This document shows positions 1 through 64,000 of a DNA stretch of 64,000 nucleotides, one piece after another. Location of the stretch: assembly GCF_000816105.1 (NCBI RefSeq), contig NZ_CP007140.1, positions 1,328,388 to 1,392,387 on the forward strand, in the 5' to 3' direction. This DNA is from Thermococcus guaymasensis DSM 11113 (GTDB taxonomy: Archaea; Methanobacteriota_B; Thermococci; Thermococcales; Thermococcaceae). Position 1 is the stretch's first letter; the number at the start of each line of letters is the position of its first letter. The notes below the pieces were generated by a model. That model made no database searches. It saw only the letters and a list, made by a program, of their open reading frames with translations, and was not told the origin of the DNA. A program made the translations under genes and the position numbers.

Positions 1-864
1 CTCCGCTATCTCTTTCAGGGCCCTGCTCGCCGGACTGTCTGGAAACGCCTCAACAACGGGCTTGAGCATGGCCATGCTCTTTGGGATCGCCCTGTCGTAG
101 GGGACTTCTCCGAGGATTGGTATCCCTTCCTCCTCGGCCCATTCTCTGAGCGCTCTAAAGCCGGGGTTGATGTCAGCTTTGTTTATTATCAGGTATGCCG
201 GCTCCCTGAAATGCTGGACGACCTTGTAGGCGCGCTGAACGTCGCTCAGCGATGCCGGTGTTGGCTCTGCAATGAGTATGGCCGCGTCGGCCCCTCCAAG
301 GCTCGCTATGACCTGGCATCCAATTCCGGCGGCAGAATCCACGATCATGTGCTCCAGGTTAAGCTCTTCCATGAGTTTTTTGGCCCACTCCTTCTCCTCC
401 GTCACGAGCTTTCCGCTCTCCGGTCTGCCGACGTCGAGCTGTGCGGAGATTATCGGAAAGCCGTACTTTGTGGTGGCCCTTCTGATGACACCCGAGCGGG
501 CCGGTTCAAGGGTTATCGTCCCCTTGACTGGACAGACGAGGCCGCAAACATTGCAGCCTTCACAGGTAAGCTCGTTGACGAAGTAGTTGCCGTCTTCATC
601 GATGTGAATGCTATCGTAGGGGCACCTCTCATAGCAGATCCCACAGCGGATGCAGCTTTCGGGGTTTATCTTTGCCACTTTCGCGCCTACGTGTTCCCTT
701 ACCTCCTCCCACTCTTCAACCCCGAGGAGCAGGCCGAGGTTCGGCGCTTCCGCGTCGGCGTCCACGGCTATGAGCTTATACCGATCCTTCAGAAGATAGA
801 GGAGAGATGCGGTGATCGTGCTCTTTCCAACTCCTCCCTTGCCACTCGCTATTGCCATCTGCAT
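1..864 (-). CDS. MinD/Mrp-like P-loop ATPase with inserted ferredoxin domain (partial, runs off left edge)
   Basis: The reverse strand encodes a protein starting MQMAIASGKGGVGKST, a deviant Walker A of the MinD/ParA/Mrp class. It is followed by an inserted two-cluster ferredoxin segment (CIRCGICYERCP and CEGCNVCGLVCP) and by a MinD-like VDSAAGIG segment. The 3' end lies beyond base 1. It is a paralogue of the gene just upstream, whose TGA overlaps this start (ATGA), so the two are translationally coupled. Such paired ferredoxin-containing MinD ATPases are usually neighbours of NifX-like proteins in anaerobes. A role in delivering or assembling an iron-sulfur or metal cofactor is inferred; the substrate is unknown. 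ATG at 867, 864 or 858 are all possible; 864 matches the paralogue. Confidence 0.9.
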   Translation of the reverse strand, partial: MQMAIASGKGGVGKSTITASLLYLLKDRYKLIAVDADAEAPNLGLLLGVEEWEEVREHVGAKVAKINPESCIRCGICYERCPYDSIHIDEDGNYFVNELTCEGCNVCGLVCPVKGTITLEPARSGVIRRATTKYGFPIISAQLDVGRPESGKLVTEEKEWAKKLMEELNLEHMIVDSAAGIGCQVIASLGGADAAILIAEPTPASLSDVQRAYKVVQHFREPAYLIINKADINPGFRALREWAEEEGIPILGEVPYDRAIPKSMAMLKPVVEAFPDSPASRALKEIAE

Positions 865-1745
865 CATTCACCACCCCCGAGAAATGCGGTGACTCTCTCG
901 GCCAGATCCCGGAAGATTTTCGCTTCAGGAACGTTCTCCAGCACTATCGGCTTTCCTGAGACGTAGCTTTTGACGATGTTCTCGCTGTATGGGATCTCGG
1001 CCACTATCTCCGCGCCGTACTTCTCGGCTATCTCTGCGACCTTTCCAACGTCGCCGAGGTCGGACCGGTTTACCACTACCCACGTCTCGAGTTTCATCAG
1101 CTTTCCAAGCTTTAAAATAAGCTCTGTATCGTGGATCCCCAGGGGCGTTGGCTCTGTGACCGCGATGAGGAGTCTTGACCCCTCTATGGCCTTTGAGACG
1201 GTGTTGCCCGTTCCCGCGGCTGTATCGACGAGGAGCATGCCACCTTCTTTTTTCTGTATTTCCAGTGCCTTCTTCTTTGCGACAACGACTAGGGGCATCG
1301 AGCGCTCTTCACCTTCCCGGAGTTTGCCGGTGACCAGGGTAAAGCCGTAGGGGGTCTGGGTGACATAGGTGTGGCCGATCGTCCTGAACCCCTCAAGTAT
1401 CGCGCCGGGAACTGGGCAGACTATTTCGCAGGCCCTGCATCCGGAGCACAGCACCGGCATCAGGAAAGGTGTTCCATCCTTTAGAGTCACTATCGCATGC
1501 TCCTCGCAGACCTCTGCACATTTTCGGCACTTTGTACACTTGGAGTAGTCAAAGCGCGGCATGAACTGGTTTACTGGCTCTTCGTTGGCCAGCTCAGCCC
1601 CCAACAAAAGGTGGTCGTTCGGCGCTTCGACGTCAAGATCCGCCATTACAATGTCTGTTCCGAGGGAGTGGAGCGCGACGGCAAGGTTTGTTGCGACAGT
1701 TGATTTTCCCGTACCTCCTTTACCCCCACTGACTGCTACCTGCAA
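864..1745 (-). CDS. MinD/Mrp-like P-loop ATPase with inserted ferredoxin domain
   Basis: A 293-residue protein. It starts MQVAVSGGKGGTGKST (deviant Walker A), then carries an inserted ferredoxin with CTKCRKCAEVCE and CSGCRACEIVCP near residues 67-110, and a VDTAAGTG switch segment. The start codon is TTG, supported by a strong GGAGGTGA four bases upstream and by alignment with the downstream paralogue. It leads a two-gene operon with that paralogue. Two palindromes flank its TATA box (TTAAAAATA on the minus strand near 1778-1786): one between TATA and start, one just upstream. They recur at the NifX-like genes of this window. Fe-S or metallocofactor assembly is inferred from architecture and neighbours. 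Confidence 0.92.
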   Translation of the reverse strand: MQVAVSGGKGGTGKSTVATNLAVALHSLGTDIVMADLDVEAPNDHLLLGAELANEEPVNQFMPRFDYSKCTKCRKCAEVCEEHAIVTLKDGTPFLMPVLCSGCRACEIVCPVPGAILEGFRTIGHTYVTQTPYGFTLVTGKLREGEERSMPLVVVAKKKALEIQKKEGGMLLVDTAAGTGNTVSKAIEGSRLLIAVTEPTPLGIHDTELILKLGKLMKLETWVVVNRSDLGDVGKVAEIAEKYGAEIVAEIPYSENIVKSYVSGKPIVLENVPEAKIFRDLAERVTAFLGGGE

Positions 1746-1761
1746 GATCTCACCTCCAGAA

Positions 1762-1775
1762 TTAGGGAAGCCGAA
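1762..1775. promoter_or_regulatory. Palindrome A (TTAGG-N4-CCGAA), predicted operator of the MinD operon
   Basis: The plus strand reads TTAGGGAAGCCGAA. It lies between the TATA box and the TTG start of the MinD-ferredoxin operon, the usual position for a repressor site. Closely related sites lie at 2774, 9881 and 13357, all next to genes of the same presumed metal or Fe-S group. The shape resembles DtxR/IdeR-family metal-dependent operators (TTAGG...CCTAA); which regulator binds is inference. Confidence 0.6.
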
Positions 1776-1789
1776 TTATTTTTAAGGTT

Positions 1790-1803
1790 TGTGCATAAGC
1801 ACA
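1790..1803. promoter_or_regulatory. Palindrome B (TGTGCATAAGCACA), predicted operator
   Basis: A 14-base inverted repeat, TGTGCATAAGCACA, immediately upstream of the BRE/TATA of the MinD-ferredoxin operon, a position typical of archaeal activators. Near-identical copies lie at 9906 (TGTGCATATGCTCA) and 13331 (TGTGCATATGCACA), both beside NifX-like genes. The regulator is unknown. Confidence 0.55.
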
Positions 1804-1807
1804 TACT

Positions 1808-2761
1808 TCAGCGGGGTTCTCTACTCCTAAGCCTTCTCATGTAGAACTTTTGACCGTTGTATTCGAGCTCTATGAGCTTTCCTTCCATGATGAGTCTATC
1901 AACAAGGCTCCAATCTGCGTTGCCTTTTCTCAGGAGTTCCCTCAGTGCGTCCTCCCTCAGGGGGTGAACCGAGGTTATGCTCAGTATATCGTCCTCAACG
2001 TTTCCGGTGAAGGCAAAGGCGTTTCCTTCATATCCAATGAGGTATTCAACTCGATCCTCGCCCAGTGCCTCTGCAAAGAGCTGGAAGGCCCGATTTATCG
2101 TCTCCTCCTTTGCGGGCCGAACCCATTTCTCCCAGGGGGGCCTTGTTGGGACTGCTATGTATGCAACGTCGGGATCCAGCCTGGAGAGAAAAGAGGCTAT
2201 CCTCTCAAGCTCCCCGTTATAGTTTATGCCATCGATGAGCATTGTCTCCGTTACGAGCTTTCCCTCAAAAGATTCCCTGAACTTTATCATTCCACTGAGG
2301 ATGTCATCGAGCTTCAGAGCCTTGTGCGGTCTGTCCACTTTCCTCCACAAAGGCTCGCTGACTGCGTCGACTTTTAGAGAGACAAAATCAAAGCTGAGGA
2401 GGTCTCTCCTGACGTCTTCCCTCCAGATGAGGGATGAATTGGTGAGTATTGCTAGGGGCACATTCAGATCGCGGAGGAGCTCCACCTCTACCCCGAGGTT
2501 TGAATCGAGTGTTGGTTCTCCATCCGGAACGAATGTGATGTAATCTATTCTCTCTCCCAGCCTCTTTGCCTCCTCAACCTTTTCCCTGACCTCTTCAAAG
2601 ACCAAAACGGGGTCGTAGAAGGGCCGTCTCTCTATCTCCATCCTGAGGGTTCTGCCGATCTGACAGTAAACACATGCATAACTGCAGACCTTGTCTGGAA
2701 TGTTGTTGACGCCGAGACTTTTTCCAAGTCTTCTCGAAGGAACCGGACCAAAGGCTATCAT
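1808..2761 (-). CDS. Radical SAM protein, COG0731-type Fe-S oxidoreductase
   Basis: A 317-residue protein. The N-terminal FGPVPSRRLGKSLGVN is typical of the COG0731 radical SAM family. The cluster motif CSYACVYCQ (CX3CX2C) lies near residues 27-35, followed by GEPTLD. The family's reaction is unknown; homologues often sit beside MinD-ferredoxin and NifX-like genes, as here, which suggests cofactor maturation. It starts at ATG 2761. Palindrome A at 2774-2787 lies 13 bases upstream of the start and just inside the TATA region (GTATAAAGC on the plus strand, near 2792), so it probably shares the regulator of the neighbouring genes. The end lies 63 bases before the TTG of the MinD operon, with that operon's own promoter in between. 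Confidence 0.9.
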   Translation of the reverse strand: MIAFGPVPSRRLGKSLGVNNIPDKVCSYACVYCQIGRTLRMEIERRPFYDPVLVFEEVREKVEEAKRLGERIDYITFVPDGEPTLDSNLGVEVELLRDLNVPLAILTNSSLIWREDVRRDLLSFDFVSLKVDAVSEPLWRKVDRPHKALKLDDILSGMIKFRESFEGKLVTETMLIDGINYNGELERIASFLSRLDPDVAYIAVPTRPPWEKWVRPAKEETINRAFQLFAEALGEDRVEYLIGYEGNAFAFTGNVEDDILSITSVHPLREDALRELLRKGNADWSLVDRLIMEGKLIELEYNGQKFYMRRLRSREPR

Positions 2762-2773
2762 GCAACCACCGAA

Positions 2774-2787
2774 TTAGGTTGTCCTAA
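2774..2787. promoter_or_regulatory. Palindrome A (TTAGG-N4-CCTAA) before the radical SAM gene
   Basis: The plus strand reads TTAGGTTGTCCTAA, with perfect five-base arms around a four-base spacer, in the short leader of the radical SAM gene. It is one of four related sites in the window (1762, 2774, 9881, 13357). The best guess is a DtxR/IdeR-like metal-responsive repressor site, by resemblance only. Confidence 0.6.
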
Positions 2788-2831
2788 AAACGTATAAAGC
2801 TTAGGGTCAGAAAGAGCAACCTCTCATGGAG

Positions 2832-2880
2832 TTACCTTTTTCTTTTGAAAGCCTCGCCGTTCATGGTGGGGAGGAGGTCA
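2832..2880 (+). repeat. Solo hairpin element, copy 1 (IS200/IS605-like end)
   Basis: Sequence: TTAC, then a T-rich stretch (CTTTTTCTTTTGAAAGCC), then TCGCC/GGTGGGGAGGAGGTCA. It is the most diverged of four copies (17730, 31920, 51859): the hairpin stem CGCCCT...AGGGCG has become CGCCGT...ATGGTG. The TTAC at its left matches the target tetranucleotide of IS608-like transposons. The right end overlaps the last codons of the Lrp-like gene. No transposase is present, so mobility is inferred from repetition and from the gene truncations seen at copies 3 and 4. Confidence 0.6.
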
Positions 2881-3073
2881 GGATAGGGAGGAGCTTGTAA
2901 GTGTTGCCTTTGATAAGTGCCCTGAGGGACGTCTCAAACCTCTGCATTTCCTCTTCGTCCTCAAATCCAACCTTTGCTATGAAGTCGTACTCACCGTAGA
3001 GAGGGCTGCCCTTAACGGGGATCTTTTTCAGAACCTCTTCAGTAACTCCCCAGACGAGGAGTATGGCCTGCAT
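2861..3073 (-). CDS. Stand-alone Lrp/AsnC-type ligand-binding (RAM) domain protein
   Basis: A 70-residue protein resembling the single alpha/beta RAM domain at the C-terminus of Lrp/AsnC regulators (MQAILLVWGVTEEVL, YDFIAKVGF, LRALIKG), without a DNA-binding domain. Stand-alone RAM proteins can assemble with, or modulate, full Lrp proteins; no partner is adjacent. The ATG at 3073 has GGTGATGGA before it. The last residues, LTSSPP and the stop, come from the repeat element at 2832-2880; the toxin at 17759 ends the same way. The original C-terminus was therefore probably replaced by the insertion. Confidence 0.75.
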   Translation of the reverse strand: MQAILLVWGVTEEVLKKIPVKGSPLYGEYDFIAKVGFEDEEEMQRFETSLRALIKGNTYKLLPILTSSPP

Positions 3074-3228
3074 TCCATCACCGTTTCATTGAAAAGGACG
3101 GATCCCATAAAACGTTTTCTAAGGATTTCATGTCTTTATGTCAAATTTTCGATTAAATTTCGAGCCAAAACCGGCGCGGTGACGGAAGGGATTTAAGGGA
3201 CGGAACGTTAGGGTAGTCGGTGGGGAAC

Positions 3229-3933
3229 ATGAAGGCGGTCTTCTTCGACTTTGTGGGCACGCTCATAACGAAGCCTGGGGAGAACAGGACTCACCTCAAC
3301 ATAATCAAGGAAGTCCTGAGAAGGAGCGGGAGGAGGGATTTGGATCCCAGGGCAGTATGGGAGGAGTACGAAAAAGAAAGCTCGGCCATCTTTAAGGAGC
3401 TCACCGGCAAGCCCTACGTGAAGATAAGGGAAGTTGATACTGATGCCCTCAGGCGCGTTGCAGAGAGGTACGGCTTTACTGTGCCTGACGACTTCTGGAA
3501 CATCAGCCTTGAAATGCACGCCCGCTATGGTGAGCTTTTCCCCGATGCGGTCGAGACCCTCAAGGCCCTCAAAGAACTCGGGCTGCACGTGGGCATTGTC
3601 ACCGACTCGGACAACGACTACATAGAGCACCATCTAAAGGCCCTCGGAATCTACGGGCTCTTTGACAGCATAACGACGAGCGAGGAGGCCGGGTTCTACA
3701 AGCCCCACCCCCGCCCGTTCCAGCTCGCCCTTGAGAAAGCGGGGGCCAAACCGGAGGAAGCGCTCTACGTGGGGGACAACCCCTCGAAAGACTGTGTTGG
3801 AGCTAAACGCGTTGGAATGCTGAGCGTTCTCCTCGATCCAACGGGAGAGAGAAGAGAGCTCTGGGACAACTGCGACTTCGTCGTTTCGAATCTGAGGGAC
3901 GTCATCGAGATCGTTAAGGGGCTGAAGGATTGA
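3229..3933 (+). CDS. HAD-superfamily hydrolase (phosphatase)
   Basis: HAD-type hydrolase of 234 residues. Motif I is FFDFVGTL (nucleophile Asp, with Val where a second Asp usually stands), motif II is VTDSD, motif III has Lys in FYKPHPRPF, and motif IV is VGDNPSKD. A helical cap lies between motifs I and II. It fits the phosphoglycolate phosphatase/haloacid dehalogenase-like group of small-metabolite phosphatases; the substrate is unknown. The ATG at 3229 is preferred because the TATA box (GATTTAAGGG near 3190) then gives a short leader; an in-frame GTG lies nine bases upstream. The second motif I aspartate is replaced, which could weaken phosphatase activity. Confidence 0.88.
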   Translation: MKAVFFDFVGTLITKPGENRTHLNIIKEVLRRSGRRDLDPRAVWEEYEKESSAIFKELTGKPYVKIREVDTDALRRVAERYGFTVPDDFWNISLEMHARYGELFPDAVETLKALKELGLHVGIVTDSDNDYIEHHLKALGIYGLFDSITTSEEAGFYKPHPRPFQLALEKAGAKPEEALYVGDNPSKDCVGAKRVGMLSVLLDPTGERRELWDNCDFVVSNLRDVIEIVKGLKD

Positions 3934-3979
3934 CCAAAAACTATTTTTAACTTTTCGATGAAAATCTTAAGGTGATAAC

Positions 3980-4978
3980 ATGAGGCCGAAGGTGGCCGTT
4001 CTCTTCAAGATGAAGAGCAAACCCCTAGAAGAATTAAAGAAATACGCGGACGTTGACGTAATCCTCTACCCGAGCGTTGACCAGCTCAAAGAAGTCATTG
4101 GTAATTATGATGGGGTGATCGTTGCCCCAACGAATTCCCTCCCGAAGGAAGTTCTTGAGAGGGCCGAGAGACTTAAAGTCATAAGCTGCCATTCCGCTGG
4201 CTATGACCATGTTGACGTCGAGACTGCAACGAGGAAAGGAATCTACGTCACAAAGGTGTCCGGAGTCCTCAGCGAGGCCGTTGCTGAATTCGCCGTTGGC
4301 CTGACCATAGCCCTCCTCCGAAAGATTCCCTACGCGGACAGGTTCATAAGGGCAGGAAAGTGGGACTCCCACAACACCGTCTGGAGCGGTTTCAAGGGAA
4401 TCGAAACCGTCTACGGCAAGAAAGTCGGAATCCTCGGTATGGGCGCGATAGGAAAGGCCATAGCGCGGAGAATGAAGGCAATGGGAACTGAAATCCTCTA
4501 CTGGTCGCGCTCGCGGAAGCCTGACATTGAGGAGGTGGGCGCGAAATACCTTCCGCTCGATGACGTTCTGAAGGAGAGCGACATCGTAATCCTCGCCCTC
4601 CCCGCGACCAAAGAGACTTACCACATCATCAACGAGGAACGCCTGAAACTGCTTGAGGGCAAATACCTTGTGAACATAGGCAGAGGAGTCCTGGTCGATG
4701 AGAAAGCCCTCACAAAGGCCATCGAGGAAAGAAGGCTGAAGGGCTACGCGACGGATGTCTTTGAAAAAGAGCCCGTCCAGGAGCACGAGCTCTTCAAGTA
4801 CGAGTGGGAGACGGTATTGACCCCCCACTACGCGGGCCTCTCGAAGGAGGCGATGGAGGACATGGGCTTCCAGGCCGTTAAAAACCTCCTCACCGTTCTG
4901 CGCGGTGAGGTTCCGGAGGCGCTGGTGAACCGCGAGGTTCTCAAAGTCCGCCCGCCTGAGGAGGTAAAGATGCTCTGA
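3980..4978 (+). CDS. D-isomer-specific 2-hydroxyacid dehydrogenase
   Basis: NAD(P)-dependent 2-hydroxyacid dehydrogenase of 332 residues, reducing 2-oxoacids such as glyoxylate or hydroxypyruvate. The Rossmann motif is GILGMGAIGKAIA (near residue 150). Catalytic residues appear in NIGRGVLVD (Arg), VFEKEP (Glu) and TPHYAG (His). It differs from the canonical Thermococcales glyoxylate reductase in the final motif (HYAG rather than HIGS), so it is a paralogue and the substrate is open. AGGTGATAAC precedes the ATG. The M42 peptidase starts 9 bases after the stop, so the two are probably co-transcribed. Confidence 0.92.
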   Translation: MRPKVAVLFKMKSKPLEELKKYADVDVILYPSVDQLKEVIGNYDGVIVAPTNSLPKEVLERAERLKVISCHSAGYDHVDVETATRKGIYVTKVSGVLSEAVAEFAVGLTIALLRKIPYADRFIRAGKWDSHNTVWSGFKGIETVYGKKVGILGMGAIGKAIARRMKAMGTEILYWSRSRKPDIEEVGAKYLPLDDVLKESDIVILALPATKETYHIINEERLKLLEGKYLVNIGRGVLVDEKALTKAIEERRLKGYATDVFEKEPVQEHELFKYEWETVLTPHYAGLSKEAMEDMGFQAVKNLLTVLRGEVPEALVNREVLKVRPPEEVKML

Positions 4979-4987
4979 GGTGGTATT

Positions 4988-5983
4988 ATGCTCGTTGAAG
5001 AGTTAATGGAGATAACCCAGATTCCTGGCATTTCTGGCTACGAGGAAAAGGTAAGGGAGAAGATCGGTGAGTGGCTTGAGCCCTACGCCGACTACACAGT
5101 GGACACGATTGGAAACCTCATCGTCGAACTCGGCGAGGGCGAACTCAAGGCCATCTTCATGGCACACATGGACGAGATAGGGCTTTTGATTACCGGGATA
5201 CGGCCAGACGGAAAGCTCACCTTCAGAAAAATCGGAGGGATAGACGACAGGCTCCTCTACGGCAGGCACCTAGACGTCATTACCGAGAGCGGAAAGCTCG
5301 ACGGCGTCATCGGGGCTCTACCAGTACACCTCAACCTCGAGAGGAAGTTCGACACAGTCCCCTGGAACAGGCTGGTAATAGACATCGGCGCCGAGAGCAG
5401 AGAGGAGGCGGAAGCTCTGGGAGTGAAGGTGCTCGATTACGCGGTCTTCAAGAAGCACTTTGCGGTCTTAAACGACCGCTACGTCTCGACCCGCTCCCTC
5501 GACGACCGCTTTGGAGTCGTGGCCTTAATCGAGGCGATAAAAGACCTGGTCGACCACGACCTCGATGGAAAGTGGATATTCGCCTTCACGGTGCAGGAGG
5601 AAATAGGCCTCAAGGGGGCAAAGTTCCTGGCGGAGCGCTATTCTCCAAAGTACGCCTTTGCAATAGACTCCTTCGCCTGTTGCAGCAACCTCACCGGAGA
5701 CGTCAGGCTCGGTGGAGGAGCAGTTATAAGGGCCGTCGACAACTCGGCCATCTACACCAGAAGGCTCGCCAGAAAGGTCGCTGAGGTGGCGTCGAGGAAC
5801 GAGATTCCGCTTCAGGTGGGCGTCACGGGCGGCGGAACCGACGCCTCGGTCTTCCAGCACAAGAGTGAGGTCTTGGCTTTGAGCGTTCCAATAAAGTACC
5901 TCCACAGCGAGGTCGAGACGCTCAATTTGGGCGACCTTGAGGCGCTGATAAAGCTAATTGAGGCTATAGCCTTCGAACTGTAA
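4988..5983 (+). CDS. M42 family TET-type aminopeptidase
   Basis: Cobalt/zinc aminopeptidase of 331 residues, the size of the TET dodecamers of Pyrococcus that finish peptide degradation. Metal ligands and catalytic residues appear in AHMDEIG (His, Asp), SLDDRFG (bridging Asp), VQEEIG (catalytic Glu plus ligand), IDSFA (Asp) and KYLHSEVE (His). The segment after FAIDS is FACCSNLTGD rather than the DVT seen in the other M42 protein at the right edge, so the specificities probably differ. The start at 4988 follows GAGGTGGTATT. It forms a likely operon with the upstream dehydrogenase. Cytoplasmic. Confidence 0.93.
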   Translation: MLVEELMEITQIPGISGYEEKVREKIGEWLEPYADYTVDTIGNLIVELGEGELKAIFMAHMDEIGLLITGIRPDGKLTFRKIGGIDDRLLYGRHLDVITESGKLDGVIGALPVHLNLERKFDTVPWNRLVIDIGAESREEAEALGVKVLDYAVFKKHFAVLNDRYVSTRSLDDRFGVVALIEAIKDLVDHDLDGKWIFAFTVQEEIGLKGAKFLAERYSPKYAFAIDSFACCSNLTGDVRLGGGAVIRAVDNSAIYTRRLARKVAEVASRNEIPLQVGVTGGGTDASVFQHKSEVLALSVPIKYLHSEVETLNLGDLEALIKLIEAIAFEL

Positions 5984-6017
5984 ACTTTATATATCCCTGC
6001 CGATACAAGTGGGACTG

Positions 6018-6281
6018 GTGGGAAAAGTGGGACTAACTAAAATTGACACCAAAGGAAGGATAGTCATCCCAAAGGACATCAGGGAGAGGATGGGCATAAA
6101 GCCGGGGGAGGAGTTCCTGATAACCGAGATAGACGGTGATACGATAATCATAAAGCGCTTCGACGTCAAAAAGATGCTCGAAAAAATGATAAAGAACGCA
6201 AAGAGGCTGGATCTTGACGAACTCCCGAAAGAAACAGAAAAAGAGGGGAACAGGGTTGCGAAGGAGCTCTACGGCCTCTAA
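6018..6281 (+). CDS. AbrB/SpoVT-type antitoxin (VapB-like)
   Basis: A swapped-hairpin AbrB protein: TKIDTKGRIVIPKDIRERMGIKPG is the family signature at the N-terminus, followed by IIIKRFD and a charged helical tail that would bind the toxin. The TATA box TTTATATA at 5986-5993 puts transcription start at about 6015-6020, so the leaderless GTG at 6018 is preferred; GTG 6009 and GTG 6027 are alternatives. It overlaps the PIN toxin gene that follows and should repress its own promoter, as is usual for VapB. Confidence 0.85.
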   Translation: MGKVGLTKIDTKGRIVIPKDIRERMGIKPGEEFLITEIDGDTIIIKRFDVKKMLEKMIKNAKRLDLDELPKETEKEGNRVAKELYGL

Positions 6282-6684
6282 ATTTCTTATCGATACCAAC
6301 GTTTTCATAGCTGCCGTAAAAAGGGGCTGGACAGACACCACAGAGCTCTTACTCCACATTTTGTCGGACGAGAAATACCACATTGTTGGAAACGACGTTC
6401 TGCTGGCCGAATATCGGAAGTATGTCAAAAAGCTGAGTGTGGAGGATTTCTACGAGTTTCTTAAGCTTAGAATGGAAATAGTCAACCCCAGCCGGGAGGA
6501 GGTGCTCCGCGCCCTTCCTTACTTTCCTCCAACTCAAATAGCTGATGCTGTTCATGCTGCCACATGCCTGAAAACCGGAGCAATCCTGATAACCAACGAC
6601 AGGCACTTTGAGAAGGTGGCTGAGAAAGGCCTGATAAAAGTGTGGAGCATAAGCGATGCAATACGGAAAATCCTTAGGAGGTGA
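6256..6684 (+). CDS. PIN-domain toxin, VapC-like ribonuclease
   Basis: PIN-domain nuclease of 142 residues. Acidic metal-binding residues are visible in FLIDTNVFI (Asp), LLAEYRKY (Glu), IADAVHAA (Asp) and ITNDRHFE (Asp). It overlaps the AbrB antitoxin by 26 bases, as expected for a VapBC pair. The start is probably the TTG at 6256, preceded by GAGGGGAACAGGG; starting earlier would add residues that are a frame shadow of the antitoxin. Its TGA is part of the ribosome binding site of the permease gene that follows. Targets (tRNA or rRNA in known VapC) are unknown. Confidence 0.88.
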   Translation: MRRSSTASKFLIDTNVFIAAVKRGWTDTTELLLHILSDEKYHIVGNDVLLAEYRKYVKKLSVEDFYEFLKLRMEIVNPSREEVLRALPYFPPTQIADAVHAATCLKTGAILITNDRHFEKVAEKGLIKVWSISDAIRKILRR

Positions 6685-6688
6685 TTCC

Positions 6689-7453
6689 TTGCTCAAATAC
6701 CTTGGCTACTTCGCGGTCGGTGTCTTCATAGGCATCCTTGCGGCCATGTTTGGCCTCGGAGGTGGGTTCCTCGTAGTGCCGACGCTCAACCTGCTCGATG
6801 TTGAAATACACCACGCAGTCGGAACCTCAAGCGCGGCGGTGGTTTTCACATCGCTCAGTTCCGCAATAGCGTACGCAAGACAGGGAAGGGTACATTACAA
6901 GGCCGGCCTCCTGCTGGCCTCAACGGCGGTAATCGGTGCTTACATCGGCGCGTGGATGACGAGCTTCATAAGCGCACCCCAGCTTAAAGTCATCTTCGGT
7001 CTTGCGCTGGTCGTCGTTGCAATAAGAATATACCGCAAGAAGACGGCGGAGCCGACTGAGGTAAGGCTTGAGGACGTTGAGATCAACTACAAGCTGGTGC
7101 CCCTTGGAGGCTTCTTCGCGGGAATAGCGAGCGGCCTTCTCGGCGTCGGGGGAGGCATAATCAATGTGCCCTTCCTGACGTACCTAGGTCTGCCGATACA
7201 CTACGCGGTGGCAACTTCAAGCTTTGCGATAGTTTTCACCGCAACGGCTGGAGCGCTCAAGCACTACATGATGGGCAACGTTGAAGTCCAGTGGCTCGTC
7301 CTCCTCGTGCCCGGCCTCATCGTCGGCGCTCAGCTCGGCGCGAGGATAGCGAAGAGGACGAAGGCCAGCGACCTCAAAAAGGCCTTCGCGGTCGTTATGG
7401 CTCTCCTCGCCCTGAGGATGGTCCTGAAGGGCCTCGGCTTTGCAGTCCCGTGA
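6689..7453 (+). CDS. TSUP/TauE-SafE family permease
   Basis: Integral membrane protein of 254 residues with two homologous halves, each bearing a glycine-rich motif (FGLGGGFLVVPTL near the start, LLGVGGGIINVPFL in the second half) and an AVGTSS/AVATSS turn. These are hallmarks of TSUP (formerly DUF81) permeases, which export or import sulfite, sulfoacetate or other sulfur compounds. The TTG start at 6689 sits 4 bases after AGGAGGTGA, which overlaps the VapC stop; an earlier frame would place charged residues before the first helix. A second TSUP gene follows with its own promoter. Substrate unknown. Confidence 0.9.
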   Translation: MLKYLGYFAVGVFIGILAAMFGLGGGFLVVPTLNLLDVEIHHAVGTSSAAVVFTSLSSAIAYARQGRVHYKAGLLLASTAVIGAYIGAWMTSFISAPQLKVIFGLALVVVAIRIYRKKTAEPTEVRLEDVEINYKLVPLGGFFAGIASGLLGVGGGIINVPFLTYLGLPIHYAVATSSFAIVFTATAGALKHYMMGNVEVQWLVLLVPGLIVGAQLGARIAKRTKASDLKKAFAVVMALLALRMVLKGLGFAVP

Positions 7454-7484
7454 AGCTTTTAAAAGGCCCTTTCCACCCTTTTTC

Positions 7485-8216
7485 ATGCTCCATTATTTGC
7501 TCGACTTCATCTTGGGCCTCGGCATCGGGTTCATAGCCGGCCTTCTCGGCGTCGGGGGAGGCTTCCTGATAGTGCCGACCCTTGTCCTCCTCGGCGAGCC
7601 GATGCACCTTGCCATAGGCACGAGTCTGGCCTGCATCGTCCTCAGCTCGCTTTCCGCTTCCATAACCCACATCAAAAGGGGTGCCGTCCTCTACCGCGTC
7701 GTCCTGCTCAAGGAAATCTTTTCTGTGCCTTTCGCCGTTCTCGGCGCTTACCTGTCGTCAATGATTGCGGGAGAGAAACTCAAACTGATTTTTGCACTTC
7801 TCCTGCTGTACCTAGCCTACAAAATGGCCAGAAGGGATAAAAACATCGAGGGAAACGGAAGCGAAATTCACTATTCCCGCGTTCCGGTTGTGGGAATTCT
7901 CTCTGGCCTCGTGAGCGGGCTTTTGGGGATAAGCGGCGGTGTTCTGAACGTTCCCCTCTTCCACACGTTCGTGGGTATACCCATGAGGTACGCCGTTGGG
8001 ACGTCGAGCTTTGCCCTGTTTTTCACCGCTCTGGCAGGGGCCATCGAGCACTACCAGCTCGGGCAGGTGGACGTCCGCACGGCGGTTCTGCTCGCCCCGG
8101 GGCTCATAATCGGTGGGAGGCTCGGTGCTCTGACGGCCCACAGCGTTCGTCCTGAGACCCTGAGGAGGGCCTTTGCGGGGGTTCTAATTCTGGTCGCCCT
8201 CAAGATGCTCCTGTGA
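7485..8216 (+). CDS. TSUP/TauE-SafE family permease (second copy)
   Basis: A membrane protein of 243 residues, clearly paralogous to its upstream neighbour: LLGVGGGFLIVPTL and LLGISGGVLNVPLF repeat the two half-motifs, with AIGTSLACI and AVGTSSFAL turns. It starts at ATG 7485; the TATA box GCTTTTAAAAGG near 7456-7467 implies a nearly leaderless mRNA, so it is transcribed separately from the first copy although only 31 bases apart. The tandem may be a duplication, or may form a heteromeric transporter for a sulfur or organic anion. Substrate unknown. Confidence 0.9.
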   Translation: MLHYLLDFILGLGIGFIAGLLGVGGGFLIVPTLVLLGEPMHLAIGTSLACIVLSSLSASITHIKRGAVLYRVVLLKEIFSVPFAVLGAYLSSMIAGEKLKLIFALLLLYLAYKMARRDKNIEGNGSEIHYSRVPVVGILSGLVSGLLGISGGVLNVPLFHTFVGIPMRYAVGTSSFALFFTALAGAIEHYQLGQVDVRTAVLLAPGLIIGGRLGALTAHSVRPETLRRAFAGVLILVALKMLL

Positions 8217-8257
8217 AAGTTTATTAACCGTAAGGTAAAGTCCCACCGGTGGAAGCG

Positions 8258-8545
8258 ATGGAAGATCTTATTGGAAAGGTTCGGGAGAAGTTCGACCTTG
8301 AGGTCAATGACATGGCTGACGCATGGAAGCTTGTGGAATGGCTTGAAGAGAAGGGCTGGGTGGTCTACATCATAACGGCCAAAGACAGAAAGCAGGTTGA
8401 TGCGTGGCACCCGCGTTATGGAACACTCTTCGCCCAGTTCGGAGAGGTTCCGAACTTCGGGAGCATTTTGGAGGGAATTCTAACCGTTGCGCTCTTGGCT
8501 AAAGAGATTGAGGAAAACGGGTTCAAAAGGACTAAAGCTCGATGA
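8258..8545 (+). CDS. Small conserved-looking protein of unknown function
   Basis: A 95-residue soluble protein (MEDLIGKVREKFDLEV..., then WLEEKGWVVYIITAKDRKQVDAWHPRYGT). No family recognised. The strand-helix pattern and the absence of a signal or membrane segment suggest a small cytoplasmic alpha/beta protein. A TATA box (GTTTATTAACC near 8220) supports independent expression, and GGTGG precedes the ATG. The last 14 bases overlap the convergent metallo-hydrolase gene. Confidence 0.7.
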   Translation: MEDLIGKVREKFDLEVNDMADAWKLVEWLEEKGWVVYIITAKDRKQVDAWHPRYGTLFAQFGEVPNFGSILEGILTVALLAKEIEENGFKRTKAR

Positions 8546-9344
8546 TCTTGCCAACGTGAAGGCCTTCAACGTTTCTGAGGGCGGAGGAGAGGAAGGCAAA
8601 CTCCTCTATTCCAGTGCAGTGGCCGGCGTAAAGTCTTCCAACGCCCAGTTCACTAAGTCCCCTGGCTGCATCAGTTAAAAGGGCTTTTCCTGCCCCCCTG
8701 AGGTGGAACCCACCTATCAGAGCCAGCACCCTCTTTCCCGTGAGAGTCATGGAGTGCCTCACTATGTTGAGTACCCCGCTGTGGCCGCAGCCGGTGATAA
8801 CGGCTATGCCATCGCCGAGATCGACGATGAGTGCGAGGTCATCAAGAACCGGATCTGGAACAGTTTTTCCATCCAGAACTAGGTAACCAACGGCTCTATC
8901 CCAGGTTCTCCTCTCGATCTCTCCGGAGCTAATGAATCCCGGTAAAAACTCAACCGGTTTCGGGGATAGGTGGAACTTTGCCCCAAGTTCCTCAAGCTCC
9001 TCCTTTTTGAATGGTATCCCTATCTCCCGCCTGTGGGGTTTCAGGGCTATTCTCTGTTCGAAGATACCAGGATGGGCGTAGACATCAATTTCTCTTTCCC
9101 TGCTTTCTAGAAAAGCCCTGAGGCCGCCTGTGTGGTCGTAGTGACCGTGGGTTATGAAGAGCGCGTCTATCTCTTCTGGAGAAACCCCAAGCGTTTCCAT
9201 GTTTCTGAGGAGAACCTCCCCATCCGTCCCTGTATCGACGAGAACTTTCCTCCCATTGTGCTCCACGAGAGCAGCAAAGCCATGATAGCCGATTAAGCCC
9301 TTTCTGTAGCCGGCATGGTTCTCGAAGAGGATCGTGAGTTTCAT
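8532..9344 (-). CDS. MBL-fold metallo-hydrolase, COG1237 type
   Basis: Metallo-beta-lactamase fold protein of 270 residues. The zinc motif is THGHYDHTGG (HxHxDH), with further ligands in GCGHSG and AGHCTG. Its layout matches COG1237, which includes the methanogen enzyme making 7,8-dihydropterin-6-methyl-4-(ribofuranosyl)-aminobenzene 5'-phosphate; Thermococcales members are generally unassigned. ATG 9344 is preferred (AGGTGGTCGAG before it) over an in-frame GTG 9 bases upstream. It lies next to the NifX-like gene on the same strand with 32 bases between, so both may be read from the palindrome-flanked promoter at 9881-9919. Confidence 0.87.
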   Translation of the reverse strand: MKLTILFENHAGYRKGLIGYHGFAALVEHNGRKVLVDTGTDGEVLLRNMETLGVSPEEIDALFITHGHYDHTGGLRAFLESREREIDVYAHPGIFEQRIALKPHRREIGIPFKKEELEELGAKFHLSPKPVEFLPGFISSGEIERRTWDRAVGYLVLDGKTVPDPVLDDLALIVDLGDGIAVITGCGHSGVLNIVRHSMTLTGKRVLALIGGFHLRGAGKALLTDAARGLSELGVGRLYAGHCTGIEEFAFLSSALRNVEGLHVGKIIEL

Positions 9345-9376
9345 CTCGACCACCTAAAAGAGAAATGCTGAGGAGC

Positions 9377-9859
9377 TCACCATCCTCCCCTTCCACGGCC
9401 CATCCCCATTCCTCTTCCGCGACCCATGCCTCGACCCATACCGGAACCCATGCCACGGCCCATTCCTCTCCCCATTCCACGTCCTCTTCCTCCGCCCATG
9501 CCTCCTTCAGGGCCAAAGACTGCGGGCCCAAGCTCTCCGCGAAGGAGTGCATCCACGGCCTCTTTAACAGTCATCGTTGGCGGTGCGGAGTGCATCCTTA
9601 TTCCTGCTGCCTGAAGAACCTGGCTTGAGTTCGGCCCGAACTGGCCGGATATGACAACGTCGGCGCCCTGATCTATGACAAACTGGGCCGCGGTGACCCC
9701 TGCCCCCCTAGGCTGGCTGTAGCCCGGATTTGGGACAACCTGGACATTCACTATCTCCCCGTTCTCCACATCGACTATTGTGAAGGTTGGAGTCCTGCCA
9801 AAGGCAGGGTTTACCCTGTCATCGAGCCCTCCGTTCACGGTTGAGATTATTATCCTCAT
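9377..9859 (-). CDS. NifX/NifB-like (dinitrogenase iron-molybdenum cofactor) domain protein with Gly/Met/Arg tail
   Basis: A 160-residue protein. Residues 1-105 form a NifX-type fold (MRIIISTVNGGLDDRVNPAF, FTIVDVENGEI, GADVVISGQFGPN). The rest, about 45 residues, is a low-complexity tail of Gly, Met and Arg (GMGRGMGRGMGSGMGRG). Family members bind Fe-S or Fe-Mo clusters in nitrogenase maturation, but no nitrogenase gene is seen here, so another metal cluster is likely. The methionine-rich tail could bind metal or RNA; that is inference. ATG 9859 follows a GGAGGTGGTGGAAA leader. The promoter carries palindromes A (9881) and B (9906). Confidence 0.87.
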   Translation of the reverse strand: MRIIISTVNGGLDDRVNPAFGRTPTFTIVDVENGEIVNVQVVPNPGYSQPRGAGVTAAQFVIDQGADVVISGQFGPNSSQVLQAAGIRMHSAPPTMTVKEAVDALLRGELGPAVFGPEGGMGGGRGRGMGRGMGRGMGSGMGRGMGRGRGMGMGRGRGGW

Positions 9860-9880
9860 TTTCCACCACCTCCACATGAG

Positions 9881-9894
9881 TTAGGAAAGCCTAA
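9881..9894. promoter_or_regulatory. Palindrome A (TTAGG-N4-CCTAA) at the NifX-like promoter
   Basis: The plus strand reads TTAGGAAAGCCTAA, with perfect arms, on the downstream edge of the TATA box (TTTTAACTTAG on the minus strand) of the NifX-like gene. This is the same placement as at the MinD operon (1762). Confidence 0.6.
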
Positions 9895-9905
9895 GTTAAA
9901 AGACT

Positions 9906-9919
9906 TGTGCATATGCTCA
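9906..9919. promoter_or_regulatory. Palindrome B (TGTGCATATGCTCA) at the NifX-like promoter
   Basis: TGTGCATATGCTCA, one mismatch from a perfect palindrome, directly upstream of the BRE/TATA of the NifX-like gene on the minus strand. Spacing to the TATA box resembles the copy at 1790. It also lies about 65-80 bases upstream of the sufC start, so it could act on both divergent units. Confidence 0.55.
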
Positions 9920-9984
9920 GTACTCAAATCTGTTCCAAAATGCTTAAAAAAGATCTAGATCACGTTACCCACGGAGGTGAGCTA

Positions 9985-10725
9985 ATGCTCAAAGTTGAGA
10001 ACCTTCACGTGAACGTTGAAAACAAAGAGATTCTCAAGGGCGTTGACCTGGAGGTTAACCCCGGTGAATTCCACGTTGTTATGGGCCCAAACGGCTCCGG
10101 AAAGTCAACCCTCGCGCTCACAATAGCCGGACACCCGAAGTACGAGGTCAAGAACGGAAGAATTCTCTTCGACGGTGAAGATGTAACCGACCTCGGCCCC
10201 CATGAGAGGGTCAGGAGGGGCATAATGCTAGCCTTCCAGCACCCTCCGGAGGTCGAGGGCGTCAAGATAATCGAGTTCCTCCAGCAGGTTCTCGTCGAGC
10301 TCAAGGGGCTTGACCCGATTGAGGCCTACGACCTGATAGTCGAGAAGGCCAGGGAGTTCTGGTTTAAGGAAGAAGACCTGCACCGCTACGTCAACGTCGG
10401 CTTCTCCGGCGGTGAGAGGAAGAGGCTTGAGCTCCTGCAGGCGGTTCTCATCGAGCCGAAGCTTCTCATACTCGACGAGCCGGACAGCGGTGTTGACGTC
10501 GACTCCCTCAGCCTGATCAGCAGGAAAATCGAAGAGCTCCACAAGAAGGGAACGGCGATACTTTTGATAACCCACTACGGCAGAATCCTCCAGCACATAG
10601 ACAGGGAGAGCATCACCGTTCACGTGATGAAGGATGGCAGGATTGTGAGAACCGGCGGAGGAGAGCTCGTGGACAGGATAGACAGAGAGGGCTTCGCCAG
10701 AGTATTCGAGGAGGTGGGAGCATGA
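9985..10725 (+). CDS. sufC: SUF system Fe-S assembly ATPase SufC
   Basis: ABC-type ATPase of 246 residues. Walker A GPNGSGKST, the Q-loop in AFQHPPEVEGV, signature FSGGERKRLELLQ, Walker B LLILDEPDSGVDVD and the H-loop in LITHYGRIL are those of SufC. It powers SufB(D) during Fe-S cluster assembly in the cytoplasm. The start at 9985 follows GGAGGTGAGCTA; the TATA box GCTTAAAAAAG lies near 9942. It overlaps sufB by four bases (ATGA), an obligate operon. The divergent NifX-like gene and the metal-type palindromes next to it fit Fe-S homeostasis. Confidence 0.96.
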   Translation: MLKVENLHVNVENKEILKGVDLEVNPGEFHVVMGPNGSGKSTLALTIAGHPKYEVKNGRILFDGEDVTDLGPHERVRRGIMLAFQHPPEVEGVKIIEFLQQVLVELKGLDPIEAYDLIVEKAREFWFKEEDLHRYVNVGFSGGERKRLELLQAVLIEPKLLILDEPDSGVDVDSLSLISRKIEELHKKGTAILLITHYGRILQHIDRESITVHVMKDGRIVRTGGGELVDRIDREGFARVFEEVGA

Positions 10726-12062
10726 CTGAAACGATAACCCTCAGCGACGCCAAGGCGATAATCGAGAACCAGATTGAGGAGCTGGCAAAGAGGAACAGGG
10801 AACCGGAGTGGATGACGAGGATACGGTACAAGGCTCTCGAAGCCTTCGAAAAAGCCCCGCTCAACGACCCGGTCATAAGCGAGGAGGAGCTCCTCCACTT
10901 CATAGCGAAGCCCGAGGTAGAGGGTCTGCCTGAAAACATCGAGAGCCTCGACGACCTCCCGCCGGAAATGAAGGCCCTTCTCGACAGGCTCGGCATTTCT
11001 GAAGTCGAGCAGAAGTACATAGCAGGCTTGGCCGTTCAGACCGACACGGGCGTCATCTACAACCAGTTCCTCCAGGAGTGGGCCAAGAAGGGGCTAATCG
11101 TCCTCCCGACGGAGGAGGCCGTTAGAAGGTACCCGGACATAGTCAAAGAGCACTTCCTCAAGCTCTTCCGCGCTGACGAGAGCAAGCTGACCGCTTACCA
11201 CACCGCAGTATGGAACGGTGGAATCTTCCTCTACGTCAAAGAAGGCCTGAAGGTGCCGTTCCCGCTCCACCTGTTCTTCCTCATCCAGGAGAGCGCCCTC
11301 GCCCAGGCACCGCACATAATCATAATCGCCGAGCCCAACACCGAGTTCCACCTCATAGAGGGCTGTACCGCTCCTATACTCGTCAAGCACTCCCTCCACC
11401 TCGATATGACCGAAGCATACATCCACGGGGGGGCCAAAGCCCAGCTGACAGTTCTGCAGAATTGGCCTGAGTACGTCCACACGAGGCCGATGACCAGGGC
11501 GAAGATTGGAAAAGGAGCGCGCTTCATCAACACGACCGTGGGCCTTGGAACGGGCAAGAGCAACGTCGCCAACCCCAAGTACTGGGTGGACGAGAACGGC
11601 TACGTCGAGCTGAACGGCATTCTGCTCGGCCAGAAGGACTGGTTCATTGACCTCGGAGGAGAGATGTACCTCCAGGGCAAAGGAGCGGCGGGAATAAACG
11701 CGAGCAAGGCAGTCATAATGGACGAGAGCACCGTTATAACGCGCGGAGTGATAAAGGCAGAGGCACCTAAAACAAAGGGCCACATAAGCTGTGACGCGCT
11801 TCTCATGAGCGACAAGGCCACTATGGAGACATATCCTGGTCTCGTCAGTAGGGTTGATGATGCGGAGCTGAGCCACGAGGCAGCTATCGGCAAGATACGC
11901 GAGGAGGAGCTGTTCTACCTGATGAGCAGGGGGCTCGACGAGGAGAAGGCGACCCAGCTCATAGTCAAGGGCTTCCTCGAACCGATGCTCAAGGACATCC
12001 CGATGGAGTTCCTGGTTGAGATTAGGAAGATTATCGAGCTGGCCGTGAGCGGGGGCATGTGA
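10722..12062 (+). CDS. sufB: SUF system Fe-S scaffold protein SufB/SufD
   Basis: A 446-residue SufB/SufD-family protein. The C-terminal right-handed beta-helix region includes KGHISCDALLMSDKA and SRVDDAELSHEAAIGKI, the conserved Cys and the Glu/His segment used for cluster assembly. The last residues (RGLDEEKATQLIVKGF) are the family's SufC-binding helix. As in many archaea, a single SufBC pair without SufD, SufS or SufE is adjacent, so the sulfur donor must be encoded elsewhere or be sulfide. Translation is coupled to sufC by ATGA overlap. Confidence 0.95.
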   Translation: MTETITLSDAKAIIENQIEELAKRNREPEWMTRIRYKALEAFEKAPLNDPVISEEELLHFIAKPEVEGLPENIESLDDLPPEMKALLDRLGISEVEQKYIAGLAVQTDTGVIYNQFLQEWAKKGLIVLPTEEAVRRYPDIVKEHFLKLFRADESKLTAYHTAVWNGGIFLYVKEGLKVPFPLHLFFLIQESALAQAPHIIIIAEPNTEFHLIEGCTAPILVKHSLHLDMTEAYIHGGAKAQLTVLQNWPEYVHTRPMTRAKIGKGARFINTTVGLGTGKSNVANPKYWVDENGYVELNGILLGQKDWFIDLGGEMYLQGKGAAGINASKAVIMDESTVITRGVIKAEAPKTKGHISCDALLMSDKATMETYPGLVSRVDDAELSHEAAIGKIREEELFYLMSRGLDEEKATQLIVKGFLEPMLKDIPMEFLVEIRKIIELAVSGGM

Positions 12063-12151
12063 GCCCCGGCTCAGCATCTTTGTCTTTTATCCTCTGAAGT
12101 TCAGTTTTTGTGTACCAAGAATATTGCCTGTATTGTGAACTAGCATGGCTC

Positions 12152-12340
12152 TCAGATGTAATGCATCAGGGCGTATACTACAAACCCGAGGACTAGGAGA
12201 CCGAGGATCACTACAATGGCCGTTTCAAGTGTCGAGTACTGCCTCACTTCCCTGCTTTCGCGAATGTACCGCTCGTTTTTCTCACTAGCCAGCATATCAG
12301 ACCGCTTAACAGTTATCTGGTCGGGAAACGGTCCGCGCAT
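12152..12340 (-). CDS. Small single-span membrane protein
   Basis: A 62-residue protein: a polar N-terminal half (MRGPFPDQITVKRSDML, then ERYIRESREVRQ) and one C-terminal transmembrane helix (TAIVVILGLLVLGFVVYAL). The ATG follows GGTGATCCT. Expected to sit in the membrane with the N-terminus in the cytoplasm. No family recognised. Position between sufB and the NifX group suggests, but does not show, a link to that group. Confidence 0.6.
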   Translation of the reverse strand: MRGPFPDQITVKRSDMLASEKNERYIRESREVRQYSTLETAIVVILGLLVLGFVVYALMHYI

Positions 12341-12404
12341 AGGATCACCAATCCTTATTTCTTGCTCAATAATACTTTAATGTTTCGTTTGGACAAATAA
12401 AAGT

Positions 12405-12641
12405 TCACCAGGGGCCAAAGAAACCCCAGCTCGGTCTTAGCGCTCTCCGGATGATCCACAGGATCACAAGGGCAACAACGTAGACCGAGCCCACGAGGAA
12501 CAGCTTGAACAGTACATAGATCATCAGTATGAGGAGTATAATATCAATCAGCCCATAGAAGCTCCCAAACGGGGAGAATCTGTAACCAGGATAAGGCCCG
12601 TTGAAGCGCCTGCCGTATCCCCTCCCCATTCCTCTCGGCAT
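12405..12641 (-). CDS. Small membrane protein with Gly/Arg-rich N-terminus
   Basis: A 78-residue protein. The N-terminus is Gly/Arg/Pro-rich (MPRGMGRGYGRRFNG), followed by two hydrophobic stretches (GLIDIILLILMIYVLF and GSVYVVALVILWII) and a basic aromatic end. The N-terminal composition mirrors the tails of the NifX-like proteins on either side (9377 and 12715), suggesting they work together. No family recognised. It is 73 bases downstream of the NifX-like gene on the same strand. Confidence 0.62.
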   Translation of the reverse strand: MPRGMGRGYGRRFNGPYPGYRFSPFGSFYGLIDIILLILMIYVLFKLFLVGSVYVVALVILWIIRRALRPSWGFFGPW

Positions 12642-12714
12642 TTTTCTTCCTCCACTACGTTCTCAATGTTTGCTCTCGATATAACGGATGATTAAAGACA
12701 AGAAAAGAAGGGGC

Positions 12715-13305
12715 TCACCACCAGCCGTAGAGCCAGCGGAGAGTCCTTCTGCTGGGCCGGCCAGTCCAGGGGCAGTAGCCGAGTCTCGCTCCCCAGCCTC
12801 TTCCTCCTCTGCCCCATCCACGGCCCCATCCGCGTCCTCTTCCCCAGCCGCCACCGCGGCCCCAGCCCCTGCCCCAACCGGGGCCGAAGCCGTAGGCTGG
12901 GTATGCTGGTGTTGCCGGGTACGGCCCGTAGGCGGGGGCCGGTGCTGTCGGTGCCACCGGGGCTGTAAACTGGCCGGCGCTTCCGCTGGTCACTGCCTTA
13001 ACGGCCTCCTCGACTGGAGTGCCTGGAGCAACCTGGTAGAGCCTTATCCCGGCCGCCTGGATTGCGCCGAGGGCGTTTGGGCCAACCTGGGGGGCCACTA
13101 TTGCATCGACACCCTCGTTGATGAGAGTCTGGACGGCCATTGGCCCAGCCCCTCCGGCTGCGTTCATTGCAGGGTTTTGGATCACCTTTACGTTCTTGAC
13201 TTCCTCTCCTTCAACGTCGATGATTGCAAAAGCTGGGGCCCTGGCAAAGACCGGAGCAACGGTATCCTCAAGCCCACCACCGTTTGTTGGTATTGCAATC
13301 CTCAT
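12715..13305 (-). CDS. NifX/NifB-like domain protein with Pro/Ala linker and Trp/Gly/Arg tail
   Basis: A 196-residue protein. A NifX-type domain fills residues 1-110 (MRIAIPTNGGGLEDTVAPVF, FAIIDVEGEEV, GVDAIVAPQVGPN). A Pro/Ala/Tyr linker follows, then a repetitive Gly-Trp-Gly-Arg tail (GWGRGWGRGGGWGRGRG) with one late Cys. The tail differs in aromatic content from the Met-rich tail of the paralogue at 9377, though both are GxGR repeats. ATG 13305 is preferred: GGAGGTGA five bases before it. Palindromes B (13331) and A (13357) flank its TATA box CTTTAAATAAT. A metal- or cluster-carrier role is inferred from the family. Confidence 0.87.
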   Translation of the reverse strand: MRIAIPTNGGGLEDTVAPVFARAPAFAIIDVEGEEVKNVKVIQNPAMNAAGGAGPMAVQTLINEGVDAIVAPQVGPNALGAIQAAGIRLYQVAPGTPVEEAVKAVTSGSAGQFTAPVAPTAPAPAYGPYPATPAYPAYGFGPGWGRGWGRGGGWGRGRGWGRGWGRGGRGWGARLGYCPWTGRPSRRTLRWLYGWW

Positions 13306-13330
13306 CCTCATCACCTCCTTTCTAACATTC

Positions 13331-13344
13331 TGTGCATATGCACA
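13331..13344. promoter_or_regulatory. Palindrome B (TGTGCATATGCACA), perfect copy
   Basis: TGTGCATATGCACA is a perfect 14-base palindrome, downstream of the TATA box of the minus-strand NifX-like gene and about 25-38 bases upstream of the TATA box of the divergent plus-strand gene. It is the best copy of the three in the window (also 1790 and 9906). Confidence 0.6.
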
Positions 13345-13356
13345 TTATTTAAAGTT

Positions 13357-13370
13357 TTCGGTAGCCCTAA
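13357..13370. promoter_or_regulatory. Palindrome A (TTCGG-N4-CCTAA) in the divergent NifX promoter
   Basis: The plus strand reads TTCGGTAGCCCTAA, between two divergent TATA boxes (minus: CTTTAAATAAT; plus: CTTTTATAAC). It could control both NifX-like genes at once. It is the inverted equivalent of the site at 1762 (same A-to-C change in one arm). Confidence 0.55.
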
Positions 13371-13411
13371 CTTTTATAACTTGCACTTGAAACGCTGTGG
13401 TGGTGATGCTC

Positions 13412-13819
13412 ATGAGGTGCCTTAAGGTTGCCTTCGGAATGGAGGACGACGAGACGCTCATAGATGCGCACTACGGCGACTCCGAGTTCTTCGCAATCTA
13501 TGAAGTCTGCGAGGACGGGAGTGTAAAGCTTCTCGAAAAGAGGCACAACAAGGCCAAGGACTTTGAGGAAGAAAATGAAGGCCACGGCGACCCCAGGAAG
13601 TTCAAAGCTGTCGTGAGCCAGCTCCTCGACGTGGACGTTCTGGCCGCCTTCAGAATGGGACCGAACTTCCTGCGCATAAGGGACAAGACCAACAAGGTGG
13701 CCTTCTTCACGAGGACGAGGGACTTGAAGCTCGCCCTCCAGAGGGTCATCGAAAACTTTGACGACCTTTGGGAGCAGGTGCAGGCGAAGAAGGCCGAGAA
13801 GCCTCCGATAGAGGAGTGA
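13412..13819 (+). CDS. NifX-like domain protein (third copy, no low-complexity tail)
   Basis: A 135-residue protein resembling the NifX/NifB-associated domain (MRCLKVAFGMEDDETLIDAHYG, FFAIYEVCEDGSVKLLEKR), with LDVDVLAAFRMGPN in place of the usual ADVVISGQFGPN. It ends in a charged helix rather than a Gly-rich tail. It is divergent from the NifX-like gene at 12715 across a promoter region with both palindromes. ATG 13412 has GGTGGTGA five bases before it; TATA CTTTTATAAC lies at 13371-13380. The methyltransferase-like gene follows 3 bases after the stop, so they are co-transcribed. Confidence 0.82.
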   Translation: MRCLKVAFGMEDDETLIDAHYGDSEFFAIYEVCEDGSVKLLEKRHNKAKDFEEENEGHGDPRKFKAVVSQLLDVDVLAAFRMGPNFLRIRDKTNKVAFFTRTRDLKLALQRVIENFDDLWEQVQAKKAEKPPIEE

Positions 13820-13822
13820 GCG

Positions 13823-14254
13823 ATGAGGTTCCTTGGGATAGTTCCCAAGGTTTCCCTTTTCACGGTTCCCTACGCGGTTTTGGCATTCTACTTAAATTCG
13901 AGGCCCAACTTCTCTTTTCCCAGGTTTCCAGCCTTGGGATTTGCCCTTCTCACAGCTGGCATAGTCTTCTGGCTCCTCTGCTACCGGCAGATTTCGAAGG
14001 CCTACCGAAGGGGCGAGCTACTCACAACGGGCTGCTACTCCAGAGTTAGGCACCCAATCTACTCAATCTGGGGCTTTCTTATAGTGCCAGGCTTCTCGAT
14101 CGCCATCGGAGGCTTTATGCTGGGCCTACCACTCTTCTACTGGCTTGCATTAGTGAAATTTATAGGGGAAGAAGAGAACGCCCTAGAGGAGAGGTTCGAC
14201 GATGGGTGGCGAGAATACGCGGGAAGGACTCCCAGGTTCCTACCGAGGCTTTGA
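13823..14254 (+). CDS. ICMT-like membrane methyltransferase family protein
   Basis: A membrane protein of 143 residues with several hydrophobic helices. The C-terminal signature of isoprenylcysteine carboxyl methyltransferase/PEMT-like enzymes is present: GCYSRVRHPIYSIWGF, then EEENALEERFDDGWREYAGR. Known relatives methylate lipids or prenylated cysteines using SAM at the membrane; in archaea the substrate is unknown. It is transcribed with the upstream NifX-like gene and overlaps the next gene by 53 bases. Confidence 0.82.
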   Translation: MRFLGIVPKVSLFTVPYAVLAFYLNSRPNFSFPRFPALGFALLTAGIVFWLLCYRQISKAYRRGELLTTGCYSRVRHPIYSIWGFLIVPGFSIAIGGFMLGLPLFYWLALVKFIGEEENALEERFDDGWREYAGRTPRFLPRL

Positions 14255-14735
14255 GCTCCTCCCTGTTCATCTCTACGTCCTGGCCCACCTGAAAAGGGCG
14301 GGCGTTGATTACGCGAAGATGATGGGGAAGATGAGCGGCCTTCCGCTGGAACTCATAACGGATGCAATCGAGGACCTCCTTGAAATCGGCCTGATAGAAC
14401 GCGACCCAGGGAGCGCGGTAAAGCGAAGCAAAGCACGCTTCAAAAAGGCCTTCGAGGTTCACAAACACCACACCTACTACCGCCTCTCCAGGGAGGGTGA
14501 GCTCTTTGTCCGTTCGATTGATGAGAGGTGGCTCAAGCGGTACTTCAACGGTCTCTTCCCAAACGGGTGGAAGGTCATCCAAGCACTCGCGGAAAGCAGG
14601 GACCTAAATGAAGCGGGCAGAAAGATAGACATTGACGGTGAGACCCTTGAAGAGCTGAGGGTTCTCCGTTTCGTAACTGAGAAAGGACGAAAGACGGAGT
14701 TCTTCAAGAGACTGTGGGAATTCCTCGGCGGTTAA
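14202..14735 (+). CDS. DUF2250 family protein, winged-helix-like
   Basis: A 177-residue protein matching DUF2250 in the segment HLYVLAHLKRAGVDYAKMMG and LELITDAIEDLLEIGLIERD, a helix-turn-helix-like arrangement; the later part (HHTYYRLSREGELFVR) looks like the wing. A transcriptional role is likely but untested. The ATG at 14202 lies 53 bases inside the methyltransferase gene; a later in-frame start would cut into the domain only after about residue 15, so a shorter protein is possible. The stop overlaps the convergent pseudogene. Confidence 0.78.
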   Translation: MGGENTREGLPGSYRGFELLPVHLYVLAHLKRAGVDYAKMMGKMSGLPLELITDAIEDLLEIGLIERDPGSAVKRSKARFKKAFEVHKHHTYYRLSREGELFVRSIDERWLKRYFNGLFPNGWKVIQALAESRDLNEAGRKIDIDGETLEELRVLRFVTEKGRKTEFFKRLWEFLGG

Positions 14736-15345
14736 ATCTCGATAACACTCCCCGTTCTCACTCCCACGAACTTCTCAGGATATTCCCTCCGCACGTAGGC
14801 CTTGGCTTTTTCGCCAGAGCAGTGTGCGGGGGCTATGAACTCCGACATATGGGCGAGCCTGTCAAGAATTCTAGTTTAGGGATAATGAAAACCACCTATT
14901 ACGAGATAAGCTCTCTCGTGGGCCGAAGCGTTGAGGAGGGCCCTCGTAAGCCTGTCAACGCCCGGGTGGGAGCAGCCAACTATGACAACCAAACCTGAGG
15001 ACGTCTCCAAACCAACCGCCTGTTCAAACCCGTTTAAGGGCCCCGAACTCCAAACTCCGGCTTCAATCTCACCTGCCCTTGTGACCTCCCTAACCTGAAA
15101 TCCCATTCTGTTTCCCGGCGGGGCATAGAGAGGAATCCCTGGGTTCAGCTCAGCAATTGTTGAAAAACCGCCGTAGTGGTCGTAGTGCCAGTGGCTGAGA
15201 ACCGCGAAGTCGAGGCCCTCCAAAGAAACGCCGAGAGCTTCTGCATTATGGAGGAGGATTTTTTTCCCTCAACTAAAACGCTCCACCCCCAGTCGTTGAG
15301 GAAGCCCTTCGAGGGCACGTTGTCGTTAAGGACGAGGAGGCGCAT
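14732..15345 (-). pseudogene. Broken MBL-fold metallo-hydrolase
   Basis: Reading the reverse strand, the N-terminus (MRLLVLNDNVPSKGFLNDWG) is in one frame up to a run of seven A (15259-15265). The zinc motif SHWHYDHYGG and GCSHPG are in another frame. Adding one A (or removing two) would join them as VEGKK-ILLHNAEALG. The second frame then meets TAA at 14876-14878 right after VIGGFHYP. Beyond that stop the same frame continues with the rest of the fold, including APAHCSGEKA and VIEI before TAA at 14732. Two lesions therefore separate three pieces of one gene. Related to the intact COG1237-type gene at 8532. Sequencing error is possible for the homopolymer but less so for the stop. Confidence 0.82.
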
Positions 15346-15423
15346 ACCCTTCCCCCTTGTTTACACTCTCAAGGCAACGTATCGCTGGAAGGGTTTTAAA
15401 CTTCTCCCGCCAAACACACGTGG

Positions 15424-15921
15424 GTGGAGAAAGTGAAGGAAGTTACCTACCGCTTCATCGGAGTCATCCACAGCCCATTCAAGGAGCCGAAGGGCGTTCC
15501 AATACAGCCCTCGGCGGCTAGAGGAGTTAAAGGGACCGTTGAAGTCTTCCCGGAATACTCACTAGGACTGAAGGACATCGAAGGGTTCTCGCACATCATA
15601 CTGATCTACCACTTCCACCTTGCGAAGCCCGGAAAGCTCCTCGTCAGGCCATATATGGACGAGGAGGAGCACGGAGTCTTCGCCACCCGCGCACCGGGCA
15701 GGCCGAACCCGATAGGCCTCTCGATAGTGAGACTCATCGGCGTCGAGGGAAACGTGCTCCACATCGAAGACGTTGACATCGTTGATGGGACGCCGCTGCT
15801 CGACATAAAGCCATACGTGCCTGAATTCGACATGCGGGAAGTTGAGAGAATTGGCTGGCTGGAGCGGAACGTCCACAAGCTCCCAGAGGCCAGAGATGAC
15901 GGCAGGTTCGTGAAGGAATAG
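15424..15921 (+). CDS. trmO: tRNA methyltransferase TrmO (TsaA-like)
   Basis: A 165-residue SAM-dependent methyltransferase of the TrmO/TsaA beta-barrel family, which methylates N6-threonylcarbamoyladenosine 37 of some tRNAs. Family motifs: [47 protein letters not shown] and DIVDGTPLLDIKPYVPEFD. The start is a GTG at 15424 (GGTG overlapping); a second GTG three codons on is an alternative. The TATA box GGGTTTTAAAC is near 15391. Monocistronic. Confidence 0.92.
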   Translation: MEKVKEVTYRFIGVIHSPFKEPKGVPIQPSAARGVKGTVEVFPEYSLGLKDIEGFSHIILIYHFHLAKPGKLLVRPYMDEEEHGVFATRAPGRPNPIGLSIVRLIGVEGNVLHIEDVDIVDGTPLLDIKPYVPEFDMREVERIGWLERNVHKLPEARDDGRFVKE

Positions 15922-16024
15922 CACACTATCTCTATTCTATTATCCCCATAGCTTAACGAGGGGGATCAATCAAAAACTTTAAGCCATCTTTTTTGTTAAG
16001 ATATCTGTCTGAACATTTAGGGAG

Positions 16025-16471
16025 ATGCCGAAAATGGTGAAGATTGGAATTATAATTTGCGACCGCTACCGCACCTGCGCGGGCGGTAAGTGCTTTAGGG
16101 CGCTGAGGGAACGGGAGGGAGCCTTCAGCATATACAAAGACCAGGAGGTTGAGGTTGTTGGGTATACCACCTGCGGAGGCTGCCCCGGCGGGAACATTGA
16201 ATACGCCCCAGCGGAAATGAAAAAGAACGGTGCCGAGGTGATCCACCTCGCAACGGGCTTTCTGGTGGGCTATCCCCCGTGCCCCTGGATAGACTACTTC
16301 AAGCGGTTCATCGAGGAGGAATACGGTCTCAAGGTCGTCCTTGGAACCCACCCCATTCCGCAGAAATACTACACGACCCATAAGGCTCTGGGCACGTGGG
16401 ACTCACCCGACTGGGAGGAAAAACTGAAGTACGTCATCTGCGACGAAGAAACAAGAAAGAAATACGACTAA
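16025..16471 (+). CDS. CGGC-domain protein
   Basis: A 148-residue protein with the CGGC domain: IIICDRYRTCAGGKCFRAL near the N-terminus, GYTTCGGCPGGNIEY in the middle, VGYPPCPWIDYF, and a final YVICDEE. Four to six conserved cysteines suggest metal or Fe-S binding or redox function; the family is uncharacterised and common in anaerobes. ATG 16025 follows AGGGAG; ATG 16034 is an alternative. It is convergent with the DUF364 gene, and both families are suspected metal-binding proteins. Confidence 0.85.
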   Translation: MPKMVKIGIIICDRYRTCAGGKCFRALREREGAFSIYKDQEVEVVGYTTCGGCPGGNIEYAPAEMKKNGAEVIHLATGFLVGYPPCPWIDYFKRFIEEEYGLKVVLGTHPIPQKYYTTHKALGTWDSPDWEEKLKYVICDEETRKKYD

Positions 16472-16502
16472 AAAGACATATACCATGATTATATCTCGCA
16501 GG

Positions 16503-17243
16503 TCATGGCACCTCGGCCACGTACTTCCTGTTCCCTTTTTCGAAGCCCTTAAAGGAGCCAAGCTTCAGGCCGAGGAGGGCTTTTTGAACATCAACTACCT
16601 TCATCGCGGCGAGGTGAGTAACGCGCGTGCCCTTCAGGAACTCTGGTAAAAGCTGCCCAGTCGGCCCGGTTAGAACGAAGAGCCTCGCATTTTTTGCCCG
16701 GTCAATCAGCATGTCCACCGTGCCGTTCACGAGGCAGCTCGCGCTCGCTATCACAGCGTCCATCTCAGGAAGAAGGTGATATTCAAGGGTATCGCTGAGT
16801 GTCTCCCTGTCCCACAGCTTGGGATTCCTCTCGAAGACGTATAGCTTGTATCTCCTCTCACGCAGGGCCTTGGCCAGCGGGGGCATGTTGCCGACCAGTG
16901 CGACCTTTCCGGCGTCTTCCGGGAGGAGTTCGAGTACATCGACCCACTCTGCACCGCTGAGGTCTATGTGATACTGCGAGACTGCGTTTATTGCCGCCAA
17001 TCCAAGGGTTCTCTCAATGACGTTCAGGCTGTCGGCCCTCTCAATGAAGGCCTCAAGCGACGGCTCGCTTATTGAGTTCGTGTAGCGCTGGATCTCTTCG
17101 GGCAGGGTCATCGCCACGCCGAGCGCCTTTCCCCTCTCGCCCTCAACGAGAACCCACGTGTAGGGCAGTGCAAAGCCGAAGTCGATGAGCTCAATTTCAG
17201 ATGAGAGTTTTAAAGCCTTGCGTTTAATAGTTCTCAAGAGCAT
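16503..17243 (-). CDS. DUF4213/DUF364 family protein (putative heavy-metal chelation domain)
   Basis: A 246-residue protein. The N-terminal segment (LIDFGFALPYTWVLVEGERGKALGVA) matches DUF4213 and the C-terminal Rossmann-like part (VALVGNMPPLAKAL, MDAVIASASCLVNGT, LTGPTGQLLPEFL) matches DUF364, which has been proposed to chelate heavy metals or to bind nucleotide-linked anions. It precedes the hydrogenase maturation protease by 30 bases in reverse order on the same strand, so it may be the distal gene of that unit. Function unproven. Confidence 0.82.
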   Translation of the reverse strand: MLLRTIKRKALKLSSEIELIDFGFALPYTWVLVEGERGKALGVAMTLPEEIQRYTNSISEPSLEAFIERADSLNVIERTLGLAAINAVSQYHIDLSGAEWVDVLELLPEDAGKVALVGNMPPLAKALRERRYKLYVFERNPKLWDRETLSDTLEYHLLPEMDAVIASASCLVNGTVDMLIDRAKNARLFVLTGPTGQLLPEFLKGTRVTHLAAMKVVDVQKALLGLKLGSFKGFEKGNRKYVAEVP

Positions 17244-17273
17244 TGAATCACCTGAAGAAGCTCGTCAATGGGG

Positions 17274-17717
17274 TTAATAAATCTCTTCAACGAGCTCGAT
17301 AACTTTCGGCAGGGCATTCTTAACCTCCTCGCTGAGCTCCATTCCGAGGTCTATCTCTTTGGCAACAACGCCGATGAAGTGTATCTCCGCCTTGGCAAGG
17401 CGCTCGTTCATCGCCATCAGGAGTTTGAGCCCGTCAATTGCCCCCATGAAGTGTGCGCTCCTTATCTCGGCCTTCAGCTTCTCGAAGACCTCCTCGCCGG
17501 CAAGGTGGAGGACGCTTCCAGGCTCACGCTTGTCGCTCAGGATGGCGTCTATGATTATCAGCCTCTCCTCCCCGCTGTAGTAGTTTGAAAGTTTGAAGAT
17601 GTCCGTCCCGACCTCAAGGACGTTGTAGCCTTTCTCTGCGAGAATTCTGCCGGCCTTGAGGCCTACTCCGTCGTCTTTCATCAGCTCGTTGCCGAGGGCA
17701 AGGATTAGGGTTCTCAT
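17274..17717 (-). CDS. Hydrogenase maturation protease
   Basis: A 147-residue endopeptidase of the HycI/HyaD family, which clips the C-terminus of the NiFe hydrogenase large subunit once nickel is inserted. Visible: LALGNELMKDDGVG (Asp/Glu near residue 16), IIIDAI (Asp), and SAHFMGAIDGL (His). The likely substrate is the HydA protein encoded about 700 bases upstream on the same strand, whose end [13 protein letters not shown] has the expected cleavage site. A VapBC pair and a hairpin element now separate protease and hydrogenase genes, so it probably has its own promoter. Confidence 0.9.
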   Translation of the reverse strand: MRTLILALGNELMKDDGVGLKAGRILAEKGYNVLEVGTDIFKLSNYYSGEERLIIIDAILSDKREPGSVLHLAGEEVFEKLKAEIRSAHFMGAIDGLKLLMAMNERLAKAEIHFIGVVAKEIDLGMELSEEVKNALPKVIELVEEIY

Positions 17718-17729
17718 GGAATCACCCCG

Positions 17730-18179
<450 letters not shown>

Positions 18180-18190
<11 letters not shown>

Positions 18191-18380
18191 AGAATTCCCT
18201 CTTGAGTTCCTTCCAGGATTTATCGGTCTTCATGATGCCCTTAAGCTTCTTCATGTTTTCGAAGAGCTCGTCCTTGTGAGAGAGATACCATGCCATAGCC
18301 TCAACGTCCTTCCTGAAGGTCTCAGCGTACTTCTTGGGCACTTTCACGTGTATGACAAGGTCAACGATTTCTTTGGCCAT
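18180..18380 (-). CDS. VapB-like antitoxin
   Basis: A 66-residue protein (MAKEIVDLVIHVKVPKKYAE, then a long charged helix ending KELKREFYEG), with the short strand plus helix plan of ribbon-helix-helix antitoxins. It overlaps the PIN toxin start, forming a standard antitoxin-first pair. The ATG follows GGGGAGCACT. It should bind its own promoter and the toxin. Confidence 0.8.
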
Positions 18381-18430
18381 AGTGCTCCCCAGTATTTTTC
18401 TGTCACTAGGCCCTTAAAAAAGTTGAGAAA

Positions 18431-19717
18431 TCAGAGCCTCGCCACGTGCACTGAACAGGAGATGCACGGGTCGTAGGCCCTTACAACCATCTCGGTGAGG
18501 TACTTGAGCCTCTCTGGCTCGTCTTTGTAGTGCTTCTCCGCCATCATCCTCACGTGCTCCTCCAGCATGGCGAGGTTGAAGGCGGTCGGGGTTATGATGT
18601 CCGCGTAGGCAACCTTTCCGTCCTTGACTTCGAGCGCGTAAATGAGGATTCCGCGCGGTGCCTCGGTCGTTGAGACGCCGAAGCCGTCCTTTATCTCGAC
18701 TTCGTCCCTCGGCCTTATCGGCCACTTGGCGAGGGCCTCGTCTATGAGGTCAATCGCCCTCTCCGCGAAGTAGACGAGCTCAAGCGCCTGGGCAAGGTTG
18801 TTGGCGAACGGGTTTGTCGGTCTGAGCAGGTTTCTGTGGCTCTCGTAGAGCTCCTTCGCCTTCCCGTAGAGCTTGTCTGCGTGGTTGACGACGCGCGAGA
18901 TTGCTCCGACCATGAAGGGCTTCCCGTGGTAGTGGGAGTGCTTGGCGAAGCTGTGCTCGACGACGAACTCCTTTATGTGCTCCTTGTAGTCCTCGCTCGG
19001 GAACTCGTTTCCGTCGCTGGCGCTTATGTAATCCCCGTAGATTCCGTAGACGTCCCCTCTCGGCTTCACGGCGAGGTGCGTTATCGGCCCCTCGACCTCC
19101 TTGTATTGCTCAAGCTTGGAGAAGAGCTCGAAGGTGTACTCTGCCTTGGGGAGCGCTTCCTGGAGGCGCTTCTTCATGAGCTCAAGGGTGGCTTTACCTG
19201 GTAGCTTGCCAAAGCCTCCAAAAACAACGTTCTCCTGGTGGATGGCCCTTGAGCCCAAAACTTCCATGATCCAGCTTCCGAGGTTCTTCAAGTCGAGGGC
19301 GATGCCTATCTCCTTCTTGTACTCGTCCACCATGTGGAGCGGGCCGGAGTAACCGAGGTAGTCCGGCAAAACCAAGAGGTACAGGTGGAGTGCGTGGCTC
19401 TCTATCATGTCGCCGATGTAGAGGACTTCTCTAAGCGCCTGGATTTCCTCGCGCGGGGTGAAGCCAATCGCCTTCTCAGCGGCTTCAACCGCGGTGAGCT
19501 TGTGGGCGGCCGAACAGAAGGAGCATATCCTCGGGTAGACGGCTAACGCCTCATCGAGCTTCTTGCCCAGGGTTATGGCCTCAAAAAAGCGCGGTCCCTC
19601 GATGATGTTGAGCCTGACCTCCTTGACGCCATCGTCTCCGACGAGTATCTCCACTCCACCCTTGCCCTCAACGCGCGCTATGTGGTCAACGGTGATTGGT
19701 ATGTAGACGTTGTTCAT
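18431..19717 (-). CDS. hydA: Sulfhydrogenase alpha subunit, NiFe hydrogenase large subunit (HydA)
   Basis: NiFe large subunit of 428 residues, the same length as the alpha subunit of Pyrococcus furiosus soluble hydrogenase I. N-terminal ligands are in [10 protein letters not shown] (CxxC) and C-terminal ligands in DPCISCSVH, followed by VARL, the tail expected to be removed by the maturation protease. It makes H2 from NADPH (or the reverse) in the cytoplasm with HydB, HydG and HydD, and can reduce sulfur. It is last in the operon hydBGDA and overlaps hydD by four bases (ATGA). CSFC replaces the more common CGVC of many hydrogenases. Confidence 0.97.
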
Positions 19718-20505
19718 TCTTCCACCCCCTGAAATACCTTCTCAACCATCTCCTCGAGCTTCGGGTTGTGGGCGTTGAAAATCTTCATGCGCTCCAGTAT
19801 CTCCTCTTTAGTGAGTCCCTTCTCCCTGAACGTCCTGGCGAGTGAGTCGAACCACGCCACATCGTAGCCTATCGCTCCCCTGCATCCGATGCACGCTATT
19901 CCATAGCTCGGGCACCTCGCGTCGCAACCGGCCCTTGTTATCGGACCGAGGCAGGGCTCGCCCTTCTCGATGAGAACGCATGGGTTGCCCTTCAGCCTGC
20001 ACTCGAGGCAGACAGGATAGTCGATGTCCTCGGGCCAAGAGTCTATTAGAAGGGTTCCGAGGGCATAGATGAAGTCCTTCTTCTCCGGCGGGCAACCGTA
20101 GATGTTGTAGTCCACCTTGATGTACTTTGAGACCGGCTCGGCCATCTTCGGCTTGAACTTGACCTTTCCATCGCCGTAGACGGTCTTCCAGAGCTCTTCG
20201 AGGGGCTTGTCTTTCTCCCAGCTTTGAACTCCCCCCTGAACGGCACAGGAGCCGACCGCCACCACAATTTTCGCGTTCTCGCGGATTTTCTTGACGAGCT
20301 CTACCTCCTCCTCGGTGGAGACACTACCCTCAATGAGAGCGATATCGACTTTTGCGTTTTCATTGCTCTCCCTGTCGAGCATGAACCAGCATTCTATCCT
20401 GATTTTTTCGAGGGCCTGGACTAGCTCGTCTATCATCGCGAACTGCAGCTGACAGCCGTAGCATGATGTGAGGGCATAAAACCCAATCTTCGCCTTTCTT
20501 CTCAT
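19714..20505 (-). CDS. hydD: Sulfhydrogenase delta subunit, NiFe hydrogenase small subunit (HydD)
   Basis: Small subunit of 263 residues carrying the electron relay to the NiFe site. The proximal cluster motif is TSCYGCQLQ near the N-terminus with VGSCA and YGCPPEKKD; further cysteines ([33 protein letters not shown]) bind two more clusters. ATG 20505 is chosen because GGTGGTGGGA precedes it, although an in-frame GTG overlaps the end of hydG. It pairs with HydA. Confidence 0.96.
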
Positions 20506-20515
20506 TCCCACCACC

Positions 20516-21391
20516 TCAGTCCAGCAGGCCGGGCGTTGATACTATATCGAAGTACGTGAAGACGGGGCCGTCTCTACAGACGTACTTGAGGGACGTGCTC
20601 GTTCCAACGACGCAATGACCGCATTTGCCTATTCCGCACTTCATCTTTCTCTCCAGCGTGACGAATATGTTCTCCGGGCGGTAGCCATAGTTGATGAGGG
20701 ACTCAAAGACAGCCTTGTACATCCTCGGTGGGCCGCAGATAGCAACTGCCGTATTCTTGGGGTTGGTGTTGGCCTCGACTATGAAGTTCTGCGGCCTTCC
20801 GTGGAGTCCCGGCCACTCGGGGTCGCGCGTAACGCTCTGGATTATCTTGACGTTATCCGCTTCGGCGAGGTCTTTCATCGCCTCGAGCTCCTTGTAGAAT
20901 AGGAGGTCCTTTCCGTAGCGGGCCGTGTTGATGAAGGTTATGTTTCCGTACTTCCAGCGGTTGTCCATCGCGTAGAGGAAGACACTCCTGAGTGGTGCCG
21001 CTCCCAGACCGGCGGCAATGAGGAGTATGTCCATTCCCTCCCAGTCGTCAACGGGGAAGCCGTTTCCGTAGGGGCCGCGGACGAGAACTGTATCGCCGGG
21101 CTTGAGCTTGTGAATGGCAGTGGTGACCCTTCCAACTTTTCTAATACAGAGTTCGAAGAATCCCCTCTTCATTGGCGATGAGCATATGCTTATCGGAACC
21201 TCTCCCACTCCGGGGACGGTGAGCTGGACAAACTGACCGGGCTTGAACGTCCATTTCTCGGCTATCTCGGGATCCTCGAAGCGGAAGAGGAAGAGCTTCT
21301 CCTTTTCCGTTAGCTGATACACCCTGAGGACCTTGACCTTATCCAGGGCGTAGGGGTTGTCGTGGCAGGTGCAGACGTGGGGTTCGCTCAT
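20516..21391 (-). CDS. hydG: Sulfhydrogenase gamma subunit, FAD/NAD(P)-binding reductase (HydG)
   Basis: A 291-residue flavin and pyridine-nucleotide reductase of the ferredoxin-NADP reductase family. FAD binding: [13 protein letters not shown] and [20 protein letters not shown](P) binding: [14 protein letters not shown] and [14 protein letters not shown]-terminal 2Fe-2S site is formed by [12 protein letters not shown] and a later Cys. It exchanges electrons between NADP(H) and the Fe-S chain of HydB/HydD. It overlaps hydB by four bases. Confidence 0.96.
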
Positions 21392-22491
21392 ATGTCCTCA
21401 CCCCTAATGTTTTTGGCATATGCAAAACCTTTCTTTGGAATCTCCTCACTCAGCTTCGGGGGACAGGATAACTCTTCCAGTCCGACTATGGTTCTGATGT
21501 TCTTTACGAAATCAATGCCCGCCGGACAGAAGGCGGTACAGCGACCACAACCGACGCAGAAGTTTATTCCGAGCTTCCAGTGGAAGGACATCTTACAGAG
21601 GTAGCGGTTTATGAAGCGGTCCTTCTTCGTTGGCCTGAAGTTGTGCCCGCCGGCAACGAGCCCGTGGCTCCTGAACTTACACGAGTCCCAGCGCCTCTCC
21701 CTGTATCCTGTGTCCCCGTCGAGGTTCACCACGTCCTGAACCTCATAGCAGCGGCAAGTCGGGCACACCGTGCTGCAGATTCCGCAGGCGAGACACTTCT
21801 CCGCCTCTTTCTCCCAGAGCGGGTGTTCCATCTCAAGTTCAAGGAGGTAGTGGATGTTATCCCACTCCTCATGGTACTTAAAGGCTTGAGCGCGCTTCCT
21901 CTCGAACTCCCTGAAGTTGCAGATGTCCTCTTGTGTGACCTCGGTGAAGAGCTTGATGTTCTTATCAACTATCCTGTGGCCTGTGGGGGTTCCTATCCTT
22001 ACCAGCCAGCCGTCGGGGAGTTCGTGGAGGAACAGGTCGAAGCCATCGTGCTCGAAGTCCGTCCTGAGCAGGTTGCAGAAGCAGTACTCGTCGGGCATAC
22101 AGCTTATTCCAATGATTATGCTCTTTTCACGCCTGACCTTGTAGTACTTGTCGGGGTACTCGTCTAGGTATACACTGTCGAGTATCTTCAGGCCGTATAT
22201 GTCGCAGGAATGGACGCCGAAGAGGACGAAGGGCTCAACTTCTGGGATTACCTCCCTGTACTCCCCCTTGGAGATGCTGAACTCGAACATCTTCTCCCGC
22301 GGTGCGAAGAAGAACTTCTTCGGCGGCATTATAGTTCTGACGTAGTTGAATTCAACCTTCCTGACATCATCGATCTCCCTGAAGTCATAGAACTTCTCAG
22401 AGATTTTGACCGGGGCATACAGTTTTCCGAAGTTCTTTAGCCTTTCTAAAAATTCATACGTATTTTCTTTTGGAAGTTTGACGTATCTCAT
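21388..22491 (-). CDS. hydB: Sulfhydrogenase beta subunit, 4Fe-4S electron-transfer protein (HydB)
   Basis: First gene of the hydrogenase operon; 367 residues from ATG 22491, which has GGGGGCGATGAT before it (an upstream in-frame ATG at 22515 is less likely). Two ferredoxin motifs, [12 protein letters not shown] and [12 protein letters not shown], lie in the C-terminal half; the N-terminal part with [13 protein letters not shown] and [11 protein letters not shown] belongs to the sulfite reductase/sulfhydrogenase beta family. It links HydG to HydD and is held responsible for S0 reduction in Pyrococcus. The promoter is described at 22573-22652. Confidence 0.96.
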
Positions 22492-22572
22492 ATCATCGCC
22501 CCCTAATGGACACAAAACTACACGTGCTCATATTTGTTCTCCAGTCATGATTTGATAGGACGATAAAAAGGT

Positions 22573-22605
22573 TTTTAAACCCGAAAATTCTAAACCAAAG
22601 GTTTA
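22573..22605 (-). promoter_or_regulatory. Hydrogenase operon promoter with palindrome TAAACC-AAA-GGTTTA
   Basis: On the minus strand the TATA box GGGTTTAAAAACC lies at 22573-22585. Just upstream (22591-22605) is a perfect inverted repeat with arms TAAACC and GGTTTA separated by AAA, placed where BRE or an activator would bind. The operon leader would be about 60 bases. Which protein binds the palindrome is unknown. Confidence 0.55.
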
Positions 22606-22635
22606 AATTATTTGCTTAACTTAACGAACAGGATA

Positions 22636-22652
22636 AACAAAATGTTTAGTTA
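22636..22652 (-). promoter_or_regulatory. Partial SurR-like site upstream of the hydrogenase operon
   Basis: In Pyrococcus, the redox regulator SurR binds GTT-N3-AAC-N5-GTT and activates hydrogenase operons without sulfur. Here the minus strand has TAA-N3-AAC-N5-GTT: two of three half-sites match exactly, about 55 bases upstream of the TATA box. Weak evidence on its own; context is right. Confidence 0.35.
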
Positions 22653-22705
22653 AGAAAACCAGAAAGTTTTAATTAGGGGAACCGAATTCCCACGGGGATG
22701 AAAAA

Positions 22706-23833
22706 ATGAAGAAGTTGCTGGTGTTCATGCTCCTAGCCTTCATGCTTCCCGTCGCGGCGTCACCCGTCAAGCTCTGGAGTTATTCTGACACCTGTGCAGT
22801 GTTTTCGCTCTCAATGAACTCCAACGGTTCCATCGGCCTGGCGTTTGGTTACTACGCTGAGCTGTTGAGCCCCGATGGAAAACTCCTCTGGAAGGCCCCT
22901 ACGAGGGGAATAGCCTATTCCTCGGCACTCTCCGAGGATAACGTCCTTCTGATTGGAACCGAGGGGAGCTGGGTTCAGGTGTTCAAGGACAAAAAGATCC
23001 TCTGGGAGCATAAACTCAGAAACGCCGTTGTGAGCGTTTCAATTTCCCCGAACGGTAGCCTTGCCGCGGCTGGCGATGCCTCGGGTTACGTTTACCTTTT
23101 TAGGGATGGTAAACTTGCTTGGGAGAGGAAGGTTGGGGACTACGTCTGGAGCATCCTACTTTCTAACGGAGTGCTCTACGTAGGTTCTGACTCCGGAATT
23201 TCCGCCTTTTCGGTGGATGGAGGGTTTATCTGGAGCAAGAGCCTCGGTGCTGCTGTGAGAAAGGTTCTCCCCGCCGGAAGTAATATAGTGATCCTTCTCG
23301 TCCCCGACTCCGAGGAATGGGGCGAGGTCATAGCCTTTACTCCATCCGGAAAGGAGCTCTGGAAGAGGCACTTCGGAGGCTATGTAAGGGCCATCTCATC
23401 GGACGGGAAAAACGTGGGCGTCGCCGGGAACTTTGGAAACGTCACGTTGCTCTCGCTGGATGGGAACGTGATATACTCCGTTCCGCTGATCGGCTACGCC
23501 TATGACGTGACCACTAGGGAGGGCTATACCGTCGTCTCCTTCGGAAATGAAGCCGAGCTTATATCCCCTAACGGAACTGTGATCTGGTTCCAGCGCTTCA
23601 ACGGGACGGCCTATCACGTCGCCTTCTCGCCAAAAGGCTACTTCCTGACCGAGTACGGTTCACACGACCTTCAGAACTGCTATAGCATTATCGACGCATG
23701 GGCTCTCAGCGGGACTCCTACAGTTACAGCGCAAGAATCGGATAGAAAGACCGGCGTTAACCCATACATCGCTGGAATTCTCATCGCCCTCGTACTGCTT
23801 ATGGGGGTACTGCTATGGCGGAAGCGGTCGTAG
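22706..23833 (+). CDS. Secreted, membrane-anchored beta-propeller protein
   Basis: A 375-residue protein with an N-terminal signal peptide (MKKLLVFMLLAFMLPVAAS), repeated blades of the PQQ/WD-like kind (SPDGKLLWK, DKKILWEHKL, RDGKLAWERKV, DGGFIWSKSL, PSGKELWKRHF, PNGTVIWFQRF) and a C-terminal transmembrane helix ending LLWRKRS. It faces outside the cell and is anchored at its C-terminus. The TATA box AGTTTTAATTA is near 22665 and GGGGATGAAAAA precedes the ATG. It overlaps the ABC ATPase gene by 19 bases, so it probably works with that transporter, perhaps as a sensor or accessory. Confidence 0.85.
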   Translation: MKKLLVFMLLAFMLPVAASPVKLWSYSDTCAVFSLSMNSNGSIGLAFGYYAELLSPDGKLLWKAPTRGIAYSSALSEDNVLLIGTEGSWVQVFKDKKILWEHKLRNAVVSVSISPNGSLAAAGDASGYVYLFRDGKLAWERKVGDYVWSILLSNGVLYVGSDSGISAFSVDGGFIWSKSLGAAVRKVLPAGSNIVILLVPDSEEWGEVIAFTPSGKELWKRHFGGYVRAISSDGKNVGVAGNFGNVTLLSLDGNVIYSVPLIGYAYDVTTREGYTVVSFGNEAELISPNGTVIWFQRFNGTAYHVAFSPKGYFLTEYGSHDLQNCYSIIDAWALSGTPTVTAQESDRKTGVNPYIAGILIALVLLMGVLLWRKRS

Positions 23834-24732
23834 CGAAGAACCTCGTCAAGCGCTACGGTGACTTCGAGGCTGTGAAGGGAATAAGCTTTACCGTCAAGAG
23901 GGGAGAGGCCTTTGCCCTCCTCGGCCCGAACGGGGCAGGAAAGACCACCACGGTAAGGATGCTGACGACGCTGACTTCAATAACCTCTGGCGAGGCCTAC
24001 GTGAACGGCTTCGACGTGAAAAGGGAGAGACTAGCGGTGAGACGTTCGATAGGTCTTGTCCCCGACGTCTCCAACCTCTACGACGAGCTGACGGTCCGAG
24101 AGAACCTGCTCTTCATGGCCAAGCTCTACGATGCCCCACCAAGCAGAGTGGACGAGCTGATAAAGGAGTTCGAGCTCCCAGCGGATAGGAAGTTCGGCAG
24201 GCTGAGCACGGGCTTCAAGAGGAGAGCCACGATCGCAGCCGCCCTCGTCCACGAGCCAGAGGTGCTCTTCCTCGACGAACCCACCAACGGGCTCGATGTC
24301 CACTCCGCCAAGGCCGTCAGAGCTCTGATACGCTACCTCAATAAGAAGGGCATGACAGTTTTCATAACAACCCACAACATGGTTGAAGCTGAGACAATTC
24401 CCCAGAGGATAGCGATAATGAGGGACGGCCGGATAGTTGCCGAGGGGAAGAGGAACGAGCTGGCGAAGCTGGTTGGAAAGAAAAAGATTGTAAAGCTATC
24501 TGTTGAGCCTTTGACCTCGTCCCTTTTAAGGGCCCTTGAGCATTATAACCCCTCCTTTGAGGAGGGACTCGTTTTTAAGGTAGATGATGTTGATGCCTTC
24601 CTAGAGGAGCTCTATTCCCTCAAGGCCGAGCTCGGTTTCAGAATTGAGGGGCTGTGCACAGAGATCCCGGGCATTGAAGAGGTCCTCGTCGAGCTGACAA
24701 AAGGCTGTTCCTGCGGGGGGTGCCCTCTTTGA
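23815..24732 (+). CDS. ABC-2 type transporter ATP-binding protein
   Basis: ABC ATPase of 305 residues: Walker A GPNGAGKTTT, Walker B EVLFLDEPTNGLD, H-loop FITTHNMVEAE. The signature is LSTGFKRRATIAAAL, with Thr and Phe replacing part of the usual LSGGxxQR. A C-terminal extension of about 80 residues ends in the cysteine-rich CSCGGCPL. Class: drug, lipid or copper-type exporters. It overlaps both the propeller gene and the permease gene, one operon. Confidence 0.92.
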   Translation: MAEAVVAKNLVKRYGDFEAVKGISFTVKRGEAFALLGPNGAGKTTTVRMLTTLTSITSGEAYVNGFDVKRERLAVRRSIGLVPDVSNLYDELTVRENLLFMAKLYDAPPSRVDELIKEFELPADRKFGRLSTGFKRRATIAAALVHEPEVLFLDEPTNGLDVHSAKAVRALIRYLNKKGMTVFITTHNMVEAETIPQRIAIMRDGRIVAEGKRNELAKLVGKKKIVKLSVEPLTSSLLRALEHYNPSFEEGLVFKVDDVDAFLEELYSLKAELGFRIEGLCTEIPGIEEVLVELTKGCSCGGCPL

Positions 24733-25439
24733 AGGTTCTGGCGATAGCCGAGAAGGAGCTCAAAGAATACGTCCTTAAGCCGGGTTCAATAAGCTGGGGA
24801 GTGATATTTCCGCTCGTATTCACATTTGCTTTTGCAGTGCGCTTTGGGGACGTTGACCACCTGGCGCCGGGTTTGCTCACGATTTCGGTTCTCTTCGGGA
24901 CGACCTCTTTCGTGTCTTCCTCCGTAATCTTTGAGAGAAGGCTCCGAACATTTGAAAGGCTCCTCGTCGCACCTGTTAGCTACTTGGAGATTGCCCTTGC
25001 CAAAGTTTTGGTTGCCTCGGCATTTGGGATATTCGTTGGACTAGTTAGCCTTGTTTTCCTTCACTTTTTCATGGTCTACCCGATCTGGAACATTCCGCTG
25101 TTAGTGTTGTTTCTGACAATTTCAGCGGTTTTATTCTCTGCCTTTGGCCTCTACATATCCCTCGTGCCCGAGAACCCAATAAACGCGATGACGTGGCTCA
25201 ACCTCATAAGACTGCCGATGATGTTCACGAGCGGGGCGATAGTCTCTCTCCTCCTCTTCCCGAGGTGGTTCATTGCGGTTGGCCTGCTCACGCCCATGAC
25301 CTACGCGGTTGAGGGTATTCGCTTCGCGATGCTCCACTACTACGATGTCGTCAATCCAGTGTACTCTTTCCTCGTCCTGCTCCTGCTGGCCATGGTCTTT
25401 ATCTACCTATCCACCTCTAAGCTCGAAAGTCTCTATTGA
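24729..25439 (+). CDS. ABC-2 type transporter permease
   Basis: A membrane protein of 236 residues with six predicted helices, of the ABC-2 (YadH-like) permease family: MKVLAIAEKELKEYVLKPG at the start, SVLFGTTSFVSSSVIFERRLRTFERLLVAPVS typical of the coupling region, and LTPMTYAVEGIRF near the end. The TTG at 24729 is chosen because GGGGGGTG lies five bases upstream; a GTG three codons earlier is also in frame. It partners with the ATPase just upstream. The substrate is not predictable. Confidence 0.9.
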   Translation: MKVLAIAEKELKEYVLKPGSISWGVIFPLVFTFAFAVRFGDVDHLAPGLLTISVLFGTTSFVSSSVIFERRLRTFERLLVAPVSYLEIALAKVLVASAFGIFVGLVSLVFLHFFMVYPIWNIPLLVLFLTISAVLFSAFGLYISLVPENPINAMTWLNLIRLPMMFTSGAIVSLLLFPRWFIAVGLLTPMTYAVEGIRFAMLHYYDVVNPVYSFLVLLLLAMVFIYLSTSKLESLY

Positions 25440-25451
25440 ACAAGTTGTCCC

Positions 25452-26198
25452 CTACTTCACAGCCACCAGCCAGTACCGCCTGTCGCTGGGCCTCAGCTCG
25501 TGTCCGTCCCCGTAGATTTTGACCTTCCTGAAGTGCTTTTCCGCCAGAAGTCTCATCTCCCTTGGCGTGTAGATGTTGAGCTCGTCGTTCACGAGGAATG
25601 TCTTAACACTCCCGTCCGGCTTTAGAACCTGCACGAGCCTCTTGAAGTGGAGCTTCTGGAAAGCGGGTTCAACCTCGCGCCAGTCGGTAATCACCAGACG
25701 CTCGTCGCCCTTCTGCTCGTCCCACACTATCGGGCCGTCGCTCCCGCCGTAGAACCAGCACGGGAAGTCGGCTACGAAGACCCCGCCTGGCCTTAGGGTC
25801 CGCTTTACAGAATTAAATAATTCCTGAATTGCAGAATCATCGAAGTACATAATTGATGAGAAGAACATCGTCACGGCGTCAAACTCCTCCTCGAAGTCAA
25901 TTCCGAGAGCGTTTCCCCGAATAAACTCGATATCGAGCCCCTCTGCCCCTGCCTTTCTCCTCGCGACTGCGAGCATCTCTTCGTGGAGGTCGAGGCCGGT
26001 AACTTGGTACCCGCGCCGCGCGAGTTCGAGCGTCGGGATTCCCGTCCCACAGGCGAGGTCTAAGATTTTCCTCACTTCTCCTTCGGCTTCATTCTGGAAG
26101 AGCTCCTCCACGAAGTCTATCTCCCTGGAAACCCGCTTCGCCCTTCTCCTGTAAATGGCATCATAGTATTCCGCCAGAACGGTGTAAAGCTCGTGCAT
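25452..26198 (-). CDS. SAM-dependent class I methyltransferase
   Basis: A 248-residue methyltransferase. SAM motifs: ILDLACGTGIPTLELA (motif I), VTGLDLHEEML (II) and FDAVTMFFSSIMYF (IV), followed by LRPGGVFVADFP. It resembles small-molecule methyltransferases of the UbiE/SmtA group. ATG 26198 has GGTGGTGCG before it; TATA GGGTTTTAACTTG is near 26235 in the end of the upstream gene. Substrate unknown. Confidence 0.87.
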   Translation of the reverse strand: MHELYTVLAEYYDAIYRRRAKRVSREIDFVEELFQNEAEGEVRKILDLACGTGIPTLELARRGYQVTGLDLHEEMLAVARRKAGAEGLDIEFIRGNALGIDFEEEFDAVTMFFSSIMYFDDSAIQELFNSVKRTLRPGGVFVADFPCWFYGGSDGPIVWDEQKGDERLVITDWREVEPAFQKLHFKRLVQVLKPDGSVKTFLVNDELNIYTPREMRLLAEKHFRKVKIYGDGHELRPSDRRYWLVAVK

Positions 26199-26229
26199 CG
26201 CACCACCAAAATTTGAAAGGCAGTTCAAG

Positions 26230-27198
26230 TTAAAACCCTTCCCCAAGCTCCCTGAAGGCCTCAATTAAGATGCTGTTCTCCTCCGGTTTCCTAACAGAAA
26301 ACCTGACATATCCTGGCAGGCCAAAGCTTTCACAGCTCCTTAGGAGGATTCCCCTCTCTTTCATTGCCTTCACGAACTCCTCGGCGTTGCCAACGCGCTT
26401 GATGAAGAAGTTTGCGTCGCTTTTCACACCGAGGGCTCTCTCAAGTCTCTCCTTCTCGCGCCAGATGAGGGGCATCGTCTTCATGAGGTGCTCGAAGCCA
26501 TCTTTAAGAAGGAACTCAAGGAAAGCAACCCCCATCGAGCCTATGCTCCAGGGCATTCTCACGCTCCTGAATGCCTCTTCAAAGCCTATGACGTAGCCGA
26601 CCCTTATCCCAGGCAGGCCGTAGCTCTTTGTGAACGTCCGGAGCTTCACGAGGTTTTCTCCTTCAGGGCTCTCCGGGTTCCTCACGAAGTCTATGAAGGC
26701 CTCGTCTAGGACGAGGAGTGCACCTCTATCTTCCACCGCGTCAAGGAGCGACCCGAGCTCCCTTGTGCGGTAGAACTTCCCGTCAGGGTTGTTCGGGTTG
26801 CAGAAGAACACCACAGAATCTCTCTCAACGAGTTCGGCCAGCTTTTCGGGCTCGTTCGGGCCTTTAATGACCTCCGCTCCAAAAATCCTTGCAGCCCTCT
26901 CGTACTCGCCGTATGTATGGCGGGGGATTATGACCTTTCTCCCACGGAGCGCGAGGATCCCGAGGAGGTAGAGCGCCTCAGTGATGCCCGCAGTGACCGT
27001 CAATGGTTCGCCCACCAGCTCCACCAGCCCCTCCTCAAGCCTCTCGTAGTATGGGTAGCGGGTGCTTATCTCCTTGGCGCGTTCGAACATCTCGTCGAGC
27101 CACTCCGGCGGGTAGGGATTGAGTGATGCTGAAAAGTCCAGCAGTCCTTCCTCCCTTGCACCGCCATGATATGTAGCGAACTTCACGGGCTTAAGCAT
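26230..27198 (-). CDS. cobD: PLP-dependent aminotransferase, CobD-like threonine-phosphate decarboxylase
   Basis: A 322-residue fold-type I PLP enzyme with [21 protein letters not shown] at its start, [18 protein letters not shown] and the PLP lysine in [16 protein letters not shown]. The family includes histidinol-phosphate aminotransferase and CobD. The HGG...DFSASLNP start and the 16-base overlap with cbiB, whose substrate (R)-1-amino-2-propanol phosphate is made by CobD, favour the cobalamin role. ATG 27198 is chosen over a longer frame. HisC-like activity cannot be excluded. Confidence 0.85.
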
Positions 27199-28067
27199 GG
27201 AATCGCCCCCAACATCAGCAGTACCAGAACTATTGCAACCCATTCTCCAACAACGATTAGATAAAACTCCAACGCCCGCTTTATGTCGTCGTTCCTAGGC
27301 GTCCTGCCCGGAAAGCGGTAGAGGCCGGGCTTTTCGAGCCACACGCCGAGGACTGCGCTCATGGCCGAGATAGGCTTGTCGGAGTTTATCTTGAACCTCG
27401 CGAGGCGGTAGTGTCTGAGAACCTTCCCGCCACCGAACGGGAGGTAGAGGAGAACCGTTAATCGAGCAGGAACGAAATTGAGAAGGTCGTCAAGCCTCGC
27501 TGAAAACTTGCCAAAGAACTCGTAGCGCTCGTTCCTGTATCCGAGCATGGCATCGAGGGTGTTCACGGCGCGGTAGACCAGAGCTCCTGGAAGGCCGAAT
27601 AGGAGGAAGTAGAAGAGAGGAGCAACGACGGAGTCATTGAGGTTCTCGGCGAGGCTCTCTATTGCGGCCGAGTTCAGGTGGGCCTCGTCGAGGTTCCTAA
27701 CGTCTCTGCTAACTATCATCGAGACCGCTTTCCTTTTTTCCTCGATGCTCTCAGTTACGGTTCTGGCGACGTGCTCGTACAGACTCCTCACCGCAAAGGA
27801 GCTTTTAAGGAAGTAAACTGCGAGGGTGTAGTTGAGGGGGAACGGAAGGTAAAACGGGATGAGCGAGAGCGCAAGGGCAAAGGCCACCACAATGAGAGTT
27901 GTAAAAGTTCCGGCGAGAAAATCTGGGACGGGGCCTTTCCTCTTCCACCTCCTGTCCAGAAGGCCCGCTATGCTTCCGAACCAGACCACGGGGTGGAGTC
28001 TGGCCGGCGGCTCTCCAAGGAGAAAGTCCCAGAGCAGGGCAAGGAGGAAGATGGCAGCTGGCTCCAT
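27183..28067 (-). CDS. cbiB: Adenosylcobinamide-phosphate synthase CbiB
   Basis: A 294-residue integral membrane protein with family motifs [21 protein letters not shown] at the start, [35 protein letters not shown] and [13 protein letters not shown]. It joins adenosylcobyric acid to aminopropanol (phosphate), giving adenosylcobinamide (phosphate). ATG 28067 starts at [12 protein letters not shown], as expected for the first helix. Operon with the CobD-like gene; divergent from the PP-loop gene. Confidence 0.95.
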
Positions 28068-28177
28068 TTTAGTGGCCCTCCTTGTTCGATAGTGTGTTCC
28101 TGATGCTGTGTGTTTCATTCACGAGTCGAGCATAATGGATAAAAAGTCCGATGGGTTTATAGGTTTGGTGGTCTGGA

Positions 28178-28828
28178 GTGCGTAGAAAAAGAGGCGTGGC
28201 CTTTTTCTCTGGGGGCAAGGACATCATTTACGCTATTCACCTTGTCCAAAAGAGAGAGGTAGAAGTCCCTTACTTGCTCGCGCTCAAAACGACGATAGGA
28301 ACCTCACCCCACTGGGAGAACTTTTCAGCCCTCAAAACGCTCGCCGAGGCGATGGGGAAGGAGCTTCTCACGTTTGACATGGCGCGGGGTAGCAAAGCGC
28401 TGGCTGAGTTCATATCCTCACTGGACGTTGACTACCTGATAGCGGGCGACGTTTTGCTTGAAGATCACCTGAGGTGGATTGAGCTCATCGCGGAAGAGGC
28501 AGGAGTCAAACCCCTCGAACCGCTCTGGGGCTGGGATACGAGGGAGCTTGCCGAGGAAATCCTGGGGGCTGGCTTCGAGTACGCGATAATAGCTGTGGAT
28601 AAGAAGAAGCTCGGGGAAGAGTGGCTCGGCTACACTTTCCGCTCCCTCAGAGATTTGGAGCGGTTTCTTGAGCGGAACCCTGATATTGATCCAATAGGGG
28701 AGTTCGGGGAGTTCCACACGGTCGTTTTAGCGTCCCCGCTCTTTGAGGGGCGCTTTGCTCTTGAAATCCTCTCCACCGAGGAGAGCGAGAGGTATCACTG
28801 GGTCAGGTTTGGGCTGAGAAAAAGGTAA
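28178..28828 (+). CDS. PP-loop ATPase, diphthine-ammonia ligase (DPH6)-like
   Basis: A 216-residue protein with an N-terminal PP-loop SGGKD (GVAFFSGGKDIIYAIHL) and family motif IDPIGEFGEFHTVV near the end, as in COG2102 proteins including Dph6, which amidates diphthine on elongation factor 2. Dph2 of the same pathway is at 48170. Its place at the head of the cobalamin cluster might instead suggest a cobamide-related amidation. GTG start at 28178; TATA GGTTTATAGG near 28154. Confidence 0.8.
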   Translation: MRRKRGVAFFSGGKDIIYAIHLVQKREVEVPYLLALKTTIGTSPHWENFSALKTLAEAMGKELLTFDMARGSKALAEFISSLDVDYLIAGDVLLEDHLRWIELIAEEAGVKPLEPLWGWDTRELAEEILGAGFEYAIIAVDKKKLGEEWLGYTFRSLRDLERFLERNPDIDPIGEFGEFHTVVLASPLFEGRFALEILSTEESERYHWVRFGLRKR

Positions 28829-28862
28829 ATAGAGCTAAAGCAAAGATATGGGCGGTGATAGA

Positions 28863-29096
28863 ATGGGCGAGATAGTTCTCAGGATAACGGTTCCAGATGG
28901 CTGGGGAGAGGAGATGAAAAAGGCCCTGGAGCGGAGGCTCGTCATAGATGTTGCGAGGGAGCTCCAGAAGAGGATTGAGGAGGCGAAGAGGTTCGAGGAA
29001 ATAGTGGGGAGCATCAGGATAGAGGACGAAGGCAAGGCAAGGGCGCTTGAAGACGAGATTGCGAGAGAGATAGCCAGGCGCTATGGAGTGGTCTGA
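28863..29096 (+). CDS. VapB-like antitoxin
   Basis: A 77-residue protein: MGEIVLRITVPDGWGEEM strand start, then long charged helices (EELQ/EEAKRFEEIVG...EIAREIARRYGVV). The plan is that of archaeal VapB antitoxins. GGTGATAGA precedes the ATG at 28863. The PIN toxin ATG follows its TGA immediately. Confidence 0.78.
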   Translation: MGEIVLRITVPDGWGEEMKKALERRLVIDVARELQKRIEEAKRFEEIVGSIRIEDEGKARALEDEIAREIARRYGVV

Positions 29097-29528
29097 ATGG
29101 AGGTCGTACTGGATTACAACGTGGTGTTCTCCGCTCTTTACAATAAAGGCGTTGCCTGCAGACTTTTCATGCTGAACCACGTAACGAGAGACGTTGAATT
29201 TTTAGTCCCAGCATATTTCTGGGAGGAAGTCGAGCGAAAAAAAGACCGCCTTATCAGATTAACTCACCTAACAGAGGAGGACTTCGAATTCATTCTCAGA
29301 ATTATCAAATCCCAGACGATAACGATGCCAGAGCACGTCGTTAAGACCGGCATAGACGAGGCCCTCTCCCTGTCTCCTGACCCAAAAGACGTTCCTTATG
29401 TGGCTCTTGCACTCGCCCTTAATCTTCCACTTGTTACGGGGGACTTGAAACTGAGAAACACCATCAGAGATAGAATCGTCGTTTATTCTCCCTCGGAGCT
29501 GTTAAAACTCATGGGTGGCTCCATATGA
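29097..29528 (+). CDS. PIN-domain toxin, VapC-like
   Basis: A 143-residue PIN nuclease: VVLDYNVVFSALYN (Asp), FWEEVERKKD (Glu), SPDPKDVPYVALALAL (Asp) and LVTGDLKLRN (Asp). It starts one base after the antitoxin stop and overlaps cobZ by four bases (ATGA). A toxin-antitoxin pair is thus wired translationally into the cobalamin salvage operon. Confidence 0.87.
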   Translation: MEVVLDYNVVFSALYNKGVACRLFMLNHVTRDVEFLVPAYFWEEVERKKDRLIRLTHLTEEDFEFILRIIKSQTITMPEHVVKTGIDEALSLSPDPKDVPYVALALALNLPLVTGDLKLRNTIRDRIVVYSPSELLKLMGGSI

Positions 29529-29947
29529 CCCCCAAAGAACTACTCTCCCGCCTCGAATCCAGGGGTATAACCCTTGAAAAGATGCTCGACACCGCGTTAG
29601 AGCTCTACATCGGCTACGAGCGCGAGAGAGTTCGGGAAAGGCTGAGGGAGCTGATGCTCCGCTACCTCGGCGACATCAACGTTCAGGCCTTACTTCTCTC
29701 GGCCCTGCTCCTTGAGGAGAACTTCAGCGTCGAGGGCGACCCAGTAAACTTAGTGGCGGATGAGCTGATAGGGATAAACATCGCCGAACTCATAGGCGGA
29801 AAGATGGCGCTCTTCAACTTCTTCTACTACGACACGAAAAAGCCCGGAATCCTTGCCGAGCTCCCGCCCTTCCTCGACGACGCCATCGGTGGCTTCATAG
29901 CGGGCTGCATGACAAGGCTCTTTCAGGAGACGGGTGAGAGGCCATGA
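29525..29947 (+). CDS. cobZ: CobZ, alpha-ribazole-5'-phosphate phosphatase (PgpA-like)
   Basis: A 140-residue protein of the PgpA-related family to which Methanosarcina mazei CobZ belongs: [76 protein letters not shown]. In archaeal cobamide assembly CobZ removes the last phosphate of the nucleotide loop. The flanking cobS and nearby cobY support this; a phosphatidylglycerophosphatase role is less likely. Overlaps both neighbours by four bases. Confidence 0.88.
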
Positions 29948-30639
29948 AAGACCTGCTGCCGTTCTTTACCAGGATTTCAGTGAGAGGAGACTTCGAGCGG
30001 GTTAGGGGAGAGTTGTGGGCGCTCCCCCTGCTCGCACCCGTGACCTCTGCCTTAGGGACTCTGGTTCTCTACCTGAAGCTCCCCCTCTCGAACGTTCTTG
30101 CGATTTTAGCCCTCTACTTAACGATAGGCCTGCTCCACCTCGACGGCTTAGCCGACTGGGCCGACGGGATGATGGTCAAGGGCGACCGCGAGAGGAAGAT
30201 AAAGGCTATGAAAGACCTCAACACTGGAATAGCGGGACTTTTTGCTGTCGTTATGGCCCTCTTCCTGCAGGTTTACTCCCTCCAGCTCGTTCCTTTCTAT
30301 GCCCTCTTCTTGGCGGAGCTGAACTCCAAGTTCGCCATGCTTCTCGCCCTCGCAACGAAGAAGCCAATCGGCCAAGGGCTCGGAGCGTATTTTATGGAAG
30401 GCATCGATAAAAAGCAGTTGGCCCTCGGAACGGCCATCTACCTTCTCCTGCTCCTTCCCTTGGTTTACATTGAACCGCGCTCCTTAGCTTCCCTTCTCGG
30501 CCTCCTGGCGGGAGCATACGTCATTTACCTCTCGCTAAGGAACTTCGGCGGGCTAAACGGCGACTGCATCGGGGCAGTTGCTGAAATAACGAGAGCCGGG
30601 GCACTTTTAGGCATGGCGGTGGTTTGGCAAGTGATTTAA
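29944..30639 (+). CDS. cobS: Adenosylcobinamide-GDP ribazoletransferase CobS
   Basis: A 231-residue polytopic membrane protein with the metal-binding [13 protein letters not shown] of CobS. It begins [23 protein letters not shown] and contains [21 protein letters not shown] and [15 protein letters not shown]. It joins adenosyl-GDP-cobinamide with alpha-ribazole (phosphate) at the membrane. It overlaps cobZ (ATGA). Confidence 0.95.
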
Positions 30640-30671
30640 AGGAAAGACACTAAACATTGAACGGTGGGAGA

Positions 30672-30797
30672 ATGGAGGACATAGAGAGGATATTTACGAA
30701 ACTTCCGCCAGAGGCAAGAAAAGAGCTGTTGGATTATGCCGAATTCCTGCTCGCAAAGTATGGACGAAGACTTCAGAAGGGTCCCCTACTCCATTAA
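30672..30797 (+). CDS. Short DUF2281-like protein (orphan antitoxin-like)
   Basis: A 41-residue frame: MEDIERIFTKLPPEARKELL, then DYAEFLLAKYG and a short basic end. The LPPE...ELLDYAEFLL pattern is that of DUF2281, small proteins that are usually the antitoxin partner of a PIN or similar toxin. GGTGGGAGA lies before the ATG. No toxin gene follows; cobY starts 30 bases later, so this may be the remnant of a lost pair or part of the cob operon. Confidence 0.65.
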   Translation: MEDIERIFTKLPPEARKELLDYAEFLLAKYGRRLQKGPLLH

Positions 30798-30827
30798 GGT
30801 CGTTTTTCTCTGATTCGGGGATTGCCT

Positions 30828-31364
30828 ATGATAATCATCATGGCAGGCGGAAGGTCGAGCAGAATGGGCAGGGAAAAGCCCGTCCTGAAGGTTGGCGGAG
30901 TGCCGATGCTCCTGCGGATTTACTATGAAGCCGAAAAAGCCGGCGAGACCGTCGTGGCCCTCTCGCGGAACACTCCGAAGACAAGGGAGCTCTGCCTCCG
31001 CGAGGGGATTTCCTTCGTTGAGACGCCGGGAAAGGGGTACGTTAAGGACGTGATGTATCTCCTCCGCGAGTTCGGGCCTTTCGTCAGCGTTTCCTCAGAC
31101 CTGCCTTTTGTTACGGTAAGCGACATCGCGGCAGTAAAGAAGGCCTTCGACGGCGAGACGAGCATAACGGGGGTCCTTCCGCTAAGGCTGGTTCCGAAGG
31201 ACTTAAAGCCTTTACTCTATAAGGGCTATGCAATCGTTGGCTTAAACGCCGTTGGGGCAGAGGGAGAGCGGTTTTTCGAGCTAAGCAACCCGCTGTTGGC
31301 CATCAACGTGAACACGCCGGAGGAGTTAAGACTTGCCAACAGGATAGCAAGGCTGGTGGGATAA
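30828..31364 (+). CDS. cobY: Adenosylcobinamide-phosphate guanylyltransferase CobY
   Basis: A 178-residue nucleotidyltransferase with the signature MIIIMAGGRSSRMGREKPVL and SSDLPFVTVSDI. CobY is the archaeal, kinase-free replacement of bacterial CobU; it activates adenosylcobinamide phosphate with GTP. ATG 30828 is chosen over an in-frame TTG six bases upstream. Last gene of the B12 cluster. Confidence 0.93.
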   Translation: MIIIMAGGRSSRMGREKPVLKVGGVPMLLRIYYEAEKAGETVVALSRNTPKTRELCLREGISFVETPGKGYVKDVMYLLREFGPFVSVSSDLPFVTVSDIAAVKKAFDGETSITGVLPLRLVPKDLKPLLYKGYAIVGLNAVGAEGERFFELSNPLLAINVNTPEELRLANRIARLVG

Positions 31365-31416
31365 ACATCTCCCGGCTAAGGACGAAGACCGCGGTTGGCT
31401 GGAATCGTTTTCATCG

Positions 31417-31919
31417 TTATCCCTCAAGGAAGGACTTTACCTCCCCCGGGTCACCAAGGTCGATCGCCTTTACCCCCCAGAGCCTCGCTGTAAAGCGGAG
31501 CTCCTCGGTGTAGTCGCCGGGAACCAGCGAGAGGTGGTTGGCCCCCATGGCCGAGATGAAGGTTTCTTTGTCGAGTGGGTTCTTTATGGCGGTGTGCGGC
31601 CACTGTTTGCCCCATTTGAGTTTCGACTCCCTCTCCTCAGTTATCTCGAGGCCCTCCGCGAGGAAGTAGAGGAGGTAGTACTCTCCCCCGCGACGTATGA
31701 GTCTTGCCACGGTAAACTCCGCCGGAGGGGTTCTGTAAGTTAGCGCCCCGCCGCTCGCCCCCTGGCACTGTCCTTGGATTGTTGTGGCTCTCAGGTTCTC
31801 CTCGGGATTCTCGCTCAGCCTCGCGTAGTAGAGCGATGAAGCGCCGCAGTTGGCTATCATGACGACCTCATCGTCCACGTACTTTATGTCTCCAAAGAGC
31901 GGGGGCCTTCCGCTAAGCC
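31417..31919 (-). pseudogene. C-terminal remnant of a fucose/arabinose isomerase-like protein
   Basis: The minus strand encodes, without stop, LSGRPPLFGDIKYVDDEVVM and then IANCGASSLYYARL, TTIQGQCQGASGGALTYRTP, SAMGANHLSLVPGDY, ending before TAA/TGA at 31417. These motifs are the C-terminal domain of L-fucose isomerase-like sugar isomerases, normally over 400 residues. The frame opens exactly where the repeat element at 31920 ends, so about two thirds of the gene is missing. A GTG at 31878 could start a 153-residue product, but a domain lacking most of the active site is unlikely to work. Confidence 0.78.
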
Positions 31920-31972
31920 GACCTCCTTCCCGCCCTGAAGGGCGAGGCTTTCAAAAGAAAAAACTGATGTAA
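31920..31972 (-). repeat. Solo hairpin element, copy 3
   Basis: On the minus strand: TTAC, ATCAG, TTTTTTCTTTTGAAAGCC, the hairpin TCGCCCTTCAGGGCGGGA and AGGAGGTC. The stem is perfect (CGCCCT/AGGGCG with a loop change seen only here). It adjoins the truncated isomerase gene at the GGTC side. A nine-base direct repeat TAAGCCGAC occurs at 31914-31922 and again at 31970-31978, flanking the element. Confidence 0.65.
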
Positions 31973-32014
31973 GCCGACTCTCTCGTCTGAGAGATATTTC
32001 CCTTTAACGTGAGT

Positions 32015-32815
32015 TCACATTCCCGCGAGCTCCCAACCTTTTTGATGGGTCTCTATCCCATCTGTTTTCACATTTAGAGCTTTTATCTCTCCCTTCAGCT
32101 TCCTCAAAAACGTCCCAAACACCTCGTCATTAGTCAGAACTTCGTAGCTTTCCGGGTATTCCTCGCGGAGCAGCTCCTGGAACTCTCTTCCCGCCGCACG
32201 GAGGTTGAGCATCTCAAAGAAATAGTGATCCGTGAAGCCCCTCGTGTCCTCGACTATGGCGGAGACGTCCGTTATCCCCGGAATTATCGGGCTGACGAAG
32301 GCGTAGGCCCTTAGCCCGGCCTCATAGATCTCCTTGAGGGCGTTTACCCTTGCCTCGTGGACGGGCGTCAGTGGCTCGAAGAGCCTTTTCTCCCTTCCGG
32401 TGAAGCCGTTTATAGTGAGGCCAACTTCTATCGTCCTGAATTCTTTGAAAAGGTCAATATCCCTTGTCACCAGCGGCGATTTCGTGAGCACAGAGAGTTC
32501 GTTTCTCTTGTCCATGTACCTCAAGACCCTTCTCGTGAGCTTTAATTCGGTCTCTATCGGCTGGTACGGGTCGCTCACCGTGGACATCACAACCGTCCCT
32601 GAAACATGCTTCCTTGCCAGATCGGGCGCGTTTGTCTTAACCTCAACCCAGCACCCCCATCTCCCGTAGTCATTCCACCGTGTCAGGAACTTGGCGTAGC
32701 AGTACTCACAGGCGAAGGCGCAGCCGACGTACTGGTTGATGCTCCAAGAAACACCCGGAATCCGGGATTTAGTGTAGATGCTCTTGGCGTGCTTCTTTAT
32801 AACCCGAACCTTCAT
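32015..32815 (-). CDS. Radical SAM protein, SplB-like (COG1533)
   Basis: A 266-residue protein with GCAFACEYCYAKF (CX3CX2C) near residue 31, preceded by GVSWSINQYVG, and followed by STVSDPYQPIE and LTKSPLVTRD, as in COG1533, relatives of spore photoproduct lyase. Archaeal members have no proven substrate, DNA or RNA being suspected. The ATG at 32815 follows AAAGG-type sequence; the next gene is divergent with 38 bases between starts. Confidence 0.88.
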   Translation of the reverse strand: MKVRVIKKHAKSIYTKSRIPGVSWSINQYVGCAFACEYCYAKFLTRWNDYGRWGCWVEVKTNAPDLARKHVSGTVVMSTVSDPYQPIETELKLTRRVLRYMDKRNELSVLTKSPLVTRDIDLFKEFRTIEVGLTINGFTGREKRLFEPLTPVHEARVNALKEIYEAGLRAYAFVSPIIPGITDVSAIVEDTRGFTDHYFFEMLNLRAAGREFQELLREEYPESYEVLTNDEVFGTFLRKLKGEIKALNVKTDGIETHQKGWELAGM

Positions 32816-32853
32816 AAGTGGAACTCAGAAACCCTTCTTAAAAGGTGAGCGAT

Positions 32854-33504
32854 ATGAAGCTGAGGGTTCGCCGTCGGCCGGTTAAGTACGCACGGCTTGA
32901 AGTGATGCCGGATGGGACGGTTCTGGTCACTGCCCCTGAGGGCTTCGACGTTGATGGCCTGCTTGAGAGGCACCGTGGCTGGCTTGAGGGTAAGCTGGCC
33001 GAGATAGGGGGGCTCAGGGAGGTTGCGGAGTCGGGTTTCCCCATCAACGGTGAGTTCTATCGGGTCATCCACGGGAGACGGCCCAAGGTTCACGAGCGCT
33101 TCAAAACAATCGTCTTCTCCCCCACCCCTGATGATGTAATAATCTATCTAAAAAAGATTCTCAGGGAGGAGCTTCTGGCCCTTCTGAATTCCTATGCGGA
33201 GAGAATGGGAGTAGAGCCTGGAAAAATCTACATCAGGCACCAGAAGAGCAAGTGGGGAAGCTGTTCAGCGAGGGGAAACTTGAACTTCAATGTTCGCCTC
33301 ATCTCTCTTCCCAGAACGCTGAGAGAGTACGTTGTAGTCCACGAGCTTGCCCACCTCAGGCACCTGAACCATTCGAAGGCTTTCTGGAAACTTGTCGGGG
33401 AGTTCTATCCCGACTACAAACACGCCAGAAAGGAACTCAAGAAGTGGTGGACGATAGTCGAGTTAAATCCCTACTGGAACTGGCTGGAGGGGGGCAAGGT
33501 TTAG
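32854..33504 (+). CDS. YgjP/SprT-like zinc metallopeptidase (DUF45)
   Basis: A 216-residue protein: an N-terminal beta part (VMPDGTVLVTAPEGFD), then RHQKSKWGSCSARGNLNFN, the zinc motif VVHELAHLRHLNHS, and YKHARKELKKWW. This is the DUF45/YgjP family, related to WLM/SprT proteases. ATG 32854 has GGTGA five bases before it. The NfeD-like gene starts two bases after the stop, suggesting joint transcription. Confidence 0.9.
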   Translation: MKLRVRRRPVKYARLEVMPDGTVLVTAPEGFDVDGLLERHRGWLEGKLAEIGGLREVAESGFPINGEFYRVIHGRRPKVHERFKTIVFSPTPDDVIIYLKKILREELLALLNSYAERMGVEPGKIYIRHQKSKWGSCSARGNLNFNVRLISLPRTLREYVVVHELAHLRHLNHSKAFWKLVGEFYPDYKHARKELKKWWTIVELNPYWNWLEGGKV

Positions 33505-33506
33505 AG

Positions 33507-33896
33507 ATGGGGCGTATAAAGGCCAAAAGCCTGCTCAAGCTCCTTGCATTGATGGCAGACGAAATTATTCTCGGCGTTTTCATTTTTCTGATACTCCCTC
33601 AGATGGGTGTGGAGATTCCCATAGGGGCAGCTCTACTCGTGCTTGCGGTCATACTCGCCAAGGACTTCCTTATAGCTCCATTCCTCCTTGGTGGTGGGGC
33701 GGATAGAAAGCCAAAGACTGGCCCCGAGGGGCTGATAGGGAGAACGGCCCTCGTTGTGGAAGACCTCTCTCCGGAAGGCCTCGTTAAGCTCGACGGCGAA
33801 CTCTGGAGGGCGGAGTGCATTAGTGGGATGGCAAAAAGAGGAGAACGAGTTAAGGTCGCGGACGTCAGGGGCACTAAGCTCCTCGTGGAGTGCTAA
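33507..33896 (+). CDS. NfeD-like membrane protein (short form)
   Basis: A 129-residue protein with two hydrophobic helices (DEIILGVFIFLILPQ and IGAALLVLAVILAKDFLIAPFLL) and a C-terminal OB-fold (GPEGLIGRTALVVEDLSPEGLVKLDGELW...GERVKVADVRGTKLLVE) typical of NfeD. A second NfeD protein is at 35861 beside the stomatin. The start at 33507 follows the peptidase stop with GAGAT spacing; a long in-frame extension upstream would overlap the peptidase gene and was rejected. Confidence 0.82.
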   Translation: MGRIKAKSLLKLLALMADEIILGVFIFLILPQMGVEIPIGAALLVLAVILAKDFLIAPFLLGGGADRKPKTGPEGLIGRTALVVEDLSPEGLVKLDGELWRAECISGMAKRGERVKVADVRGTKLLVEC

Positions 33897-33930
33897 GGGT
33901 CTGAAGAGCCCTTTGATTGTCTCATTAACA

Positions 33931-33957
33931 TTTTGTCTGTTTTTGGCCTTCTTTTTT
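33931..33957 (+). terminator. T-tract terminator after the NfeD-like gene
   Basis: Three T runs (TTTT, TTTTT, TTTTTT) in 27 bases, 35-60 bases past the stop and between convergent genes: the usual archaeal intrinsic terminator pattern. Confidence 0.55.
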
Positions 33958-33972
33958 CAATGTTCAATGTCC

Positions 33973-33995
33973 TGTGTCTGTTGCAAACAGGCACA
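33973..33995. other. Imperfect inverted repeat in convergent intergenic space
   Basis: TGTG-T-CTGTTTGC-like left arm and AAACAG-G-CACA right arm: TGTGTCTGTT / AAACAGGCACA around GC. It sits just past the T-tract between the NfeD-like gene and the minus-strand gene at 34026 and could stabilise a 3' end. No further function seen. Confidence 0.35.
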
Positions 33996-34025
33996 ACATC
34001 TCAATCCATTAGAAAAATGGAAAAG

Positions 34026-34694
34026 TCAGTCGAGCATCGCCAGTATCTTATCAACCTCGTTCGATACCTCGACATCGAAGAGGTGTATCGTCGGCAGGAG
34101 CCACCAGAGGCGGTAGTTGTGGGCGTCGTCTTCCTCGCCGTAGTACTGGAAGACGAACCTTCCAAAGCCGGTCATGTCGCGGTGGACGTCCCTGACGGCC
34201 CTGAGGACGCGTCTAACTTTCGGCGGGTACTCCTCGAACGGCAGTGGGATGCCCTTCACGAAGACCCTGTCCTTGAAGAAGTCCGTCGTAAGGCCGACGC
34301 TCCCAACGTGCTTTTCGAGCTGGTTGAACTTCTTCCCAGTCCAGAAGCGGTGCAGGATTATCCTTGGATCCTCCTTGGCGAGCGGGTAGTTGCCTTCCTC
34401 CGTGTCAAGCCAGAACTCAAGGTATGGCCGGCCGCGCTCGATGACTATCCTCGCAAGGAGCCTCGCGTTCTTTGGAATCTCTTTCTGGGTCTCACTGATG
34501 TGGTATTCCCTGCCTTTCTCAGTGTAAGTCTCACCTTCCTCGCGGGTTCCAGTCCTTGAGACGAAATAGGCCTCCTTTCCGTCTATCGTCCCGAGGTGCA
34601 GGTCGTAACCCCATGCCTTCAAGTCTTTGAACTTGAACCTCCTCTCCGCCGGAACGACTCCAGTGTTCTCGACTATGTAGTACCCCTCGAGCAT
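34026..34694 (-). CDS. Protein of unknown function
   Basis: A 222-residue soluble protein starting MLEGYYIVENTGVVPAERRF. It is rich in aromatic and charged residues (GKEAYFVSRTGTREEGE, ARIVIERGRPYLEFWLDTE, DVHRDMTGFGRFVFQYYGEE), probably beta-rich. No known family recognised. ATG 34694 is preferred (TTTGGTGATCAAA upstream), with a TATA box around 34730 (GATTTAAACC is close on the plus strand). Reads as a genuine gene from codon pattern and length. Confidence 0.72.
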   Translation of the reverse strand: MLEGYYIVENTGVVPAERRFKFKDLKAWGYDLHLGTIDGKEAYFVSRTGTREEGETYTEKGREYHISETQKEIPKNARLLARIVIERGRPYLEFWLDTEEGNYPLAKEDPRIILHRFWTGKKFNQLEKHVGSVGLTTDFFKDRVFVKGIPLPFEEYPPKVRRVLRAVRDVHRDMTGFGRFVFQYYGEEDDAHNYRLWWLLPTIHLFDVEVSNEVDKILAMLD

Positions 34695-34815
34695 TTTGAT
34701 CACCAAACGTTATTAAAATCCTCCCCAGATTTAAACCTTTCTCTCGCATGGGTGGCAAAAGGGTATCCTAGTAAAGAATTTTCAAAAGATGTCGGAGTAG
34801 AGCTGCAGTTGCTCA

Positions 34816-35280
34816 TTATCCATCCAATATTATAAGCTCTATTTCTACCCTTGTCTCAGGGTTTCTCAGGAGTTCCACTATCCTGCGATCTATATCTTTT
34901 GCCGCCTTATTCGCCCTTATTGCGAGCGTTCTCGCGTCAATGTAGTCACTCTTTCTAACGACCACTGAATATGGGTGGTCAAGAATCAGTTCAGGGCTTC
35001 CCTCTGCTAGTACCTCATCGCTCAGTTCGCCAACCCGTATCCGTATAAGGAGCTTTCGGCCTTTCCGGAGGGCCTTTTTGAAGTCCTCACTGAGGTCGTT
35101 TATCCCCTTATCAGCCTCGATGCAGAGTATGCAGTCCCCTCGGGGAGTGAGGTAGTCCTCCTTCGTAAACTCCAGAGTGGACTTGTGGGTCGCCCTGACG
35201 TTCTCGTGGCCCCTGCACCGTATGACCTCAACGAGCCTATTCCCCCGGGACGATGTGGTGTTCTCGACATCTCGCCTCAT
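34816..35280 (-). CDS. DUF371 family protein
   Basis: A 154-residue protein with the DUF371 signature VIRCRGHENVRATHKSTLEFTKEDYL split across RGHENV and THKSTLEFTKEDYLTPRGDC, followed by CIEADKGINDLSEDFK. Archaeal family of unknown function. The ATG at 35280 lies 44 bases inside the thymidine kinase gene; a later start around 35230 is possible because the first 16 residues are not part of the domain. Confidence 0.8.
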   Translation of the reverse strand: MRRDVENTTSSRGNRLVEVIRCRGHENVRATHKSTLEFTKEDYLTPRGDCILCIEADKGINDLSEDFKKALRKGRKLLIRIRVGELSDEVLAEGSPELILDHPYSVVVRKSDYIDARTLAIRANKAAKDIDRRIVELLRNPETRVEIELIILDG

Positions 35281-35821
35281 AACTCTCCCTCCCACCGACC
35301 TGAATAACCGGCGAGTTCTTTGGTGCAGGCATTCCGTCAATAAGCCTCTGGCTCCTTGTGGCGGGCTTTCCGCAGACAGTGCAGACAGCTGTTAGATAGA
35401 TTATGTTATCTGCCCTCACAAGCAGTTCTTTTGTAACTGGGAAGGGATCCCCCTTGAAATCCAGGTTGAGGCCGGAGGCTATGACGTAGACACCTTTGTC
35501 TGCCAGCCTGTTGAGCACGTCCACGATCTCAATGGGGAAGAACTGAACCTCATCGACTCCAATCACCTCAAAACCTTCCCGGAGCGTTATTTCCTCGATT
35601 TGTCTCACTCCTTCCCCGTTTGTAGGGACAACAAAGGCATCATACCTGAGTCCGTTGTGCGCAACAACTTCCTCCGCTGAATACCTTGTGTCTATAGCGG
35701 GCTTGAAGAGGGCCACCCGCCTCTTTGCAAAGGCCTGCCGCTCGATCCTCTTTATCAGCTCCGTTGTTTTCCCTGCAAACATCGGCCCAGTAATGACCTC
35801 CAAGAACCCACCTGGATGCAT
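35237..35821 (-). CDS. tdk: Thymidine kinase (type II)
   Basis: A 194-residue enzyme that phosphorylates thymidine with ATP. Walker A ITGPMFAGKTTELI, Walker B VIGVDEVQFF, lasso region TAVCTVCGKPATRSQRLIDG and zinc ligands CTVC with YEARCREHH. ATG 35821 (MHPGGFLEVITGPMF) is chosen over a longer frame. Cytoplasmic nucleotide salvage. Confidence 0.95.
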   Translation of the reverse strand: MHPGGFLEVITGPMFAGKTTELIKRIERQAFAKRRVALFKPAIDTRYSAEEVVAHNGLRYDAFVVPTNGEGVRQIEEITLREGFEVIGVDEVQFFPIEIVDVLNRLADKGVYVIASGLNLDFKGDPFPVTKELLVRADNIIYLTAVCTVCGKPATRSQRLIDGMPAPKNSPVIQVGGRESYEARCREHHIVPGE

Positions 35822-35860
35822 TGATAACACCGGAGAAAAATAGGGGGCAAAGTTAAAACG

Positions 35861-36289
35861 TTACCGTTCCGCTTTCTTCACTATGAGTTTGACGCCGTCA
35901 ACACCAGTGACCTCCACGGGGTCCCCGACCTGAAGCTCCTCCTCGCTGAGCGCTATCCACCTGTCCCCCTCAAGCTCGACGAGGTAGTGATCCTCCGCTA
36001 CCTTAACGACCTTGCCCCTCTTGCCCATCGGGTCGAAGGTATACTTCTTCTCCCTTTTTCCGATGTCCTCAACGTCCCGCCGTATGTACCTGCCAACAAG
36101 GATGTACGAGATCACTGCGGCTATCAGTGATATGACAAAGCTCTCGGTGAAGTTCACCCCAAAGCCCAGGAGCAGGCCGAGGGTGGCGAAGGTCACACCT
36201 ATGGGGGTTATGAAGGCCGTGACCATCATGTCGAGGAGGATTATAAGCAGGCCCAAAATTAGAAGGGAAACTGCGAGGGCCGTGCTCAT
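35861..36289 (-). CDS. NfeD-like protein, partner of the stomatin
   Basis: A 142-residue protein: N-terminal transmembrane region ([23 protein letters not shown], then [19 protein letters not shown]) and a C-terminal OB-fold ([42 protein letters not shown]). This is the short NfeD form without the N-terminal ClpP-like protease. It starts seven bases after the stomatin stop, the usual conserved pair. Confidence 0.88.
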
Positions 36290-36295
36290 AAGCCC

Positions 36296-37252
36296 TCACT
36301 CCGTCAGGTTTTTGAGCTTCTCAACGTCTTCGTTCTCCGAGCTGGAGCCGGGGTTGTTCTCAGTATCCTCTGGTGGCTTGGGCGGTTTTGGAAGTGGTGT
36401 GTCCTTGACCTTCTGGAGGACGCGGAGGAGCCCGATCAGGGCCTCGGTATCGTATGGGACTATGAGGTTCCCGTATTTGGCGAGATCCGGCAGCTTCTCG
36501 ATGTACTGGAGCGTGAGATATTTCTCATCCGCCATCTTGAGGGCCTCAAGGACCTTCTTTATGGCCTGTGCCTGACCCTCGGCGATGAGTATCTGCCTCT
36601 GCTTCTCACCCTCCGCCTTCAGAATGGCGGCCTGCTTCTGCCCCTCGGCTTCCCTTATGGCGGACTCTTTCTTACCCTCGGCGATGAGTATCATGGCCCT
36701 CTTCTCACGCTCAGCAGTCATCTGCTTGGCCATCGCCTCCTGGATGTCCTTCGGCGGGTCTATGCGCTGGATCTCAACGCGGGTTATCTTCACACCCCAG
36801 CGGTCGGTTATCTTGTCGAGCTCTTCCCTAAGGCGGGCGTTGATTATGTCCCTCCCGCTCAGGGTCTCGTCGAGCTCCATCTCACCTATGATGGCACGCA
36901 GGTTGGTCTGGGCGAGCTTGATAATCGCCATGAGGAAGTTGCTGACGTTGTAAGCAGCCTTTACAGGGTCAATGATCTGGTAGTAAACGACTGCATCGAC
37001 GGTGACGACGACGTTATCCTTACAGATGACCTCCTGCGGCGGGACGTCTATGACGTGTTCGCGCATATCTACCTTTTTGACCCGCTCCATGAATGGTATT
37101 ATGAAGTGTATTCCAGGGTCGAGTATCCTGTTGAACTTTCCAAGCCTCTCGACGAGACCCTTCTCATACGGGCGGATAACTTTAACTCCGAGGAGCAGTA
37201 GCAAAAGTAGAAAACCGCCAATTACCACCAAGGCAACTACGGCAAAGCTCAT
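36296..37252 (-). CDS. Stomatin-like SPFH/band 7 membrane protein
   Basis: A 318-residue protein: N-terminal membrane helix (VVALVVIGGFLLLLLLLGV), SPFH domain (GLVERLGKFNRILDPGIHFIIPF, DNVVVTVDAVVYYQI, RAIIGEMELDETLSGRD), an Ala/Glu/Lys-rich helical segment with repeated EGxKQ units, and a Pro/Glu tail. Oligomeric scaffold at the cytoplasmic face of the membrane, paired with NfeD; in Pyrococcus the stomatin is cut by its NfeD-type protease. ATG 37252; TATA CTTTATAAGA near 37295-37304. Confidence 0.93.
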   Translation of the reverse strand: MSFAVVALVVIGGFLLLLLLLGVKVIRPYEKGLVERLGKFNRILDPGIHFIIPFMERVKKVDMREHVIDVPPQEVICKDNVVVTVDAVVYYQIIDPVKAAYNVSNFLMAIIKLAQTNLRAIIGEMELDETLSGRDIINARLREELDKITDRWGVKITRVEIQRIDPPKDIQEAMAKQMTAEREKRAMILIAEGKKESAIREAEGQKQAAILKAEGEKQRQILIAEGQAQAIKKVLEALKMADEKYLTLQYIEKLPDLAKYGNLIVPYDTEALIGLLRVLQKVKDTPLPKPPKPPEDTENNPGSSSENEDVEKLKNLTE

Positions 37253-37423
37253 TACTATCTCCTCCGGTTGGTTTTCACACCGAAATAAGTGAAAGTTCTT
37301 ATAAAGATTTCTATTGGAGAAAACAACTGTATCAGGTAAGAAATTGTGGGGAGAACTAAAACAAAAACCTGCCCAGAAAGCCACCAGGCGAGAAAATTGG
37401 AAAGGAAGGGGAAATCCTAACAG

Positions 37424-38743
37424 CTATGCTCCGTTTTCCCTCTTTATGCTGTGCACGAGAACCTTTAATCTTTCCATGAAGTCCTCGCTCACTGGGAGGT
37501 TCTCCTTGATGAGAAGCTCCACAGTGTTCATCGCATTCGTCAAATCAGGCAAGTTCTGCACCGTGTAGAACTTGAGGTCGTTGAGCGTGTTCAAAAGCTC
37601 CGCCTTCCTGTTGAGCTCGGCGTAAGCTAAAGCCAGCTTGCCGAGCGTCTCAACCACGAGCCTCCTGTTCCTCAGTGTCTCCTCGGGTGTGGTGCTCTTT
37701 TTGAGGGCCTGAACGCTCTTTGAGAGGGTCTTCTTGAGCTCCTCAACTTCCTTCTCCAGCTCGGCCTTCTTCTTTTCCACTTCCTCAAGCTTTTCCAAGT
37801 CCCTCAGGAACTCATCCACACTCTGGTACCGCTCCTCCTTCCTCTTCGCGAGTAACTTCTTGAAAATACCGTCGTACTTCGCAAGCGCTGGATTAATCTT
37901 TGAGGGTGGCGTGAAGCGGTAGCTCTCATCGGTTATTTTGCCGAAGACCTCCTCGTAGGTGTGGCCTTCAAAGGGAAGCTTTCCGGTTAACAGCTCGTAG
38001 AAGGTAACGCCCAGCTGCCAGATGTCGGTTCTCCCATCGGTATGCCCGTACTTACCCGGCATTAAATGCTCTGGCGCCGCGTAGAGTGGTGTATAACCCA
38101 TAACGCTCCTGCCAGAGCTCATCGTTCCGATTTTTGCAAGACCCCAGTCGGTAATCTTTGGCGTTAAATCGGACTTCAGAAGGATGTTGAGTGGCTTCAA
38201 ATCGCGGTGATAGATGCCCTTTGAATGCGCGTGTTTAAGGCCTTCAGCAATGCCCCGGATGAGCTTTAAGGCGGTCTTCTCGTCCACTGGCTTCGGATAG
38301 CCTCCCAGATCCCTGACGGTTTTTCCATCGACGTTAACACCCTCAACGAACTCCATCTCAAGGTAGGGAACTGGAAGGATGTCCACGTCATACAAGCGAA
38401 CGATGTTCGGATGGTCGAGTTGCAACCATGCCGTGATTTCTTTGAGGAATGTTTTGCTCGTCCTCTCATCAATGCGCGGGATTTTGAGGGCGACAATTTT
38501 GCCATCTTTCTTGCGTTTGGCCTTGAAAACCTTGGCGAAGCCGCCTTCACCAAGGAATTCGAGGGGTTCGTATTTATCCAAGAGCTCGGGCGGAAAGCCC
38601 GGGACTGGGAGTTCTTGGTGGGCGGGATTCCTCGCTGGCACCGCCGGTTCTTCAGGTCTTTTGGCCTCTATCGGTGCCGGTGCTGGCTCTGGCTTATTTC
38701 TGGATTTTCCGCCTCTAGCTTTCGCCACAACACCACCTATCAA
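37424..38743 (-). CDS. Eukaryote-like Ser/Thr protein kinase, cytoplasmic part of a membrane-anchored receptor
   Basis: A Hanks-type kinase: LGEGGFAKVFKAKRK (Gly loop), IVALKI (ATP lysine), HRDLKPLNILL (catalytic loop), ITDWGLA (DWG in place of DFG), YAAPEHLMPG and DIWQLGVTFYELLTG. A coiled-coil (LEKLEEVEKKKAELEKEVEEL) and a helical tail follow. The open frame continues upstream through a transmembrane helix (NPLYIAGALIGLLLIGG) and a heptad stalk, with no ATG or GTG before the TTG at 38743. The natural start therefore lies in the frameshifted segment 38744-39298. The catalytic domain is intact. Confidence 0.85.
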   Translation of the reverse strand: MIGGVVAKARGGKSRNKPEPAPAPIEAKRPEEPAVPARNPAHQELPVPGFPPELLDKYEPLEFLGEGGFAKVFKAKRKKDGKIVALKIPRIDERTSKTFLKEITAWLQLDHPNIVRLYDVDILPVPYLEMEFVEGVNVDGKTVRDLGGYPKPVDEKTALKLIRGIAEGLKHAHSKGIYHRDLKPLNILLKSDLTPKITDWGLAKIGTMSSGRSVMGYTPLYAAPEHLMPGKYGHTDGRTDIWQLGVTFYELLTGKLPFEGHTYEEVFGKITDESYRFTPPSKINPALAKYDGIFKKLLAKRKEERYQSVDEFLRDLEKLEEVEKKKAELEKEVEELKKTLSKSVQALKKSTTPEETLRNRRLVVETLGKLALAYAELNRKAELLNTLNDLKFYTVQNLPDLTNAMNTVELLIKENLPVSEDFMERLKVLVHSIKRENGA

Positions 38744-39298
38744 GAGGAGTCCGATTAGTGCTCCTGCGATGTAGAGGGGGTTAATTCCACTGCTGGGATA
38801 TTGAGTCTTTACTTCCGCATTTGTGTCTTGGATCTGAGCGTTGGTGTCATGTATCTCTGCGTTGGTGCCGTGGACTTCTGCGTTCGTTGATTCTACTTGA
38901 GCGTTGGTATTCTTGATTTGGGCGTTTGAGTCTTGGCAGAAGTCACAACCCGGAAGGTTTCCATCCGGCGGAAGCCGAAGAACCAGACGTCACCATTACC
39001 AGCGCCGAAGCTGGTAATGTAGCCTGCCACTATGATATCCCGTTTGGAGCGATGGCAACTGCATCACCACCAACGTTTTTTGCCCAAATAACGTTTCCAT
39101 TTGCATCAAGTCGCATCGTGAAAGAACCTGTAACAATGATATCCCCGTTTTCAGCTATTGCAACCGCGTAAGCCTCAGCATCCCCGTCCCTGCCGTAACT
39201 CTTAACCCACCACGCCCGGGGCTTTCGTTAGCCTTGGCGAGCGGCAGGAGAACCGCAGTCAGCACGATGACTGTCAGGAGCAACGATGCACGCTTCAT
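38744..39298 (-). pseudogene. Frameshifted extracellular N-terminus of the receptor kinase
   Basis: Reading minus from ATG 39298 (GGTGGTGCT before it): a signal peptide (MKRASLLLTVIVLTAVLL), then SPG. A one-base loss near 39213-39221 shifts the frame to WWVKSYGRDGDAEAYAVAIA and ENGDIIVTGSFTMRLDANGN. Another one-base loss near 39039-39042 (GGGAT for expected GGGGAT) shifts to DIIVAGYITSFGAGNGDVWF. A third near 38966-38972 joins PDGNLPGCDFCQDSNAQ, which is in frame with the stalk, membrane helix and kinase. The repeats look like propeller blades used as a sensor. Three separate lesions mean decay, or a low-quality stretch of sequence. Confidence 0.78.
38801..38926 (-). repeat. Six tandem 21-bp units encoding a heptad stalk
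   Basis: Six units spaced exactly 21 bases (GCGTT or GCATT at 38817, 38838, 38859, 38880, 38901 and 38922 on the plus strand). Translated on the minus strand they read NAQIKNT, NAQVEST, NAEVHGT, NAEIHDT, NAQIQDT and NAEVKTQ. This heptad pattern between the propeller and the membrane helix should form a rod or coiled-coil spacer whose length could vary by slippage. Confidence 0.8.
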
Positions 39299-39314
39299 AG
39301 CACCACCCGGCCTA

Positions 39315-40658
39315 CTACGGCACTTCAGGATAAGAGGTTTTCGGCTTCCTGATGATGTCCTCAAGATCGCTTAGGTCGTAAGCCCCCGCTGGCTTCCTCC
39401 CCCTTATCTCCCTCGCCACGAGGTAGAGGTGGATTCTCTTTTTCGTCCCGAGGGCTTTTGCCTTCTCCCCCAACCACTCAAGCTCTCTCCTTGCCTCTTT
39501 CCCGCTCAGCGTCTCCCACTTGGCCTCGAAGAGGGCTACGTCCTCCTCCCCAACCGCCACAACGTCTATCTCGAAGGAGTCCCTTCCCTTCTCCCTGCCC
39601 TTGAACTTGCCCCAGACCTTGCCGGTCGAGAGCACCTCGAAGGGAACCACCCTCGGAGCCAAGAGCTCCACGAGGGCCTCGAACTTCCTGCCGATGTAGG
39701 AGTTGAACTCCCCCCCGTCGAACCTCAGTTCGCCGCGCTCAAGCTTTGAGTAGTTCCGCCAGAGGAAGCGGAACCAGAACTCAACGAGGTTCTGGGCTAT
39801 GTAGTACCGGTTCCTCCCCCTGCCGAAGGCGTCCTTCCTCTTGGTTATCAGCTCGTAGTCCCGCTCAAGCGAGTGCAGGTACTTGGTCAGGCTCGTGCTC
39901 TTCACCGAGAGGTGCGACGCTATCTCCCCGAGGGTGTGTTTGCCCTCGCTTATCGCCTGAAGGATGCTGAAGTAAGTCCTGTATTCCTTTCCAAGCTCTT
40001 CTTTGAGCATCATCATGACCTCGGGGAACATCGGGTATGGCTCCTCGAAGAAGAGCATCCTGATGAAGTCCTCGACCGGGAGGCGGAAGCGCTCAAGCGT
40101 CTCGTAGTACTTTGGCAGGCCTCCGAAGACCGACCACATCACCACTGCATCTTCAATGCCGTAGCCTAAATCCTTCATAATCTCTAAAACCGTCCCGAAG
40201 TCCAGCTCCCTGAGCTTTATTACGAAGTCGAACCTCCCGTAGAGGGGGCTTGAGTAATCCTCGATGAGCTTCTTGCTCATAGCTATGAGCGAACCGGTGA
40301 CGACGAGCTTGGCCTCACGGTATTTGTCGAGGAGCCTCTGGAGGTCGTAGAGGAAGGCCGGGTTCACCTTCAGGACGTTCTGGAGCTCGTCTATGAAGAC
40401 CGTTTCCCCCTCCCTTAGGAGAAACTCCACTATCTCCTTCATCGAGGTCAGTTCGGGGATGTAGCGCCTCTCCCTTACCTCCTCTATCCAGTCACGGCAT
40501 ATTAAGGCCTCGCTCTTCTCCGCCGGGACGAAGAGCGTTATCGGGTTGAGGGCTTCCTCAACAAGCCTCGTTTTGCCCACCCGTCTCCTGCCTATAATCG
40601 CTATCCTCTTCGCCTTTCTCAGGAGTTCGATCTCGCGCTCCCTGTCGTAGAACCTCAT
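39315..40658 (-). CDS. Archaeal AAA-like ATPase with winged-helix and DUF234-like C-terminus
   Basis: A 447-residue protein: P-loop IIGRRRVGKTRLVEEAL, Walker B ETVFIDELQNV, arginine region VTGSLIAMSKKLIE, then a winged-helix segment (SEGKHTLGEIASHLSVKSTSLTKYLHSLERD) and a C-terminal DUF234-type nuclease-like domain (FEIDVVAVGEEDVALFEAKWE, a D...E-x-K pattern). Common mobile-prone family in Thermococcales. Two tandem operator-like palindromes lie in its leader (40663-40693), suggesting autoregulation through the wHTH. Its stop lies 17 bases before the kinase start. Confidence 0.9.
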   Translation of the reverse strand: MRFYDREREIELLRKAKRIAIIGRRRVGKTRLVEEALNPITLFVPAEKSEALICRDWIEEVRERRYIPELTSMKEIVEFLLREGETVFIDELQNVLKVNPAFLYDLQRLLDKYREAKLVVTGSLIAMSKKLIEDYSSPLYGRFDFVIKLRELDFGTVLEIMKDLGYGIEDAVVMWSVFGGLPKYYETLERFRLPVEDFIRMLFFEEPYPMFPEVMMMLKEELGKEYRTYFSILQAISEGKHTLGEIASHLSVKSTSLTKYLHSLERDYELITKRKDAFGRGRNRYYIAQNLVEFWFRFLWRNYSKLERGELRFDGGEFNSYIGRKFEALVELLAPRVVPFEVLSTGKVWGKFKGREKGRDSFEIDVVAVGEEDVALFEAKWETLSGKEARRELEWLGEKAKALGTKKRIHLYLVAREIRGRKPAGAYDLSDLEDIIRKPKTSYPEVP

Positions 40659-40662
40659 AGTT

Positions 40663-40693
40663 ATACCCCACAGGTATTATACCCGTCAGGTAT
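40663..40693. promoter_or_regulatory. Two tandem palindromes (ATACC-N5-GGTAT type), operator of the ATPase gene
   Basis: Plus strand: ATACCCCACAGGTAT at 40663-40677 and ATACCCGTCAGGTAT at 40679-40693, period 16. Each is an inverted repeat (ATACC/GGTAT). They fill the space between the ATPase TATA region (CCTTTTTATACC on the minus strand) and its ATG, so binding would block transcription. Confidence 0.65.
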
Positions 40694-40765
40694 AAAAAGG
40701 TTTTGAGTTTCATGCACTTACCGGTCGAGAATCAGCAAGTGTTTATAAACAGGTGGCGATCATCA

Positions 40766-40794
40766 TTCGGCAAGACTTTATAAACCTTGCCGAA
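40766..40794. promoter_or_regulatory. Nine-base inverted repeat enclosing a TATA box
   Basis: Arms TTCGGCAAG (40766-40774) and CTTGCCGAA (40786-40794) are perfect inverse complements around ACTTTATAAAC, which contains a TATA box. The same TATA-like word TTTATAAAC appears at 40742 and 40823 as well. The last one is properly placed for the gene at 40864; the palindrome may hold an operator, or may be a second regulated promoter. Confidence 0.5.
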
Positions 40795-40863
40795 CGGCGT
40801 TCCGCAAGGCCGACCAATCGCCTTTATAAACCCCCTCGCCTTTCCCGCCTCAGGTGAGAGAAA

Positions 40864-42759
40864 ATGGGGAGACCTGTCTTCCTGGGTAAGGCGTACATAA
40901 ACTGGTGCGAGGAGTGCAACGTCCCAATCATCGGCGATAGCTGTGCCGTTCACGGGAAGGAGAAAGTATTCAGGCTGAACATAACCCCTCCGGGCGATTT
41001 GAGGTTCGCCTTTGAGAAGGACTTGGAGTTCATAAAAGAGGTCTTCCGAGAGCACTTCGGCGTTGACGTTGGTGAAGTTCTCGACGGAAAGGTAGTCCTG
41101 CTCAACAAGCTCCCCAGCGAGGACGACGCCTACGAAATCATAGTTGACGGCTACGTCTTCGGCTACGTCAAGTTCAATCCCCTTGAGCTCCGCTGGAGGG
41201 CCGGCCTGAAGGTCGAAGGTGCCATCGCGCTCTGGAAGCGCTTCGGAAGGGAGATGAAGAAGTGGATAATCGTTGACAAAGGCGCCGTCGAGCCGATAAA
41301 GAAGGGTGCGAACCTGATGGCGGTCGGAGTCCTCGAGGCGGAGCCGAGCATAAGGGTCAACGACGAGGTAATCCTCGTTTCCGAGGACGGCGAGGTCTTT
41401 GCGACAGGGATAGCGAAGAAGGACTACGAGGCCCTGATACGGGGCGAGCGCGGGACGGGTGTAAAGCCGAAGAGGCAGAAAAGGGTCAACTACCGCGAGG
41501 GCAGGAAGGCCACGATGGAGGACGTGCTTAGAGCTAATAGCATAGCGCTTGAGGACAAGGTCGTTAAGAGCAGGGAGTTCATGAGAAGAGTCGCGAACAG
41601 GTATTCTGAGCTCCCCGTTGCGGTCGCGTTCTCCGGCGGAAAGGATAGCCTGGCGGTTCTCGGCCTTGCCCTTGAGGAGTTTGGAGGGGACTTCACTGTC
41701 TTCTTCAACAACACGGGGATAGAGTTCCCGGAGACCGTTGAGTACGTAGAAAGGCTCAGGAAGGAGCTTGAACCGAAAGGAATCCGGTTCATAGTGGCCG
41801 ACGCTGGAGACGCGTTCTGGAGGGCTCTCTACGTCTTCTCCCCTCCGGGCAGGGACTACCGCTGGTGCTGTAAGGTGACGAAGCTCGGCCCGATAACGCT
41901 CGCCATAAAGGAGAACTATCCCAAAGGCGTCCTCATGTTCGTCGGCCAGAGGAAGTACGAGAGCATAAAGCGCTTCAAGCAGCCGCGCGTCTGGAGAAAC
42001 GAGTGGGTGCCCAACGAGATTGGAGCGTCGCCAATATTCCACTGGCGCGCGATAGAGGTCTGGCTCTACATCTTCAGCAGGAAACTGCCCTACAACCCGC
42101 TCTACGAGAGGGGCTTTGACAGAATAGGCTGTTTCCTCTGTCCGAGCGCTTCGCTGGCTGAATTCGAGAGGCTCAAGCGCGAGAAGCCGGAGCTCTGGGA
42201 GAAGTGGTTTAGGGCTTTGGAGCACTGGAGGAAGCGCTTTGGCCTTCCCGAGGAGTGGATTACCTATGGCTTCTGGCGCTGGAAGAAGCTGAGTAAAGGT
42301 GAAAAGGCCATAGCCAGGAAGCTCGGCGTCGAGATTCCCGAGAAGCGGTCGTGGGAGCCGGTTAAGGTAAGGATTGAAGAGACCAAGGACGGCTACGAGC
42401 TGGAGTTCAACACCGTTCTCAACAAAAAGCGCCTCCTGCAGGTCGCGCCGATACTCAGCGAGGTGAGCGTTGAAGGGGACGTCATAAGGGCAGGCGAAGT
42501 CGAGTTCTTCACGGGAACGAGGAAGGCCAAAGCTCCGGACGAGAGGGAAGCGGTCAGCGCCTACTACCTCGTTAAGAGGGCCTACGAGTGCGTCGGCTGT
42601 GGCGTCTGCGTCGGCAAATGCCCGGAGGAAGCGCTCAGCATAGACGAGAGGAGCAAAAAGATAGTCGTCGACTGGAACCGCTGTACTCACTGCAGGGAGT
42701 GCATGGAGGTCTGCCCGCTGTTGAAGATTAAGAACCCCGAGGAGGGAAGCCAGCTTTGA
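40864..42759 (+). CDS. PAPS reductase-family PP-loop protein with PUA domain and C-terminal ferredoxin
   Basis: A 631-residue archaeal fusion. An N-terminal zinc-like knuckle (WCEECN...DSC) is followed by a PUA-like domain near residues 130-190 (KKWIIVDKGAVEPIKKGANLM), a PP-loop PAPS-reductase domain (VAVAFSGGKDSLAVLGL; YRWCCKVTKLGP; RIGCFLCPSAS) and a two-cluster ferredoxin (CVGCGVCVGKCP, CTHCRECMEVCP). A PUA domain suggests RNA binding, so thiolation or another sulfur transfer to RNA is as plausible as sulfate reduction. ATG 40864 follows AGGTGAGAGAAA; TATA at 40823-40831. Confidence 0.9.
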   Translation: MGRPVFLGKAYINWCEECNVPIIGDSCAVHGKEKVFRLNITPPGDLRFAFEKDLEFIKEVFREHFGVDVGEVLDGKVVLLNKLPSEDDAYEIIVDGYVFGYVKFNPLELRWRAGLKVEGAIALWKRFGREMKKWIIVDKGAVEPIKKGANLMAVGVLEAEPSIRVNDEVILVSEDGEVFATGIAKKDYEALIRGERGTGVKPKRQKRVNYREGRKATMEDVLRANSIALEDKVVKSREFMRRVANRYSELPVAVAFSGGKDSLAVLGLALEEFGGDFTVFFNNTGIEFPETVEYVERLRKELEPKGIRFIVADAGDAFWRALYVFSPPGRDYRWCCKVTKLGPITLAIKENYPKGVLMFVGQRKYESIKRFKQPRVWRNEWVPNEIGASPIFHWRAIEVWLYIFSRKLPYNPLYERGFDRIGCFLCPSASLAEFERLKREKPELWEKWFRALEHWRKRFGLPEEWITYGFWRWKKLSKGEKAIARKLGVEIPEKRSWEPVKVRIEETKDGYELEFNTVLNKKRLLQVAPILSEVSVEGDVIRAGEVEFFTGTRKAKAPDEREAVSAYYLVKRAYECVGCGVCVGKCPEEALSIDERSKKIVVDWNRCTHCRECMEVCPLLKIKNPEEGSQL

Positions 42760-42797
42760 GTGGCATGTTCTCGCTTCTCTTTGGATTTTGGTAAACT

Positions 42798-42832
42798 CAA
42801 CTTTACAATTTTTGCAGAATTTGGTAAAGTTG
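42798..42832. promoter_or_regulatory. Inverted repeat CAACTTTAC/GTAAAGTTG upstream of the zinc-ribbon gene
   Basis: Perfect nine-base arms at 42798-42806 and 42824-42832 with a 17-base AT-rich spacer; a further GGTAAA at 42790 repeats the half-site. It lies about 20 bases upstream of the TATA box CCTTTATAAGCC (42851-42862) and just after the PAPS-reductase-like gene. It could be an operator or the terminator hairpin of that gene. Confidence 0.4.
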
Positions 42833-42892
42833 GGTTGGCCATTTAAAGAACCTTTATAAGCCCCCCGCCATTCTCCCCCTCTGGTGAGAGAC

Positions 42893-43516
42893 ATGGAGGA
42901 GTACTTCATCTGTCCTGAGTGCGGTAGCGATGACGTTGAAGTCATCAAGGAGCGCGGGAGGGAGATTACCCTTCGCTGTAACGAGTGCGGCAACGTCTGG
43001 CACGTAACGCTTCCGAAGCTGGTCAGAGTTCCGCTCATAGTGAGCAAGCACGAGAGGAGCTTCAAGAGCGAGGCGGAGCTTCCAGAAGGCGAGGAGATTA
43101 GAGTTGGCGACATCGTCGAGACGGAAGATGACGAGGTCAGGATCACCGGGATCGAGCTGGAAGGCGGAAAGAGGGTAAACCACGCGAAGGTCGGCGAGAT
43201 AAAAGCGCTCTGGGGTGAGAGCTTAACCTACCCGAAGGTCATAAAGGTGTCGATCTACCTCCCCAAGGGGATAACCCAGTCATTCCGCGTTAAGGTGCCC
43301 CGTGAAGAGGAGTTTGCGGTCGGAGAGGTCGTCGAGGTCGGCGGATACACCTTCAGGATTGAGAAGATCAAGACCGAGAGGAAGATGCTCCACCACGGGA
43401 AAGCCCAGGCTGACAAAATCGTCGCCCTCATGGGGCACCACATCCCCCGCGCGAGGGCCAGAAGGAGCCTTGAGATATACCGGGGCTATGAGGAGGAGAA
43501 GGACACTGAGCAGTGA
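42893..43516 (+). CDS. HVO_0476-family zinc finger protein
   Basis: A 207-residue protein: N-terminal zinc ribbon FICPECGSDDVEVIKERG...LRCNECGNVWHV, then two related beta domains (GDIVETEDDEVRITGIELEGGKRV and GEVVEVGGYTFRIEKIKTERKMLHHGKAQADKIVALMG) of the archaeal HVO_0476 family. A translation- or transcription-linked role is likely but unproven. ATG 42893 has GGTGAGAGAC before it. Confidence 0.85.
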   Translation: MEEYFICPECGSDDVEVIKERGREITLRCNECGNVWHVTLPKLVRVPLIVSKHERSFKSEAELPEGEEIRVGDIVETEDDEVRITGIELEGGKRVNHAKVGEIKALWGESLTYPKVIKVSIYLPKGITQSFRVKVPREEEFAVGEVVEVGGYTFRIEKIKTERKMLHHGKAQADKIVALMGHHIPRARARRSLEIYRGYEEEKDTEQ

Positions 43517-43552
43517 TGAGCTTGGCCGCTCCCGAGCCCTGAGGTGAGCGCG

Positions 43553-43732
43553 ATGGAGAGAAAAACCGCCTACCGTTTCCTTCTCCTTCTCGTTCTCATT
43601 TTGACGGTTTTTTACACCCTCGGGCTTGTGGGGGTTATCCCCTTTGAGGTGAGCTACTACATCACGATTTTCATGATAATCCTGTTCGTCCTCCTGAGGT
43701 GGGACCACCACAGGGGGAAGGGACGTGAATGA
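43553..43732 (+). CDS. Small two-helix membrane protein
   Basis: A 59-residue protein with two hydrophobic spans (YRFLLLLVLILTVFYTLGLVG and VSYYITIFMIILFVLLRW) and a basic C-terminus (DHHRGKGRE). ATG 43553 has GAGGTGAGCGCG before it. It overlaps cbiZ by 8 bases and lies 36 bases after the zinc-finger gene, so all three may form one operon. No family recognised. Confidence 0.68.
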   Translation: MERKTAYRFLLLLVLILTVFYTLGLVGVIPFEVSYYITIFMIILFVLLRWDHHRGKGRE

Positions 43733-44309
43733 GGGCTTCATAAAGCACTTTCCCCGGCGCATGCTGGCGCTGAGCAACGCCCCGCACAGGGGCGGCCTCG
43801 TCGAGGCCGAGGGCTTTTTCTTTATGAAAGTCCCAAGGGACTACTCCGGGGACTACCGGGCCGACTGTCGGGCCTTCGAGCTGGAAAACGGTCTCAAGGA
43901 CTTTGTAGGTTTCATGACGGCGGCGGAGGTAGGCAGGATCCTCTCTGTTTCAAGGAGCGGGAGCGTTACAGCATACGTAACCGCTGGGGTCACCAACCCG
44001 GCAATAGCCGGGGAGGAACCGCCGCCCTGGAAACCGGGGACTATAAACATGGCGCTCGTCATCGAGGACGGCCTCACCGTCGGCGCGATGGCCAACGCGA
44101 TAATGACGGCCACCGAGGCGAAAACTTACACCCTCCTAAAGCTCGGCTACAACGCGACCGGAACGACTAGCGACGGGGTTGGAGTCTTCGCCTTTTCGGG
44201 AGAGAAGGAGTGGGCCGGGACCGCGACAAAGCTTGGTCTCAATATTGGGCGGGCAGTAAAGAGTGCGCTTGAGGATAGCCTGAAAAAGTGGGAATCAACG
44301 AGAAGTTAG
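43725..44309 (+). CDS. cbiZ: Adenosylcobinamide amidohydrolase CbiZ
   Basis: A 194-residue enzyme removing the aminopropanol side chain of cobinamide to give cobyric acid, which CbiB then re-amidates. Family motifs: SVTAYVTAGVTNPAIAGEE, PGTINMALVIEDGLTVGAMANAI, TATEAKTYTLLKLGYNATGTTSDGVGVF (continuous in the protein, shown here in pieces). GTG start at 43725 after AGGGACGTG. Completes the salvage route with genes at 26230-31364 and 54038-56557. Confidence 0.94.
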   Translation: MNEGFIKHFPRRMLALSNAPHRGGLVEAEGFFFMKVPRDYSGDYRADCRAFELENGLKDFVGFMTAAEVGRILSVSRSGSVTAYVTAGVTNPAIAGEEPPPWKPGTINMALVIEDGLTVGAMANAIMTATEAKTYTLLKLGYNATGTTSDGVGVFAFSGEKEWAGTATKLGLNIGRAVKSALEDSLKKWESTRS

Positions 44310-45062
44310 CGGGCCCCTGAGGTAGATCAAGTCTCCCGCGCTGACGACGCCGTGCTCGCTCTTTCTTATTATCCTCGCCTCCTCGAAGAGAGCCTTACCG
44401 ATGCCCGCCAGACCCGCCAGGTCCCAGTAGCGCGTCTCCATTTCCCCAATTTTCTCCCAGCCGGGCAGTCTGTAGTAGCCCCTCTTGATGACTCCCCTAA
44501 CGGGATTGTAGCCTTCATCCAGCGAGATTACCGTATAATCCTCGCCCCGAACTTCAGGCACAACCTCACGGTAAGCCCTCCTGTAGAAGAACGCTCCGAA
44601 GCGGTCCGTCTCCTCGATCAGGAAGACGCCGTCGCTTTCCAAAACCTTCGCGACGTTCCTGAAGAGTTCAGCCGCCTGGAACGGGTCGAAGTGGGGCATT
44701 GTGTAGCCGAAGATTAAAGCAACGTCGAACTTTCCGAGTTTGCTCAGGTCGTCGAGGCAGTCCATAACTGCGCCGTAGACCTCACCGCTCACCCACTCCT
44801 CAACGAGGAGCAGGTCTTCCTTTCTCTTGTCAACGACGGTGAGAGACGGCTCGTAGCCCCACTCGCGGAGCGTCTCGTAGAGGGCAGCGCCGGCTATCCC
44901 GGTCCCCGCACAGAGGTCGAGGATGCGGAGCTTCCGCCTGTCTGGAAGAAGGCCCTCTTTAACCGCCCAGTTGAAGAAGGAGCGCAGTGCTATGAACCTC
45001 CTCTGGGCTACTTCGCTCTTCGGATCCATATACGCCCTCAGGTAGCGGTAGAGCTCCTCCAT
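44295..45062 (-). CDS. SAM-dependent class I methyltransferase
   Basis: A 255-residue methyltransferase with ILDLCAGTGIAGAALYETL (motif I), SLTVVDKRKEDLL (II) and FDVALIFGYTMPHFDPF (IV). ATG 45062 starts MEELYRYLRAY; the frame extends eight codons more but without a better ribosome site. It overlaps cbiZ convergently by 15 bases. Substrate unknown; protein or small molecule. Confidence 0.86.
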   Translation of the reverse strand: MEELYRYLRAYMDPKSEVAQRRFIALRSFFNWAVKEGLLPDRRKLRILDLCAGTGIAGAALYETLREWGYEPSLTVVDKRKEDLLLVEEWVSGEVYGAVMDCLDDLSKLGKFDVALIFGYTMPHFDPFQAAELFRNVAKVLESDGVFLIEETDRFGAFFYRRAYREVVPEVRGEDYTVISLDEGYNPVRGVIKRGYYRLPGWEKIGEMETRYWDLAGLAGIGKALFEEARIIRKSEHGVVSAGDLIYLRGPLTSR

Positions 45063-45095
45063 CGTCCCACCGACGTTAGTTGGCACTTGCTCCTT

Positions 45096-45839
45096 TTAAT
45101 AGTAACCCTCCTCGTAGGCGCTCGTTAAAGCTATGAAAACTGCATAGAATATCGTACCGAGCGAGACGAAGAGCAGGAGAACCGCGAGGAGCGGGCTCGG
45201 CTTGGGATTTAGGGCCACAACTACCAGCTGGAGGGTCATCATCGCCGAAACTGCCGTCATCGCCCTCGCGAAGCCGAGCGCCATCTTACCCTGGAATTTA
45301 GGGGCCAGCTGAAGGACGATGGGCCGGGAAAAGAGAACCGTAAGCGTGAGGAGGAAGAGCTGAAGGCTGGCGATTAGGATGATCCCTGAATCCCTCGCGA
45401 CTTTCTCTGTGAGAATTAGCGCGAAGGAAATGCCGGCAAAAATGAGCTGAAGGGCGATGTAATTTCCAACCTTTGGGGGTTCTATCCTCCTCCCCGGTTT
45501 CTCTGGTGCCTCAGTTGAGAGTTCCTCAAGCTCGTACTCGCGCTTTGCCGTGAAGTAAGCAAGGACAAGGGTTCCCCCGAGGCCGAGTATCACAACGGCG
45601 AAGAGGCTGGCCATCGGGAGGAACGGCGAGAGAAGGACGAGCGTTACTCCCGTCAGAATCGTTCCGATCCCTGAAACTCGGTTTGCCTTTCTCCTTGCCC
45701 GTTCCGAGATGTAGGTATAGCCTATCCTGAATCCTATCCCGGGCTCTCCCTTCGATGTGAATGTGAGAGCCCCCATGATTATGAGGAAAATCCCGAGGAA
45801 CAGCCCGTAGAGGATCCGTAGGAGCTCATACCCGTTCAT
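45096..45839 (-). CDS. SdpI-like integral membrane protein
   Basis: A 247-residue polytopic protein. The signature GFRIGYTYISERARRKANRVSG resembles the SdpI family (GxRxxxTxxxxxxWxxxNxxxG), followed by several helices and a cytosolic acidic loop (ELEELSTEAPEKPGR) also found in its neighbour. It overlaps the upstream gene by 14 bases. In bacteria SdpI is an immunity and signalling protein against a toxic peptide; the archaeal role is unknown. Confidence 0.78.
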   Translation of the reverse strand: MNGYELLRILYGLFLGIFLIIMGALTFTSKGEPGIGFRIGYTYISERARRKANRVSGIGTILTGVTLVLLSPFLPMASLFAVVILGLGGTLVLAYFTAKREYELEELSTEAPEKPGRRIEPPKVGNYIALQLIFAGISFALILTEKVARDSGIILIASLQLFLLTLTVLFSRPIVLQLAPKFQGKMALGFARAMTAVSAMMTLQLVVVALNPKPSPLLAVLLLFVSLGTIFYAVFIALTSAYEEGYY

Positions 45840-46632
45840 CTTTCCCCACCGTTAGGAGCCGGTAGGTGGCAAATACGAGGGTGCCGAGGAAAAGGTAAGC
45901 CCCGTAGGAGATGGCGCTGCTCGAAACAAAGCCCGCGTTGTAGAGGAGGGCGATCGTAATGACGAGAACCATTCCACCGCTCAGAACCGTTGTGAAGAGG
46001 CACCACATCCTCAGGCTCCTCGGGTAGAAGTTGGCCCTCGCGAAGAAGCCCGGCTCCTTGGCTGGAAGCGTGAGAACCAGCGGGAGAAGCCAGACCAAAA
46101 CCGGAACGCCGATAGCCCCCCATAACCTGCTCGAATAGTCATCCGGCTCACCGCTCGCGTTGAAGTGGGTCGCGATTCTCTCGGGGAGCCTGTCCCACAG
46201 GAGGGCAACCAGCAGGAGGTAAAACGCTAAAAAGCCGAGCTGGGTGAGGAGGTAGGGCTTTATGCTCGCTCCCTCCGTTTTGCTCGTCCTCGGAGGTTTC
46301 TCTGGGGCCTCTTCCGAGAACTCTTCAATCTCGTATTCACGCTTCGCCATCCGCAGACCGAGGAACATTTGGGTTATTGCAAACATGCCCACCACAAGAG
46401 TGAAGACGTCCTTCGAAACGCCGTAGAGCGCCAGGGCAAGCAGGAAGAGCGAGTAAACGATTGAAAAGATCCCTGCGAAGGTGTTCACCTTCTCCCAGAC
46501 CCTCTCGGAGTGATAGGTGTAGCCCACGCGGAAGCCGATGAGAGGGTTTCTCCTCTTCCTGAAGGCCAAGGCCAGAAGACCCCCTAGAAGCAGGGCCAGA
46601 GAAACAAACATCTCAAAAGCTGTCTCACTCAT
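45826..46632 (-). CDS. SdpI/DUF1648 family membrane protein
   Basis: A 268-residue protein fusing an N-terminal SdpI-like half (GFRVGYTYHSERVWEKVNTFAG) to a DUF1648 half (LPERIATHFNASGEPDDYSSRLWG). It shares the acidic EYEIEEFSEEAPEKP loop with the gene downstream, which looks like a partial duplicate of it. It overlaps the PadR regulator gene by four bases (ATGA), a layout seen for stress- or peptide-responsive membrane modules. Confidence 0.83.
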   Translation of the reverse strand: MSETAFEMFVSLALLLGGLLALAFRKRRNPLIGFRVGYTYHSERVWEKVNTFAGIFSIVYSLFLLALALYGVSKDVFTLVVGMFAITQMFLGLRMAKREYEIEEFSEEAPEKPPRTSKTEGASIKPYLLTQLGFLAFYLLLVALLWDRLPERIATHFNASGEPDDYSSRLWGAIGVPVLVWLLPLVLTLPAKEPGFFARANFYPRSLRMWCLFTTVLSGGMVLVITIALLYNAGFVSSSAISYGAYLFLGTLVFATYRLLTVGKDERV

Positions 46633-46991
46633 TTCAACCCCTCCAGCCTTTTAAGGGTCTCAACTATTACCTGCAATTCTTGTCTCAGCTCGTCCAGAAC
46701 CTCCTCACCCAGCTCCGTCAGGGAGTAGTACTTCCTCGGCCTTCCTCCGATTTCGGCCCAGCTGTCTCTCACGAGGCCGAGCTTCTTCAGGCTCTTCAGT
46801 ATGTCGTATAAGGCACCTTCGCTCGGGACGAGTTTTCCCCCGCTGAGCTCTCCGAGCCTCTTCCTTATCGCATAGCCGTGCAGTTCGCCTTCCTTCTCCA
46901 GGAGGGAGAGAACCAAATAGGAATAAAGGCCAGAGCGGAGGTCCTTTCTGAGCTTTCTGAGGGCCTTTTCCTTCCTGTCCCCCGAGAGCAC
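46629..46991 (-). CDS. PadR-family transcriptional regulator
   Basis: A 120-residue winged-helix protein: YLVLSLLEKEGELHGYAIRKRLGELSGG, PSEGALYDILKSLKKLGLVR, GGRPRKYYSLTELGEEVLDELRQ, all PadR hallmarks. It probably represses the SdpI-like genes co-transcribed with it. The start is GTG 46991, six bases after the YhfC-like gene's end. Ligand unknown. Confidence 0.9.
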   Translation of the reverse strand: MLSGDRKEKALRKLRKDLRSGLYSYLVLSLLEKEGELHGYAIRKRLGELSGGKLVPSEGALYDILKSLKKLGLVRDSWAEIGGRPRKYYSLTELGEEVLDELRQELQVIVETLKRLEGLK

Positions 46992-46997
46992 CGTGCT

Positions 46998-47702
46998 TCA
47001 CCAGATGACCTTCTCTTCCTCTGCGGGCTCGCTCTTTGCCTTTGGGAGTGTGTAGTACATCAGTCCAAGTGCGGCGAGAGCGGTTATAAGCTCTGCTCCA
47101 TACAGAACTGGCTCACTTTTCATGAGCTGGTAGTAGGCTGCAAGGGAGTCGATGACCGCGTGGAGCCCTATCATCACAATAAGGCCCCTCTTTCCGAACC
47201 CGTTCTGAGCGGCATAGGCGAGGTAAATCCCCGTTCCGACGTGAAAGAGGACGACGAAGTAGCGCTCAAGCATTGAGATAACTGCCGCACCCAGCGGCAC
47301 GTCTAGAGGCTCCCCTGTCGCAAGGGCCGTGGCCAGAGCGGTTCCGACCATAAAGAAGACCTCTGTTACACCAAAGCCCAGTCCCATGAAGAGGCCAGCG
47401 TTCGGACTTTTGTCCTTAACGAGGAGGTACTTCACTCCCTCCTGGACTATGCCGGCCACGAGGCCGAACCACACCGAGACGGCAACAACGAACGCAGTCC
47501 CTCTCGCCAGAACGTCGGCGTTTGACCTTATGCCAATCCCGAGGAGCGGGAGCTGCTGAACCGGGCTCTGGACGACGATGGCTATGAAGAACGCGGCCAG
47601 GCCGAGGATAAACTCTCCCCACCTCTGCTTTTTGAAGCCGAGGAAATAGAGAGTTGCCCATGCAAGCAGTCCCCCGAGTATGGGGAACGGAAGGAGGTAC
47701 AT
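46998..47702 (-). CDS. YhfC-like intramembrane glutamic-type protease family protein
   Basis: A 234-residue polytopic membrane protein with GIVQEGVKYLLV (Glu), FHVGTGIYLAYA and GLHAVIDSLAAY (His motifs), the pattern of the YhfC/CPBP-related putative intramembrane proteases. It follows the YbjQ-like gene with four bases of overlap in frame context (ATG 47702 inside GAGTGAGC ATG) and precedes padR. A processing role for a membrane peptide is conceivable. Confidence 0.82.
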   Translation of the reverse strand: MYLLPFPILGGLLAWATLYFLGFKKQRWGEFILGLAAFFIAIVVQSPVQQLPLLGIGIRSNADVLARGTAFVVAVSVWFGLVAGIVQEGVKYLLVKDKSPNAGLFMGLGFGVTEVFFMVGTALATALATGEPLDVPLGAAVISMLERYFVVLFHVGTGIYLAYAAQNGFGKRGLIVMIGLHAVIDSLAAYYQLMKSEPVLYGAELITALAALGLMYYTLPKAKSEPAEEEKVIW

Positions 47703-47704
47703 GC

Positions 47705-48046
47705 TCACTCCTCCTTCTCGATGACCACCGCAGTCCCGTAGGCGTAGACCTCAGCCACGCTTGAGCCGACGTTGGATGTTGCAAAGCGCACGTTCACCAC
47801 GGCGTTTGCGCCGAGCTCCTTGGCGCTGAGGGCCATTCTCCTCAAAGCCTCTTCCCTTGCCTCGGCCATCATCTGGGTGTACTCCTGTACTTCCCCACCC
47901 TTGATGTTCCTGAGGGCGGCCATTATGTCCCTACCGATGTGGGTGGCCTTAACGGTACCGCCTCTCGCGAGGCCTTTAACCTCCACAATCCGGTAGCCCG
48001 GAACGGTCTCGGTTGTCACGACGATAACTCCTTCTATCGTCTCCAT
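47705..48046 (-). CDS. YbjQ/UPF0145 family protein
   Basis: A 113-residue protein of the YbjQ family (VVTTETVPGYRIVEVKGLARGGTVKATHIGRDIMAALRNIKGGE, then AKELGANAVVNVRFATSNVG), a pentameric fold sometimes called heavy-metal binding. ATG 48046 has GGGGTGATTGGT before it. TATA TCTTTTATACTT near 48093. It heads the operon that continues into YhfC, PadR and the SdpI-like genes. Confidence 0.9.
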   Translation of the reverse strand: METIEGVIVVTTETVPGYRIVEVKGLARGGTVKATHIGRDIMAALRNIKGGEVQEYTQMMAEAREEALRRMALSAKELGANAVVNVRFATSNVGSSVAEVYAYGTAVVIEKEE

Positions 48047-48169
48047 ACCAATCACCCCGATGCATCGAACTTCGAGGTATTGTTGGGTTAGGAAGTATAA
48101 AAGACTTTTGCAGGCAATGGCCCGCAGATTGTTTATAAACCCAAGATTGAACTCTCCGACGGTGGTTCA

Positions 48170-49195
48170 ATGCACGAGATTTCGAACGGCGAGATACTGG
48201 AAGCCCTGCGAGAGCTCAACGCCAGAAGGGTGCTCATCCAGACGCCTGAGGGGTTAAAGCGCGAGGCACAGTCCCTGGCGGACTTCCTTGAGGAGAACGG
48301 GATAGAGGCGATAATAAGCGGTGACATCAACTATGGGGCCTGCGACCCCGCTGATAGAGAGGCAAAGATGCTCGGCTGCGACGCGCTCATCCACCTCGGC
48401 CACAGCTACATGAGGCTCAAGCTGGAAGTTCCCACGATATTCGTTCCTGCCTTCGCGAAGGTTGACGTTGTGCCGGCGCTTGAGAAAAACCTTGAGGAGA
48501 TCAGAAAGCTCGGAGAGAGGATAGCGCTCGTCACGACGGCCCAGCACATCCACCAGCTTGAGCGGGCGAGGGGGTTTCTGGAAAAAGAGGGCTTTGAGGT
48601 CGTCGTTGGCAGGGGAGATTCAAGGGTGAGCTGGCCGGGACAGGTTCTCGGGTGCAACTTCTCGGCCGCGAAGGTTGATGCCGAAGGAGTTCTCTTCATA
48701 GGTGCCGGCTACTTCCACCCGCTCGGCGTTGCGCTCGCGACCAGAAAGCCGACCCTCGCGGTAAACCCCTACTCCGGAGACGTGATATGGATGGATAATG
48801 AAGCGGAACGCCTGATAAGGAGGCGCTGGGCCCAGATAGCGAAGGCCGTGGACGCCAAAAAGTTCGGAGTGATAACGAGCACGAAGAAGGGTCAGCTCCG
48901 CCTGGCAGAGGCAAAGCGTGTGGTGGAGCTTCTCCGTGAGCATGGAAAGTACACGAAGCTTATAGCCATGAACCACATAAGCTACCCAGCTCTGGAGGGC
49001 TTCGACTTCGATGCCTACGTCGTCGTTGCCTGTCCCCGCGTTCCGATAGACGACTACGAGAACTGGAGGAAGCCGGTGCTGACTCCGCCGGAGGTCGAGA
49101 TACTCCTGGGCCTGCGCGAGGACTACGAGTTCGACGAGATAAAGGGAGCAGAACGGAGAGAGGATGAGCCATTAGGAATCTCCCTCAGGCCCTGA
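48170..49195 (+). CDS. dph2: Diphthamide biosynthesis protein Dph2
   Basis: A 341-residue radical SAM-like (non-canonical) enzyme that transfers the aminocarboxypropyl group of SAM to the histidine of EF2. Its three cluster cysteines are in INYGACDPAD, QVLGCNFSAA and VVVACPRVPIDDY. TATA GTTTATAAACC at 48129-48139 and a short leader. The Dph6-like gene at 28178 may do the last step. Confidence 0.95.
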   Translation: MHEISNGEILEALRELNARRVLIQTPEGLKREAQSLADFLEENGIEAIISGDINYGACDPADREAKMLGCDALIHLGHSYMRLKLEVPTIFVPAFAKVDVVPALEKNLEEIRKLGERIALVTTAQHIHQLERARGFLEKEGFEVVVGRGDSRVSWPGQVLGCNFSAAKVDAEGVLFIGAGYFHPLGVALATRKPTLAVNPYSGDVIWMDNEAERLIRRRWAQIAKAVDAKKFGVITSTKKGQLRLAEAKRVVELLREHGKYTKLIAMNHISYPALEGFDFDAYVVVACPRVPIDDYENWRKPVLTPPEVEILLGLREDYEFDEIKGAERREDEPLGISLRP

Positions 49196-49299
49196 GGCTC
49201 CAAGACTGGGGCTTTGTCCATTCATTTCATAATATAGGCACGAAGGATACACTCTACACAAAAAGAATATTAAAGCCCAAGTTCAAAAACCTTAACGTC

Positions 49300-51099
49300 A
49301 TGTCCTGTGATATCGAAGTGCTCAGGGAGTACTTGGGTTCATGGGAAATTAAGAAAGCCATTGAGTTAGCCCAAGAAAATGATGAATGTCTGCAGATGCT
49401 GTTCAAGTTCCTTCATGATCGAGACGACCACATTAAAATTCGAACTCTCCTCGCCCTGAGGGAAGTGCTAGAAGTCCTACCCAACGTTAAAAAGCTAATT
49501 CTTGTCAAGAAATTTCTTGATGACCTGCTTAGATTGCTGAAGAGCGATAACGATAACCTCGTGATCCACGCAATCAGGACAATCGGTAAGCTCATTGAGG
49601 GTGTCCCGCTCCCGCCAGAAAAGTTCATAAAAGTGGTTCGGGCTTTCACAGATCTCCTCAAGTCCGGGAAAAACGAATTTATCCTGATCGAGATACCAGC
49701 CGTCCTTAACGGGATGAAGGCAACTTCCTATCCCCCACGGCTTATGGACGTTGTTTCGGGGCTCCTCAGGGAAAACAACCCACGTCTCAAGGCTATAGGG
49801 CTCAGACTTCTCCTCACCATAGGTGCCCATTCTAAGAGCCCCTCAATTCTAAAAACCCTCTTCTCGGAAATCACGGAGATCCTGTCTTCCGAATCTAAAA
49901 ATGACTTTCCTCTTGTGGAGTTTGTCCTCGATATTCTCCTTGAGATCCCCAACTACTCCATGGAGGAGGAGTTAATAGACGAAGTTGCCCGTGTTCTCAC
50001 GGCCGTTAAAAACCTTGCACTCAGAGAGAAGTTGATCCTTAGGGAGAAGGCGAAGATGGTGGCAGAGAGGCTTGAACTCGCTATACATGACTACTATGCT
50101 CAGAACCCAGAAAAGGCCAAGGAGAAAATACACGAGCTCCTGATAAATGAACGCTTCTACGAGGCCATTGATCTCGCACTGGCAGTGGGGGACACCTACG
50201 TCCTGAAATGGCTCACAGACGTCCTCGAAAAGTTCGGCAAGGAGACCCTTAAAATCAACGAGAGGGTTCTGCCGGGTCCGAAGTACGTCTCCGTACCTCC
50301 AGAGAAAAAGGCCCAAAGGTACCTCAGGCTCCCGACTTTAAGTCAGTTCAGGGGGACAAAGAGGAGTGCCATGAGAATAAAGCTTAATGAATCTGCCTCT
50401 TGGCACAGGCTGAGCGAACAGGAGCCGGCCGACCTGGAGGAGACGATAAAGACTGGAAATGAGGAGACGCTCTTGGAGGTACCAGAGAAAAATATCAAAG
50501 CTGTACTCGAACTTGTCAACAGGCTCAAGAACGGAGGCAATTTTGAAAAGATGGACGCCCTGTGGGCGCTCTCAAAGATCGCCGAGCAAATTGGCCCAGA
50601 GATGGCCGACATCTTGGAGCCGGCCATTGGAGAGCTACTTAAGCTGGCACACTCAAAGAAAAACAAGTGGATGAGGCAGAGGGCCTCAAAGACTCTCGCA
50701 ATTTTTGCCTCAAAGAGCAGGGAGGGTAGTAAAATCGTGAGGCAGTTTCTTGAAGACTACCTCTCCGGGGACATGGAGAGGGTAGTGCCAGCATTAGAAT
50801 TTTTCAGCTATTACTTCGAGAGAGTATGGGACGAGAAGACGGCGCGGGTAATTCTCTCCCGCCTCAAGGACTACCTTAAAACAGAGGAGACCCGCTTCGA
50901 TGCGCTTCTCACTCTCAAAGGCATTGTGGGGCTGGCACCACCTGAGAAGGCGGGGCTCTTTGCACCTTTCGTTGAGGTGCTTAAGGAGATAAGAGAGTCG
51001 GCCCCACCCCAAGATAAAAAGCTTGCCATACGGATTCTGGAGGAGATAGCCCTGAAGGTAAAGGCTTGGCAAAATGAGGAAGAACTCGATGAAACTTAG
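49300..51099 (+). CDS. HEAT/ARM-repeat protein
   Basis: A 599-residue all-helical protein with multiple HEAT-like repeats (LLRLLKSDNDNLVIHAIRTIGKLIE, RLKAIGLRLLLTIGAHSKSPSILKTLFSEI, MDALWALSKIAEQIGPEMADILEPAIGELL). A less regular linker near residues 330-390 may divide two solenoids. Likely a scaffold for protein interaction. TATA AATATTAAAGCC near 49267. Similar repeat proteins are common in Thermococcales next to signalling ATPases. Confidence 0.82.
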   Translation: MSCDIEVLREYLGSWEIKKAIELAQENDECLQMLFKFLHDRDDHIKIRTLLALREVLEVLPNVKKLILVKKFLDDLLRLLKSDNDNLVIHAIRTIGKLIEGVPLPPEKFIKVVRAFTDLLKSGKNEFILIEIPAVLNGMKATSYPPRLMDVVSGLLRENNPRLKAIGLRLLLTIGAHSKSPSILKTLFSEITEILSSESKNDFPLVEFVLDILLEIPNYSMEEELIDEVARVLTAVKNLALREKLILREKAKMVAERLELAIHDYYAQNPEKAKEKIHELLINERFYEAIDLALAVGDTYVLKWLTDVLEKFGKETLKINERVLPGPKYVSVPPEKKAQRYLRLPTLSQFRGTKRSAMRIKLNESASWHRLSEQEPADLEETIKTGNEETLLEVPEKNIKAVLELVNRLKNGGNFEKMDALWALSKIAEQIGPEMADILEPAIGELLKLAHSKKNKWMRQRASKTLAIFASKSREGSKIVRQFLEDYLSGDMERVVPALEFFSYYFERVWDEKTARVILSRLKDYLKTEETRFDALLTLKGIVGLAPPEKAGLFAPFVEVLKEIRESAPPQDKKLAIRILEEIALKVKAWQNEEELDET

Positions 51100-51190
51100 C
51101 AATCTTCCTCCCCTTAACACTGCGGGCATGTTCCCTTGCGAGTTGTGAAACATTGTCCGGCCTGAGACCCAGTGAACAGCCTCCGGAGTA

Positions 51191-51487
51191 CTAACTGCTG
51201 AGGTACTCTTCCAGGGCCCTCAGGCGGTCTTCAATGTCGTTGGACTTAGCGGAGAGGTGGAGCTCATTCACGAGGTTGTAGATGAACATTTTCGCTGCGA
51301 ACTCTCCAAAGAGCTCTCGTAGGGCCTCGTAAAACTTCCTCGGACTCTCTTCAATTATCTCAATCCCCTTACCGTACTTTGATTTCAGGTATGCCGTTAT
51401 CGTTGCCTCGAAAGGCGCCCCAAGCCACTGAAGTACTTCCCTTGCCGTTGCACTGACCATAGCATGCCCAATCCGGGGCTCAAACAA
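51191..51487 (-). CDS. Small helical protein, NitrOD5/DUF3227-like
   Basis: A 98-residue protein (LFEPRIGHAMVSATAREVLQWLGA, PRKFYEALRELFGEFAAKMFIYNL, ending in a coiled helix RLRALEEYL). It resembles NitrOD5-like domains sometimes found beside KaiC-type ATPases; that match is from memory. The start is a TTG at 51487 after GGAGGG; another TTG is at 51493. It overlaps the stop of the broken KaiC-like gene. Confidence 0.65.
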   Translation of the reverse strand: MFEPRIGHAMVSATAREVLQWLGAPFEATITAYLKSKYGKGIEIIEESPRKFYEALRELFGEFAAKMFIYNLVNELHLSAKSNDIEDRLRALEEYLSS

Positions 51488-51858
51488 TCTCAATCCCTCC
51501 TTTAGTTATCTTGAACTCCTTCATGACGGCTTTGTGATCCGAGTGCCTGGACTTCAATACCAAGAGATAGCGCTTCATTTCCTCACCCGGCTTGCGGGAA
51601 TCTCGTAGCTGAGAATAGTTATACTGTCCATCAGAGTGCTAAAGCCCGTTGAGAAAATGATGCCTTGGCTTGAGGGTAGATAGTTCATTATGAAGGTGAT
51701 TTTCTTCTCCTTGGCGAGCAGCTGAAGATATCTCAAAGTCTTTATAAAGTCCGCTTCGTCCATGTGGTTCCTCATTGCTGAGATTGAATCTATAAAGAGG
51801 ACATCAGACGAGCTTTCCTCCAAGATGTTCCTTAGGAGGGCGTAGTACTGCAGGGGAC
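51480..51858 (-). pseudogene. C-terminal remnant of a KaiC-like ATPase (truncated and frameshifted)
   Basis: The minus strand encodes PLQYYALLRNILEESSSDVLF, IDSISAMRNHMDEADF (Walker B), then ITFIMNYLPSSQG and SYEIPASRVRK followed by TGA. One base upstream in another frame the protein continues MKRYLLVLKSRHSDHKAVMK and EFKITKGGIEIV before TGA at 51480. Normal KaiC-like proteins read RMVRYLxVLKSRHSDHK, so a one-base loss (AAATG for AAAATG) broke the frame. The Walker A half is missing, and the coding sequence begins at the border of repeat copy 4. Confidence 0.8.
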
Positions 51859-51910
51859 TGACCTCCTCCCCCGCCCTAAAGGGCGAGGCTTGTAAAAAGA
51901 GAAATGTCAA
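51859..51910 (-). repeat. Solo hairpin element, copy 4
   Basis: On the minus strand: TTGAC, ATTTCTCTTTTTACAAGCC, the hairpin TCGCCCTTTAGGGCGGGG, GAGGAGGTCA. The left flank is TTGAC rather than the TTAC of the other three copies. It directly precedes the KaiC-like remnant, whose start is lost. Same stem as copy 2. Confidence 0.62.
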
Positions 51911-52070
51911 GGCTAGGTATGCCAGTAGGTATAATTTCCATTTCCATGCCTATCCTCATGATTTTCTGGCTTGATCATCAGACCTATAACTATTTTTGTC
52001 AAGATTTCCAAAGCCCGTAAGGTTTAATATTCAACCGTCATAGTGACGGACAGAGAACCTGGTGAGTCAG

Positions 52071-52697
52071 ATGAAAAAGAGGCACCTTGCGATGTTCCTC
52101 TCAAGACTTGAAGGCTTCCCTAGCCCCAAACCAGAGCTCGAACAGTACAGGACACCCGGCGACGTGGCGGCGGAACTGCTCTGGTTAGCGCACTCCTTCG
52201 GCGACATCGAAAGAAAGGTGGTCGCAGACCTCGGGGCAGGGACGGGTATTCTGAGCATTGGGGCGGTTCTCCTTGGGGCAGAGAAGGTCTACGCAATTGA
52301 GCTTGATGCAAAAGCCCTTGATGTGGCGAGGAGGAATGCCTACTCGCTTGGGGTAGAAGAGAAAATCGAGTTCATAAACGCCGACGTCTCGGAGTTTAGC
52401 CTGGGCGTTGACACCGTTATAATGAACCCCCCTTTCGGGAGCCAGGTAAAGCACGCTGACAGGCCGTTTTTGATGAAGGCTTTTGAGATTGCCGACGTGG
52501 TATATTCTATCCACCTCGCGAAGACTGAGGTTAGAAACTTCATTGAAAAGTTCTCACTGGACAGCGGATTTGAAGCCATTAGACTGAGAACAGCCCCCTT
52601 TGAGATTCCCGCCCAGTTCCACTTCCACAGAAAGAGGCTGGAGAGGATCTTGGTTGATCTGTATCGCTTCAGGAGGTTTGAATATGGGAAAGCTTAA
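52071..52697 (+). CDS. METTL5-like RNA adenine methyltransferase (COG2263)
   Basis: A 208-residue class I methyltransferase with [51 protein letters not shown] and the N6-methyltransferase motif [19 protein letters not shown]. It belongs to the family of eukaryotic METTL5, which makes m6A in the small-subunit rRNA; archaeal proteins likely act on rRNA. ATG 52071; GGTGAGTCAG before it. Overlaps the following gene by 14 bases. Confidence 0.9.
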
Positions 52698-54009
52698 GCT
52701 CAGCGATAGGCAGCTCTACGCGCTCATCGAGGCGGTAAAGCTCGGCGAAGAGGTCAAGCCTAGCCAGGGGGCCAAGAGGAAAGCGTTTGCAAAGTACAAG
52801 ATCGAGGGCTGGGAAAACTCCAAGCTGACAGGGATTTTCTACTCGATTCAGCGCAGGCTAGGTCTGATAGACGAGATAATCGAGGAGCTCGTCGGTGTTT
52901 CCCCCTTAATACTTGACCCCTGGCTGAGGGCCACGTTGAGGGTGGCTGTTGAGGTGGCCGTTTTCAGAGACCCCAGCGAAAAGACCAGGCAGCACTTGAA
53001 GGGCCTTGCCCAGTTCTTGTCAAAGAAGACGCACCCCTTCGTGGGTTATTATTACTATGACCTCCTTCCAAGGATCCTTGAGTACGTGCCCATCATCGAT
53101 AACGAAGAAGAAAGGCTGAAGTGGGACTACCTCTTCCCAGAATGGTTCATAGTGAGGATGAAGAACATGCTCGGCGACGAGGCCGAGGATCTCCTTAAGG
53201 CCCTCAATGAGACCCTCCCGACCAGTATCCGCGTTAACCGGCTTAAGACGAGCGTTGAGGAAGTCGAGGGCTACCTTAAGAGAAAGAATGTCAGGTTTGA
53301 GAGGAGCGAGAGGGTTGGTACAGTCATCAGAATTCTCGACCCATTTAACCCCGAGTGGCTCCTCAGCAGGGGGTTTGCCATAGCACAGGAGGAAGCAGCG
53401 GCAGTTGCCTCACTGGTTCTCGCTCCAAAACCAGGCGAGACCGTGATTGACCTTGCCGCCGCCCCTGGAGGCAAAACCGCCCACATGGCGGAACTGATGA
53501 AAAACGAGGGCAAAATCTATGCCTTCGACGTTGACTCAGCAAGAATTAGGCGGATGAAAGAAGTTCTCAGGCGCACGGGCGTTGAGATTGCTGAGACTAT
53601 AAAGGCCGACGGGAGAAAGGCCCCCAAACTTCTTGGGAAGGAAATCGCCGACAGGGTTATGCTTGATGCACCGTGCACGAGTGACGGGACAATAGCAAAG
53701 AATCCCGAACTGAGGTGGCGCCTCCGCGAGAAGAACATCCCTAGGGTTGTCCAGCTTCAGAAAGAGCTAATCGAGAGCGCCTGGAAGCTCTTAAAGCCCG
53801 GTGGAAGGCTTCTATACTCCACCTGCTCGATGTTCCCTGAGGAAAACGAGGAAGTTGTGAAGTGGTTCCTTGAAAGGCACAAGGATGCGAGGCTCGTTCC
53901 AATTAACGGCCCCTACGATCCGGGCTTTCTGGAGGGGACGATGAGGGCTTGGCCCCACAGACACAGGACGATAGGGTTTTTCTACGCACTGATGGAAAAG
54001 AAGGAATGA
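52684..54009 (+). CDS. NOL1/NOP2/Sun family RNA m5C methyltransferase with NusB-like N-terminus
   Basis: A 441-residue protein: N-terminal helical region with a NusB-like fold (residues 1-150), then the RsmB/NSUN catalytic domain: [42 protein letters not shown] (Cys in motif IV) and [15 protein letters not shown] (catalytic Cys in motif VI). It methylates cytosine C5 in rRNA or tRNA. ATG 52684 lies inside the end of the METTL5-like gene, so both RNA methyltransferases are coupled. Confidence 0.92.
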
Positions 54010-54037
54010 GAAGAGATAGAAGCCGACAAAAAGCCCC

Positions 54038-55048
54038 CTATGGAGAGGCCTTCATCTCCATGAGCCTTCTATACAGCTCTTCCACCTTGGCACTGACTTC
54101 CTCCGGCGAAAAACCGACCTTCACGGCTAGCCATGTGGCTCCTCCAGCACCAACACCTTCCTTGACGTAACCATTCTCGTAGTCCCTTAGCCCCTTGAAC
54201 TCGCTGTTCGAGAAGTCCAGGTCGGCGGCGTAGCTCACAATCCCGATTTCCTTTGCCGTGTCAAGGAAAGTGGCACTACTATCGTTGACCACCCATTTAG
54301 TCGTCGCCACCATGAACCTGTCCAAGTCCTCGCCGAGCGCCTTGAGGAGTGCTGAAACGGCCAGCATCTGAGTCCCGCCGGCTAAAACGATATCCCTCCT
54401 AAAGCCGAGCGAAATTCCGATCACAGCCGCCATCATTGGATCGCCAAACTGCCTGAGGGCTTCAAGGGGGTTGTCCCTAAGTCCGCCATGCTCGATTCCA
54501 ACGCGTTTAAAGGCCTCCTGAATAACTTTTTCCTTCAGGCTCTGCGGGTTGTCCGGTGAGGCCGAACTTGTCTTGGCGTCGTAGCCGAGCGCCCACAGGA
54601 CTGCCTGGGCAGTGGTTGTCCCTCCCGGTGTTGATTCGCCTATCACGAGTTCCTTTATCGGCGTTTTGTTCAGCTCCTCGCCGAGTAGTTTGGCGCGCTT
54701 GATTATCTCACCGAACTCGGGGAGTGCTGGCCCCTTCCGGAAGTCCCTTCCAACGGCGTCGCTAATGTAGACGTGCGGAACGAGGGGGGCAAGGTAGGTC
54801 CCGCCCCTTACGACGAGAACTGGGAAGTTCGCAAGCTCCTTCGCCGCCTTCGTGATTATAGCGGGAGTGGGGTGTCCCCCAGGCGTTACGGGAATGGTGT
54901 CAATCGTTAAGGGCTTCTCATGAAACAGGTATTCGGCATCGGCCACAGGTGTAAGCTTCGTTAGCTCTGGCGTAGCACCTGCAACGCTTATTCCTGGCAC
55001 TGTGCTGATTTCTGTGTTCCCCAGCACGAGGAGAAAAAAGCTCTCCAT
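54038..55048 (-). CDS. cobT: Archaeal CobT-like nicotinate-mononucleotide phosphoribosyltransferase (UPF0284)
   Basis: A 336-residue protein: [24 protein letters not shown] at the start, [52 protein letters not shown] and [17 protein letters not shown]. This is UPF0284, the archaeal CobT type, supplying alpha-ribazole phosphate for the lower ligand of cobalamin. It is divergent from cobQ with 48 bases between starts. ATG 55048 after GGTGGTTGAAA. Confidence 0.92.
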
Positions 55049-55096
55049 TTTCAACCACCGTGGAGTTTTTATCCAGTCACGCTTATAGGCTTTGGG

Positions 55097-56557
55097 GTGA
55101 AGGACTTGGGTAAGGCATTGATGGTTCTTGGAACATCCTCAGGTGCCGGCAAGTCACTCCTCGTTACAGCTCTCTGCAGGATTTTCTCGAACCTTGGTTA
55201 CGACGTCGTTCCGTTCAAAAGTCAGAATATGAGCCTCAACTCGGCGCCGAGCATAGAAGGTGGTGAAATTAGCAGGGCGCAGTACCTTCAGGCGATAGCG
55301 TGCCGCAAAAAGCCCAGCGTCAGGTTCAACCCGATTCTGCTAAAACCAGAGGGAAACATGCGAAGCCAGGTCGTCTTCCTGGGGAAGCCCATCGGCAGCG
55401 TTTCTGCGAGGGACTACATGCTTTCCAAGAAGGAGGAGCTGTTCCGAAAGGCCATGGAAGTGCTGGACGAGCTCAAGGAAAAGCACGACCTCGTGATAAT
55501 CGAGGGAGCAGGAAGCCCCGTGGAAATCAACCTGAAGGACTACGACATAGCCAACATGCGCGTTGCCAAACACGCTAACGCCAAGGTTATCCTGGTCACC
55601 GACATAGACCGCGGGGGGAGCTTTGCATCTATAGTCGGCACAATGGAGCTCCTGAGGCCGGAAGAGAGGGAGCTCGTGATGGGTTTCGTCTTCAACAAGT
55701 TCCGCGGGGACGCTTCACTGCTTGAGCCGGGCTTTGAGTACCTCGAAAGGCGCTACGGAAAGCCGACCTTAGGGGTTGTTCCTTACACCGAGCACCGCTT
55801 GCCAGAGGAAGATTCCCTTGCAGAGTTCCCGAAGGTCAGGGGCGACCTCCACATTCAGATAATCAGGCTCCCCCACATAAGCAACTTCACGGACTTTGAG
55901 CCCCTCCACTGGGCGAACGGCGTTGACTACGTAACAAGGCCGGAGGAAATCAAAGGCGACCTGATTATACTCCCTGGTAGCAAGAACACGGTCGAAGACC
56001 TGCTGTGGCTGAGGGAGAACGGCTTTGAGGATGCAATAATCGAGGCCCACCGCGAGGGCTCTTTTGTCGTTGGAATCTGCGGCGGTTTCCAGATGCTCGG
56101 GGAGAAAATTATTGACACCGTTGAGTCGGGGCGCGGGGAAGTTAAGGGCATTGGCCTTCTGCCGGCTAAGACCGTCTTTGAGAGGACTAAGCGGACGAAC
56201 TACCTCAACGCTGAAGTCCTCTGGGGGCCTGCGGAGGGAATGCACGTAGAAGGCTACGAGATACGCTTCGGCAGGAGCACATCAAAGAGGCCGTTCTCGG
56301 TGATAACTGCGGTAAACGGCGCCAGGACGTTTGAGCCAGAAGGGGCAATTAGCGAGAGGGTCTTCGGGACGTACCTTCATGGAATCTTCCACAACTTCAC
56401 CTTCACGGAGCGCTTCCTCAACTTCCTGAGGGAAGAAAAGGGCCTTGAACCGGTCTCGATCAGGGCGTGGAGCATAGAAGAGGAAATCGCGAGATTTTCA
56501 AAGGTTGTGGAGGAAAACCTTGACGTGGAAAGGATTCTGGAGGAGCTGGGGCTTTAG
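55097..56557 (+). CDS. cobQ: Cobyric acid synthase CobQ/CbiP
   Basis: A 486-residue amidotransferase. The N-terminal ATPase half: [60 protein letters not shown]. The glutaminase half: [29 protein letters not shown] (catalytic Cys) and TYLHGIFHN (His). It amidates adenosylcobyrinic a,c-diamide to cobyric acid with glutamine. GTG start at 55097 (GGGGTGAAG). With no upstream corrin-ring genes seen here it may serve salvage of incomplete corrinoids. Confidence 0.96.
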
Positions 56558-56560
56558 AAA

Positions 56561-56580
56561 TAATCCTCCAGCGAGGATTA
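56561..56580 (+). terminator. Perfect hairpin after cobQ
   Basis: TAATCCTC and GAGGATTA around CAGC form an eight-base-pair stem immediately after the cobQ stop (TAG at 56555-56557). No T-run follows it, so it may stabilise the 3' end rather than terminate. Confidence 0.5.
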
Positions 56581-56614
56581 AACAGCACATTAAAGATCAA
56601 GGATCAGATACTCC

Positions 56615-57715
56615 TTAACCCCTGTACCTCAGCACGTGGATGTCCCTGACGAGTTTATGTCTTTCTTCGTAGTCTGTATGCCTTCCAAGGACTTCGAAGC
56701 CGAGCTTGGTCAGCCATTTCCTGTCTTTCCTGTATACCCCACCTCCGCTCAGCTGGTAGGCCGGGAAGACGAAGACCACTCTCCCGTTCCTCTTGAGAAC
56801 ATCTGCAATGCTTTCAAAGACAGAAAAGTACAGCCTGTCTAACTCATTGGCGAGCTTTATTGCCTCCTCTCTAGTCGGGTTTCGTTTAAGGGGCTTTCCG
56901 AGGTAGGGTTCCGTGACCACCGCGTCGAACCGCTGACGGAAGCACTTCTTCAGCTTTCTCGCGTCACAGACTTCGAGATGAGCCGAGTTTTTAACGCGGA
57001 ACTCCTTCCTGAGCCACGCGAGATTTTTCTTGGCCTCCATTATTCTCTCAGGATCGCGGTCGCTCCCATATGCGCCCAATCCCTGAAGGACGAACTCCTG
57101 AACTATCGTGCCTATTCCGCAGAATGGGTCGAGAAAGGAGCCCCTCCTTACCTCCGTCAGGTTCACCATTATCCTCGCGAGCCTGGGCGGGATGGAAAGG
57201 ATGGGCCTCTGAACCGGCCTCTCCACATCGAGCTTCTTCAGCTCGAACGGGTCTGTAACCTTCACGGTCTCGCCGACCCAGAAGCTCCCGTCCTCGCGGA
57301 AGAGGAAGACGAAGTCCTTTGTTTCAGGGAATCCCTTAAGGATCAGCTCGGCGGGCATGGCGTAAACCTTCGCCGGCTTGAAGAACTTTGCCGGCCCTTC
57401 CTCCTTGAACTCCCTTTTTACCATGCTTCCAAGCTTCCTCCAAAGCTTCCAGTCGTTCCGCCCGTAGAGGCTGACTGTGAAAAGCTTTGTGTATTCAAGG
57501 TCTTTTATCGCTTCTTCTCCCTCTCCAAGGATTTTTACCAGCTTTAGTGAGCCCCCGAGCCAGCGGAAGCGTCTTTCAATTGAAGGCTTTGAGTCGACGA
57601 GTAGCCAGGTAGGATGTTCTTCGATTACCTTAACCTTTAGGCTGAACCTTCTGGCGAAACTGTAAAATTCTGTCCTGCTCAGCTCTGGGTTCTTGCCAAA
57701 AATTATTCCATACAT
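56615..57715 (-). CDS. tRNA guanosine-10 N2-methyltransferase TrmG10/Trm11-like
   Basis: A 366-residue protein with an N-terminal THUMP-like region (FYSFARRFSLKVKVIEEHPTW, TKLFTVSLYGRN) and a class I methyltransferase: FLDPFCGIGTIVQEFVLQG, AYGSDRDPERI and VVTEPYLGKPLKRNPTRE (motif IV, where NPPYG is usual). It matches archaeal Trm-G10, which makes m2G/m22G at tRNA position 10 and is close to eukaryotic Trm11. TEPYLG is the Trm11-type variant. ATG 57715. Confidence 0.88.
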   Translation of the reverse strand: MYGIIFGKNPELSRTEFYSFARRFSLKVKVIEEHPTWLLVDSKPSIERRFRWLGGSLKLVKILGEGEEAIKDLEYTKLFTVSLYGRNDWKLWRKLGSMVKREFKEEGPAKFFKPAKVYAMPAELILKGFPETKDFVFLFREDGSFWVGETVKVTDPFELKKLDVERPVQRPILSIPPRLARIMVNLTEVRRGSFLDPFCGIGTIVQEFVLQGLGAYGSDRDPERIMEAKKNLAWLRKEFRVKNSAHLEVCDARKLKKCFRQRFDAVVTEPYLGKPLKRNPTREEAIKLANELDRLYFSVFESIADVLKRNGRVVFVFPAYQLSGGGVYRKDRKWLTKLGFEVLGRHTDYEERHKLVRDIHVLRYRG

Positions 57716-57805
57716 GAAAAAGCCTTTACTCGGGCTTTTAAAAGCCTTTGGGGCGATAACGTTAAGAACCTAGGCCGCGTATTGGCCCATAAGGGGGTGT
57801 GCTAG

Positions 57806-59092
57806 TTGCTCATCCGTGAAATAATCGAGACCGTTGATATAATCCATGATCCCTATCTCAGGGCAACTACATATGCTAAAATCGGAGAGCGCCTTGCCCG
57901 GGTGAAGGATGCAAAATTTAAGCTTGTCTTTCTCAAAGCAATCGAGACGACAAGGGAGATAGATGACCCTGTTAAAACATTCCAGGCACTTCTCTCCGTA
58001 GGGTACTCTATGAAAAAGGCCGGCCTTCATTCCGCGAAAAAGATCTACCAGAGGGTTCTTGAAGACTCGCGCGAGCTCCCTGATCCAGTGAGAGACGATA
58101 TTATGGTTCTTGCAGCCCGCTATATGCTTGGACTCGGCGAGATAAACGAGGCTATAATCTACGCGATGGAGATCAAGAACCCTTCGCTCAGGGATACTGT
58201 TCTCCTCCAGATAATAAGGAGGAACACCTCCCTCATCGGTACTGAAAAAGTGAAGGTCGCTTACAGGGTAAGGAAGAGTAAAATGGCGCTTGAACACATT
58301 TCCACGGAACCGTACCGTTCAAAGGCCTTAATCGAGATAATGAAGTCCTATTTCCTCATGGGCAGTTATGAAAACGGGATAGCAGTGATAAAGGATATTG
58401 ACCAGAAAGAGTGGGCCAAGCGTGCCTTCAAGGAAGCGCTTTTCTTCCTCAAGGAGAGGGGAGTTATAGAGAAGTACGTTCCCAATCTTAAGGAGGTTGC
58501 GAGGTACCTTGTAGAAAAGTTCGGTGACGAGTTCAAGATAGAGCTTGGAGTAGCCTTTGCTCTGGCTGAGGAGCCTGTCGAGGCTGCTGACCTGCTGAGA
58601 AAGCTTGAGGGGGACAGGGCCCTCGTTAAAGTTGCTCTCAGACTGCTTGACGTTGCCCCGGGGCATCTGCCATCGTTTATTCGCGTCCTGAACGAACGTG
58701 AGGCCACTGAAGTTGGGCGGGCCCTCTTGAACATCTTCCTTGAGAACCCGAATGAGGGCGACTGGGAGACGATAAGGGCTATATGGGAGCGCTCCCGCAG
58801 CGAGGAAGTCAGGGTGAAGATAGCCCGCTACTCCCTCATTAAGGGCGATATTGAGGGCGCCATGAAAATAGTCGAGTATATAGAGAACGAGAGACTTCGT
58901 TCAATAGTCCTAGCCGACATAGCCCACAGGCTCCTGAAGATGGGGGACGTCTCCAAGGCAATAGACGTTGCACTTGAGGTGAGGGATCCTAAGTTCTCCT
59001 CGATACTCATAGCGGAAATCCTTATTGGTGCCCTGGATAGAGAGTTGGAGGCCAAGGTGATGGTCAATGGAAAGGCTAAGAATCACGCTTAG
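57806..59092 (+). CDS. Helical repeat protein of unknown function
   Basis: A 428-residue, almost fully helical protein with loosely repeated units such as DPYLRATTYAKIGERLARVKDAK, DPVKTFQALLSVGYSMKKAG, NERLRSIVLADIAHRLLKMGDVSKAIDVAL, DPKFSSILIAEIL: the pattern D-P-x-x-[RK]-x-x-x-x-x-x-I-[GA] resembles TPR-like repeats of about 30 residues. The start is TTG 57806 after GGGGGTG. Likely a cytoplasmic scaffold; no family name recognised. Overlaps the next gene by 26 bases. Confidence 0.75.
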   Translation: MLIREIIETVDIIHDPYLRATTYAKIGERLARVKDAKFKLVFLKAIETTREIDDPVKTFQALLSVGYSMKKAGLHSAKKIYQRVLEDSRELPDPVRDDIMVLAARYMLGLGEINEAIIYAMEIKNPSLRDTVLLQIIRRNTSLIGTEKVKVAYRVRKSKMALEHISTEPYRSKALIEIMKSYFLMGSYENGIAVIKDIDQKEWAKRAFKEALFFLKERGVIEKYVPNLKEVARYLVEKFGDEFKIELGVAFALAEEPVEAADLLRKLEGDRALVKVALRLLDVAPGHLPSFIRVLNEREATEVGRALLNIFLENPNEGDWETIRAIWERSRSEEVRVKIARYSLIKGDIEGAMKIVEYIENERLRSIVLADIAHRLLKMGDVSKAIDVALEVRDPKFSSILIAEILIGALDRELEAKVMVNGKAKNHA

Positions 59093-59357
59093 GCGGAAAA
59101 AGGAGGATCCCCTTGACTACGTTAAGGATCTTGCGGAGGCTCTGATTGAGGGGAGGGTCATAAGAGAGGACGTTCTCTTTAGGGACGCTGTGAACGAGAT
59201 ATACACAACCCTAAGGGACGTGCTCTTCAAGGAGAAGCGGAGCGGCGAAAACATCATTCGCGCCTATGAGCTCGCTGTCATCCTGCGCTATCTTGTTCAG
59301 GGCGGGGTGAAGACCTCAAGGGAGATACTTGAGGAGCTCGTCCAAACCCTCGAATGA
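59067..59357 (+). CDS. Small helical protein of unknown function
   Basis: A 96-residue protein (ERLRITLRRKKEDPLDYVKDL, then ALIEGRVIREDVLFRDAVNEI and a C-terminal EILEELVQTLE), predicted all helical. ATG 59067 (AAGGTGATGGTCA upstream) lies 26 bases inside the repeat protein gene, so the two are co-translated. No family recognised. Confidence 0.68.
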   Translation: MERLRITLRRKKEDPLDYVKDLAEALIEGRVIREDVLFRDAVNEIYTTLRDVLFKEKRSGENIIRAYELAVILRYLVQGGVKTSREILEELVQTLE

Positions 59358-59395
59358 GTTTTAAGCCCTTTTTTCAAACTTTCTTTGGTGGTTCT

Positions 59396-59821
59396 ATGCT
59401 GCTGAGTTTTGAGATACCCACGAGGGAGAGGTTCCAGATAATAGACATAACTGATGAGGTTCAGCGGCTGGTGTGGAAAGGGAAGCTCAGACACGGCATA
59501 GCTGTTGTTTTTACAAAGCATACGACAACCGGCCTAATGATAAACGAGCCGGAAAAAGGGCTTCTTGAGGACATCAAGGCCAAGATGAAGGAGTTGGTGC
59601 CTAAAGGCGCCGGCTACAAACATGACATGCTAGACCACAACGCCCACTCCCACCTCAGGGCCAGTCTGTTCCTGAACACTGAGCTCGTAATCCCAGTTGA
59701 TGAAGGGGAGCTCCTCCTTGGGACGTGGCAGAGGATCCTCTTCGTCGAGCTGGACGGGCCGAGGCACAGGAAGGTTATGGTGATGCTCTGTCCCTGCCCA
59801 GAATACCCGGAGGAAGAGTGA
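59396..59821 (+). CDS. YjbQ/UPF0047 family protein (thiamine-phosphate synthase-like)
   Basis: A 141-residue protein: SFEIPTRERFQIIDITDEVQ, VVFTKHTTTGLMINEPEKGL, DMLDHNAHSHLRASLF, LGTWQRILFVELDGPRHRKV, the conserved His/Thr/Asn residues of YjbQ proteins, some of which have weak thiamine-phosphate synthase activity. ATG 59396 has GGTGGTTCT before it; TATA GAGTTTTAAGCCC is near 59360. Probably independent of the two genes before it. Confidence 0.9.
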   Translation: MLLSFEIPTRERFQIIDITDEVQRLVWKGKLRHGIAVVFTKHTTTGLMINEPEKGLLEDIKAKMKELVPKGAGYKHDMLDHNAHSHLRASLFLNTELVIPVDEGELLLGTWQRILFVELDGPRHRKVMVMLCPCPEYPEEE

Positions 59822-59874
59822 ATCGCGAGGAAAGGCCTACTACAAGAGCGGCTCTGCAAGATCGTAATCACTGA

Positions 59875-59887
59875 CTTTTTTTCTTTT
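59875..59887 (+). terminator. T-tract terminator after the YjbQ-like gene
   Basis: A TTTTTTTCTTTT run about 55 bases after the stop; the remaining 120 bases up to 60013 hold no gene or hairpin that I can see. Confidence 0.5.
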
Positions 59888-60012
59888 CAGGCCCTTCAGG
59901 GGAGAACACAAGAAGATCATCAGTTCCTTAACCTCGCAAGTGCTGGTGTCATCGCATTAGTACCGGTGAAGTTTCGAAAAGCTTATGCGGAGGAAGGACT
60001 AAACTGAACCTG

Positions 60013-60375
60013 ATGAGGATAGTTAAGATTCCAAGTAAAGACCGCGTTGGGGTCATTCCCTACGGCTCAGTTCCGGAGGTAGAACTGGCCATCGAGGTCA
60101 TTCCGAAGAAGGGAGAGCTCATTATCAGGACGACCAACCCCAACACCCTGAAGGTCGAGATAACCAATGAGGTCGAGCTGTACGAGTACAGCGGCTTCTG
60201 GGCGAAACTTGATCCTGGGATAGTTTTTATCGAGAGAAGGATAGTGCTCCTACCGGGTGAAACTTACGAGCAGAGGCTCCCTGTCGATCTGGGCCCTGGC
60301 CGCTACAAGGTCGTTAAGTTCGCCTACGTGGACGGGGCAAGGGTTAGGGTCGAGAAGGAGTTCAATGTCCGCTAA
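60013..60375 (+). CDS. Beta-sandwich (Ig-like) protein of unknown function
   Basis: A 120-residue protein of alternating strands (ELAIEVIPKKGELIIRTTNP, KVEITNEVELYEYSGF, IVFIERRIVLLPGETYEQRL, GPGRYKVVKFAYVDGARVRVEKEF), resembling intracellular proteinase-inhibitor/BsuPI or Ig-like folds. No signal peptide, so cytoplasmic. ATG 60013 (GAACCTG upstream). The last 14 bases overlap the convergent XPD gene. Confidence 0.75.
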   Translation: MRIVKIPSKDRVGVIPYGSVPEVELAIEVIPKKGELIIRTTNPNTLKVEITNEVELYEYSGFWAKLDPGIVFIERRIVLLPGETYEQRLPVDLGPGRYKVVKFAYVDGARVRVEKEFNVR

Positions 60376-62278
60376 ACCAGAAGCGCTTTAGATACAGCCG
60401 CATCCTCGCGAGATCAACGGGTTTCATAGTTTCTACCATCCAGTCGGGGAGGTCTTTTTTCACGTTCCTCCAGAGGACGCGGTAGTCGAGGATCACTATT
60501 GAGCCCTTCTCCTCCGCCGAGCGGTGAACCCTCCCAGCAGCTTGCACGAGCTTCCTGTGGGCTGGGAGATAGTAACCGTAGTAGCGCCCCTTTCCAGGGA
60601 ACTTGCGCTCGAAGTACCTTATCTGGGCCTGAACGCGAGGAGTTGGTCTCGCGTAGGGAATCCCAACGAGGATCACACCGTTCATCTCGTCCCCGCTGTA
60701 GTCCTGCCCCTCGCTGTTTCTCCCCCCCATGACGCCGAGCAAAACCGCACCGTTGCTCCTTGCGTGGGCCTTAAAGCTCGCCACCATCGCGTCGTTCTCC
60801 CTTGAGCTCGCCCCCTGCTTTTCGATGAACACTGCTTTTCCTGTCTCCTCAAGCCTGACCTGAAGGTTCGCAGATAGGAGCCCCTGGAGAACCTCGTAAG
60901 AGGCAGTGAAGACGCCGACGTTCTTGGGGATCAGCTTGACGGCTTCAACTATGTATTCCGTCATCCTCCGGTAGAGGTCGAGGGAGCGTTCCTCACCGCG
61001 CGTGGATACGTCTTTGGCAACGAGAACTTGGGCGTTCTCCCGCTTCACAATGCGCGGGAACTTCTTCAGCCTGGCGTTCTCGATGCCCATCACGTCGCGA
61101 AATGCCTCTAGAGGGGTGAGCGTGCCGGACATGAAGACCGCGCTCTGGACGTCGCGGATGAATGTCAAAGCCTTCGAGGGGTCCAGAGCAACTAGTTCAA
61201 GGCTCAACCCCCTCTCCCTGGTGAGGAGGAAGAGGTAGTCGTCCCGTCCGATCAATGAGAGCCAGAGCAGGAGGAACTCACCAACCCTTCCGATGTAGCT
61301 CCTCGGCGGCTTGTTCTTGTTTATCCTGTCCTCCCTTATTGAATCGCCGACCGCCACCATCTCGTTGAGGGTCTTAACGAGCCACCGCGTGTCGAGGCCC
61401 AGAACGTTCATGACGTGGCCGAACACGAGCTCTGGCGCTATGGGGATTTCCTCAACGTCGCGGTTGCCGAGCTTCTCCGAGTACAGGATCTCCAGGCCCT
61501 TCCCGAATATGCTGAGAAAGTTGGCTATCTCGTGCTCCCTGTACTCGTCGGCCTCCTTGATTGCCCTGTTCACGGTGTGGATGCTCATCCTGTCGCTCAA
61601 AGCCGAGATCGCCTGATCCGGCAGGTTGTGGGCCTCGTCAAAGATGACTATCAAATCGGAGTAATCGAGGTCGAGGTAGGTCATGAAGTTCTCCCGTATC
61701 GTGGGGTTGAGGGCGTAGAGGTAGCTCGCAACGATGACGTCCGCCTTGTATGCTATCATCCTGGTGACGTCGTAAGGGCAGACCTCAAGGGTCTCGGCGT
61801 AGTTCAGGATCTCGGCCGGATGCCCGGGAGTTTCGAGGAAGAAGCGCGTGAGCTCCTCGACTTCCGCCTTTTTCTTCTTCTCGTTCTCGTAGAACTGGCA
61901 CTTCCCGCTCTTCCGCAGGTTCTTGCAGACCACCATGGCAGTGTAAGCGTCGCTGGTGTATTCCCTCAGGTAGTTGTGGAGGCACAGCTCTTTCCTGCTT
62001 CTCATCTCAACCCCCGAGACCCTCGCCTTCCGGTTTATTGCCTTGAGCTCCTCTATAACCCTGTCCATCTGCCTGTGGGTTCTGGCCAGGTAAAGAACCT
62101 TGAAACCCAGCTCCCTGGCTACCGGGAGAACTCCAGCCAGAACGCTCACGGTCTTTCCGAAGCCGGTGGGTGCCTCGATGATAACGTTCTCGCCCCTCTC
62201 AACGGCCCCTTTAACCAGTTCTATGAACTCCAGCTGGTGCGGACGTGGTTCGTAGGGTAGGTACTCGAGTTCGGTCAT
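60362..62278 (-). CDS. xpd: XPD/Rad3-family DNA helicase
   Basis: A 638-residue 5'-3' superfamily 2 helicase. Walker A EAPTGFGKTVSV, motif II VIFDEAHNLPDQA, motif VI QAAGRVHRSAEEKGSIVI. Fe-S cluster cysteines: ELCLHNY, VVCKNLRKSGKCQFY and EVCPYD. It belongs to nucleotide excision repair and transcription-coupled opening of DNA. ATG 62278 with family-typical YEPRPHQLEFI start. Monocistronic, ending against the Ig-like gene. Confidence 0.95.
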   Translation of the reverse strand: MTELEYLPYEPRPHQLEFIELVKGAVERGENVIIEAPTGFGKTVSVLAGVLPVARELGFKVLYLARTHRQMDRVIEELKAINRKARVSGVEMRSRKELCLHNYLREYTSDAYTAMVVCKNLRKSGKCQFYENEKKKKAEVEELTRFFLETPGHPAEILNYAETLEVCPYDVTRMIAYKADVIVASYLYALNPTIRENFMTYLDLDYSDLIVIFDEAHNLPDQAISALSDRMSIHTVNRAIKEADEYREHEIANFLSIFGKGLEILYSEKLGNRDVEEIPIAPELVFGHVMNVLGLDTRWLVKTLNEMVAVGDSIREDRINKNKPPRSYIGRVGEFLLLWLSLIGRDDYLFLLTRERGLSLELVALDPSKALTFIRDVQSAVFMSGTLTPLEAFRDVMGIENARLKKFPRIVKRENAQVLVAKDVSTRGEERSLDLYRRMTEYIVEAVKLIPKNVGVFTASYEVLQGLLSANLQVRLEETGKAVFIEKQGASSRENDAMVASFKAHARSNGAVLLGVMGGRNSEGQDYSGDEMNGVILVGIPYARPTPRVQAQIRYFERKFPGKGRYYGYYLPAHRKLVQAAGRVHRSAEEKGSIVILDYRVLWRNVKKDLPDWMVETMKPVDLARMRLYLKRFWFSGH

Positions 62279-62322
62279 GGCTCTCCAGAGGAGTAGGGAG
62301 GGGGGCTTTTAACCTTTCCCGA

Positions 62323-62751
62323 TCAGTCCTTCCAGATGTAGAACCTTATCTCACATGGGAAGTATTCCTCCGGAACCGGCGTCCAGTAGTTGGCCCAGTA
62401 GTTGATGGGTTCGAGCGGCCCTTCGTGGGTGATCACCTGATAACCTGCCACATTGGGGGGTTTGTTAAGGCATATTAATGCCAGCTGGGCTTTTCTGACC
62501 GGTGCCTTGACTGCCTGGATCTTGTACTCCACCTTGTACGTTCCGTCTCCGTTATCCACGAGGTGCGCCTCTATTTTTACATCGCCGTAGTCGGCGGTGG
62601 CGTTCTTGAAGATTAGCGGATCGAGGACGAGCTGGTTATAATAGGGGACGTTCTTGGTAGTCCCCCGGAGGTAGTGCACGCTGATACCGATAACCATTAG
62701 GACAGCTACGATGATCAGGAGGTACTCAACGGCAGACTGCCCCTTCCTCAA
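62323..62751 (-). CDS. Class III signal-peptide (pilin/archaellin-like) secreted protein
   Basis: A 142-residue protein beginning (M)RKGQSAVEYLLIIVAVLMVIG: the KGQSAVEYL class III signal peptide, cut before Q by prepilin/preflagellin-like peptidase, then a hydrophobic helix and a soluble beta-rich domain with two Cys (ALICLN and YFPCEIRF). It is predicted to be a surface pilus or S-layer-associated protein. TTG 62751 has GGTGGTTGCC before it. No pilus assembly genes adjacent. Confidence 0.85.
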   Translation of the reverse strand: MRKGQSAVEYLLIIVAVLMVIGISVHYLRGTTKNVPYYNQLVLDPLIFKNATADYGDVKIEAHLVDNGDGTYKVEYKIQAVKAPVRKAQLALICLNKPPNVAGYQVITHEGPLEPINYWANYWTPVPEEYFPCEIRFYIWKD

Positions 62752-62845
62752 GGCAACCACCAATCTAGCTCTACGATAAAATATCTTTAAATCTACCGGG
62801 GGCCAAGTTTTTTAAGTGTCAGGCACATTCAATACGGCGATCAAA

Positions 62846-63163
62846 ATGGACGAGGAAAGGACACTGGAGCTCATTGAGTACGGGGTCGAGGCACTTCTCC
62901 TCGGGGCGTTCACGTACCTCTTCGCCTACCAGAACTACCTCCTCTACCGCTGGCACCGCGGCCTACCGCTCCCCAGTAAGCTGCCCTTCCTTATCATCGG
63001 GGCCGTTGTGGGGCTGGGGTTCTTCCTTTATAAGTCTAGGGAGATTTTGAAAGAAGTGGAGACACGCCAGCCAGAAGTCAAACCGGTGAAGTCGGGAGAG
63101 AAGCCCCTCGAAGGAGATGTGGGATCTCCAGAGGAATCAGACTTTTCCCAATGGTCTGACTGA
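62846..63163 (+). CDS. Small membrane protein with acidic tail
   Basis: A 105-residue protein with a hydrophobic span (EALLLGAFTYLFAYQNYLLY), another (LPFLIIGAVVGLGFFLYK), and an acidic hydrophilic tail (GSPEESDFSQWSD). ATG 62846 is preferred over an in-frame GTG 30 bases upstream because the TATA box TCTTTAAATC is near 62783. No family recognised. Confidence 0.68.
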   Translation: MDEERTLELIEYGVEALLLGAFTYLFAYQNYLLYRWHRGLPLPSKLPFLIIGAVVGLGFFLYKSREILKEVETRQPEVKPVKSGEKPLEGDVGSPEESDFSQWSD

Positions 63164-63227
63164 AAGCAACTCTTTTTGCTTCGTTCTTAAATTGGAAGAA
63201 GAGAGAAAAGCCAAAAATTATGGAGCT

Positions 63228-64000
<773 letters not shown>

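Follow-up and report, generated by a model that had tools for sequence, protein, structure and literature searches.

Two perfect 15-bp dyads lie in tandem between a TATA-like box and the start codon of a gene for a 447-aa ATPase in Thermococcus guaymasensis DSM 11113. The pair is very probably the operator of the ATPase gene itself, bound by its own protein, because the encoded protein is the only evident factor common to the hosts, loci and promoter types concerned; autoregulation is argued for by the operator sequence, which tracks the encoded protein across hosts and not host or locus. The protein belongs to the ATPase_2-DUF234 (ATPase-DUF234) family, presumably COG1672, a common, uncharacterised archaeal ATPase family and a candidate defence system.

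The tandem dyads and the encoded protein

The main features in the window (the whole stretch of 64,000 nucleotides analysed) are as follows:

40663–40677, strand not assigned: proximal dyad, ATACCCCACAGGTAT (ATACC-CCACA-GGTAT), 4 bp from the start codon
40665–40669, minus: GGGGT within the proximal dyad, putatively Shine-Dalgarno-like
40679–40693, strand not assigned: distal dyad, ATACCCGTCAGGTAT (ATACC-CGTCA-GGTAT), 16 bp start to start from the proximal dyad
40691–40698, minus: putative TATA-like box of the ATPase gene, TTTTTATA; same TATA-dyad-ATG order in relatives
39315–40658, minus: ATPase gene, 447 aa (ATPase_2/AAA_14, MarR-like winged helix, DUF234; best PADLOC model PDC-S27)
40569–40592, minus: Walker A, residues 23–30, GRRRVGKT (G23, R25, R26, G28, K29 and T30 invariant in 31 members)
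39789–39974, minus: winged helix-turn-helix, residues ~229–290 (MarR/HTH Pfam matches and AlphaFold model)
39339–39746, minus: DUF234 domain, residues 305–440, predicted restriction-endonuclease-like fold with D365...E378-x-K380 (conservation, domain model, fold matches)

The preliminary description of this DNA had noted two palindromes 16 bases apart between TATA and start, and both dyads are present at these positions. Each unit (ATACC-N5-GGTAT, 15 bp) has perfect 5-bp arms, 1 bp separates the two (16-bp period), and a gap of 4 bp lies between the proximal dyad and the start codon (ATG, 40658–40656, minus strand). By the usual TATA rule we take TTTTTATA to be a TATA-like box; it shares 3 bp with the outer edge of the distal dyad, and apart from this overlap the site lies between TATA and start as claimed. 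Across the 1,920,914-base genome (single contig), ATACCN5GGTAT occurs at these two places only. A single unit is unremarkable and the pair is not chance, because 1.5 single units but 1.2e-6 exact pairs are expected per genome by base composition. The divergent gene at 40864 has further inverted repeats in its promoter region, at 40766–40794 (TTCGGCAAG/CTTGCCGAA around TTTATAAA) and at 40785–40809 (CCTTGCCGAACG/CGTTCCGCAAGG).

The encoded protein matches the PADLOC PDC-S27 model (E 1.9e-34) and the Pfam families ATPase_2 (51.6 bits, threshold 33.2) and DUF234 (43.4 bits, threshold 22.5), as well as AAA_14 and a MarR-type HTH. Walker A and B are intact (G28, K29, T30 and D90, E91 invariant in 31 members), D365 and K380 are invariant and E378 nearly so in the same set. 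An AlphaFold model from 31 family members (mean pLDDT 90.8) includes with high confidence the winged helix that had been ascribed to this ATPase (helices 243–250 and 254–267; wing strands 271–274 and 284–287). Modelled alone (pLDDT 93.2), the DUF234 part resembles the nuclease folds of AF1548, Can2, SduA and McrC (Z 8.0–9.2; the best Foldseek E was only 1.9e-3). On these models, the single polypeptide is predicted to combine an ATPase of STAND/Orc-like type with a winged helix that reads DNA and with a nuclease-like domain.

Nine family genes are present in the T. guaymasensis genome (this gene and eight paralogues), including a subclade B member just past the window end (G000:C1:1392755–1394053) with its own ATCC-type pair. 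Downstream of the ATPase gene, a decayed receptor-like gene (37424–39290, minus) has a beta-propeller part whose reading frame is broken, followed by a Ser/Thr kinase ORF that is intact. Its counterpart in G032 is a single gene of 1528 aa that encodes PEGA, propeller and kinase domains, and in G019 and G046 a receptor-like gene of the same kind directly follows an A pair, the ATPase being lost there.

Probable operators of family members in the Thermococcaceae

The comparison covered 118 family loci: 30 supplied with the list of relatives, 80 hand-picked from the remainder of that list and the 8 T. guaymasensis paralogues. Three were left out (L058, 5′ truncated; L016, frameshift; L018, operator partly N), leaving 115, which a protein tree divided into 13 groups, lettered from A to N for this analysis. 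The stretch scored was the 64 bases before the first conserved codon, searched for four matching arms in two units with a 14–17 bp period (cut-off 24), and 203 genes from the window and 16 neighbour loci served as controls. This four-arm score with real control genes was used in place of a two-dyad score with within-sequence shuffles, which was too weak in AT-rich promoters.

Related tandem palindromes before other family members, set beforehand as the test of the initial reading, were found in 86 of the 115 Thermococcaceae members, vs 2 of the 203 controls, and in 10 of the 13 subclades. Both control matches are relic operators before nif3, left by a lost family member. Scores of 24 or more were obtained in groups A (9/9), B (18/19), C (14/18), D (17/17), E (14/14), G (7/7), M (2/2), J (3/3), I (1/1) and K (1/1), and in none of the members of F (0/14), H (0/9) and N (0/1). 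An eleventh subclade, F, has one nested dyad instead, placed over the start codon, with 93.8% of positions paired and four pairs changed on both sides; none of 500 shuffles scored as high on any of five measures. On the four-arm score H and N are like the controls. Eight subclade H loci (L099, L100, L101, L105, L106, L118, L122 and L134) carry a long conserved upstream block without tandem dyads (TGTAGAAAGATTATTATACTTTGCCAACATCATTTT and variants), which perhaps contains a wide GATGT...ACATC dyad.

Each subclade has its own half-site. Units of 15 bp at a 16-bp period carry ATACC in A, ATCC in B, TTAC in C and ATTCA in D; the period is 15 bp in E (TACTC), G (TTATC), J (ATAAC) and K (TACT), and 14 bp in I and M (both TAATC). 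In A–D both dyads lie between the TATA box and the start codon, the first centred 7.5–12.5 bp after the TATA centre and the second 9–13 bp before the start codon (one exception at 29), while in E, I and M the second dyad is on or adjoining the start codon. Arms were compared ungapped, MAFFT having inserted gaps into the 31-mers: among 47 distinct 31-mers of A–D, mirrored arm positions were complementary in 89.1%, vs 17–42% with one side slid by 1–3 bases. Arm position 3 has changed in all four arms together: groups A and C have A there, B has C and D has T.

Counterparts of these changes were sought in the recognition helix. Its identity does not follow the operator (0.43–0.71 among proteins with ATACC operators vs 0.21–0.64 for other operators), and no specificity residues were found; two subclade A members with ATACT arms (G046/G059) show no clear change in this helix.

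Gene loss, plasmids and other phyla

A search allowing ≤2 mismatches located the A pair at 16 places, spread over 15 of the 94 Thermococcaceae genomes, and a control pattern at 0. Eight places precede an A-type gene that is open, in one case truncated by the end of the contig, and eight have no intact gene, although some of the latter keep remnants (94 codons in G052). The subclade A genes with the pair occupy at least four different neighbourhoods, and neighbours differ among the subclade A loci, where the constant partner gene of a two-gene toxin-antitoxin module was looked for and not found. For the B pair, 18 of 25 places precede an intact gene, 2 a frameshifted gene, and 5 have no gene.

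The D pair occurs at 51 places; among the 30 read, 13 precede a D-type ATPase and 17 lie without one between two genes that we take, from our own reading of the proteins, to be elp3 and nif3. The occupied locus has the order elp3-pair-ATPase-nif3, where the stop of the ATPase gene overlaps the start of nif3, and the empty locus the order elp3-pair-nif3. Among 48 elp3 junctions, 8 were not readable as elp3-nif3 (G051, G022, G039, G067, G034, G015, G072, G046), 5 have the ATPase and 35 lack it. When these 35 were classed by eye, 15 pairs were perfect and 20 damaged (by mismatches or indels, or reduced to one unit). Among D-type genes selected for their protein similarity, 17 of 17 have a perfect pair (intact pairs beside a D-type gene vs relics, Fisher p 3.5e-5 in a test that ignores phylogeny). 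Because 17/17 pairs are perfect beside the gene vs 15/35 after loss, the operator is retained where the gene is present and tends to decay where it is gone. A search of 12 ATPase-less genomes with a D-type protein returned distant paralogues only. The T. guaymasensis genome itself has a perfect D-type pair between elp3 and nif3 (G000, L222:4001–4031), with no D-type ATPase present.

Homologues on plasmids were taken from 160 + 148 records. Eight of 14 scored at p 0.025 or better by shuffling of hand-picked stretches unequal in length (400 shuffles, floor 0.0025): those of M. jannaschii, one haloarchaeon, Fusobacterium, Cetobacterium, Vescimonas, Bacteroides and two Vibrio. Six of seven haloarchaeal plasmid homologues fall short of p 0.05 in this test. 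The Cetobacterium homologue (L296:325–373) has three tandem dyads, not two, with a 15-bp period, and the Vescimonas dyads overlap a promoter that matches at 11 of 12 positions.

When 84,980 species genomes were scanned blind for the exact A pair, it turned up at 17 places (~0.2 expected), of which 13 are directly before an orthologous A-type ATPase (41–80% tblastn identity; in L312 the ATPase was read over 35 codons only). These 13 comprise six DHVE2, two Thermoplasmata and one each from Methanomethylicota, Micrarchaeota, Thermococcus, an Aminicenantes MAG and another archaeon. The remaining four are three Thermococcus relics and one orphan in a Methanoperedenaceae MAG (L318:4844–4874), with no ATPase match within the surrounding 8 kb. 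The exact pair was absent from the viral contigs searched. In the Aminicenantes MAG the ATPase has 41% identity and the pair is laid over a sigma-70 promoter, TTGACA-16-TATAAT (12 of 12). MAG contigs can be misbinned, yet this consensus bacterial promoter speaks for a bacterium as host, in which case the promoter type changes with the host and the operator stays.

Proposed autoregulation, competing readings and known systems

The dyads are family-wide in geometry, with four arms changing in concert, associated with the gene across phyla and decaying after gene loss. Autoregulation, initially called plausible, is supported at the sequence level by half-sites that differ by subclade and by an identical half-site before orthologues from further archaeal phyla and from one bacterial MAG, and is by far the best reading; autorepression is probable. 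The same data support widening the interpretation from a single gene to a putative family rule with private half-sites, to which subclades H and N and most of the haloarchaeal homologues tested are exceptions. A family-wide, subclade-specific operator would give this family a regulatory rule and indicates the winged helix as a sequence-specific DNA reader.

We infer binding by the own protein as dimers, repression and release along the following lines. The winged helix would mediate binding of the ATPase, in the simplest case as one dimer on each of the two adjacent 15-bp dyads, whose centres are 16 bp, or about one and a half helical turns, apart; the centre spacing of 14–16 bp in the family suggests two dimers on adjacent, roughly opposite faces. 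Bound protein would cover the DNA from the TATA box to the start codon and most likely repress its own promoter, which could keep a potentially dangerous ATPase-nuclease at a low level. The dyads occupy TATA, start site and ribosome site (in the bacterial MAG, the -10 region), a placement that suggests repression, and it is from this position that we infer repression rather than activation. With one half-site per subclade, the nine family genes of the genome should not cross-repress. Release might follow from an invader or from a change in the nucleotide or oligomer state of the STAND-like ATPase. A further extension can be put forward tentatively, as a conjecture more doubtful than not: the entire family in Archaea and Bacteria would be made up of one-gene immune switches, in which the winged helix parks the ATPase-nuclease on its private tandem operator, silencing the gene and holding the protein inactive, until an infection signal brings release, raised expression and an armed nuclease, with the paralogues forming insulated (orthogonal) repressor-operator pairs.

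A variant within autoregulation, and not an alternative to it, is that the own protein binds while the circuit is activating or bistable, like that of controller proteins in restriction-modification systems, or that operator-bound protein is a stored inactive guard with repression as a side effect. In its favour are the tandem dyads at the own promoter, whose unequal symmetry is reminiscent of controller-protein operators, and the STAND/Orc-like ATPase fold; we regard the variant as possible, if clearly the less expected form. Against it is the position of both dyads in A–D after the TATA box and before the start codon, where archaeal repressors typically act.

Regulation in trans, by a separate host transcription factor that binds the pair, would accommodate the elp3-nif3 junctions at which a D-type pair is intact although the genome lacks a D-type ATPase, and the 8 of 16 Thermococcaceae A-type places without an intact gene. 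The 15 intact D relics are the main fact that simple autoregulation leaves unexplained; they may reflect recent losses, or the pair may have another user. A trans factor is nevertheless unlikely: the same ATACC pair stands before the orthologue in several archaeal phyla and a bacterial MAG with no other evident common factor, each subclade has its own half-site, the genome holds no second target of the pair, and relics decay.

Still less probable is that the pair is an attachment or target site of the ATPase-nuclease acting as a mobile or homing element. The occupied and empty elp3-nif3 loci, the nuclease-like domain and the patchy distribution of the gene would fit such an element. Against this, the pair lies on the promoter side at a nearly fixed distance from the start codon, moves with the gene between loci and has half-sites that diverge by protein subclade; 20 of 35 relics are damaged, and a non-systematic look at the loci read revealed no duplication at the other gene end.

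Translation control by RNA hairpins in the leader would draw on the Shine-Dalgarno-like letters (GGTG/GGGG) inside the proximal dyad. Archaeal transcription starts ~25 nt after the TATA box, and the hairpins are highly improbable because this would leave only part of one dyad, the proximal, in the transcript; moreover, the spacers vary, and in the bacterial MAG it is the -10 region that the dyads span. Chance palindromes in an AT-rich promoter, for which the expected 1.5 single units per genome would allow but the 1.2e-6 exact pairs would not, can practically be dismissed, the controls refuting them with 2 matches in 203, both true relics.

Under the preferred reading, autoregulation by the encoded ATPase, the 31-bp pairs would be ready probes for about a dozen proteins, the subclades a natural source of repressors from hyperthermophiles with their matching operators, and the gene-loss relics natural cases for watching operator decay.

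In the literature searched, which covered few subscription journals, no description of operators of the ATPase-DUF234 family was found. The 447-aa protein agrees with the PDC-S27/ATPase_2-DUF234 family in domain order and in its PADLOC and Pfam matches. S27 is described in PMC12988326 as an ATPase fused to a PD-(D/E)XK member and counted as 3503 archaeal and 4562 bacterial systems, and the majority of PDCs still await validation. The passages on PDC-S27 mention no winged helix and no operator, and ‘operator’ and ‘autoregul’ have 0 occurrences in the paper. PF01637 is linked to DUF1703, not DUF234, in PMC1913061. Residues 1–298 share the fold of the archaeal Walker-type ATPases 2qen (PAB2304; Z 21.2, rmsd 3.1, 285 aligned) and 2fna (SSO1545; Z 19.5, rmsd 3.5, 284 aligned); these matches do not extend beyond about model residue 298, which leaves the DUF234 part without a counterpart. 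To our knowledge, no operator is known for either.

An AAA+ domain plus winged helix is shared with Orc1/Cdc6 initiators (Orc2; Z 13.5, rmsd 3.7, 280 aligned) and with STAND/NLR ATPases (NLR RPP1; Z 13.9, rmsd 4.3, 277 aligned); NLR and CED-4 chains reached Z 12–14, but Orc was equally good. Orc binds origins and NLRs carry sensor repeats, whereas the putative site of the 447-aa protein is its own promoter and its C-terminus is nuclease-like. Similar in arrangement are the controller (C) proteins of restriction-modification systems, which likewise have two adjacent dyads at their own promoter, probably bound by two dimers. Membership among them was rejected, this being a multidomain and not a small stand-alone HTH protein: C proteins are small separate regulators, whereas here DNA binding, ATPase and nuclease-like domain would be united in one 447-aa polypeptide.
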